Source of the DNA: an uncultured Methylococcaceae bacterium | Lineage (GTDB): Bacteria > Pseudomonadota > Gammaproteobacteria > Methylococcales > Methylomonadaceae | Reading direction: 5' to 3' | DNA length: 33,193 nt | Assembly (NCBI GenBank): GCA_903945375.1 | Contig: CAJAVP010000059.1 | Location: forward strand, 1-33,193 | Part shown: in pieces, positions 1 through 33,193 of the stretch | Numbering within the stretch: the first letter of the stretch is position 1 | Layout: the number at the start of each line of letters is the position of its first letter | Translations under genes and position numbers: made by a program | The notes under the pieces: generated by a model | Told to the model about the DNA's origin: nothing | Database searches by the model: none | Seen by the model: only the letters and a program-made list of their open reading frames with translations

Positions 1-496
1 CCAAGCCGCCTCAGACCCGACAAAGCCCGCACCAACCGCGACCTGATACGCCGATAGCCCATCAAAACCATTTACACCATTCGATCCATCACGACCCGGT
101 AACGAAGCCAACCAAGCCGCCTCAGACCCGACAAAGCCCGCACCAACCGCGACCTGATACGCCGATAGCCCATCAAAACCATTTACACCATTCGATCCAT
201 CACGACCCTTAAGCGAAGCCAACCAAGCCGCCTCAGACCCGACAAAGCCCGCACCAACCGCGACCTGATACGCCGATAGCCCATCAAAACCATTTACACC
301 ATTCGATCCATCACGACCCGGTAACGAAGCCAACCAAGCCGCCTCAGACCCGATAAACCCCGCACCAACCGCAAGCTGATACGCCGACAAGCCATCGACA
401 CCAACCGCCCCATCAGCCCCGTGCAACGAAAGCAGCCACATCGCTTCAGAACCCACAAAACCATCCGCGACCGCAACCTGAAACGCCGATAGTCCC
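1..496 (-). repeat. 111-bp tandem coding repeats in the fibre gene
   Basis: Near-identical units begin at 1, 112, 223 and 334, an exact 111-bp period (37 codons). A degenerate copy, 9 bp shorter and more diverged, lies next to them towards 496. Copies differ by only a few bases, for example cggtaacg versus cttaagcg, which changes Pro to Lys after LASL. The array is cut by the left edge exactly inside a unit. In translation the units read as a collagen-like linker, so this is coding expansion and not a CRISPR. Confidence 0.93.
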
Positions 497-735
497 GAAC
501 CCGCAGACCCCGCCGACGTCACAACCCGCCATGACTCCGATGCCACATCCCACACGACCGACACCAACGCCGCGCCATCATCCACCTGCGCATAATCGCC
601 GGCAAACGCACTGGGCCATTCCGCTTCCAAAGTCGCTAAAGAGACAAACACCCCCTTAAAATGATCGCCCGAAGCCGCCTCCAAAGCCGTCTCATCGACC
701 CACTCCTCCAACGCGGCATCATAAACAAAACTCAT
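1..735 (-). CDS. Tail fibre protein with tandem repeats, 5' part only
   Basis: The reading frame starts with an ATG at 735 that overlaps the TGA of the upstream gene (ATGA) and stays open to the left edge, so the C-terminus is missing. The first 80 or so residues form a non-repetitive, acidic and hydrophobic head (MSFVYDAALEEWVDE...), followed by a 37-residue repeat with the core pattern SAYQVAVGAGFVGSEAAWL and a Gly-Asp-Gly linker. This SAY-x(6)-GFVG-x-E-x2-WL repeat is familiar from collagen-like linkers of phage tail fibres and other surface proteins. As the last tail gene of the operon after the tip proteins, it probably encodes a receptor-contacting or side fibre. The missing C-terminal part may be the fragment entering at the right edge, but this is inference. 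Confidence 0.75.
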   Translation of the reverse strand, partial: MSFVYDAALEEWVDETALEAASGDHFKGVFVSLATLEAEWPSAFAGDYAQVDDGAALVSVVWDVASESWRVVTSAGSAGSGLSAFQVAVADGFVGSEAMWLLSLHGADGAVGVDGLSAYQLAVGAGFIGSEAAWLASLPGRDGSNGVNGFDGLSAYQVAVGAGFVGSEAAWLASLKGRDGSNGVNGFDGLSAYQVAVGAGFVGSEAAWLASLPGRDGSNGVNGFDGLSAYQVAVGAGFVGSEAAW

Positions 736-1571
736 ACCGCCACCTCAGCGAACGCCACCGAACCGCCAAAGCCGTTAAAAAACGCCTGCGACAGCGGATT
801 AAACTCCTTAAAATTAGCCAAAAAACACTGGGAAAAATCTGCCGACGACACCGCCAAAGCCCCCATCGCAGGCAGCGCCACCCACTCAGGCTTAACCCCC
901 GCAAACACCACCTCGCCGAGCAAATCCGCTCGCCGTTGCGCCTCAAACACCTTATCAAACGCTTCCTTACTTGACAGCGCCGACAGTGACACCGAAGCCT
1001 CACGCAGCGGCATTAACTTAGAACCGAATTTAAACCCCGCTGGCGACGACTGCACAGACGAACGCGACACCAACCCCAACTGCACCGCGCCATACTCCAC
1101 ACCCAACGCAGGCACCAACGCCTCCCCGACAAACACCCGACCTAATTGCACAAAACCCGAGGCAACCGGCTGAAACACCTCAATAATCACCTGATCCACG
1201 CGCACATTATCCGGCAAAAAAAACGTAAAATCCGGACGAAAAGACAGCTTCTCCGTAGCCGACAACACCGAGCCATTACGAAACGGCCACACCAACACAT
1301 CACCCGACCGCCCCAGCACCGTACTATTTAGAGACCACGATATCCGCAACTTAGCATTCCACCCGAAATTATGATTAGCCAGTAGCACGACCCCAACAAC
1401 TTGAGGCGAAGACCACTCCAACGTCAACGAAAACGCCGCCGCTGACAGCGACCTCGCCACCAACGGCAGCCACGGCGACTGCACATTAGCCAATGGCAAC
1501 GCCGTACTAAACGCAATCGACGCCGACAGCGAAGCGACATCAACAACATTATTCAAACCTAGCGCTATCAT
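732..1571 (-). CDS. Tail tip or baseplate-associated protein, function unknown
   Basis: A 279-residue protein. A start at 1607 is possible, but the ATG at 1571 overlaps the TGA of the preceding gene (ATGA) and gives a sensible N-terminus (MIALGLNNVVDVASLSAS), so I prefer it. The sequence is rich in beta-forming Ser, Ala, Val and Leu, with no membrane segment or catalytic motif visible. It lies between the tail-tip hub candidate and the fibre gene and is coupled to both by ATGA overlaps, so a structural role at the distal tail is likely. I recall similar unnamed proteins in the same position of other prophages, but cannot name a family. Confidence 0.7.
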   Translation of the reverse strand: MIALGLNNVVDVASLSASIAFSTALPLANVQSPWLPLVARSLSAAAFSLTLEWSSPQVVGVVLLANHNFGWNAKLRISWSLNSTVLGRSGDVLVWPFRNGSVLSATEKLSFRPDFTFFLPDNVRVDQVIIEVFQPVASGFVQLGRVFVGEALVPALGVEYGAVQLGLVSRSSVQSSPAGFKFGSKLMPLREASVSLSALSSKEAFDKVFEAQRRADLLGEVVFAGVKPEWVALPAMGALAVSSADFSQCFLANFKEFNPLSQAFFNGFGGSVAFAEVAV

Positions 1572-3436
1572 CCTATCGCCCTCAACGTCAACGTTTGTCG
1601 CAAACAATCCAGCGTCAAACTCACTACCACCAACGATCGCCCCGCGTCATAGCCCAAACGCGGCGACACCACCCGCACAGAATCGCCAATCGACACATCC
1701 GGCAACACCGAATAATGACAAACCAGCTCCACCACATCACGACGCACCGACAGCACCGCCAACAACCGACCCGCGACCGCCAGAGCATTCGCCCGATCCC
1801 GCAACAGCGACTCAAACACCAACGCCTCCGCCGACAAAAATTGCGCGGCAGCCGACCCACTATTGACCGACACCGACAAAAACGACACCTTAAACCGTGC
1901 TTGCCGATCTTTCGCCACACCCGTTGCAAAAGCCGACTGCACCGCCTCAAACTTATCAAACTGCACCGTCACCGACTTCAACGGCACGCCATTACTGCCC
2001 AGGCCACACGCCAACCGCGACAAACTCAACACCTGCCAATCCTCAATCACCCACACCGGCAGCCCAGGCACCGACAACAACCCCGCAAACAACACCTGAT
2101 CAACCACCCAATAAAACCCACCGACACTTTTAAGCAACCGATCTAACAAATCCCGAAACGACAGCTCCGAATTAACCCACAGCCCGACCGAACCGGCAGC
2201 ATCTAACACTGTTTTAGATGCTGAATCCAACGCCAAGCCCGCTGCTCCCGCGACTTGCTCAACAACCGCCCCCGCTTCCAGCGCATTCACCGAAAACGCA
2301 TTAACCACCAAAGTCCCCGAAGGCGGCGAAGACAATCGAATAAAGCCCTGAAAACACCCATACAACAGCGGCTTATCGCCCACCACAAACAGCGCCTCAC
2401 CCAGCGTGACCGACGCCTTCAGTGCCGACTTCAACACCACCAGCCCCGACTTAACCGACTTGACCTGATACATTGTCGCGTGACCCGAGAATTGCAGCCA
2501 ATCGTTTGCCCGAATCGACTCACTGAGCGCGACCGACACCGACCACTTGCCTTTATTCGCCGCCGCCGCCATCGTAGGCGACAACACCTGCAAATCAGCC
2601 TCCGAGCGAAAAAAATTAAGCACATTGACCGAAGCCCCCGCCAATACCGATTCCGCCAACGGCGGCGACACTGAAAACTGACCATTTGCCAAGCTCGATG
2701 ACACCGTATACACCGACACACTCGAGCCAAACGACACCTCAGACCCCTTGGGCAGCGTATCCAACGGCAGAGGAAACGTTGACACCGCCTTAACCACCGA
2801 ACTGCCCTTAACCGCCTTCAGCGTCGTCTTAAAGCGCACCAACTTAACGCCGCCGACAAACACCTCCGCAATCCGACAATCTGCCCGATCCGACACCTGA
2901 TAAATCAACAACGCCGGATTCACCAACACCGGCGCCACTGCCTTACAAAACCCAAACAGCTGAGGCTTCACCTGATCCATCACCTCCTCACCGCCCTCCA
3001 GTCCCATCGGCAGCGCATTAGAGCCAGCAAACCGCGCCAACGTAAATGGCAAAGCCAGCGCCTCCTGTCTCGCCCGTAGCGACACCACCAGCTGATCCGA
3101 CTGCTCCGCAACCTTCGCCACCGTGCCCGAAAAATAGCGCGTTAGCAGCCCCGCCGAAACAAACGACACCGACACCTCCCGACCATCCAGCGCCAAATCC
3201 GCCAAAAACGCCAGCCCGCCATCCGCATTCGCCAACACCACATCACCGACACTGGCCGCACCGAACACCGACAACAGCCCGCCGTCATTCGCTGCCACCG
3301 TCACCAAAGCCGGTGAAATAATACGCGGCTCAAAAAAATGTCCAGCGGCATCGACAAAACCAGACTCACTAAAGCGCAGCGACACCGGCGTATTGTCCGC
3401 ATCTACCGCCTTAATCGACAACAGCCATTGACTCAT
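1568..3436 (-). CDS. Putative tail tip hub protein
   Basis: A 622-residue protein directly after the tape measure, starting at ATG 3436 behind a purine-rich stretch (aggagttagggg). The N-terminal part has a pattern I associate with a common phage tail-tip family: WLLSIKAVDAD at the start, FFEPRI, ANADGGLAFLADLALDGREV, FSGTV, then ALPMGLEGGEEVMDQVKPQLFG and LIYQVSD around residues 140-190. The rest is beta-rich, ending in a segment that resembles hub proteins (SIGDSVRVVSPRLGYDAGRSLVVVS). In siphophages the slot after the tape measure is taken by distal-tail and hub proteins that form the tip and guide the tape measure. No peptidase motif is seen. Function is inferred from place and partial resemblance. 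Confidence 0.7.
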   Translation of the reverse strand: MSQWLLSIKAVDADNTPVSLRFSESGFVDAAGHFFEPRIISPALVTVAANDGGLLSVFGAASVGDVVLANADGGLAFLADLALDGREVSVSFVSAGLLTRYFSGTVAKVAEQSDQLVVSLRARQEALALPFTLARFAGSNALPMGLEGGEEVMDQVKPQLFGFCKAVAPVLVNPALLIYQVSDRADCRIAEVFVGGVKLVRFKTTLKAVKGSSVVKAVSTFPLPLDTLPKGSEVSFGSSVSVYTVSSSLANGQFSVSPPLAESVLAGASVNVLNFFRSEADLQVLSPTMAAAANKGKWSVSVALSESIRANDWLQFSGHATMYQVKSVKSGLVVLKSALKASVTLGEALFVVGDKPLLYGCFQGFIRLSSPPSGTLVVNAFSVNALEAGAVVEQVAGAAGLALDSASKTVLDAAGSVGLWVNSELSFRDLLDRLLKSVGGFYWVVDQVLFAGLLSVPGLPVWVIEDWQVLSLSRLACGLGSNGVPLKSVTVQFDKFEAVQSAFATGVAKDRQARFKVSFLSVSVNSGSAAAQFLSAEALVFESLLRDRANALAVAGRLLAVLSVRRDVVELVCHYSVLPDVSIGDSVRVVSPRLGYDAGRSLVVVSLTLDCLRQTLTLRAIG

Positions 3437-3472
3437 AACCCCTAACTCCTACTTGTAAAAGTCAACGCTCAC

Positions 3473-6400
3473 TCATACCGCCAAGCGTTGTTGCCGAGCC
3501 AAAGCTGTCAACGCATCCGCTTGAAGCTGAGCCTGCTCCAGCAACTTCTTAGCCGCAAAGCGATCCACCTCAATACTTTGCGCCTGTCCAGCCAACTGCT
3601 GACCTAATGCCGAATTTACTTTTTCCAACAACGCCACCGCCTGCGCCAATAACGCCGACTGCTGCACCACCACCGTTACTAACGGCGTGGTAGACCCTGC
3701 TCGCACCGGCACCGGCACAACAGGCGACAACACCGCAGGCAACACCCGCGCCTCAGGGGCAGACAACACCCGCTCATCCTTATGCAGCTGCGCGATATAA
3801 CCATCAAATGGAACGCGCAACAGCCCCGACTTATGATGCCCATCGATCGACACCCCCTCTTTATTCATCAGCGTTGACAAATCAAAAAAACCACTCGCTA
3901 ATGACGAAAAATCCACCGCTTTCAGCTGACTTGCTAACGACTTATCCGGCAATAAACCGGCTAAATAATCAACAGAGTTCCCTGCAAAATGACGTAACAA
4001 CTCATCAATCGAATCGCCCTGCATCGTTATTTTTCTATTAGCAAATTGATACGTCTGCGCCGCTTTACTTAATGTTAACGTGACCGCAGGCATAGGCTGT
4101 CCGATGACTTTGGATACTATTGACGCTGTTTGCGAGAAAAGATTGCGAACACGCTCAAACTGTCCGCCCGGTTTTGTCAGTATGTCTTGAACACCTGATT
4201 GATTTAAAGAATCAATTTTAAGACTGTAATCACCCAAATTCTTATTCGTCATCGGGTCAAATTGATTTTTGACTTCAAAATACTTACTCGACGTCCCTGT
4301 TAGCCCGCGCTGTGAAGCCGCCGCTTCGAGACGCCCCCCTTGTTGTGCATAACCATTTGCAGAGCCTGCGCCCTGCTTAAAGTCACGCAAATCAGCAATC
4401 GCCGAAGTAACTGCATCGACCGCCGAAACCACATCATCCACCGACGCCTTAATCAGCCCCAACTGCGTCACTTGAGTAGTCAACTGAGCCAACTGCAAAT
4501 CCGCCGTCGACTTAACCGCTTGACTCTCGCCCAACGCCTGCGCCACCGTGCCATTCACTGTCGCAAAATCAGACACATAACCCATCCCCGAGCCATTAAA
4601 CGACTGGGACGACTCTAAAAACGCCTGCGCCACCGACGACAACGACGACAACGCCGATTCCCGTTGCGCCGTCGCGCTCAGAGGATTATCCAGCACCGCC
4701 TTAATCGACAAAAACTGCGAGCGCGAAGTGTTATACACCGACTCCGGCGCTGCCGTTGACAGCGAACCCGACACCAACGACTGACGCAACGACGACAGCG
4801 ACGACACAAAACCGCTATACAGCTCAGACTGCTTAGACAGCAGTCCCTTCGCGACATCAAACTGCGATTTAACAGCATCTTGCAAACTCGACAACGCCGA
4901 ACCCGCACTGGCCGACACCGCACTAAACCCCGCCGACAACGCCAACAACTGATTCAACAAGGTTTTACCCGCCTCAGTGCTCGTATCCAGCCCTAGCACT
5001 AGCTCGCGAAAGCCCGCCGTTGACGATGGCATCACCACCTTCAACGCCGCAAACGCAAGCACCATCTCACGCAGCTTGGCATCTGCTTTTTCAGCATCCG
5101 AAAAATACTTATCATTAAACGATGCCAACGACGACGACAACACCGAAGAACCCCCTGCTTGCATAATTGACGTATCCGACACCGCCGCCTTAGACAGCCC
5201 CACCGCCGACAACGCCGTGTGCAACGTCGTTAACGACTGCTGATACGACGCTGAATCCTTCGCCAACTGAGCAAAACTATCAGACAGCGGCAACAACCGC
5301 CCTAGTAATGTTTTGCCCGACTCAGTGCTAGCGTCCAGACTTAGCACTAACTCGCGAAAGCCCGAAGTTGACGACGGCAGAGCCAAACCCAAGGACTGAA
5401 AACTCTCCGCCATGACTCGATTACGTGCTGCCAACTGCTCCGTATCCGAAAAATACTTATCATTAAACGCCTGCAAACCCGACGTTAACGCACTAAGACC
5501 ACCCGCTCCTTGCACCGTCCAAGCATCGACAGCTTGTAGGCTAATCCCCGTGCTTTGCATCAACCGCCTAACCGCCAACCAATCCTTATAACTGGACACC
5601 AAATCCGTCACCGCCCCATCAAAGCCTTGGATCATCGCCGTCAACCCCGACTGCCCCGCCACCGCCTTCAACAGCGACTGACGCACAATCTCCACACCAA
5701 TGTCGCCTTGTTTATTGACAATATCCGTAAAAGCAATCGTCGTAAGGCCAAATTGCGCCAACGTGCCCTTAGCTTGCCCGACCCCAATCACCACCCGAGC
5801 CGCCGTTTCTAGCATACCCTCGCCCAAGCGTTGATAATCGCCGACAATCTTGCCAAACACTGTTTCTGCCATCGTGTCTAAAGCAGTGGATAACACCGCA
5901 TTGACTTTTTTACTTGCATCATCCGAATTTAAACCTTGCAGCTCAATTTGCACATTAGGAAACTGATAAGAATTAATTTGAGACGTCAAATCACTACCCA
6001 GCGACACCGCCAACTCCAAAGCCACTTGCCCCGCTGATTTAAAAACCTTTGCCAACGACGCCACTAACTTTTCATCGAGAGCGGTTTCTACATTAGTTCT
6101 GCTAACCTCGCTAAAAAACAAATAATCCGTCACCGTTCTGACGGTATACGTTTGCTTGGCAGTAAATCTATTCTCATTAATATCTGTCATCGATTGGGCA
6201 GGGATACGTATACCCGCGTGTTCAATACCTGATGACGAACTACCAAATCCTAACCAGCCTAACACCGGAAAATTAGACACGACAGATTGCAAAAATGACG
6301 GCTTATTAACGCCATTCACATCAACCCCAGCGGTTAACCCATCCACACCATTCGCTCTAAAAAAAGTCGTTATCATCCCCGTCAACGCGCCCTGCAAATT

Positions 6401-9400
6401 CGCCATGCCCTGATTAATCCCATGCAGCTCAGGAAACTCTGAGGCATGAATATCCTTTAGCGTCTTACTGATATTACCGATTGACTCAGACTGCTTAGAC
6501 GAATCACCTAACACCGTCCCCGTAGAGGGCGATTCCTTCGGCGGCTCAACAGTGCCACCGCCACCGCCCGCAAAGCCCAAGCCCGCCATTACCGCGATCA
6601 TCGCCGCGACACCGGCAAAGCCCAGCCAGCCTGACTGCTCAAACATCTTAGCCGCACCCGCCGCGACACTTTTACCGGTGGCGAAAATAGACACCGCAAT
6701 TTCTTTCATCTTCATCGCCATAGACAACACCGCCAAGCCCATTTCCAGCGCATGAAACGCCCGCGCCGCTGCCGTCTTCTGACCAAACATCGACGCCGCC
6801 GCCCCCGCGACTTGTCGAGCGCCATCAATGCCTAAGAGGGCATTCTTTTTCGTTAACGACTGCTCCTCAGCGGCATATTTCAGCGTATTCGACGCTTTCG
6901 TCGCTTGATCCTTTGCCCACTGCACGGCATCCTTCTCACGATCTGCACCCTGCCACGCCGCGTTTTGTGCTTGCTTATCCCGCAAATCCGACAACGCCTC
7001 AGCATTCTCCTCCAGCGACTGACCCAACCGACCAAAAGCATTAACCAAGCTAGAAATGCCGCCCAACGCCGCATCAAACACCGTAGTAGAGACCTCACCC
7101 AAGCCTTGCATTTTCTCCTTAGATTGATCTAACGAAGCGTTATAAGCGTCTAATGAAGACCGTGTGTCATCGATCTGCTTTTGTTGCGCCGCCACCGCCT
7201 CATTCTTATCAAACTGCGCGATAATCGGTGCCGTTTGCTCTGGCGTAGTTACGCCTTGATCGGTGAGCTTAGACAGCAAATACGCCTTTTTTGATAACGT
7301 CAGTTGCAAATAACTATCGCGCAAGCTATCTAAACTGGTTTTTTGCGCGTCCTGAACCGTTTTCAACTTATCGGCATTATCTAATTCCGCAGATTTTTGC
7401 AACAACAGCAACGCCTGCGCTTCCGACAGCTTTTGTAACGCAGTATGCTGTAAATCATATTCCAACAAGCCCGCGCGATTAGTCACACCACGCAACGCCA
7501 TTTCTCGCTCTAACTGAGCCAAACGCTGCTGATAATCTTTCGTTAACGCCTCTTGCGCCTTCACTTCCTCAGACACCTCCCTGCGCGTCGCCTTAACCGC
7601 CGTCGTGATTGCCGCTTGTTTTTCCTTTTGCGCGTCTTGTAACGCGAGTAACTTCGCGTTTTCCTCGACTAACTGCGCTTGCTCCAACGGATCTTTAGAA
7701 AACTGCGTCACCGTTTTGGCATAATAATCTTGCGGCGACAAACTGACTTTCGCCTGATCGTCCTGAAGCCGCGCCAACTCCTTAGCAAACCCCGACACCT
7801 TTACCGCATTCAACTGATCGAACTGATCTTTTAACGCCACCAAACCGCGCGTATACGCCTCCAAAGGCAACAGACCGTTATTAAATGCCGTCGTAATCTC
7901 AGCCGATTTTTCTTTAAACACCTCCACCGGTGAGCGCAACGACAACAGTAAATCCAAGCGTTGTTGCTCAGATAAATTCGCTTTGTCCAACGCATTGCGA
8001 TACGCCAGCGTGCCATTCACATTCTCATCAATCGCTTGAACATTACGCTGATGCGCCGCTGTCAGCGCATCGATTGATGACCACTGACCCGACACCGCCG
8101 CATAAGCCGCCTGCGCCCAATAACTCAAAGACTCAAAGCGTTTTGCCCACGCGCCAATCCACTGCGTTGCGGCATTCGCCACCGATGAAAAACTGTTCAG
8201 CCAAGTGCCAAACTGAAAGCCCATAAAGCCCACCATCGCGACATTAAGCGCGTTCATAGGATTCAGCAACAGCCGCACACTTGCCGCCCATGATACGGTT
8301 GCACCGGTAGCGGCGGCCTCTGCTGTTGCTAACGCACTCACCGCCGCCGTTGCCGCAAGGGCAGAGCGTGACTGCTGCTCACCCAAAATCGCCAACTCCC
8401 GCAACACCGTGGCGCGTTGTTGCTCAGCAAGCGCCAAGCGTTGCGTGATCACCGTCCCTTGCGCCATTGCGCCAAACCGTTGCACATCAGCACGGGCACT
8501 CGCCACTGACGCATGACTGACCGACAACTGCACCAAAGCCGCCTCACGACTCGACACAATCGCCGCTTGAGTCGCCCGAACGTCTAACAATTGCGTCGTC
8601 GCATGACGTAAAGCCGCTTGCGTTGCAGCGGTCGCGGCTGCGGTATCAGCCTGCCGCGCTATCACCAGCGCCGCGTGCTCACTGACCAACGCCGACACCG
8701 CGCCCACCCCCTTAATCGCCAACGCTGCCACCGCCGTTTCACCGACCAACATCAACCCATTTAAAATCGGCGTTAAATGACCCGCAATGGCATCCACACC
8801 ACTCGCCAATAAACCGGTCGCGCCACTCGCCGCATTAGCCGATTGCACATACTGACCAAATGCCGTTTGGACATTAGTAAACGCCCCCGCCACAGTAACC
8901 GGCAGGCGCGCAAATTCCTCAGAAACTTTCTGATACTGCGACAACAACGCAGGCAATATCTTGTTCGTCGTCAACTCACCGCCTTCCGCCATCGCCCGCA
9001 ACTGCCCGACATTGACATTTAAGCCATCCGCCAAGGCATACACCACCCGCGAGCCATTTTCCATCACTGAATTAAACTCATCCCCACGCAACACGCCCGA
9101 CGCAAACGCTTGTGCCAATTGCGTGGTCAACGCCATTTGCTCAGATGTGGCTTTGCCCGAAATTTTGATAGACTTAGCTAGTAGATCCGTCACTGCCAAG
9201 GTAGTGCCGACTGAACCCCCCATTGACTCAATCGCCTTATTAGTGCGAGAAAAAATGGCGGCATTACCCTCTAATGCAGAATGGGAACGCAAAGAAATAG
9301 CAACCAGTGCCGCTTGTGCTTTAGAAAAATCCGCAACGCCAGTGGTTGCCAGTTTGATACGGCTTTCGATAGATTGCAGCGAATCAGCAAAATCCACCAA

Positions 9401-9628
9401 CGAGCGGCCCGTGGTCGCCAACGCCAACAGCGACAAACTGCCTGCCGCCATTTGCGCAATATCACCGACCCGTAACAGCCCAGAAGAAAAAAATGCGAGT
9501 TGCCGCGACGTAGCTTGTGTTGCCGAAGCGAGTTGATTGACACCGCGTGTCGTTTGATTAATGACCGAAACCGACCCGTCGTCATTGACACGAATCCGAA
9601 GGCCCAAAGAGAGATCATTAGCTGCCAT
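3473..9628 (-). CDS. Tail tape measure protein
   Basis: At 2,051 residues this is the largest gene. The frame extends upstream to a TTG at 9688, but the ATG at 9628 with GAGG seven bases upstream gives the usual tape-measure start (MAANDLSLGLRIRVND). Residues of about 50-240 match the conserved tape-measure N-terminal domain (ALEGNAAIFSRTNKAIESM, GVLRGDEFNSVMENG, MAEGGELTTNKILPALL). Long Ala/Gln-rich helical and coiled-coil stretches follow, then hydrophobic segments around residues 970-1030. Near 1390-1550 there is an internal duplication with FNDKYFSD and GFRELVL. The end carries FDGYIAQLHKDERVL, a frequent tape-measure C-terminal motif. It sets tail length and helps DNA ejection. The length predicts a tail of roughly 300 nm using the usual rule of about 0.15 nm per residue. 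Confidence 0.95.
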   Translation of the reverse strand: MAANDLSLGLRIRVNDDGSVSVINQTTRGVNQLASATQATSRQLAFFSSGLLRVGDIAQMAAGSLSLLALATTGRSLVDFADSLQSIESRIKLATTGVADFSKAQAALVAISLRSHSALEGNAAIFSRTNKAIESMGGSVGTTLAVTDLLAKSIKISGKATSEQMALTTQLAQAFASGVLRGDEFNSVMENGSRVVYALADGLNVNVGQLRAMAEGGELTTNKILPALLSQYQKVSEEFARLPVTVAGAFTNVQTAFGQYVQSANAASGATGLLASGVDAIAGHLTPILNGLMLVGETAVAALAIKGVGAVSALVSEHAALVIARQADTAAATAATQAALRHATTQLLDVRATQAAIVSSREAALVQLSVSHASVASARADVQRFGAMAQGTVITQRLALAEQQRATVLRELAILGEQQSRSALAATAAVSALATAEAAATGATVSWAASVRLLLNPMNALNVAMVGFMGFQFGTWLNSFSSVANAATQWIGAWAKRFESLSYWAQAAYAAVSGQWSSIDALTAAHQRNVQAIDENVNGTLAYRNALDKANLSEQQRLDLLLSLRSPVEVFKEKSAEITTAFNNGLLPLEAYTRGLVALKDQFDQLNAVKVSGFAKELARLQDDQAKVSLSPQDYYAKTVTQFSKDPLEQAQLVEENAKLLALQDAQKEKQAAITTAVKATRREVSEEVKAQEALTKDYQQRLAQLEREMALRGVTNRAGLLEYDLQHTALQKLSEAQALLLLQKSAELDNADKLKTVQDAQKTSLDSLRDSYLQLTLSKKAYLLSKLTDQGVTTPEQTAPIIAQFDKNEAVAAQQKQIDDTRSSLDAYNASLDQSKEKMQGLGEVSTTVFDAALGGISSLVNAFGRLGQSLEENAEALSDLRDKQAQNAAWQGADREKDAVQWAKDQATKASNTLKYAAEEQSLTKKNALLGIDGARQVAGAAASMFGQKTAAARAFHALEMGLAVLSMAMKMKEIAVSIFATGKSVAAGAAKMFEQSGWLGFAGVAAMIAVMAGLGFAGGGGGTVEPPKESPSTGTVLGDSSKQSESIGNISKTLKDIHASEFPELHGINQGMANLQGALTGMITTFFRANGVDGLTAGVDVNGVNKPSFLQSVVSNFPVLGWLGFGSSSSGIEHAGIRIPAQSMTDINENRFTAKQTYTVRTVTDYLFFSEVSRTNVETALDEKLVASLAKVFKSAGQVALELAVSLGSDLTSQINSYQFPNVQIELQGLNSDDASKKVNAVLSTALDTMAETVFGKIVGDYQRLGEGMLETAARVVIGVGQAKGTLAQFGLTTIAFTDIVNKQGDIGVEIVRQSLLKAVAGQSGLTAMIQGFDGAVTDLVSSYKDWLAVRRLMQSTGISLQAVDAWTVQGAGGLSALTSGLQAFNDKYFSDTEQLAARNRVMAESFQSLGLALPSSTSGFRELVLSLDASTESGKTLLGRLLPLSDSFAQLAKDSASYQQSLTTLHTALSAVGLSKAAVSDTSIMQAGGSSVLSSSLASFNDKYFSDAEKADAKLREMVLAFAALKVVMPSSTAGFRELVLGLDTSTEAGKTLLNQLLALSAGFSAVSASAGSALSSLQDAVKSQFDVAKGLLSKQSELYSGFVSSLSSLRQSLVSGSLSTAAPESVYNTSRSQFLSIKAVLDNPLSATAQRESALSSLSSVAQAFLESSQSFNGSGMGYVSDFATVNGTVAQALGESQAVKSTADLQLAQLTTQVTQLGLIKASVDDVVSAVDAVTSAIADLRDFKQGAGSANGYAQQGGRLEAAASQRGLTGTSSKYFEVKNQFDPMTNKNLGDYSLKIDSLNQSGVQDILTKPGGQFERVRNLFSQTASIVSKVIGQPMPAVTLTLSKAAQTYQFANRKITMQGDSIDELLRHFAGNSVDYLAGLLPDKSLASQLKAVDFSSLASGFFDLSTLMNKEGVSIDGHHKSGLLRVPFDGYIAQLHKDERVLSAPEARVLPAVLSPVVPVPVRAGSTTPLVTVVVQQSALLAQAVALLEKVNSALGQQLAGQAQSIEVDRFAAKKLLEQAQLQADALTALARQQRLAV
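4974..5470 (-). repeat. Internal duplication within the tape measure gene
   Basis: Two copies of a segment of about 115 codons lie about 347 bp apart. Matching stretches include tcagtgct...agcactaactcgcgaaagcc near 4974-5035 and 5321-5383, and aaaaatacttatcattaaacg near 5100 and 5450. Both encode FNDKYFSD...LPSST-GFRELVL-LD-STE-GKTLL. Such repeats are common in tape measures and may reflect length variation by duplication. Confidence 0.8.
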
Positions 9629-9695
9629 GACAAACCTCGATTTAAATAGTAGGTTAGCGAAGCCGGTCAGGAAGATAAAGCTTCCCAAGCCGCAT

Positions 9696-9715
9696 TCCCA
9701 AGCTAGAGCCTGGGA
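9696..9715. repeat. Hairpin between chaperone and tape measure genes
   Basis: The inverted repeat TCCCAAGC-taga-GCCTGGGA has one mismatch that would be a G-U pair in RNA. It sits in a 102-bp gap (9629-9730), where an upstream partial copy (cttcccaagccgc) and a small GGAAG/CTTCC stem also occur. It resembles the AAGCTxxxAGCTTGGGA palindromes that I remember as dispersed repeats in several gammaproteobacteria. No terminator-like T run follows. It may be a host repeat captured by the phage or an mRNA processing structure. Confidence 0.5.
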
Positions 9716-9730
9716 TCGAGGAGAAACCGC

Positions 9731-10156
9731 CTACGCTTGATTATCCGCCTTACGCTGCTCGGCCAGCTGATTAAACGCCGCCATTGCGCCTATTTCCAAC
9801 GCTTGAATATCGTCAAACAACTGGCGTTGCGTGGTTTTATGTGAAACTTGCAGTCCAATGACTGCCACCACAGCGGCATAATCCAAGCCCGTTATGGCAT
9901 CAAAACTAAACCGCCACTGACTTTGTAGTTCGGCAAACAGCTCAACAGCTGACCAGGACTCGGCATACACGACAAAATCAGTCGCTAACTTATCCGCTGA
10001 CAACCAGTCGATAAACCACCAAGGACGCTCTAGCAGCGAGGGCGTCACGATTTTAGGTAAATCAGGCACGCAAAAAAATTCAGTATCGGATAGCTTAGCG
10101 GCCTTGGGCGCAGCCAGCGCGTCACCCATCGCAAACACATAGCCCGCCGCGATTAG
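9731..10156 (-). CDS. Tail assembly chaperone, frameshift-dependent C-terminal domain (T part of GT)
   Basis: This frame is open from before the end of the G gene and has no good start of its own; the first candidate is a GTG at 10138 without an evident ribosome site. A -1 shift at the GGGAAAC heptamer (10156-10162) joins it to the upstream gene with the first new codon CTA at 10156, giving a 282-residue G-T fusion. The C-terminal half holds an aromatic-rich start (WWFIDWLSADKLATDF, ELQSQWRF) and a helical end (LFDDIQALEIGAMAAFNQLAEQRK). In lambda and most siphophages the GT fusion recruits the tape measure and tail tube during assembly and is absent from the mature tail. Its place directly upstream of the tape measure fits. 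The GTG start remains an alternative. Confidence 0.8.
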   Translation of the reverse strand, partial: LIAAGYVFAMGDALAAPKAAKLSDTEFFCVPDLPKIVTPSLLERPWWFIDWLSADKLATDFVVYAESWSAVELFAELQSQWRFSFDAITGLDYAAVVAVIGLQVSHKTTQRQLFDDIQALEIGAMAAFNQLAEQRKADNQA

Positions 10157-10578
10157 TTTCCCCGGCGTGCCTTCTTATAATCCGCGCTAGTCAACCCACG
10201 CTGTACTGCCATAAACGCATCAGCAATAGGTTGTTGTAACCAGCTTTCTGCCAAAATAGCGTCTAACACCTCAGGCGAAAACGCTATCGGTTGGTTTTGC
10301 GCATCCAGCAAAGGGGTAATGTTTTTAATATACGGGGCCGCGACAACAGTGATCGACTCACGCGCTTCCGCGAGATCCGCATCAGATAACGACTCGGGTT
10401 TTGTTCGTACCAAAAACGATAACTCATCCCAACGCTCTGAAATTCCCTTCCAGATCGCCTTATCGACAATCTCAATTTCCACATCAAACCGATGCACCAG
10501 CACCTTATCCCCATCCAGCGGTTCTTTCGCTTCGATAGGCACACTGCGCGTGGTTTTTTTACTGATAACTAAAGCCAT
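10153..10578 (-). CDS. Tail assembly chaperone, G-type
   Basis: A 141-residue protein starting at ATG 10578 with AAGGA six to seven bases upstream. The N-terminus is charged (MALVISKKTTRSVPIEAKEP) and the middle has WKGISERWDELSFLVRTKPE. The end, LTSADYKKARRGN, is followed by TAA. No enzyme motif is visible. The assignment rests on position between tail tube and tape measure, on size, and on the slippery heptamer at its last codons that leads into a second open frame, the hallmark of siphophage tail chaperone pairs. It would coat the tape measure during tail assembly. Confidence 0.82.
   Translation of the reverse strand: MALVISKKTTRSVPIEAKEPLDGDKVLVHRFDVEIEIVDKAIWKGISERWDELSFLVRTKPESLSDADLAEARESITVVAAPYIKNITPLLDAQNQPIAFSPEVLDAILAESWLQQPIADAFMAVQRGLTSADYKKARRGN
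10156..10162 (-). promoter_or_regulatory. Programmed -1 ribosomal frameshift site
   Basis: On the coding strand the zero frame reads CGG GGA AAC TAA, so the heptamer G GGA AAC fits X XXY YYZ exactly and lies immediately before the stop. Slipping back one base re-pairs as GGG AAA and continues CTA ATC GCG into a frame that stays open for 141 more codons. Lambda G/GT uses the very similar GGGAAAG. Confidence 0.85.
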
Positions 10579-10601
10579 GATGATTCCTTAAACAGTCGGA
10601 A

Positions 10602-10693
10602 GGTGGGCAGAACTGCACTGCCCACCGTTTTAACTTAGTACAAATAAGGTGGGCAGCACTGCACTGCTCACTGTTTTAACTTAGTACAAATAC
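10602..10693. repeat. 46-bp tandem duplication with hairpins at the 3' end of the fibre-like gene
   Basis: Copy A (10602-10647) and copy B (10648-10693) are 46 bp each and differ at about five positions. Each begins with ggtgggcag and ends with ttagtacaaata. Copy B contains the last codons and stop of the gene at 10681, so copy A is a fossil of that gene end. Copy A forms a perfect 9-bp stem GGTGGGCAG/CTGCCCACC; the stem in copy B is decayed. No T run follows, so a classical terminator is unlikely. Confidence 0.88.
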
Positions 10694-11433
10694 TGAACTT
10701 GAACGCCGTTGCTGTTCCATTGCCCTGAAGTTGGCAACGCCAAAATAAAGGTTTTACCGGAAATATCCGTGACATCGATAGTTAACGCGACATCCCATGA
10801 TAGGCCGTCTGGATCGGTATAACGCACCGTGGCAAAGTTCATAATGCCCTGCAGACCATTGCGCGGTGCGTTTGATAAAACAATCTTATCATTTGCAACG
10901 ACTAACACTTCCAAGACCGGACGCGCGGTTAACGCATCGGCATAGGCTTTTAATGACGCTTCTAAAGCGGTATCGGCAGCGGCAAAAGCCACACGGATTG
11001 CACCGGTTTCGGTTTGCACTTCACCGAGTGTATCCATAGCCGTTGTTGCCGTGCCTTTAATTTCCGCAATGGCGGCAGTAATCGCAGCCGCTACATTGGC
11101 ATTCGGATCAACCGCGATATAGTCGGCAATTTCTTTCAGCGTGTTTAACGCCGCCGGCGCATTACCTACGACATCTGCAATTTCTTTACGGAATGAGCCA
11201 GCCGTTAAGGCATCACCATTGACCGTATCTAACAGCGCTTTATTCGTCGATACCGTTGCAGAAATAGCATTCTCAGCCGCAACACGAAGTAAATTTTCAG
11301 CGGTAGCCGCACTTTCAACGCCGCTAATCGCCGCTTGACGTGCGATAACTTCATTACTGTCTGCAATAGCCAAAGCGGCTAATTGAGCGTCTAAACCTGC
11401 GATTAACGCGGTACTGCGTTTAATAAAACCCAT
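10681..11433 (-). CDS. Fibre-like tail protein with helical shaft
   Basis: A 250-residue protein starting at ATG 11433 behind TGGAGA at about eight bases. Residues 1-165 are Ala-rich and helical, with the segment NAPAALNTLKEIADYI-x-DPNAN (about 90-115), close to the APAALDTLKELA-DP motif common in trimeric phage tail fibres. After residue 170 comes a beta-rich domain (VLEVLVVANDKIVLSN, GKTFILALPTSGQWNSNGVQVQYLY). It lies between tail tube and chaperones, an unusual place for a fibre, so it might be a decoration or whisker protein of the tail tube. The C-terminal codons lie in the duplicated 46-bp element. Confidence 0.65.
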   Translation of the reverse strand: MGFIKRSTALIAGLDAQLAALAIADSNEVIARQAAISGVESAATAENLLRVAAENAISATVSTNKALLDTVNGDALTAGSFRKEIADVVGNAPAALNTLKEIADYIAVDPNANVAAAITAAIAEIKGTATTAMDTLGEVQTETGAIRVAFAAADTALEASLKAYADALTARPVLEVLVVANDKIVLSNAPRNGLQGIMNFATVRYTDPDGLSWDVALTIDVTDISGKTFILALPTSGQWNSNGVQVQYLY

Positions 11434-11466
11434 GATAATTCTCCAAAAGTTAATTTCCCGTTTTGC

Positions 11467-11676
11467 TTAGTCGGGCAACTGAGAACGACTCGCTTGCGCG
11501 TGCCGGATAAACTGGCGCACCAAATCAAACTCAGCCTTGACCGTTGCGCTGTAAACATCGCGAAGGCGTTTGCATTCGCTTAAACTAATCAATAAATGAA
11601 ACTCACCGGGTTTAATCTCATAAGGCGTACCCTGTACCGCCGCCCATGCGGCAAAATAATGGTCGCGCACAATCAT
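11467..11676 (-). CDS. Small tail-region protein, function unknown
   Basis: A 69-residue protein starting at ATG 11676, which overlaps the TGA of the previous gene (ATGA). A longer frame starting at 11709 would sit inside that gene and begins with an unlikely Cys-rich stretch. The sequence MIVRDHYFAAWAAVQGTPYEIKPGEFHLL... is mixed in charge with no membrane segment or metal site. The tight coupling shows that it belongs to the tail operon. I do not recognise the family. Confidence 0.65.
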   Translation of the reverse strand: MIVRDHYFAAWAAVQGTPYEIKPGEFHLLISLSECKRLRDVYSATVKAEFDLVRQFIRHAQASRSQLPD

Positions 11677-12023
11677 GTGGCAACCAAATAAGAAACAACC
11701 GCATAACACCCCGTTAAATCGGTTTGGGTATCCAAAAAAATCAAAGATTGCGCCTCTACCTTAACGTTATCCATTTCACCCATAACCCAGTCCCCGTGTT
11801 CTTGCCAGAACACCAAAGCTAAATCAAACACCACCGCGTTATTCAGCGGCAGACTCGGCAACGTACATCGATGAGCAACAATCGGCAGTCTTGCTGTCGT
11901 GACCAACGCCACCCCAGCCGCGCCTTTATCACCTTTAATCCCCATCGGACCAGACGGGCCTTGTTTGCCCGCTGTTAAAACCGTGACGACGCGATTGAGC
12001 GTCGTTAACACTGCCATTATCAT
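11673..12023 (-). CDS. Small tail protein with collagen-like segment
   Basis: A 116-residue protein. The stop of the upstream gene and this ATG share a base (TAATG at 12023), which supports this start; a second ATG two codons later is equally possible. Residues of about 19-36 form a short Gly-X-Y run (GKQGPSGPMGIKGDKGAAG), typical of linkers in phage fibres. The C-terminal part (FDLALVFWQEHGDWVMGEMDNVKVEAQSLIFLDTQTDLTG...) is probably beta-rich. It could be a small fibre or attachment protein. Confidence 0.65.
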   Translation of the reverse strand: MIMAVLTTLNRVVTVLTAGKQGPSGPMGIKGDKGAAGVALVTTARLPIVAHRCTLPSLPLNNAVVFDLALVFWQEHGDWVMGEMDNVKVEAQSLIFLDTQTDLTGCYAVVSYLVAT

Positions 12024-12376
12024 TAACGCGTTCTCAGCGTTAGTTTGCCTAGCGCGAGCGTATTAACAAAGCCCGATAAATCCTTCGTGCGAACGAAATA
12101 AGCAAACGTGCCGGCCCCAAGTGCCAGCGTTTGATCATCCGTAACTGTAATCAGAATGTTGTAATCTGTGCCGCCTAACACAACCCCGTTTTGCTCGTTG
12201 ATCACTAACACTGGATCGAGATCATTAGCTTGTTTGCGTATTTCCAGATCAACAGTCCAGCCGGTCACATCAATCAGCACGTTTTGATCATCAGCATGAC
12301 GAAACGCCATTTGCAGCGTGTCTTGCACATATTCTTGATAATTAATTTTTGCGGTATTACTTTCAATGGTCGGCAT
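12023..12376 (-). CDS. Small beta-sandwich tail protein
   Basis: A 117-residue protein starting at ATG 12376. The pattern LQMAFRHADDQNVLIDVTGWTVDLEIRK ... GGTDYNILITVTDDQTLALGAGTFAYFVRTKD is like the N-terminal immunoglobulin-like domain of phage baseplate upper proteins and related small tail proteins, with alternating strands and a GTF-Y-V motif. It lies downstream of the tail tube and is coupled to the collagen-like gene by TAATG. It may anchor the next two proteins to the tail, which is inference. Confidence 0.65.
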   Translation of the reverse strand: MPTIESNTAKINYQEYVQDTLQMAFRHADDQNVLIDVTGWTVDLEIRKQANDLDPVLVINEQNGVVLGGTDYNILITVTDDQTLALGAGTFAYFVRTKDLSGFVNTLALGKLTLRTR

Positions 12377-12399
12377 TAGGAAAAGTCCTAGATAAGTAG

Positions 12400-12424
12400 G
12401 GTAGGCAGTGCTTTTCTGCCCACC
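12400..12424. repeat. Hairpin related to the 10602 element
   Basis: GGTAGGCAG (12400-12408) and CTGCCCACC (12416-12424) form a 9-bp stem with one wobble and a short loop. The sequence matches the stem of the 10602 repeat, so this is another copy of the same ggtgggcag palindromic element, in the 69-bp gap after the tail tube gene. Confidence 0.7.
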
Positions 12425-12445
12425 TTTCGGGTTAATGATGCAAAA

Positions 12446-14065
12446 CTATTGCAACACCATCTGCCAATCGCCACCGTCTGAGGTCGGCACCATCGATAAA
12501 TCTAACGACAACATTTGTACACCGTCTTTTTCTGAATCGGATGGATTAGACAACTGCACGGATTGGGCGAATAGCGCAATCTGATTACCGATTGGCCCGT
12601 GCGTAAACGCAAACACCGTTTTACGACCGGTTTTCACAAGCTCATAAAAATCCATCTCAGATTGCTTGGGCGCCCAAATGCCGACCGAACCCTTAACAGC
12701 ACGATCTTTAATGTAAACCGCTTCAAACCCCGGGCAATTGGTATGCACCACCTCGTTACCGGCATCAAAACTGATTTTGTCAGTGACCGTGTTAGCGTAA
12801 TCGCCAATAATCAAATCCTTAGTATTTTCAAAATTGACCGGCACCGGCTCTACCCACTTGCTCACGTCATAAGTAGGCAAAGATGCATCTTCATAGCGAT
12901 CAACAATACCCGTGTACGTAAATTTTGCCGTGGGCAATTGACCGGTCGAGAAATCCATCGTGAACGTTCCCATTGCTCCTGTGAAGGTGTGCAGCGCCCC
13001 ATCTTCGTAGTAATAAATCGTATTGGTTTTAAACGCCGTCGAAATGGGGTAGTAGCGCACAAACGGATTAATCACGTAAGGTATTCCGGTTGTGATAGTC
13101 TTAGAGAACGGTTTGCCGACCGTGGCGATTTTTGTACTGCCGTCATAATTGATAATCAACCGACGTTCCGGAATGCTGTAAAGCGTTGTAGTGGCAGCGG
13201 CAAACTGCAACGCGGTTGTTAGTTCAATGACTTTGGTAGCGACCGTGCTGCTTTTAATTTTGCGCTCTTCGATCAATGAATACGTGCTACTCGAGGTCGG
13301 TAGTGCTGATAATTTTTTATCTAACGTCACCGTCAACCCCGACTTACTCGCAATTTTGCGAATGTCGGTTTTTGAACCCGTGGTCACTCGCAAAAAACAA
13401 CCCGTTAAGTCCATTGTCTTGTTGATATAATTTGCCACCACTTGCAATATGACTTGTTTGTTCATAACGGTTACCCCGGGTTGTGCTGGCAACGTGCCGG
13501 ACGTATGTGTTAGACGAGCAATGCCGCCGACTAACTCATCATTCTCAACTAAGCTCGTATCTGCTGTCGCTAAAGTAAACGAAAGTTTATCCGCCGTACC
13601 GCTAGCACAGGTGTTGCTAGCTAAGGAGACCAATACCGAGGTGCCACAAAAAATGTCATTAGTGCTAGAAGAACCGGCCTCTAACGTCAACGTGTTTGAC
13701 GTACCCGCCGCTGCATTACCCGAAATAGCTTGTGTAGAGGCATATTGCGCCACGCCACAGCCGGTCATCAACACATCCCACGCAGGAACAGTTCCGGGTG
13801 TGGGTACACCATTTGCATCACCACCAATCGCCAAGGCAATTTCCATTTCAATACTGCCTTCGTAACTTGAAATAATCTTGCCTCCACTGCCTAAAAAAGG
13901 TCTGATACTGTTGCGATCAATCGCCTTGGTTTCCATTTTTTTGACCGTCAACGATTCTAAATAAATCCCATTTGCAGAAGTAGGTGAACTATCTGTGCCA
14001 ATAGTGCCTTCTTGCTTGACTAACACAAAACGTTTACGATTTAAACGGGGGGTCGGCAGGCTCAT
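12446..14065 (-). CDS. Major tail tube protein, siphophage type
   Basis: A 539-residue protein starting at ATG 14065, overlapping the stop of the 56-residue gene (ATGA). The N-terminus matches the siphophage tail-tube family: FVLVKQEGTIGTDSSPTSANGIYLES..., then RNSIRPFLGSGGKIISSYEGSIEMEIALA, and WDVLMTGCG. The C-terminal part returns to the pattern (FENTKDLIIGDY, KGSVGIWAP, GNQIALFAQSVQLSNPS, QMLSLDLSMVP). The middle (about 110-300) looks like inserted Ser/Thr-rich beta domains, making it longer than typical relatives of about 300 residues, perhaps exposed on the tube. It would polymerise into the tail tube. There is no sheath gene beside it, so the tail is probably non-contractile. Confidence 0.85.
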   Translation of the reverse strand: MSLPTPRLNRKRFVLVKQEGTIGTDSSPTSANGIYLESLTVKKMETKAIDRNSIRPFLGSGGKIISSYEGSIEMEIALAIGGDANGVPTPGTVPAWDVLMTGCGVAQYASTQAISGNAAAGTSNTLTLEAGSSSTNDIFCGTSVLVSLASNTCASGTADKLSFTLATADTSLVENDELVGGIARLTHTSGTLPAQPGVTVMNKQVILQVVANYINKTMDLTGCFLRVTTGSKTDIRKIASKSGLTVTLDKKLSALPTSSSTYSLIEERKIKSSTVATKVIELTTALQFAAATTTLYSIPERRLIINYDGSTKIATVGKPFSKTITTGIPYVINPFVRYYPISTAFKTNTIYYYEDGALHTFTGAMGTFTMDFSTGQLPTAKFTYTGIVDRYEDASLPTYDVSKWVEPVPVNFENTKDLIIGDYANTVTDKISFDAGNEVVHTNCPGFEAVYIKDRAVKGSVGIWAPKQSEMDFYELVKTGRKTVFAFTHGPIGNQIALFAQSVQLSNPSDSEKDGVQMLSLDLSMVPTSDGGDWQMVLQ

Positions 14066-14232
14066 TTTTGTACTCCAACATTGGGGATAGGTGCAGCGGC
14101 GGGCGCTGATACCGGAATCGGTGCGGCAACCGGCGCCACTGGCGCAGGTTCTTCACCGTCAAATAAAAAGTCATCCACATCGGCGCGATACACGCCTTGG
14201 CGACCCGATTGTTTTAATTCTTGCTCAGTCAT
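14062..14232 (-). CDS. Small Pro/Ala-rich protein
   Basis: A 56-residue open frame starting at ATG 14232 with a strong AGGAGG just upstream that overlaps the stop of the tail terminator gene, and ending in a TGA that overlaps the tail tube ATG. Residues 1-27 are polar (MTEQELKQSGRQGVYRADVD); residues 28-53 are almost only Pro, Ala and Val. The ribosome site and the coupling on both sides make it a real gene. The function is unknown; small proteins occur at this site upstream of tail tube or sheath genes in other phages. Confidence 0.75.
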   Translation of the reverse strand: MTEQELKQSGRQGVYRADVDDFLFDGEEPAPVAPVAAPIPVSAPAAAPIPNVGVQK

Positions 14233-14240
14233 AAGACCTC

Positions 14241-14687
14241 CTAATAATTCAGACGGTTAAAGCGCGTGAGAGAAAATCGGTCGATAAACTTAATCACTTG
14301 CTCAGTTTTTTGACTCAAATGAGCCGTCACATGAGCGACAGGTGAACCAGAATAATCCGGCAGCCAGCCACACAATGCAGTTAAAATTTCCCTTCGACAA
14401 TCGAACAATACCGCAGCATCCGCATCACAATAGACATCATTGATCGATGCCGAGCGGCGGATAACAAGCTCCACCGTGACCGTCGCCTTAACCAATTGCC
14501 TAAAATCATTCACTAAGCTATTGGGATGACTGTCTTCTTGTTCAAGATAAACAAAAGCGACTGGCGATTCATAATAATCAATCGTCAAGCTCGGGTCAGG
14601 TACGGTTAAAAACACCCGATCACATAAAATCGGACACGCCGTTTTTAAACGCTCCACCCAGGGTCGAACATCAGTTGGGCTTATCAT
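14241..14687 (-). CDS. Putative tail terminator protein
   Basis: A 148-residue protein starting at ATG 14687 inside the end of the holin gene (17-base overlap). The pattern (a helical start PWVERLKTACPILCDRVFLTVPDPS, strand YYESPVAFVYLEQEDSHPNS, LVKATVTVELVIRR, a helix FDCRREILTALCGWLP, and a final strand pair) fits small alpha/beta tail terminators or head-tail joining proteins. It precedes the tail tube gene, the usual place for a terminator, which caps the tube and joins it to the head. The assignment rests on position and shape rather than a diagnostic motif. Confidence 0.62.
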   Translation of the reverse strand: MISPTDVRPWVERLKTACPILCDRVFLTVPDPSLTIDYYESPVAFVYLEQEDSHPNSLVNDFRQLVKATVTVELVIRRSASINDVYCDADAAVLFDCRREILTALCGWLPDYSGSPVAHVTAHLSQKTEQVIKFIDRFSLTRFNRLNY

Positions 14688-15057
14688 TTGTCATCACTCG
14701 CGCTAATTTAGCTTCTACCAGTTTTTCAATAATGAAAATAGCGCGACTGCCCATGTGTCCTGAAATACCGACCATAGCCGCTGTTAATAACGAATTAAAC
14801 TGAGCGGATTGACAGAGTAAAAAAGTCAACACACCGACGAACCCTGAAATAAATAACTCGCCGACTAATTCAGCAAACGAAAACCGGATATGCCCTTCTT
14901 TGATTTTGCGTACATAGCTCGCAACACCGCCCCAAAATGAAAGGCCGATCATCCAAGCAAAGGGCATATACTCTTTATAAGAGTGAAATAAATCTGGTTC
15001 GTTTTGCATAAAATACTCAAAAGAGTTGTAAAAAGTTACTCGTTCCAAAGTACGCAT
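14671..15057 (-). CDS. Holin, LydA-like family
   Basis: A 128-residue membrane protein starting at ATG 15057. Its central part, SYVRKIKEGHIRFSFAELVGELFISGFVGVLTFLLCQSAQFNSLLTAAMVGISGHMGSRAIF, is close to the LydA/phage holin 3 superfamily, with hydrophobic stretches around residues 33-48, 65-85 and 90-105. Holins open the inner membrane at a set time so that the endolysin reaches the peptidoglycan. Here it lies four genes downstream of the endolysin, not next to it, so the lysis genes are split within the late operon. No spanin pair was recognised. Confidence 0.8.
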   Translation of the reverse strand: MRTLERVTFYNSFEYFMQNEPDLFHSYKEYMPFAWMIGLSFWGGVASYVRKIKEGHIRFSFAELVGELFISGFVGVLTFLLCQSAQFNSLLTAAMVGISGHMGSRAIFIIEKLVEAKLARVMTNDKPN

Positions 15058-15058
15058 C

Positions 15059-15697
15059 TTAACCGGCTAATTCTTGCCGCATCTGCTCCAGCAAATACAC
15101 CTTAAGCTGTGCATAATCAACAGTAGACACCCCCAAAAATGCGCGAGGGGGAAGACTCACCTGCCAGGCTGTTAAAGCCGCTGAAACCCGTAAGGTTTTT
15201 AAAATAGCCCCCGCCTGCGCGATGTTTAAATTTTCCGTAATCCATTTTTTACTTGGGGTTTGCCGACGACCACCGGGCAGACGGCGCTTAAACCCCACAT
15301 CCAGCAACGCTTTCGCTTGCGAGCGCGTCGCCGGTTGATTGCCAGACCTGGGCGGCATACCGGCTTTAAACTGTGCTAAGCTAACTGTTTGCGACAAGCC
15401 TAATTGTTGCCGTGCTGCAATTTGGCTTGAGCGCAACACGCGCCACCCGATCAACGCATCACGTTGACTTTTAGCGATGACTGATAGCAGCCGTCCTAGC
15501 TTGACCTCCATTTTTCGGCGACCTTGCTTGCGTGGCGCAAATGGACGGTCGTTAATATCGGTTTGAGTGTGTACGTGCGCTTTATCTAACCGCACTACCT
15601 CGTTAGCAATAGCGTTTATCATTCGAGACTGCAACCGCCCCGCACGTCTTAAGCGTTCACTGACCTCAGCACCGCCCGTTAAACGTATCTCACTCAT
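15059..15697 (-). CDS. S: Tail completion/virion morphogenesis protein, GpS-like
   Basis: A 212-residue basic protein starting at ATG 15697 in an ATGA overlap with the R-like gene. The ending LPPRAFLGVSTVDYAQLKVYLLEQM matches the P-R-x-FLG-hS end typical of the P2 GpS / Mu virion morphogenesis family, and the start (SERLRRAGRLQSRMINAIANEVV) and KQGRRKM fit too. In P2, S acts in tail completion next to R. It is somewhat longer than P2 S, with an Arg/Gln-rich middle. Keeping R and S with a siphophage-like tube is odd unless they work at the head-tail joint. Confidence 0.7.
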   Translation of the reverse strand: MSEIRLTGGAEVSERLRRAGRLQSRMINAIANEVVRLDKAHVHTQTDINDRPFAPRKQGRRKMEVKLGRLLSVIAKSQRDALIGWRVLRSSQIAARQQLGLSQTVSLAQFKAGMPPRSGNQPATRSQAKALLDVGFKRRLPGGRRQTPSKKWITENLNIAQAGAILKTLRVSAALTAWQVSLPPRAFLGVSTVDYAQLKVYLLEQMRQELAG

Positions 15698-16101
15698 GGC
15701 AACAACGCATAACGCTTTTGTTTAAATACCACATCGCCACTCGCCTGCTCGATCACCACGAGATTTTCCACAAACTTCACTTCAAATTCTAAATTGCAGC
15801 GATACACATCCAGCACAGAAACGCTGATATCAATATCGCGTTGTCCTAAATGATCGCCGTCAAATTCCAACAACCACGCCACCAGCCGCGCAAACAATTC
15901 GTTTTCATGCAGATTGGCTAGCGGATAATGGGTAATAAAAAAAGTACAGCTCACGTGTTTTTCAGCTAACACCACTTGATCCGACGCCGTCACTCGACCC
16001 GCAGGATACAGCGTCACTGAATCGACGACTGACTCAATTTGCTTAGCATCAACCAAATTGGCATTAATCAAATAAGCTGTTAATGCCTCTAATTTGTTCA
16101 T
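15694..16101 (-). CDS. R: Tail completion protein, GpR-like
   Basis: A 135-residue protein starting at ATG 16101 (ATGA with the L gene) and ending in an ATGA with the S-like gene. The order L-R-S is that of P2. The pattern is typical of the P2 R family: a helical start (LEALTAYLINANLV), a strand with basic or polar ends (VSCTFFITHYPL), then ELFARLVAWLLEFDGD followed by DIDISVSVLDVYRCNLEFEVKFVENLVV. It probably finishes the tail end or the head-tail connection. The call depends as much on gene order as on sequence. Confidence 0.65.
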   Translation of the reverse strand: MNKLEALTAYLINANLVDAKQIESVVDSVTLYPAGRVTASDQVVLAEKHVSCTFFITHYPLANLHENELFARLVAWLLEFDGDHLGQRDIDISVSVLDVYRCNLEFEVKFVENLVVIEQASGDVVFKQKRYALLP

Positions 16102-16592
16102 AACAGCGCGATCGTAGCAAATTGTGGATCACGAAAATCAGTATGAAAGACTATCGATAACAGTAACTCCATACCACTTTGCGCTTGCGTTAGCCAATAA
16201 TCCTCGGTTAATTGCGCATCGTGTGCCGCCTTGTCAGTTGGTAGGTGTTGCACGGTGTGTGCTTGCTTGAGCAGAAAGGCTTTAGCTTGGCAACACACTG
16301 CATGACTGTATAAAATCAACAGCGCTTCTTCATCATCAATCGGGTCGGTGTTCGCCAAGGCGTAGTTTTCTAAGCTTGTAAAGCCTTGATTTTCAATCGT
16401 CTCTTTCGCAACATATAATTTCCGGTTAATCTGCAAAATCGCTATCTTTATCGTGGTGCTAATTACCTCATCCGCATATTCCACCGGCACACGGTACTTT
16501 TCGGTTAAGTCCCCAATCGTGACATCCGGCCAAAAATTGTCGTTGGCTAGACTGCGATCAGTAGTTAATCGGGATTTACCACTGAGGCTCAT
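16098..16592 (-). CDS. L: Head completion protein, GpL-like
   Basis: A 164-residue protein starting at ATG 16592 in an ATGA overlap with the endolysin gene. The N-terminal part NDNFWPDVTIGDLTEKYRVPVEYADEVISTTIKIAILQINRKL is close to the P2 L pattern (N-x-FPD-x-L-x-D-R-x-YR-P-x-Y), and a helical end follows (LILYSHAVCCQAKAFLLKQ ... DYWLTQAQSGMELLLSIV). P2 L stabilises DNA-filled heads and forms the adaptor below the portal. In P2 it follows M directly; here the endolysin has been inserted between them. Confidence 0.82.
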   Translation of the reverse strand: MSLSGKSRLTTDRSLANDNFWPDVTIGDLTEKYRVPVEYADEVISTTIKIAILQINRKLYVAKETIENQGFTSLENYALANTDPIDDEEALLILYSHAVCCQAKAFLLKQAHTVQHLPTDKAAHDAQLTEDYWLTQAQSGMELLLSIVFHTDFRDPQFATIALL

Positions 16593-17050
16593 GGGTGTTT
16601 ACCCGTTGACATCAAGGTCGCCAGCTCAACAGCTCGGCCTTTCACTTGCCGTGACCAATTGCTTTCTAACATATGTAAAGACGCGCCGTGATACTCTTCA
16701 CGATTGAGACACGCAAAGGTATTGTTAAAACGCATCAATCCCTCGACACCCAAATTAAACGCCATATCAATTAGCACCGCTTGCCGCACTTCGTTAAGTT
16801 TTGGCCAGCAGGCTATTTTTTGTTCTAAAGTAAATTCAATGTGATCGACGCAACAGCGCAGTAATAAACTAGCCGCCGATTCTGTGATGCCGTGATGTTC
16901 AAAGTCGCTGATTTTTTCAGACGCTAAATCCAATGGATTGGCGTCTAAGTTATAGCCATAACCGATCGTTTTTTTGCCCGCTGTACAGCGGTAAACGCGA
17001 TCCCTAAAGCCTTCGTGTTTTTTGAGTAACTCAATAACTAATGCAACCAT
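16589..17050 (-). CDS. Endolysin, GH24 lysozyme (muramidase)
   Basis: A 153-residue enzyme starting at ATG 17050. It cleaves the beta-1,4 bond between N-acetylmuramic acid and N-acetylglucosamine. The active-site region HEGFRDRVYRCTAGKKTIGY gives Glu13, Cys22 and Thr28, spaced E-8-C-5-T, where T4 lysozyme has Glu11, Asp20 and Thr26; a Cys at the Asp position is known in several phage lysozymes. GYGYNLD and the later RQAVLIDMAFNLGVEGLMRF block are family hallmarks. No signal peptide or signal-anchor is seen, so release should depend on the holin. It is coupled to L by ATGA and separated from M by a 99-bp gap with a long hairpin. Confidence 0.92.
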   Translation of the reverse strand: MVALVIELLKKHEGFRDRVYRCTAGKKTIGYGYNLDANPLDLASEKISDFEHHGITESAASLLLRCCVDHIEFTLEQKIACWPKLNEVRQAVLIDMAFNLGVEGLMRFNNTFACLNREEYHGASLHMLESNWSRQVKGRAVELATLMSTGKHP

Positions 17051-17077
17051 ATTGACCTCGGTAAATAAAATTAGGTG

Positions 17078-17132
17078 CCAGCCCTTGGTTTTCCTGTGTT
17101 GTCACTGGAGAACACAGGCAATCTAGGGCTGG
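17078..17132 (-). other. Long interrupted hairpin between M and endolysin genes
   Basis: Outer arms CCAGCCCT (17078-17085) and AGGGCTGG (17125-17132) enclose inner arms CCTGTGTT (17093-17100) and AACACAGG (17111-17118) with a 10-base loop. Both stems are perfect, separated by internal loops of seven and six bases. On the late transcript this would be a 55-base structured RNA just downstream of M. Only a loose U-rich stretch follows, so it may be a partial terminator or an mRNA stability element. Confidence 0.7.
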
Positions 17133-17149
17133 GCTTTGGGGTGGAGTCG

Positions 17150-17878
17150 TTAAACTTTGTTACACCGGTCAATGCCCGCTTGGGCTTTGGCTTTTAAGGT
17201 TTTAGCTCCGGCTTTTTTATTTGCGTTTTCGGCTTGTTCACACTGTAATACCGCGTTTTTATAGCCGATTAATGCCTCATCTATGTCTAGGTTTTCATAC
17301 GCATTATTGGCATCGCTAACGCTATGTTTTGCCGCCATCACGTACATTTTTCCGCTGACAGCAGGATGTAGATCCCATGCGCTAACTTGATCAACCACCT
17401 GTTTTAAATAGGGCTCGGCAGATTCTTTTTTCTCTAACAGCGTGTTCGCCCAGTCATAGACTGCATCACATAAAAAGGTGGGCAGGTCTCGATCAAAGTT
17501 GCTTGGCATCGCCTGCTGTTGCTTAATGAGCTTTAGCGCGACGGCAATACCTCGTTCAATGTCGTCAATATCAAATAACCACACCATCGTGCGTACTGCG
17601 ACGGGGTTGGCATAATGTTTATCGCTGTTGATGTAATCCTGCACAAAGGGCAAATAGCCTTTTATGACTTCCCGCTTGAATGCGACCTTCTCCTCCACCG
17701 TGCGCAAAGCTTGCAGGGTTGCCAAGTCGCTTTTTAGGGCAAGTTGGTAATGTGCTAAGGTGGTGGGCATCGGCTGAGCAATGGGCTGATCCGCTTGCGG
17801 TTTATACGGGTTAATCCCCGTGCTAGCGGCTTGCTTTAATTGCTCGGCCTTAATGCGGTCTGCGGCTGTTAAGCGCAA
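17150..17878 (-). CDS. M: Terminase small subunit / endonuclease, GpM-like
   Basis: A 242-residue protein, close to the 247 of P2 M. The start is a TTG at 17878, two bases after the capsid stop; the next in-frame ATG is at residue 38 and would remove the conserved start LTAADRIKAEQ. The body has the M pattern: LATLQALRTVEEKVAFKREVIKGYLPFVQDYINSD, then MVWLFDIDDIERGIAVALKLIKQQQAMP, DLPTFLCDAVYDWA and YENLDIDEALIGYKNAVLQCEQ. M works with P in cos recognition and cutting. A poor start codon and no clear ribosome site suggest low expression coupled to capsid translation. Confidence 0.88.
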   Translation of the reverse strand: MRLTAADRIKAEQLKQAASTGINPYKPQADQPIAQPMPTTLAHYQLALKSDLATLQALRTVEEKVAFKREVIKGYLPFVQDYINSDKHYANPVAVRTMVWLFDIDDIERGIAVALKLIKQQQAMPSNFDRDLPTFLCDAVYDWANTLLEKKESAEPYLKQVVDQVSAWDLHPAVSGKMYVMAAKHSVSDANNAYENLDIDEALIGYKNAVLQCEQAENANKKAGAKTLKAKAQAGIDRCNKV

Positions 17879-17880
17879 GG

Positions 17881-18930
17881 TTAGTTAACAAAGCTGATGT
17901 TTTCGTACAAAATGGCGGCTTCTTCGTTGTAAACCACATGCCCCGCATTGGATGAGCTGTAATCTTTGATGTGATTACCGGCTGGCCACGGCTGAATGGT
18001 GCGGCGCATACTGCCTTCTTGGGTGTAAAACTGAAGGTTGCCAACTTGGGTGACCAATACCGTACTATCTGGGAAAAACGGCGGTACGATGGCACGCAAT
18101 CCGCCGTAGGATTGCAGCACTTCGCCGCCGTTTTGCATGACAATGAGCTTTTCTGAGGCACGCTCGACTTTGCTGGCGTAAAACTTACCTTCTTCGCGTG
18201 CCACTAAGTCATCAGAGATATAAGCGACCAAATTACCGCGCAGCCACGGTTTGATTTTATTTTTGGCTTCGGCAACCAGCACATCAAGGTTTGGGTAGTC
18301 CACACTGCCAATCGCCATAGGGATATCGGCTGTGCCCATGAAGTGTTGCGAGCCGCTATTAAAATCACGGATCAGACGCAACCAACCTTTGCACAAATCT
18401 TGTAATAAAGGGTAAGTCGTTGAGTTGGTGGTGGCGGCTGGGTCGACATTGACTAATACCCCTGCGACGATGCCACCACCGCCATGCCAGCCTGACATGA
18501 CTAAGGCGTTAAACTTGTTCAGCATTAACAATGCTTGATAACGGGCTTCAAAGTCTGGAAATTTTGACCAGGCATCAATGTCCGAAAACTTCATATGGGT
18601 GTTAAATTCAATCGCCCTTAATAAATAATCTTGGGTGGTTAAATCTAAAAATGATTTAGTGACGCGATCGGTTGCATCGGTATTGGTGCGACTGGCCGTT
18701 GCACCAGACAAGTTCATCAGGACTTTTTGTCCGACTAAATCACGCACCATCAGCATCGTGAAGTACGGCGCAAACCAGCCCGCTTGTTCAACAATTTTAT
18801 TGGCTAAGATTTGTTCTGTCGTGGGCGAGGCCGCGAAAGACAACACTTCTTTACGCGGGATGTTGTTGTATTCGGCTATTTTGTCGAAATAGCTGCTTAG
18901 CTTTGCTTCAGCTGCGGTGCTTAATGGCAT
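17881..18930 (-). CDS. N: Major capsid protein, GpN-like
   Basis: A 349-residue protein (P2 N has 357) starting at ATG 18930 behind AGGAAA. It matches the P2 N family along its length: a helical N-terminal part processed in P2 (LSSYFDKIAEYNNIPRKEVLSFAASPTTEQIL), FTMLMVRDLVGQKVLMNLSG, the TDATDRVTKSF-D and ALLMLNKFNALVMSGWHG region, and the end AAILYENISFVN. It forms the HK97-fold shell after O-directed assembly and probably loses its N-terminus to the O protease. Its place between O and M is as in P2. Confidence 0.94.
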   Translation of the reverse strand: MPLSTAAEAKLSSYFDKIAEYNNIPRKEVLSFAASPTTEQILANKIVEQAGWFAPYFTMLMVRDLVGQKVLMNLSGATASRTNTDATDRVTKSFLDLTTQDYLLRAIEFNTHMKFSDIDAWSKFPDFEARYQALLMLNKFNALVMSGWHGGGGIVAGVLVNVDPAATTNSTTYPLLQDLCKGWLRLIRDFNSGSQHFMGTADIPMAIGSVDYPNLDVLVAEAKNKIKPWLRGNLVAYISDDLVAREEGKFYASKVERASEKLIVMQNGGEVLQSYGGLRAIVPPFFPDSTVLVTQVGNLQFYTQEGSMRRTIQPWPAGNHIKDYSSSNAGHVVYNEEAAILYENISFVN

Positions 18931-18962
18931 TAGATTTCCTTGGTTGTCTGGTGAGGGCGGCG

Positions 18963-19835
18963 TTAGGCGTAAACCGAATCGTCCTGTTTTTTAGTGAAGT
19001 CATGCTGGTCTTGCGAGCCGGGAATTTCATCTTTTAAGGCTGCATTAAAGGCGTCGGTCAGCGTGGTTAATTTTGCTTCTAATCCGGTGAATTGTGTTGC
19101 CTGCTGCTCTAGCTTGAGCTTTAGCTCGGCGTTTTCTTGTTCCAGTGCGGCATACTTTTCTGACGCCGTTGTGCCTTGATCATCACCTTGCTTTAAGGCT
19201 TTTATGTCTTCGGTTAAGGCGGCGAAGTCGTTTTTCAGGGTGTCGAATTCTGCTTTGCTGATCGTTGGCATGGTGTTGTCCGTGTTGAGTTGTTTGGATT
19301 TATGCGAAGTGAATAGCCTGGCAAAGAATGAGGCGGCTTGTTTGATGTCGTCATCATCGGCATCTTCATTAGTAAAGGTCATGTTTAGCTCATAAGTATC
19401 TGAAAAAATTAAGCCCTTGTTTTTAGCATCAGGCCGCTTGGCGAACTCTATTTGTTGCGTGCCCAGGCTGGCAGGGGTATTGGTTGCGCCTACGCCCACT
19501 AAATAGGCTTTACCTGTTCCAGCAAAATTAGTCTGCACGGCGATAGAGCAAAATTGACGCTGTCCATTTTTAACGTCGTCCATCCAATAGCTATTGGGCG
19601 AATAATCGGCATAAAGCACGAGTTTGCCGTCACTGTCTGTTTCATACTTGACGGCTTCAACGCCGCCATAACTAACCCCCCAGTAATAATGATCGGGCTG
19701 CACCATTGCTTTGTAGGTGTTGGCGGGATCATAGGTTTCGACAATGTCTTTAATCCATTGCGCGTCTATTTTGCGGCCATCAATGGTTTCGCCTTCTTTG
19801 GCGGAGGCGACAAATCCGGTTCTGAGTATCGACAT
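18963..19835 (-). CDS. O: Capsid scaffold and maturation protease, GpO-like
   Basis: A 290-residue protein (P2 O has 284) starting at ATG 19835 as the first late gene of the minus-strand operon. The N-terminal half is the serine protease: Asp19 in TIDGRKID, His49 in QPDHYYWG and Ser97 in QFCSIAV agree in order and spacing with the Asp/His/Ser triad described for P2 O. The C-terminal part is a Glu/Lys/Leu-rich coiled coil (EKYAALEQENAELKLKLEQQ) typical of the scaffold segment. An internal ATG before PTISKAEF could give a separate scaffold form, but no strong ribosome site supports it. Confidence 0.93.
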   Translation of the reverse strand: MSILRTGFVASAKEGETIDGRKIDAQWIKDIVETYDPANTYKAMVQPDHYYWGVSYGGVEAVKYETDSDGKLVLYADYSPNSYWMDDVKNGQRQFCSIAVQTNFAGTGKAYLVGVGATNTPASLGTQQIEFAKRPDAKNKGLIFSDTYELNMTFTNEDADDDDIKQAASFFARLFTSHKSKQLNTDNTMPTISKAEFDTLKNDFAALTEDIKALKQGDDQGTTASEKYAALEQENAELKLKLEQQATQFTGLEAKLTTLTDAFNAALKDEIPGSQDQHDFTKKQDDSVYA

Positions 19836-19912
19836 AAAGTGGGGTAATTCAGTGAAGGGTTAGTTTTTGCAAAGCTTACCGTGCTGGGTTTAAAAATCAT
19901 CTTATTAATGCT

Positions 19913-19949
19913 GTATATTGTTGTAAATCATATATTTACAACAATATAC
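19913..19949. promoter_or_regulatory. 37-bp perfect dyad, candidate activator or repressor site
   Basis: GTATATTGTTGTAAAT (19913-19928), a CATAT spacer, and the exact inverse ATTTACAACAATATAC (19934-19949). The core contains TGT-13 bases-ACA, close to the TGT-N12-ACA dyad bound by P2 Ogr. It is placed about 78 bp from the O start and 70 bp from the P start, fit to serve both operons. Confidence 0.65.
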
Positions 19950-19987
19950 TACTAATCTGGATTAAGTAATAAAGACAACCTGAGTAC

Positions 19988-20013
19988 ACTCGTTTTAACT
20001 AAAAAAAACGAGT
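19988..20013 (+). other. Stem-loop directly upstream of the terminase start
   Basis: ACTCGTTTT (19988-19996) pairs perfectly with AAAACGAGT (20005-20013) around an 8-base loop, ending five bases before the P ATG. The only ribosome-site-like bases (GAG) lie within the right arm, so folding could limit translation of terminase. Confidence 0.6.
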
Positions 20014-20018
20014 TATAA

Positions 20019-21857
20019 ATGACTAAATCACGCCATTCACCAGAGAAACGCGAATCTGCAAAGTTGTTGTATTTGCGACAATGGACAGTCGCAGAAATTG
20101 AAAAAGAGCTGAATGTTAATGCCAGAACGATTTACGGCTGGCGTGCGGAAGGGCAGTGGGATGAGTTTATGGCACCTGCCAGTGTGGAGGTATTACTAGC
20201 GCGGCGCATTGGGGTATTGTCGGAGCGGGATGCCAAATCACAGGGTGAACGTGACGAGCTGGACAAGCTGGTTAAGGCGTTTGGCAAGTTGTCGCTGGAT
20301 TTAGCGGCGGCTAAACGCATCCATGCGGAAGCGGAGGTTATTAAGAATAAGCAATATATCCCCAATGTTTATACGGTCGATAAAGGCGCAAGCGCACAAG
20401 AGGCTAAGCCAGGCGGGGAACGTAAAAAAGGCGGTAAAGCTAAGGTGGTCAAGAATGACATCACCGACATCACGCCTGAAATGCTCTATAAGGTGCGTGA
20501 AAAAATGTATGGCTATCAAAAGTGTTGGTATGAACGCCGTTATGATGAGACTACTCGGCGCTGCCGGTTTATCTTAAAAAGCCGTCAGATTGGCGCAACC
20601 TATTATTTTGCTTTTGAAGCCTTGGATAATGCGATACGCACGGGGGACAACCAGTTATTTTTGTCGGCGAGTCGTGACCAGGCGGAGGTGTTCAAAGCGT
20701 ATATCATCGCCTTTGCTCATACCGAGTTGGGCGTTGAGCTGAAGGGCACGGTATTTATCAAGCTGTCAAATGGCGCGGAACTGCGCTTTTTATCGACCAA
20801 TTCCACAACGGCACAAAGTTATCACGGGCATTTGTATATTGATGAGGTGTTGTGGATACCCAAGTTCAATAAGATTAATGACATCGTGACGGGCTGTGCC
20901 TCTCATTACAAATGGTGCATCACTTATATGAGCACGGTTTCGACACTGACGCATGAGGCTTGGCGGTTATGGACCGGGATTGACTACGTCGCAAAGTTGC
21001 CGAAAAAGCAACAAGTCCCGCTGGATGTTAGTCATGAGGCGACTAAAAACGGCGTGTTGTACGGGGATGGTATTTGGAGGCATATGGTCACGGTGGAAGA
21101 CGCTGAGCGCGATGGCTGTGATCTGTTTAATATTGACCGGTTAAAGCTGGAATGCCGCAGTAGCGCGATTTATGATAATAAGTACATGTGCATCCCGATT
21201 GATGATTCGCAGTCGGTATTCGGTCTGGAATTGCTGATGTCGTGCATGGTTGAGGGTACGGTTTGGGATGATTATCAACCGAATGCGCTGCGACCATTTG
21301 GCAATAAGTCGGTTAGTTTTGGTTATGACCCCAGCGGAACAGGGGACGGGGCTGCATTGGTAATTTGTGATGTACCCGCATCGCTTGAGCAGCCGTTTCG
21401 GGTGCTGGCGAAGCATTGCTTTTATGGCAAGGCGTACACCCATCAAGCCAATCGGATTGAAGAGCATTTTAATGCACATCATGTCGCGTTTTTTGGCGCT
21501 GACAATACCGGCGGCACGGGTATTACGGTGTGCGAGAAGATTTTACAGTTTTATCCCATGCTGACGACCTTCCATTACAACCCGCAAGTGCTGGGTACGT
21601 TGGTGGGTAAGATGCTGGATTTGATGACCACAGGGCGCTTTAAGTATTTATCGGGTGAAACTGATTTAACCCGCGCCTTTATGTTGATTAAGCAACAAGG
21701 TACGGATAGCGGCAATGCGATTACCTACAAGGCGGATCGGATAACAGCAGGCAATGGTCATACCGATCATGCTGATCTGGCTTGGGCGACCATGCACGCG
21801 GTACAAATTGAACCCATCGCACAACGCGGTGGCACTACTATTGGATTTTCGGGTTAA
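20019..21857 (+). CDS. P: Terminase large subunit (ATPase), GpP-like
   Basis: A 612-residue protein (P2 P has 590) that powers DNA packaging into the prohead with M and the portal. An N-terminal helix-turn-helix is visible at about residues 18-48 (RQWTVAEIEKELNVNARTIYGWRAEGQW). The ATPase core has a Walker A-like SRQIGATY at about 187-194, Walker B LYIDEV at about 271-276, and a coupling-type AQSYHGH just before it. The C-terminal part has SFGYDPSGTGDGAAL and HADLAWA, as in the RNase H-like nuclease domain. It is oriented opposite to O-N-M, the P2 arrangement, and ends three bases before the portal ATG. Confidence 0.95.
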   Translation: MTKSRHSPEKRESAKLLYLRQWTVAEIEKELNVNARTIYGWRAEGQWDEFMAPASVEVLLARRIGVLSERDAKSQGERDELDKLVKAFGKLSLDLAAAKRIHAEAEVIKNKQYIPNVYTVDKGASAQEAKPGGERKKGGKAKVVKNDITDITPEMLYKVREKMYGYQKCWYERRYDETTRRCRFILKSRQIGATYYFAFEALDNAIRTGDNQLFLSASRDQAEVFKAYIIAFAHTELGVELKGTVFIKLSNGAELRFLSTNSTTAQSYHGHLYIDEVLWIPKFNKINDIVTGCASHYKWCITYMSTVSTLTHEAWRLWTGIDYVAKLPKKQQVPLDVSHEATKNGVLYGDGIWRHMVTVEDAERDGCDLFNIDRLKLECRSSAIYDNKYMCIPIDDSQSVFGLELLMSCMVEGTVWDDYQPNALRPFGNKSVSFGYDPSGTGDGAALVICDVPASLEQPFRVLAKHCFYGKAYTHQANRIEEHFNAHHVAFFGADNTGGTGITVCEKILQFYPMLTTFHYNPQVLGTLVGKMLDLMTTGRFKYLSGETDLTRAFMLIKQQGTDSGNAITYKADRITAGNGHTDHADLAWATMHAVQIEPIAQRGGTTIGFSG

Positions 21858-21860
21858 TTG

Positions 21861-22943
21861 ATGTCGATACTTTCTGATTTAACGAATAAAGCGCTGTCGT
21901 TTGCTGGCTTTTTGCCCCGCAATTCTCCTGCTAGTGACGCTTTTATGGTGTCATTTGGTGACCCTGTACCGGTGCTTGACAGCAATGTCGCTTATTTAAG
22001 CACTTTGCTGGCCACCAATGGCAATTATTACCAGCCGCCCGTTGATCCCGCTTCATTAGCACGGTTGCGCCATGCCAATGCGTATCATGGTATGGCAATG
22101 AAATTTAAAGTCGATCAGTTATGCCGGTTTTTTACGCCGTCAGCGTTATTGTCCAGGATAGATTTTGAACAAGCGGTTTGGGATTATGTCGTGACCGGCA
22201 ACTGTTATTTTCAAAAGCATTACAACCGATTGGGGACTGTGGTCAGGTTGTCACATTTACCGGCAGTGTATTTGCGGCGTGCGGGCATTGCTAATGTCAC
22301 TGACCCCTTAGGTGTGCCGGATAACTTTTATGTCAAGGTGCATCCGTGGGGCAGTTTTACACAATATGCCCCTGATGAGGTCATACATCTGCATAATTAT
22401 GATTTGCTGCAAGCCATTTACGGGATACCGAGTTATTTATGCGGGGTGCAGGATGTGTTGTTGAGCGAGGAAGCGACGCTGTTCCGGCGTAAGTATTTTA
22501 TTAATGGGGCGCACATGGGTTACATTTTAGTAACCTCAGATGCGGGGCTAACGCCGGAACAGGCTGATCTGATTAAGCGGAAGGTGGAAGAAAGCAAAGG
22601 GATCGGCAACGGCAAAAGTTTTTATATCAATATTCCGCGATCAGGGTCTACTCGTGATCCGGTAAAAATTATTCCCGTTGGCAATATCGGCACAAAGGAT
22701 GATTTTTTGGATATTAAAAACGAGACAGAGCAGCAGATTATCACCGCGCATGGCGTACCGCCGATTTTACTGGGGATTATCCCGGAAAACACTGGCGGCT
22801 TAGGCAATCCGGTGCAGGCGTTGCAGATTTACCATGAGATTGGCTCGTTGCCATTACGACAAGTGTTTTTAGAGTTGAATATGGTGCTGGGTAAGACTGT
22901 GGTGGGGTTTAGTGAGCCAGATTGGAAGTTGTTAGCGGCATGA
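21861..22943 (+). CDS. Q: Portal protein, GpQ-like
   Basis: A 360-residue protein (P2 Q has 344). A TTG in the same frame lies just before, but ATG 21861 is preferred. Features of the P2-type portal are clear: FGDPVPVL near residue 33, YYQPPV, the VTGNCYFQ region, HLPAVYLR, VIHLHNYDLLQAIYGIPSYL, NGAHMGYILVTSD, and the ending AHGVPPILLGIIPENTGGLGNP. It forms the dodecameric DNA entry ring at the capsid vertex and starts prohead assembly. Its last 35 bases overlap the 3' end of the convergent gene at 22909-23205. Confidence 0.95.
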   Translation: MSILSDLTNKALSFAGFLPRNSPASDAFMVSFGDPVPVLDSNVAYLSTLLATNGNYYQPPVDPASLARLRHANAYHGMAMKFKVDQLCRFFTPSALLSRIDFEQAVWDYVVTGNCYFQKHYNRLGTVVRLSHLPAVYLRRAGIANVTDPLGVPDNFYVKVHPWGSFTQYAPDEVIHLHNYDLLQAIYGIPSYLCGVQDVLLSEEATLFRRKYFINGAHMGYILVTSDAGLTPEQADLIKRKVEESKGIGNGKSFYINIPRSGSTRDPVKIIPVGNIGTKDDFLDIKNETEQQIITAHGVPPILLGIIPENTGGLGNPVQALQIYHEIGSLPLRQVFLELNMVLGKTVVGFSEPDWKLLAA

Positions 22944-23205
22944 TAAAGGCATGGCTTGGATCAGCTTCGCACCGATACAATATTTCGCCTACACTCGCCA
23001 CTGCCCAAAGTGAACATCCATTCTTGATCTGGTAGCGGACAATTCCCCAAAAATCAAGGTCTAGTAACTCCCATGAATCGTTGAACGCCGATGCCACAGG
23101 CAGTTGGCGGAACACGGATTGCGTCATCTGCTTGCCGCTGACGTGGAGTACCTTAATTGTCACGGACAGCGTGTCCAGACTGGCGTTCTTAGTTTCTACT
23201 TGCAT
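22909..23205 (-). CDS. Small conserved phage protein, function unknown
   Basis: A 98-residue protein starting at ATG 23205 behind GGAG. The segment TIKVLHVSGKQMTQSVFRQLPVA followed by a WG-x-V-Y-like stretch (FWGIVRYQIKNGCSLWAVASVGEILYRCE) is a pattern I recognise from small unnamed proteins carried by many phages and mobile elements. It is the last gene of the early operon and converges on the portal gene with a 35-base overlap. No membrane or metal-binding feature is evident. The good ribosome site supports it as real. Confidence 0.72.
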   Translation of the reverse strand: MQVETKNASLDTLSVTIKVLHVSGKQMTQSVFRQLPVASAFNDSWELLDLDFWGIVRYQIKNGCSLWAVASVGEILYRCEADPSHAFIMPLTTSNLAH

Positions 23206-23253
23206 ACTTTTCTCCGTTGCTGTCTTTTAGTGAAGGGTATTATTTGTGTAATG

Positions 23254-23505
23254 TCATCGGCTTAACTTATGGATTAAATCCGAACGCTCCTTGTCGGGTA
23301 GGTTGTTAATAAAATCAACGACGATACTCACTAGCTTGCCTCGGGGTGGCGTTATGATGTTGTTGCGGGATACCGTGTAGCTATATGTTGCGCCACACTG
23401 TTCGGCATTTGAGCAACTGCAATACAATTCCCTTGTTGTTTTGGTGATCTCTCTTGAGGTTCTGATGGTGAGCCGTGAGCCGCATGATTCGCAGTTTATC
23501 CGCAT
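23254..23505 (-). CDS. ogr: Late gene activator, Ogr/Delta-like zinc finger
   Basis: An 83-residue protein starting at ATG 23505. It has Cys5-x2-Cys8 (INCESCGSRL) and Cys31-x5-Cys37 (CSNAEQC), together with RTSREITKTTRELYCSC, which corresponds to the RTSR-x7-R-x-YxxC pattern of P2 Ogr and P4 Delta. In those phages this zinc-binding protein activates late promoters with host RNA polymerase. P2 ogr lies at the end of the late operon; here it sits just after the replication gene in the early operon, so late activation would follow replication expression directly. The likely target is the dyad between O and P, which is inference. Confidence 0.83.
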   Translation of the reverse strand: MRINCESCGSRLTIRTSREITKTTRELYCSCSNAEQCGATYSYTVSRNNIITPPRGKLVSIVVDFINNLPDKERSDLIHKLSR

Positions 23506-23513
23506 CGTTTCTC

Positions 23514-26306
23514 CTATTTATGGTTTTGGTTTGTTTTTTTCAAAAATACATAGCACTTAATACTTTTACCGGTCACTTTTGAGTTAATGCCGACGTTGGA
23601 ATCAATAAACTTGGGTTCTTTGCAATTGACCAGATGTTTGCGTAACTCTTTGATGTCCGCATAGATACCGTGTTCTTTGCAGACCTTGATATATTCCACT
23701 AAGGACACCGCTATTTTTGCAGGGTCTTTAGAGTGGTCTAACTGACCTTCTTCATGGACGACCGTGTTTTCTTTTAAGCCGTCGTGCCATTCGCCTTCGA
23801 TCTGTTTTTTCTTCAATATCCCTGAGTTAAGCTCATTAAAGGTTTGCCAGAAGTCAGTGATGATGGGGTGGTCTTTTTGGAGTAGTTGGTCACGTTCTAC
23901 TGCCATACGCTGTACAAGCCGTTTTGCCTCATCAAGACGGGGCTGTGGGATGGTGATGACATAGTGCAGACAGTCGATAATAGCTAGCAGGTGGGCGTGG
24001 TTGTCGATGATGCGATGTTCTTTAATGGCTTTTGAGGCTTGCAGGCGGCTGTTATGGCTTTGATAACGGGTTTTAAATTCGGCTAGCAAGGCGGCTTCGT
24101 TGCGTAAGGCTTTGATCATGAAGCCGCTTAGGTCTTCGAATCTTAGGGCTTTCAAGCGCATTATCGCGTCGTGACCTGCGCTGGTGTGGTGGCTGGCGTC
24201 GTAGTGCAGACTGATAAAACGCGATAGCGTTGATCTGGCGGCATGGACTTGGGGGTTTTGGATAACCCAGAGTGCGCCGCGAAAGCGTCCGGTGCGGGTT
24301 TGGTTGTCTTGGGATTTGATGCCTTTGGAGTCGCCTACCATGCGGTCATAGAGGTTTTTTGAGTCGTCCCAGCTCCAGCGTTTGCGGTGTTGACGGTTGT
24401 CGTCGTCGCCTTCCACGTCGGTTTCGTTAAGGATGATGGGCATGTTGCTGGTGTCGGCGAAACGGCGCGAGGCGCCGGTTGAGGTGCCGATGTTGGGGTT
24501 GAAGGTGTTGGGTTTGCGGCCTAGTAGTTTAAGCAGGAATTCGGCTAAGCCGGATTTTCCTGAGCCGCCTTTGCCATCCCATAATTCAAAGAAGTAATAA
24601 AAGCCTAGGTAATCGCCAATTTGTTCAGCGAACAGTGAGCTGAGCAGGTTAGCCAGGCAGACGATGCCTTTAGTGCCAAAAGCGAGTTCAAAGTCATCCA
24701 GAAAGTCTACTGGTTCGGTGGTGCTGATGACTTGGTGATGCGCCATAAGGCCGGTTTTGATGCCGATACCGCTTTTTAAGGCAAAGTAGCCTTCGCTGTT
24801 ACGTTTGATGACTTCGCCATTATGGACGGCAATGTCATGGAAGATATAGGCTTTGGTGCCTTTGTTGTCTTTGGAGCCGTCGCCGTTGTCGTAACCAATA
24901 AAATCCAGTTGGCGAACGATTTTTTTCCAGTGTTGTACCAGCTCTTCATAGATATAGTTGACATCTGCGGTGTCGCCTTGAAACATGCCGCCGTGCGCGG
25001 CGAGCAGGGCTTCTTTTAATTTAGTGGAGCTACCAAAGGCGGTATGAACGATGCTGAGGTCTTGTGAGGGGGCGCCATTGGCGAAGTACAGGCGGAAGGT
25101 GTAGCGACCGTTATTGCCGTTTTCGGGCTGTTCGTAATACAGGTATTCCAGTCTGAACGCGGCTATTTTTTTAAATTTTGCGCTGGATTTAAAAGCGGCT
25201 AGTTTGGTTTTGTGGTCGCTATCAGCTCTAGTTTCGGCATCATAGGCGTCTTTATCTAGCGTGATGCTGTAGGTGGTGTTTTTAAAGTCAATAACCAGGC
25301 GTTTGCGTTGTTCGTTACTGAGCAAAAAAGTATAAAACGCTTTGTCTTCTTTGCTTTGCGCTAATACGGTTTGTCCAATCAGCCGGTAGGTTTTTAGGTG
25401 CGGTTCGGTCAGTTTTTTACTTCTTAATAAATCATTCCAGTCGGTTTTAATGCTGTCTTTGCTGGCGATAATCGCGCTGACTTTTTCGCCCAGTTCACGC
25501 AGTTTTTCAACGTGTTTGGCGAGGTGTTTACGTCCTGCGGCATCATTGTCGAGCCCTATCACCCAAGTAATGCCTTTGCCTAGATAAGGTTTTATAGCCT
25601 CGCTGGGAAAGGTGCCTGCGGACATGATTGCGACGGCGGGCTGGCCTTTTTGATACAAGCTGATGGCGTCGATGATGCCCTCTGTCCAAATCACTTCGCT
25701 GTTGTCTTTAATGGTGAGCGTGGGCGGTTGCCACCAGAGTCCGTGATAGCTTGCGCCGTAGGGTCCGAAGTCCATTTTGCGGGTTTTAGTTTTGCCGTTT
25801 TTATCGGTCACTGGCACTTCATCAACAAACCGCTCCCAGTACACGCTACGCTCGGCGTTAAGGTAAAAGCGCACAGTGGCCGTGCCTTTTTTATTGCTTG
25901 AACGCCAGAAGTGGGCTTGTTCGTACCAGCCACGCATTTTATCGATATTCAGCCCGCGCAGGCTGGACAGGTAGACATCAGCGGTTTGGTTGGGGTTGGC
26001 TTCGGTAGCGGGGAAGCGTTCGTTAAGGTCGCTAAACAGGTCGGGCAGAAAGTCTTTGATGTTCCATTCGGTGCCACAATTGTTTTCACGCGGGCAGCGG
26101 ATGTAATAGGGTTTGTCGTATTTTGTCCATAACTCGGGCTCGTTGCAGACCGGGCAGATTCCGCCGCGCAGAAACTCACCGTTATGTTTAAACGCATATC
26201 TTTTGCCTTGCAGCGCAGTTTGTATTTCTGCGGTCAAGTCTAGGCGACGTCCTGGGGTGGGCGATGGGTAAGCGGGCTGGTGGTATGTGTGGGCTACGGC
26301 ATTCAT
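23514..26306 (-). CDS. Primase-helicase replication protein, P4 alpha-like
   Basis: A 930-residue protein. Order of domains: a zinc motif with Cys51, Cys54, Cys71 and Cys77 (CPVC...CPRENNC); a TOPRIM primase fold with Glu209 (WTEGIIDA) and Asp253/Asp255 (GLDNDAAG); a linker of about 250 residues; then an SF3-like ATPase with Walker A GKGGSGKS at about 578-585 and Walker B MPIILNETD at about 622-630. It would make primers and unwind DNA at the phage origin. This is the type used by satellite P4 and many integrative elements, not the rolling-circle GpA of P2. A terminator-like hairpin lies 19-51 bases before the ATG, and no clear ribosome site is seen. Confidence 0.92.
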   Translation of the reverse strand: MNAVAHTYHQPAYPSPTPGRRLDLTAEIQTALQGKRYAFKHNGEFLRGGICPVCNEPELWTKYDKPYYIRCPRENNCGTEWNIKDFLPDLFSDLNERFPATEANPNQTADVYLSSLRGLNIDKMRGWYEQAHFWRSSNKKGTATVRFYLNAERSVYWERFVDEVPVTDKNGKTKTRKMDFGPYGASYHGLWWQPPTLTIKDNSEVIWTEGIIDAISLYQKGQPAVAIMSAGTFPSEAIKPYLGKGITWVIGLDNDAAGRKHLAKHVEKLRELGEKVSAIIASKDSIKTDWNDLLRSKKLTEPHLKTYRLIGQTVLAQSKEDKAFYTFLLSNEQRKRLVIDFKNTTYSITLDKDAYDAETRADSDHKTKLAAFKSSAKFKKIAAFRLEYLYYEQPENGNNGRYTFRLYFANGAPSQDLSIVHTAFGSSTKLKEALLAAHGGMFQGDTADVNYIYEELVQHWKKIVRQLDFIGYDNGDGSKDNKGTKAYIFHDIAVHNGEVIKRNSEGYFALKSGIGIKTGLMAHHQVISTTEPVDFLDDFELAFGTKGIVCLANLLSSLFAEQIGDYLGFYYFFELWDGKGGSGKSGLAEFLLKLLGRKPNTFNPNIGTSTGASRRFADTSNMPIILNETDVEGDDDNRQHRKRWSWDDSKNLYDRMVGDSKGIKSQDNQTRTGRFRGALWVIQNPQVHAARSTLSRFISLHYDASHHTSAGHDAIMRLKALRFEDLSGFMIKALRNEAALLAEFKTRYQSHNSRLQASKAIKEHRIIDNHAHLLAIIDCLHYVITIPQPRLDEAKRLVQRMAVERDQLLQKDHPIITDFWQTFNELNSGILKKKQIEGEWHDGLKENTVVHEEGQLDHSKDPAKIAVSLVEYIKVCKEHGIYADIKELRKHLVNCKEPKFIDSNVGINSKVTGKSIKCYVFLKKTNQNHK

Positions 26307-26324
26307 AAGGTTTTCTGGTGAGAT

Positions 26325-26357
26325 AAAAAAGCCGCGCGGTGATAAGCCACCGCGCGG
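26325..26357 (-). terminator. Intrinsic terminator upstream of the replication gene
   Basis: On the minus strand a perfect 10-bp GC stem (CCGCGCGGTG/CACCGCGCGG, six-base loop) is followed by a run of six U. It lies between the small early genes and the primase-helicase gene, 19 bases before the latter's ATG, so it could act as an attenuator for replication. Confidence 0.85.
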
Positions 26358-26378
26358 TTGAACGCACTGCTTAAAACA

Positions 26379-26570
26379 TTAAATTTTGTGCTGGGTTTTT
26401 ATGAAGGCTCGCTGGTGTCGCTTGGCTTGGTAGATCTGGTCTTGTTTTAACGCGGGGTTGAGGGCGTGTTGTTCGGTCAGGCGGTAGATGCAGTTGGTTT
26501 TAACGGCTTGATAAAAGTTAAAAACGCCTTGCGCTATTAATAAGAGGATGCCTAGTAATATTATTTTCAT
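26379..26570 (-). CDS. Small membrane protein
   Basis: A 63-residue protein starting at ATG 26570, overlapping the TGA of the zinc-finger gene (ATGA). The first 22 residues (MKIILLGILLLIAQGVFNFY) form one membrane segment, followed by a basic and polar tail (QAKRHQRAFIKTQHKI). A longer frame starting at 26615 would begin inside the upstream gene. Function unknown; short membrane proteins of phage early operons include superinfection-exclusion and host-interaction factors, but nothing specific points that way here. Confidence 0.6.
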   Translation of the reverse strand: MKIILLGILLLIAQGVFNFYQAVKTNCIYRLTEQHALNPALKQDQIYQAKRHQRAFIKTQHKI

Positions 26571-26761
26571 GTTCTGTTCTCCAGTTCCCATAGGTCTCGG
26601 CAATCGGCGTCGCACCAGCGTCTACTGGAAAGTTCTGCGCCGCAACTTAAGCATTCGCCAATGGGTTGTTTGATGTCGGGTTCGTCTTTACGCGATTTAT
26701 AGCGGTTGATTTTGTCGTCGTATTCCATGCGTTCTGCGGTTTGGTCTGCTTCATCGGCCAT
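26567..26761 (-). CDS. Small zinc-finger phage protein
   Basis: A 64-residue protein starting at ATG 26761. The N-terminal half is acidic and helical (MADEADQTAERMEYDDKINRYK) and the C-terminal half has CLSCG...RRWCDADCRDLWE with four Cys, probably one zinc site. This layout is common in small phage and plasmid proteins of the DksA/TraR-like or zinc-ribbon kind. The (A/S)-R-R-WCDADCRDLWE ending is one I recall from many prophages. It lies in the early operon with overlaps on both sides. Confidence 0.72.
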   Translation of the reverse strand: MADEADQTAERMEYDDKINRYKSRKDEPDIKQPIGECLSCGAELSSRRWCDADCRDLWELENRT

Positions 26762-26822
26762 GTTGCACCTTTGTTTCTTGGGTCATTAGCGGTTTTTCTT
26801 GGGTTGTTTTAGCAGTTGTCAT
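26751..26822 (-). CDS. Possible 23-residue coupling peptide
   Basis: A short frame starts at ATG 26822 in an ATGA overlap with the HTH gene and ends at TGA 26751, overlapping the start of the zinc-finger gene at 26761. The sequence MTTAKTTQEKPLMTQETKVQ has no recognisable motif. Its value may be to carry ribosomes between the flanking genes. It may equally be non-coding. Confidence 0.35.
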   Translation of the reverse strand: MTTAKTTQEKPLMTQETKVQHGR

Positions 26823-27079
26823 GGGTGTTTCTCTATTTGTTCTGAGGGTGTTTTTGCTGCTTTGTTGGGTTTTGATGCCTGAATAATCTGGTTTCTTAAT
26901 GCTTGGCCTTTCTTTCCTGACCATATCCCACAAAGTGCTTTTGATGCGTTGCCCTGGTCGATGTTATTGGCTGAGCAATAGGCGTTTAATGAGGTGCCCT
27001 GCAAGATAAACCCTGATTTTACTTGGTTAATTACAGGGTTGGTTTTCTTTTCCTGCTTTCTATTTGGTATTTTTGCCAT
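26819..27079 (-). CDS. Early regulator with HTH-like motif (Cro/Cox position)
   Basis: An 86-residue basic protein starting at ATG 27079 as the first gene of the early operon, divergent from the repressor. The central part SGFILQGTSLNAYCSANNIDQGNASKALCGIWSGKKGQALRNQIIQAS matches a common family of small phage DNA-binding proteins (GTSLNAWC-x4-D-x3-V-x-KAL-G-W-x-G-x2-A). By place it is the Cro- or Cox-like switch protein that shuts off the repressor or redirects integrase, though only its position says so. Basic tails at both ends fit DNA binding. Confidence 0.72.
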   Translation of the reverse strand: MAKIPNRKQEKKTNPVINQVKSGFILQGTSLNAYCSANNIDQGNASKALCGIWSGKKGQALRNQIIQASKPNKAAKTPSEQIEKHP

Positions 27080-27174
27080 TGATTTTTACTTGGTTTATGT
27101 ATATATACGGGTTACATGAGGTATGTATTAGTATAATAATACCAAATAACGAAAAATAAAAGAGGATTTACGAA
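27080..27174. promoter_or_regulatory. Divergent lysogeny/early switch region
   Basis: A 95-bp AT-rich gap between the early operon and the repressor. It holds two palindromes, GTATATATAC (27099-27108) and GTATTA-gtataa-TAATAC (27125-27142), candidate operators spaced about 30 bp centre to centre. TATAAT at 27132-27137 could be the -10 box of the rightward repressor promoter, 38 bases before its ATG; the matching -35 is poor. AGAGGA precedes the repressor ATG by eight bases. Confidence 0.6.
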
Positions 27175-27573
27175 ATGACGAAAAATAATTCTAGCGATAT
27201 TAGCGAAAGACTAAATGCCATTGTTAAAGAAAGGTTTAATGACACATGGTCAGAGCTTGCAAAGATAACTGGATTAAGTCCGTCTACTTTGCAGCCTATA
27301 AAAAATGGCGGCGATTTAAGAGTTAATACGTTATTACGAATTTGTGATTCTCTTAATATCAATGCTGATTGGCTCTTAACCGGCGAAGGCGATATGTACC
27401 GGAATCTGCCCGCACAAAGCCCGCTTGACCCTGAAATTCAGGCTGTGGTGACGATCATGAAAAAAATGGATAAAGCCCAAAAAACAGTTATTCGGGCTAG
27501 TGCTGAAAACATTGAACAGATCATTGACCTGAAACAGCAGGTGTCGGCATTGACGACGCGGCAATCGGCGTAG
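27175..27573 (+). CDS. CI/C-type repressor without protease domain
   Basis: A 132-residue protein starting at ATG 27175. The N-terminal 75 residues form a helix-turn-helix domain of the phage CI type (ISERLNAIVKERFNDTWSELAKITGLSPSTLQPIKNGG, then NTLLRICDSLNINADWLLTGEGDMY). A helical C-terminal tail follows (VVTIMKKMDKAQKTVIRASAENIEQIIDLKQQ), likely for dimerisation. There is no LexA-like serine protease domain, so induction by RecA-driven self-cleavage is not expected, as with P2 C. It faces the early operon across two palindromes and should repress it. Confidence 0.83.
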   Translation: MTKNNSSDISERLNAIVKERFNDTWSELAKITGLSPSTLQPIKNGGDLRVNTLLRICDSLNINADWLLTGEGDMYRNLPAQSPLDPEIQAVVTIMKKMDKAQKTVIRASAENIEQIIDLKQQVSALTTRQSA

Positions 27574-27582
27574 GGGTGGTTT

Positions 27583-28566
27583 ATGACTACTCTGGCAAAG
27601 GCACAAGCCCAATTACAAGCAGCGATTGATGAAAAATTAGAAGAATTTAACGCTTTAGAGTCGCATTGGTCGATAGCTAACACAGACGATGGTACTGGCG
27701 CGGGTGTTTTTGGCTATTTAAAAAACGGCAAGCCTCGGAAAACACCGACTTTCTATTTATTTTTTAATAGCGATAACCCTTATTCACAATGGAGCGTCAG
27801 TGATGGCAGCCGTAAACGGTCGTTTGTTACTGCGCGTGAGGCATTACGAGTATTGTTGGCAATGGCTAGCTGTAATGATGGGGAATCAGCGAGATCGGTG
27901 TTGCTGGAGGCGGCGCAAAAGTCTATCCGTAAACCGCATGATAATAGCCGGTTGGCTGATCGCGCTGAAGATGAGCTTATCGGCTTGTGCAAAGGGATTT
28001 TATTCAATGGTTTTGTAACTTATGAGGCGGCGTATCGGCTGTTGCAGTGGATTGAGGCAAATCCAAGCGTGTTGGACAGGCCGATAGGCGGTGCGTTGTA
28101 TCCGATGTTGGTCAAGATGTTAAACGATGGGCAACTCGGCGCGGATGATGATGCTGTTTTACTCGCTTTTTTCGCTAAGTTGGGTGGTTCGGTGGCGGTA
28201 TTGGATGTGGGGCATAATCCAAGCTCGGCACTGCCATTAGATGATCCTGCTCCGACCGTGATAGTTAATGATTCGCTGTTTGTGCTGACGGGCAATTTCC
28301 GCTTGGGTTCGCGAGCATTCATGATTGATTTTATTAAGCAATTGGGCGGTAGGGTATCGCCTAAATCGGTGGTTGTTGATACTGATTATTTGATTATTGG
28401 TGATGTTGGTAGTGAAAAATGGCGGCATTCTTCATACGGAAGCAAAATAGAACGCGCTATTGAGTTGCGTAATCAAAAACGTGATATTGCGATTATCTCT
28501 GAGGCGCATTTTTTGGCAACGGATGCTGTTAAGGATGAAATTGAGCGGCGAGGGTTGGTGTTGTGA
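27583..28566 (+). CDS. BRCT-domain protein
   Basis: A 327-residue protein starting at ATG 27583, nine bases after the repressor stop, behind GGGGTGG. Residues of about 125-200 form a helical domain with two repeats of an ILFNGFVTYEAAYRLLQWIE / MLNDGQLGADDDAVLLAFFAKL type. Residues 229-313 are a ligase-type BRCT domain (SLFVLTGNFRLGSRAFMIDFIKQLGGRV, DYLIIGDVGSEKWRHSSYGSKIERAIELR, IAIISEAHFL). I know this helical-plus-BRCT layout from other prophages and genomic islands, without a proven function. BRCT domains bind DNA ends or proteins in repair. Expressed with the repressor, it may be a lysogenic accessory gene. Confidence 0.82.
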   Translation: MTTLAKAQAQLQAAIDEKLEEFNALESHWSIANTDDGTGAGVFGYLKNGKPRKTPTFYLFFNSDNPYSQWSVSDGSRKRSFVTAREALRVLLAMASCNDGESARSVLLEAAQKSIRKPHDNSRLADRAEDELIGLCKGILFNGFVTYEAAYRLLQWIEANPSVLDRPIGGALYPMLVKMLNDGQLGADDDAVLLAFFAKLGGSVAVLDVGHNPSSALPLDDPAPTVIVNDSLFVLTGNFRLGSRAFMIDFIKQLGGRVSPKSVVVDTDYLIIGDVGSEKWRHSSYGSKIERAIELRNQKRDIAIISEAHFLATDAVKDEIERRGLVL

Positions 28567-29132
28567 GAGTTGAATTAACACTTTTAAGCGATATGTGGAA
28601 ATTGGCTCCGAGATATATCAAACCTAAAACCAGAGAAGATATTAAAAAATATATTCCCGTTAAGCGAATTTCAATTCATCGAAAATTGAAATTAATTGTT
28701 CCTTCGTTAAGTTATGAAAATAGCCAAGGCGATTTAAATAATGATTACTGGGTGTACAAAGTTCCGTTTGCATTTCGGGATGCGCTTGATATTAAGCTTG
28801 AAAAAAAAGCCAAAAAAATAATTTATTATGATGATGTGGGTAATGAACAAACCAAGACAACGTATTACATGGCTTGGACGCAAGGTTGTTTATTGAATTT
28901 TTTGGAAGGAGATTTGTTTCAACCCACTCATGATGAGCCGTGCTTGCAAATAAGGTCAGCTAAGCCTATGTGTTGGAATTCAATATTAGGCGTGATGGAT
29001 CAGGGATATGTGGAATATGAGCTTATTTCTAAGCGGGGTATTTTTATGACGGTTTCTCAAATGGATTTTTTAAGGATTTTAATTTATGGAGAAAAATCAC
29101 TTGGGATTGATATATGGCGTAATAGTAACTAG
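28563..29132 (+). CDS. Unknown AT-rich accessory protein
   Basis: A 189-residue frame starting with GTG 28563, which overlaps the TGA of the BRCT gene (GTGA); ATG at 28593 is an alternative start. The protein is basic and aromatic-rich (LSDMWKLAPRYIKPKTREDIKKYIPVKRI, VYKVPFAFRDALDIKLEKKAKKI, YMAWTQGCLLNFLEGDLF, ILIYGEKSLGIDIW). Its shape is reminiscent of small immunity-like proteins of polymorphic toxin systems, but this is a faint impression. The base composition is clearly more AT-rich than the flanking genes, a sign of recent acquisition. Function not assigned. Confidence 0.6.
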   Translation: MRVELTLLSDMWKLAPRYIKPKTREDIKKYIPVKRISIHRKLKLIVPSLSYENSQGDLNNDYWVYKVPFAFRDALDIKLEKKAKKIIYYDDVGNEQTKTTYYMAWTQGCLLNFLEGDLFQPTHDEPCLQIRSAKPMCWNSILGVMDQGYVEYELISKRGIFMTVSQMDFLRILIYGEKSLGIDIWRNSN

Positions 29133-29145
29133 GAAATAGGTGTTT

Positions 29146-29268
29146 ATGTTAGTTTGTTACTTAGCGGTTCACGCTGTTTGCACGATGGGCGATGAGTCTG
29201 TAAAACTCCATGTTCCGCGCCCGTCTAAGGCTCCTCCGCCACCTCCTCCTCAACCTAAACAGGGCTAA
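29146..29268 (+). CDS. Possible 40-residue Pro-rich peptide
   Basis: A short frame from ATG 29146 to TAA 29268, ending four bases before the ATG of the next gene. The start is hydrophobic (MLVCYLAVHAVCTMGDE) and the end is Lys/Pro-rich with seven Pro in a row interrupted only by Gln (KAPPPPPPQPKQ). The tight spacing suggests coupling with the membrane protein gene. A purine stretch (aggaaatagg) lies about six bases upstream. It could be a small membrane or lipoprotein-like peptide. Confidence 0.45.
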   Translation: MLVCYLAVHAVCTMGDESVKLHVPRPSKAPPPPPPQPKQG

Positions 29269-29272
29269 TGTG

Positions 29273-29782
29273 ATGTCTGATGATTTCAATACTTATTTAT
29301 GGCAGCGCCGCTATGACGTTAAAGTCAGGGCGTTGTCTAACCGGCTGTATTACCAAGAACGCCAACGCATTTTTGAAGGGCGTGAGGGTTTGGTTAAGGC
29401 GGCCTCTATTTTGGCGGGTTCGATTGCGTTTGCCAGAGTGGCTGATCCGGTTATTGTGCAGTGGTGCGCGGTTGTGATTACGGCGGGCAGTACGGCGGCG
29501 CTGGTGTTTGGTTATGGCAATAAGGCGAGGGATAGCGTTAAGCGCAGTGCTGAATGGGCGATGTTGGAGCGTGATATTGAGCAAGTTGGTGAGCATGGCT
29601 TTACTGAGGCGGATATTAACCGTTGGTTTGCGCGGGCGAATGATATTGAGGCGGGCGAGCCTGCTGCGCATCCTATTTTGTTTGAACGCTGTTATGAGCG
29701 GGCGGTTGAGGTGTTTGGCGGCAAGGCTGAGCTTAAGTTGGGGTTTTTTGGGCGGCATTTTCCGCCTTTTATGATTCCGTGA
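29273..29782 (+). CDS. Two-helix membrane protein (SLATT-like architecture)
   Basis: A 169-residue protein starting at ATG 29273; a longer frame from 29210 overlaps the small Pro-rich gene and is rejected. After a helical start (TYLWQRRYDVKVRALSNRLYYQERQRIFEGREGL) come two membrane segments at about residues 44-62 and 66-85 (AASILAGSIAFARVADPV, VQWCAVVITAGSTAALVFGY), then a cytosolic helical part (ERDIEQVGEHGFTEADINRWFARANDIEAGEPAAH). This resembles conserved prophage proteins with SLATT-like architecture, a fold linked to membrane effectors in anti-phage systems. The link is by shape only. The plus-strand terminator at 29957 ends this operon. Confidence 0.65.
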   Translation: MSDDFNTYLWQRRYDVKVRALSNRLYYQERQRIFEGREGLVKAASILAGSIAFARVADPVIVQWCAVVITAGSTAALVFGYGNKARDSVKRSAEWAMLERDIEQVGEHGFTEADINRWFARANDIEAGEPAAHPILFERCYERAVEVFGGKAELKLGFFGRHFPPFMIP

Positions 29783-29834
29783 GCGCTTTGCTTTGCCGCT
29801 TATTTGCTCAGCTAGATGTTTCGCTGGTGGCAAC

Positions 29835-29938
29835 TAGGTAATTAAGGTAATCGTGTTTTTAAAAACGGTGTTACAGCTTTATAAATCAATAGGTTATGTT
29901 ATTTTAAAAAAGGTAATTTTTAGGTAATCGAAAGTAAT
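29835..29938. repeat. 104-bp direct repeat, left copy
   Basis: It aligns without gaps with 31731-31834. The first 17 bases (TAGGTAATTAAGGTAAT), bases 70-91 and the last eight are identical; the middle is diverged. It contains four copies of GGTAAT. The pair flanks the integrase and att core. Probable recombinase or excisionase binding sites, or the trace of an old duplication. Confidence 0.8.
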
Positions 29939-29956
29939 CGGTTTTTTTGTGTTTTG

Positions 29957-29996
29957 GCCTGCAAGCCGCGTCTGTCGTGGCTTGCAGGCTTTTTTT
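29957..29996 (+). terminator. Intrinsic terminator of the lysogeny/accessory operon
   Basis: GCCTGCAAGCC (29957-29967) pairs perfectly with GGCTTGCAGGC (29979-29989), an 11-bp stem with an 11-base loop, followed by seven T. It ends plus-strand transcription after the membrane protein gene and isolates the integrase promoter region. Confidence 0.92.
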
Positions 29997-30011
29997 ATGG
30001 CGTTTAAAAAA

Positions 30012-30145
30012 GGTAATCGTAAGGTAATTAAAAAGGTAATCTGATTACTTAATAATTACCTAATAATTACTTTTTCTATACTTAGGTATCTTGTTGTTTA
30101 TATTGCATTTATCGCCGTTTTTTGGGTTCGATTACTTTAATTACC
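30012..30145. repeat. Cluster of AGGTAAT elements upstream of integrase
   Basis: Forward GGTAAT at 30012, 30023 and 30035; inverse ATTACC at 30055 and 30140; variants ATTACT at 30044, 30066 and 30131. Forward copies are spaced 11-12 bp, about one helical turn, like iterons or arm-type integrase sites. Together with the copies in the 104-bp repeats there are at least ten around the integrase gene. Confidence 0.75.
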
Positions 30146-30226
30146 TATTTGCCAGCTACGATAAATTTTTATGAAAAAACAGGTTTTAGGTGGTTTTATG
30201 CCAATTTTTATGAAATGCGAGGGGTT

Positions 30227-31255
30227 ATGATTCATCAAAAAGACGGAAAGTGGTTTGTTGAAATTAACCGCGATGGGTTTAAGCGGGTTCGTCGTTCATT
30301 CAAACTTAAAAAAGATGCGGAAACTTTTGAAAGGGAGTATTTATCACCGCCTACTGGGACTAATGCGATTGAAAGACAGTTGGTTACTCAAGACTCAAGA
30401 TTGCTATTTGATCTGATCGATTTGTGGTTTACGCTGCATGGGGTAAATCTGAGCGATGGCGAGCGTCGTAAATCTATTCTGGTCGCTATGGCCGCTGGTA
30501 TGGACAACCCGGTGGCTTATGAGCTGTCGCCGACACTGTTTTTACAGTATCGTTACCGTTGTATTTATAGTAATCATAAGAAGGTTTCTGCAAAGACGTT
30601 TAATAATCGTCATGGTTATTTGGTGGCCGTCTATAACACGCTAAAAAAGCTGAAAATTATTGATTATTTGTGCCCTATTGCCGAGGTCGAGTTTATTAAG
30701 ACGCACGAAAGGCAGTTGAGTTATTTATCTCTTGAGCAAATTTGGACGCTTTTTGATTGCCTTAAAAATGATTGCCGAAATGAGAGTGTCTGGTGGATTG
30801 CCCAGTTGTGTATAAGAACGGGCGCCAGGTGGGGCGAGGCTGAACAGTTGAAGCGTAAGCAGCTTCATAATTATCGCGTGACTTTCGAGTTTACTAAGTC
30901 TAAAAAAGTTAGGACGGTTCCTATTGATGCGGATTTTTTCGATATGTTGATGGTTTTTACGAAGGGGAAAAATCCAGAAGATAGGATTTTTAAAGATAGC
31001 ATAACTGCATTCAACCGTACCATAGGTCGTTCTGAGTTAGATTTTCCGCGCGGTCAGATGACGCATATTTTACGCCATAGTTTTGCCAGTTATTTCATTA
31101 TAAACGGAGGCAATATATTGACTCTGCAAAAGATTTTAGGTCATTCTGATATAAAGATGACCATGCGCTACGCTCACCTTGCCCCAGATCATTTGCTCGA
31201 TGCTGTGAGGTTAAATCCGATGGCAAGCATTACAGCCAATTTGGCTGTAAAATAG
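30227..31255 (+). CDS. int: Tyrosine integrase, P2-like
   Basis: The frame reaches back to a TTG at 30122 through the AGGTAAT cluster, but ATG 30227 with GAGGGG just upstream gives a normal integrase start (MIHQKDGKWFVEINRDGFKR) and 342 residues, near the 337 of P2 Int. The catalytic set is complete: Arg in TGARWGEAEQL, Lys in KSKKVRTVP, His-x-x-Arg in THILRHSFASY, His in LGHSDIKMT and the nucleophile Tyr in MRYAHL. The N-terminal part fits arm-site binding. It lies just before a tRNA-Ser 3' end, the expected att core, and has the AGGTAAT cluster in its upstream region, so it may regulate itself. Confidence 0.93.
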   Translation: MIHQKDGKWFVEINRDGFKRVRRSFKLKKDAETFEREYLSPPTGTNAIERQLVTQDSRLLFDLIDLWFTLHGVNLSDGERRKSILVAMAAGMDNPVAYELSPTLFLQYRYRCIYSNHKKVSAKTFNNRHGYLVAVYNTLKKLKIIDYLCPIAEVEFIKTHERQLSYLSLEQIWTLFDCLKNDCRNESVWWIAQLCIRTGARWGEAEQLKRKQLHNYRVTFEFTKSKKVRTVPIDADFFDMLMVFTKGKNPEDRIFKDSITAFNRTIGRSELDFPRGQMTHILRHSFASYFIINGGNILTLQKILGHSDIKMTMRYAHLAPDHLLDAVRLNPMASITANLAVK

Positions 31256-31268
31256 CCAAATTGGCTGT
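31232..31268. repeat. TTGGCTGT palindromes at the integrase 3' end
   Basis: ACAGCCAATTTGGCTGT (31232-31248) and AGCCAAATTGGCT (31254-31266) are palindromes that span the integrase stop at 31253. TTGGCTGT occurs at 31241 and 31261. The same octamer recurs downstream of the att core, so these are candidate core-arm sites, or a weak bidirectional terminator. Confidence 0.65.
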
Positions 31269-31347
31269 CGTTTTGTCATTATTTTTTAATTACAACATTA
31301 TAATATTATGTTTTTAATAGTTATTTTTTATGTGGCTATTAAGTAGT

Positions 31348-31375
31348 GAGGGTTCGAACCCCTCTCTCTCCGCCA
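31348..31375 (+). other. Attachment core: 3' end of a tRNA-Ser
   Basis: The 28 bases form a T arm (stem GAGGG/CCCTC with loop TTCGAAC), the 3' acceptor strand TCTCTCC, discriminator G and CCA. G at the discriminator and TCTCTCC are typical of tRNA-Ser. The rest of the tRNA is absent upstream, so this is not a tRNA gene but the identity block that restores the host gene on integration. It lies 92 bp after the integrase, with phage genes on both sides, as in attP. Confidence 0.85.
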
Positions 31376-31422
31376 TTTAAGTTATTGTTTTTTTAATAAA
31401 ATTATTTTCATTACCTAAAAAA

Positions 31423-31441
31423 TTGGCTGTAAATTGGCTGT
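31423..31441 (+). repeat. Paired TTGGCTGT octamers downstream of the att core
   Basis: TTGGCTGT at 31423-31430 and 31434-31441, spaced 11 bp, one helical turn. They mirror the octamers before the core and may be integrase or host-factor sites. Confidence 0.6.
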
Positions 31442-31670
31442 ATTTGTTATCTATTTCATACAATTTGTATCAATTAACGAAATCTAGTCTGATCTGTTTT
31501 TATTCTTGTAACGCTGCTAACGGCGCGTTTTGTCTTACTAATCTGCAAAATGTTTATTTAGCGAAAAACAAAATGACGATAAACCGCAGCTTGGCGAGGA
31601 GGAGTGATTTGTCTTTGGGGTTGGTTCATTAAAAAAAATTAGATAATCGACGGCTGCTTTCAAATTGGCA

Positions 31671-31703
31671 AAAAAAAGCCGCGATTGAATAAACAATCAC
31701 GGC
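31671..31703 (-). terminator. Intrinsic terminator of the late/methyltransferase operon
   Basis: On the minus strand, GCCGTGATTG pairs with CAATCGCGGC (one mismatch, six-base loop) and is followed by eight U. It is 171-203 bases past the methyltransferase stop and would end leftward transcription before the att core. Confidence 0.85.
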
Positions 31704-31730
31704 CTAGATTAATATATCGAAAATGGCAAA

Positions 31731-31834
31731 TAGGTAATTAAGGTAATAGATGTATAAAAACATCTTGTTTTTGCAAAATAATCAATTGGTTACATTGTTT
31801 TAAAAAAGGTAATTTTTAGGTCATTAAAAGTAAT
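31731..31834. repeat. 104-bp direct repeat, right copy
   Basis: Partner of 29835-29938, aligned with no gaps; it keeps the flanks TAGGTAATTAAGGTAAT and TTTTAAAAAAGGTAATTTTT and the end AAAGTAAT. One GGTAAT has become GGTCAT, and ATTACC follows at 31839. It lies 356 bp right of the att core. Confidence 0.8.
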
Positions 31835-31873
31835 AACAATTACCTTTATGAATCTTCAAGTATTATGAAAACA

Positions 31874-32743
31874 CTAAAAATTCCTAATCAACAGCTCAAA
31901 CGACTGCTTACTAGCATTTGCGCCTGATGGATTGCCCAGCGAATACTTGATAGCCAACTGCTCAATAGAAAAATCTGCAAAGCACTCACGCATCTCAGGA
32001 ATGTCATTGACTGATAGAATCAACTTACCTTTCATAGTCCGCATGATCCTAGCCAATTTTGCATATTGCTCAATACCAAACTCAACACCGTAGCCCACCG
32101 TTTTAAAATACGGTGGGTCACAATAAACAAGAGTATCTTTACTGTCGTAGCGATTGATGCAATTAAGCCAGTCTATATTTTCAATAAAAACGCCGTCCAA
32201 ACGCTTTGATAACCACTCAATATCCCTGTGAAAGCTAGATACTCTTAACCGAGCTTTGCCTGTTCTACCATACCCAAAATTTTGCTGCACAATCTTTGCC
32301 GAAAATGCCATTTTAATCAGACAATAGAAACGTACTGCACGCTGAATATCCGTTAAATCTGTTGCATGATTATTTTGCAAGCGATTGAACTGTTCTCTAC
32401 TATGTAAAACCGTTGTTGATTGTGCTGCTAACTCGCGATGATGATGCTGAACGCAACGGTACAAATTAATTAACTCGCCGTTAATGTCGTTAATAACCTC
32501 GCAATTTGAACGCGGTTTCTTTATAAAAATCGCGGCACCACCACAGAACGGCTCGACATAACAACGATGATCGGGAAACTGACTGATGATCTGTTTAGCC
32601 AGTTTTGACTTACCGCCAACCCAAGCAATTAATGGTTGGTTGGTTGGTTGGTTGGTTGGTTGGTTGGTTGGTTGGTTGGTTTTGACACAATCATATAAAA
32701 GTTCCGTAAAAAAATAATAAGTAAAAATAGAGTTTCTAGTCAC
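31874..32743 (-). CDS. Dam-type DNA adenine methyltransferase, probably phase-variable
   Basis: A D12-class N6-adenine methyltransferase that transfers methyl from S-adenosylmethionine to adenine, most often in GATC for this class. Motif I parts are WVGGKSKLAKQI (about 41-52) and VEPFCGGAAIF (63-73); motif IV is DPPYF (209-213); VINDINGELINLY is also family-typical. Before motif I lie four TNQP units from a 12-copy AACC repeat. The in-frame start is a GTG at 32743 with a weak ribosome site and an odd leader. The ATG at 32694, with GGAA seven bases upstream and a better start (MIVSKP), is out of frame at 12 repeats and stops after 21 residues; it would be in frame with 10 or 13. The present copy may thus be in the OFF state or weakly expressed. 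Confidence 0.9.
   Translation of the reverse strand: MTRNSIFTYYFFTELLYDCVKTNQPTNQPTNQPTNQPLIAWVGGKSKLAKQIISQFPDHRCYVEPFCGGAAIFIKKPRSNCEVINDINGELINLYRCVQHHHRELAAQSTTVLHSREQFNRLQNNHATDLTDIQRAVRFYCLIKMAFSAKIVQQNFGYGRTGKARLRVSSFHRDIEWLSKRLDGVFIENIDWLNCINRYDSKDTLVYCDPPYFKTVGYGVEFGIEQYAKLARIMRTMKGKLILSVNDIPEMRECFADFSIEQLAIKYSLGNPSGANASKQSFELLIRNF
32634..32681 (-). repeat. Perfect (AACC)12 tetranucleotide repeat at the methyltransferase 5' end
   Basis: Forty-eight bases of uninterrupted GGTT on the plus strand, AACC on the coding strand. Tetranucleotide repeats within the first codons of genes are the classic slipped-strand switch of Haemophilus and Neisseria, including methyltransferase genes. A change of one unit shifts the frame. 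Confidence 0.96.
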
Positions 32744-32775
32744 AGACTTTATTCAGTATTGCCACGCGGTTCAGA

Positions 32776-33193
32776 CTATCCAGTCACAGCGGCTATAACA
32801 CAGACATTAGACACTGTGCCAATTTGCACAGGATGAGTTGATGTGGGTGAAAGAAGAGGCGCTCCGATAGACGACCAGTAGACAAACTGCCCCGAGTCAT
32901 CGATACCGCGCATAAAAAAAGTCACGATCTTATCGACCGAGAGAGCGCCAGACGGCAGCCAGACCCAGTCCGACAACGCGCAGGACGAAGTAAAGCGAGC
33001 TGTCAGCACAGAAGCATGTCGAGTCATAACAGAAACGCTCGGCAGCGCCCCCCCCAGCCCCTGCTGTCGCCATGCACAGACCACCGACGGCAGCGCCACC
33101 GACCAGCCAACGCCCACACTAAGTGCTGCAGGCAACGGCACCCAAACAGCGGAAGACGCCAACAGCGCAGGCACAGCTCGCGCATCACCAAAA
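32776..33193 (-). CDS. Tail fibre or tail protein, 3' part only
   Basis: The frame is open to the right edge and ends at TAG 32776, giving the last 138-139 residues of a protein. It starts at the edge with FGDARAVPALLASSAVWVPL and ends QIGTVSNVCVIAAVTG. It has the same Ser/Ala/Val/Leu-rich, G/T-rich coding style as the distal tail genes at the left edge and the same direction, and the methyltransferase follows 33 bases after the stop. If the genome is circular, it may be the C-terminal domain of the fibre that leaves the left edge, or a separate gene behind it. Confidence 0.65.
   Translation of the reverse strand, partial: FGDARAVPALLASSAVWVPLPAALSVGVGWSVALPSVVCAWRQQGLGGALPSVSVMTRHASVLTARFTSSCALSDWVWLPSGALSVDKIVTFFMRGIDDSGQFVYWSSIGAPLLSPTSTHPVQIGTVSNVCVIAAVTG

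Follow-up and report, generated by a model that had tools for sequence, protein, structure and literature searches.

Does a repeat tract in the first codons of a phage methyltransferase gene act as a switch, and what would such a switch do? The question is raised by a Dam-family gene in the stretch of DNA analysed here (33,193 bp, hereafter the window), which is the whole of contig G000:C59 in a draft assembly of 3.59 Mb in 133 contigs. The gene carries a perfect (AACC)12 tract. Repeat-switched methyltransferases are known from bacteria, mostly host-adapted pathogens, and no phage-borne example was found by title or beginning of abstract among the best-ranked open-licence PMC literature.

The phage and its host

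Comparison with PHROGs profiles identified an integrase (30122–31255, plus strand; phrog_1), a repressor-like regulator (27175–27573, plus strand; phrog_8 and phrog_4), a primase, a terminase, a portal, a major head protein and a tape measure of 2071 residues. By its gene content the window thus carries a temperate phage, in keeping with the preliminary description, in which the methyltransferase was held to be phage-borne. A search of phage DNA with the terminase–portal stretch gave weak matches only, the best rows covering 10–11% of the query. Minus-strand ORFs leave the contig at its left end and enter it at its right end, and it may represent a phage genome, circular or excised, with the break inside its fibre repeats. 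The ORF leaving on the left (1–735) contains 111-bp tandem repeats of a collagen-like fibre. The ORF entering on the right (32776–33192, minus strand), which lies upstream of dam and is open at the contig end, is, judged by its position, probably the end of a tail fibre gene. As bare ratios, GATC is the lowest among the palindromes counted in the window (100 observed, 146 expected, ratio 0.68), and CATG stands at 0.71.

The host assembly contains a gene matching PF02461 (PmoA-like) between two ORFs recognized by eye as pmoC and pmoB, in what looks like a pmoCAB operon, and the host is therefore probably a methanotroph. It is no known host-adapted pathogen, and is probably an environmental methanotroph.

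The methyltransferase

With the 12 units of the assembly, the gene is open on the minus strand from a GTG at 32743 (31874–32743, 289 residues). Profiles, alignment and model place the methyltransferase domain (WVGGK ... DPPY ... stop, 31874–32641) after the tract. The protein matched PF02086 (E = 2.3e-34; 119.7 bits, cut-off 22) and TIGR00571 dam (120.8 bits, cut-off 114.85), and the DPPY catalytic motif is invariant across 18 aligned sequences. An AlphaFold2 model constructed from 18 sequences (mean pLDDT 74.6, pTM 0.74) was mostly confident in the catalytic domain, with pLDDT below 50 at residues 1–35 (GTG leader plus repeat peptide) and at residues 268–278. Its best PDB folds were EcoDam and DpnM (Foldseek E-values of 4e-16 and 2.5e-14, 20–24% identity). 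On these profile and fold matches, the window gene is a D12/Dam class adenine methyltransferase, and the earlier assignment to a Dam-type enzyme holds. Identity as a type III Mod was ruled out, as the Pfam and NCBIfam matches up to an E-value of 1 consisted only of D12/Dam families and the PT repeat, with no type III Mod among them.

The EcoDam residues L122, R124, P134 and Y138, which we take to be those of DNA contact and recognition, align with K, K, A and L of the family profile in a HMMER alignment that is weak in this part. For this reason GATC should not be assumed to be the target of the window enzyme. One further D12 gene came to light in the host assembly (L069; G000:C86:38788–39400); it has an EcoDam-like recognition stretch and lies in pieces in different frames.

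The repeat tract

The tract (32634–32681, minus strand) codes for PTNQ repeats and was recovered by Tandem Repeats Finder with period 4, 12.2 copies and 100% matches (32633–32681). Together with the profile matches, this confirms the earlier observation: the Dam-family gene is intact, and its first codons contain (AACC)12 without a mismatch. No other tetranucleotide run in the window is as long as this one (48 nt), the longest after its removal being 8 nt, and the longest run across 200 mononucleotide shuffles of the window was 12 nt. Across the 3.59 Mb assembly, an (AACC)5 pattern gave eight overlapping matches, all inside this tract.

A clade of tract-bearing dam genes

Searches of genomes and virus contigs revealed one clade of 12 phage or prophage dam genes, including that of the window, which is recoverable without the tract as bait. 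A tract occupies the same position in nine of the 12 (five genes in four genomes, and four in virus contigs), and is absent from G013, L102 and L116. The clade was seen only in the family of the window's host and in virus contigs.

Among genomes, a protein search of 61 yielded a 67% identical gene with (AACC)19 in G006, of the same genus, and of 237 family genomes searched by profile, 18 had a dam-like gene at E ≤ 1e-40. A total of 27 genome dam genes (20 from the family profile search, two of G054, four from class genomes and one more) were checked with 1.5 kb around them where present. Six belong to the clade, five of these with the tract, which was found in none of the other 21. Five of 369 class genomes gave matches at E ≤ 1e-80, the window's own included, and the other four are without tract.

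Among virus contigs, the AACC pattern led to L070 and L071 and the AGCC pattern to L211, which is assigned to the clade by 18 residues and by the similarity of its leader to the one in G172:C3; L072 proved to be a false match of a gapped AACC pattern. L070 was also found by a tract-blind profile scan. A tract-blind motif scan returned L071 and L211 again, together with 89 new loci among the matches listed. The clade genes among these 89 are L291, L102 (the same as L217) and L116 (the same as L239), with a tract in L291 only. The other 86 loci listed have no run of at least 16 bp within 250 bases upstream, and the 790 kb of motif loci contain one run of at least 20 bp, at the L291 dam. Of the 91 motif-scan matches listed, 85 match the clade by BLASTP at 1e-3; not every such locus is a Dam gene. 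A further 110 related loci (1.0 Mb) contain four runs of at least 20 bp, none of them at dam. Matches of dam to 610 phage records and 2372 plasmid records were all below 60% identity. The shuffles, the 86 tractless motif loci and the 21 tractless genome dam genes rule out a chance origin of the tract.

Start codon and predicted phase

The preliminary description had the GTG at 32743 open at 12 units and the ATG at 32694 stopped at a TAA, and recomputation of the frames gave the same result. From the ATG (32692–32694, minus strand), the frame at 12 units runs for 21 residues to the TAA (32629–32631, minus strand); it enters the enzyme at 10, 13 and 16 units. The GTG frame is open at 9, 12 and 15 units. 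A TTG at 32690, absent from the preliminary description, is open at 11 and 14 units and fills the remaining phase, so that every phase of the window gene has some in-frame start codon. Since the GTG is in frame at 12 units and the TTG at 11, the phases may be strong and weak instead of on and off. No ATG, GTG or TTG in the enzyme frame lies between the window tract and the enzyme. The frames of the window and its relatives bear out the earlier view that the repeat, with units that are not triplets, separates the start codon from the enzyme.

A leader ending in ATG is common to eight of the 12 clade genes, a count in which the leader of G172:C6 is not visible. The leader preceding the window ATG is GGAACTTTTAT (32695–32705, minus strand), with GGAA as a possible Shine–Dalgarno sequence. 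Its counterparts are GGAACTTTTTATA in L070 and G111, GGAACTTTTTA in L071, GGAACTTTTT in L291, GGAACTTTTTT in L116, GGAATTTTTA in L102 and a variant, GTGAACTTTTTGA, in G006. The resemblance to leaders of homologous phage genes lends indirect support to the earlier statement that this ATG has the better ribosome site. G172:C3 and L211 have a different leader, with AAAGGAG before the ATG, and that of G013 also differs from the common one. In L102 and L116, which carry no tract, the leader ATG is the start, and the enzyme begins roughly nine residues further on. Because leader and ATG are common to most of the clade, the ATG at 32694 is likely to be the start codon of the window gene, and the assembled 12 units are then predicted to represent the OFF phase. 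Some ON expression may still arise at 12 units from the GTG at 32743.

Turnover of the tract in relatives

The tract is made of AACC units in the window gene (12), G006 (19), L070 (14) and L071 (12 or more, interrupted by 10 N), of AGCC units in G111 (8), G172:C3 (18), G172:C6 (at least 22) and L211 (22), and of AAGCC units in L291 (11). Invariance across related phages, which according to the preliminary description would have spoken against a switch, was thus not seen: different genes have between 8 and 22 units of three kinds at the same position. By the leader ATG, L211 and L291 are ON, and the window gene, G006, L070, G111 and G172:C3 are OFF. This count of seven genes omits G172:C6, the contig of which begins inside the tract, and L071, the apparent ON phase of which was left uncounted because of the 10 N in its tract. 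The genes therefore differ in repeat unit and length within one clade, and both ON and OFF examples occur among them.

G172:C3 offers the clearest example. At 18 units, its enzyme frame has a stop overlapping the first bases of the tract and no ATG, GTG or TTG between this stop and the enzyme, which leaves it without a usual start; the leader ATG would be in frame at 17 or 20 units. The enzyme frame itself is intact and differs from the second copy in G172 at 43 synonymous and 15 nonsynonymous codons out of 252 compared, the last two being the stop and one codon past it. An intact frame with mostly synonymous differences is as expected for a gene that is used in other phases. L070 at 14 units has no start codon in the enzyme frame before the tract, and the G111 dam contains an internal TAG.

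In a tree of 17 rows, ten full-length genes form the clade with support of 100/100. L071 (AACC) and G111 (AGCC) are 85% identical, and the tractless L102 is 80–81% identical to both. The tract label requires three changes on the tree, as gains or losses. As 85% identical genes carry different units, a single frozen, inherited tract is ruled out as the only account. The unchanged place and changing unit fit selection for any slippery tract whose unit is not a multiple of three.

Two further observations concern the contigs. In G172:C6 a second tract, (CAAT)13, lies just past the tract-bearing dam and is apparently intergenic (L213:1129–1180). Tracts at L208, L209, L211 and L182 (the L071 contig) are situated at or near contig ends or contain N; the assembly may break at these tracts because of mixed lengths.

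Gene neighbourhood and expression

When the ORFs of the window were compared with the G006 region, G226, G225, L102 and L116 (E ≤ 1e-5; L211, L291, G111 and G172 were left out of this comparison), only dam and a repressor-like protein (28–36% identity) had matches. The contigs carry different phage genes: a transposase of phrog_310 in G226 (the L071 contig), terminase, portal, minor head and connector genes in L211, and a tail protein of phrog_1101 with a weaker match to fibre J in L291. A tail family, phrog_52, adjoins dam in both G111 and L070, and the two phages are therefore related.

A same-strand upstream neighbour is visible in seven of the nine tract-bearing genes, among them the window gene and L071. 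Of the five neighbours compared with profiles, four are structural (L070, G111, L211 and G006), and that of L291 has no profile match. The position of dam directly behind structural genes suggests late, virion-related expression, as for mom of phage Mu, which is expressed late. For the tract-bearing genes read upstream of dam, no Com-like ORF was recognized there by eye. A short cysteine-rich Com-like ORF is present by eye before the tractless, GGKRR-type dam of L015, L016, L032 and L033.

A terminator-like stem of 12 pairs followed by a T run (31676–31705, minus strand) lies 169 bases past the dam stop; five such sites were found in the window and 1.9 expected. The single promoter-like site before dam (9/12 match) is weak and overlaps the GTG itself, and promoter-like sites in the window (seven found, 5.1 expected by shuffling) do not exceed the shuffled number.

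A proposed phage-owned switch and its alternatives

We consider it probable that the tract is a phase-variation (contingency) switch on an orphan phage DNA methyltransferase starting at ATG 32694, and that it serves as a methylation hedge. Translation would begin at this ATG, and gain or loss of units by slippage (units of 4 nt here, of 4 or 5 nt among relatives) would shift the frame, so that only every third count would yield the enzyme (10, 13 and 16 ON, 12 OFF). The repeat would encode a disordered N-terminal tail, tolerated by the enzyme at any length. The leader–repeat–dam unit would be a cassette that recurs in unlike phages, frequently just after structural genes. Most likely it would serve to leave a phage population part methylated and part unmethylated, as a hedge against hosts that restrict either form. 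We infer slippage within one clone, late expression, methylated progeny and benefit. There is a wider reading, to which we give even chances. Different temperate phages (one with an integrase, Mu-like ones with a transposase and one with a lambda-like tail) would exchange a mobile, repeat-switched cassette for an orphan methyltransferase, a contingency family owned by phages and not by their hosts, and in a phage population particles as well as lysogens with and without methylation would coexist.

One alternative, raised in the preliminary description, is a lysogen phasevarion: the switch would be used to methylate the host chromosome, changing host gene expression in some of the lysogens. That dam is intact and its phage equipped with integrase and repressor would suit this idea, as would the fragmented state of the one further D12 gene recovered from the assembly, since a phage mark would then be new to the host. 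The S. aureus prophage adenine methyltransferase PamA, moreover, is summarized as changing host expression (PMC12435837). Structural genes nevertheless precede dam at the four loci with a nameable upstream neighbour, an arrangement no less compatible with late expression tied to the virion than with a regulator in lysogens, and the sole promoter-like site is of a kind no more frequent than in shuffled sequence. We therefore regard a role in lysogens as possible but rather doubtful. Graded tuning, with each unit count framing another start and giving strong, weak or very weak expression, appears unlikely to us. The three start codons do serve the phases of the window gene, but the GTG and TTG lie outside the common leader, and the weak promoter-like match covers the GTG itself. 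Relatives also lack such alternatives, L070 at 14 units having no start before the tract and G172:C3 at 18 units none at all.

Two readings would deny the tract any switching function. If it were a leader ornament, the enzyme would start after it, and an in-frame ATG does directly follow the tract in G006, L070, G111 and L291, in G111 with AAGG at ribosome-site spacing. The window gene, G172:C3, G172:C6 and L211, however, have no in-frame ATG, GTG or TTG there; the aligned clade genes have M, I or L at the post-tract position, so that M is an ordinary residue at this place; and the tractless L102 and L116 use the leader ATG. We thus hold an ornament to be very improbable. Least credible of all is that the tract is an error of assembly, or a neutral run that slips easily and has no use. 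The assembly is a draft, 10 N interrupt the L071 tract, and contig ends lie close by (G172:C6 begins inside the tract, G172:C3 begins 61 bases before it and L211 ends 54 bases after it). Yet tracts built from three different units occur at the same place in five genome and four virus-contig genes, and the 790 kb of motif loci listed have their one run of at least 20 bp at the L291 dam.

Relation to known systems

Methyltransferases switched by simple sequence repeats are well known in bacteria, as outlined in a review that speaks of bacterial type I and III systems (PMC13076061). The type III mod genes (modA, modM and modD) and their phasevarions resemble the window gene in enzyme type (adenine methyltransferase), in a repeat of non-triplet units close to the start and in the switching of frame by unit number that is predicted here. 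The window gene differs in being phage-borne and of the D12/Dam family instead of type III Mod, and it is not known to affect host expression. It would work like a contingency-locus methyltransferase and belongs to the D12/Dam family. E. coli Dam and DpnM, of the D12 class, are its nearest solved folds and are also hit by profile, and differ by their 20–24% identity and by the repeat-coded N-terminal tail of the window enzyme. The GGKRR-type phage Dam (Pseudomonas phage B3, with matches in Vibrio phage VP882 and Halomonas phage phiHAP-1) belongs to the same wider family but forms a separate clade in the tree. Those of its genome copies that were checked carry no tract. A Com-like ORF precedes dam in several members, judged by eye, and that of B3 is annotated as Com. 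PamA shares with the window gene a phage-encoded adenine methyltransferase, in its case acting on the host, and the summary of that report mentions no repeat switch (PMC12435837). Host-encoded phase-variable systems that act on phages have also been described in outline (PMC12003011, PMC6755750).

What sets the present case apart is a probable repeat switch in phages, probably of an environmental methanotroph, in which the unit changes and the place stays. If the proposed switch operates, phages themselves would hedge on DNA methylation, which would bear on the passage of phages through restriction, on mixed phage methylomes and on a possible source of bacterial phasevarions.

AACC runs outside dam

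Runs of (AACC)6 are present in seven of 201 family genomes, two of these being the dam genes of G000 and G006, and a general habit of AACC runs in the hosts was accordingly rejected as an explanation. In the other five genomes (G186, G134, G177, G213 and G103) the runs lie, by eye, outside dam; that of G186 looks intergenic and that of G213 is irregular. In G134, a few bases separate (AACC)11 from the response-regulator ORF that follows it (L075; G134:C44:23482–23525), and G177 has (AACC)21 near two-component genes; these two are possible host contingency loci. At the end of L184 (G103:C79), an ATG is directly followed by (AACC)12 at the contig end, and the neighbouring genes do not look phage-like.
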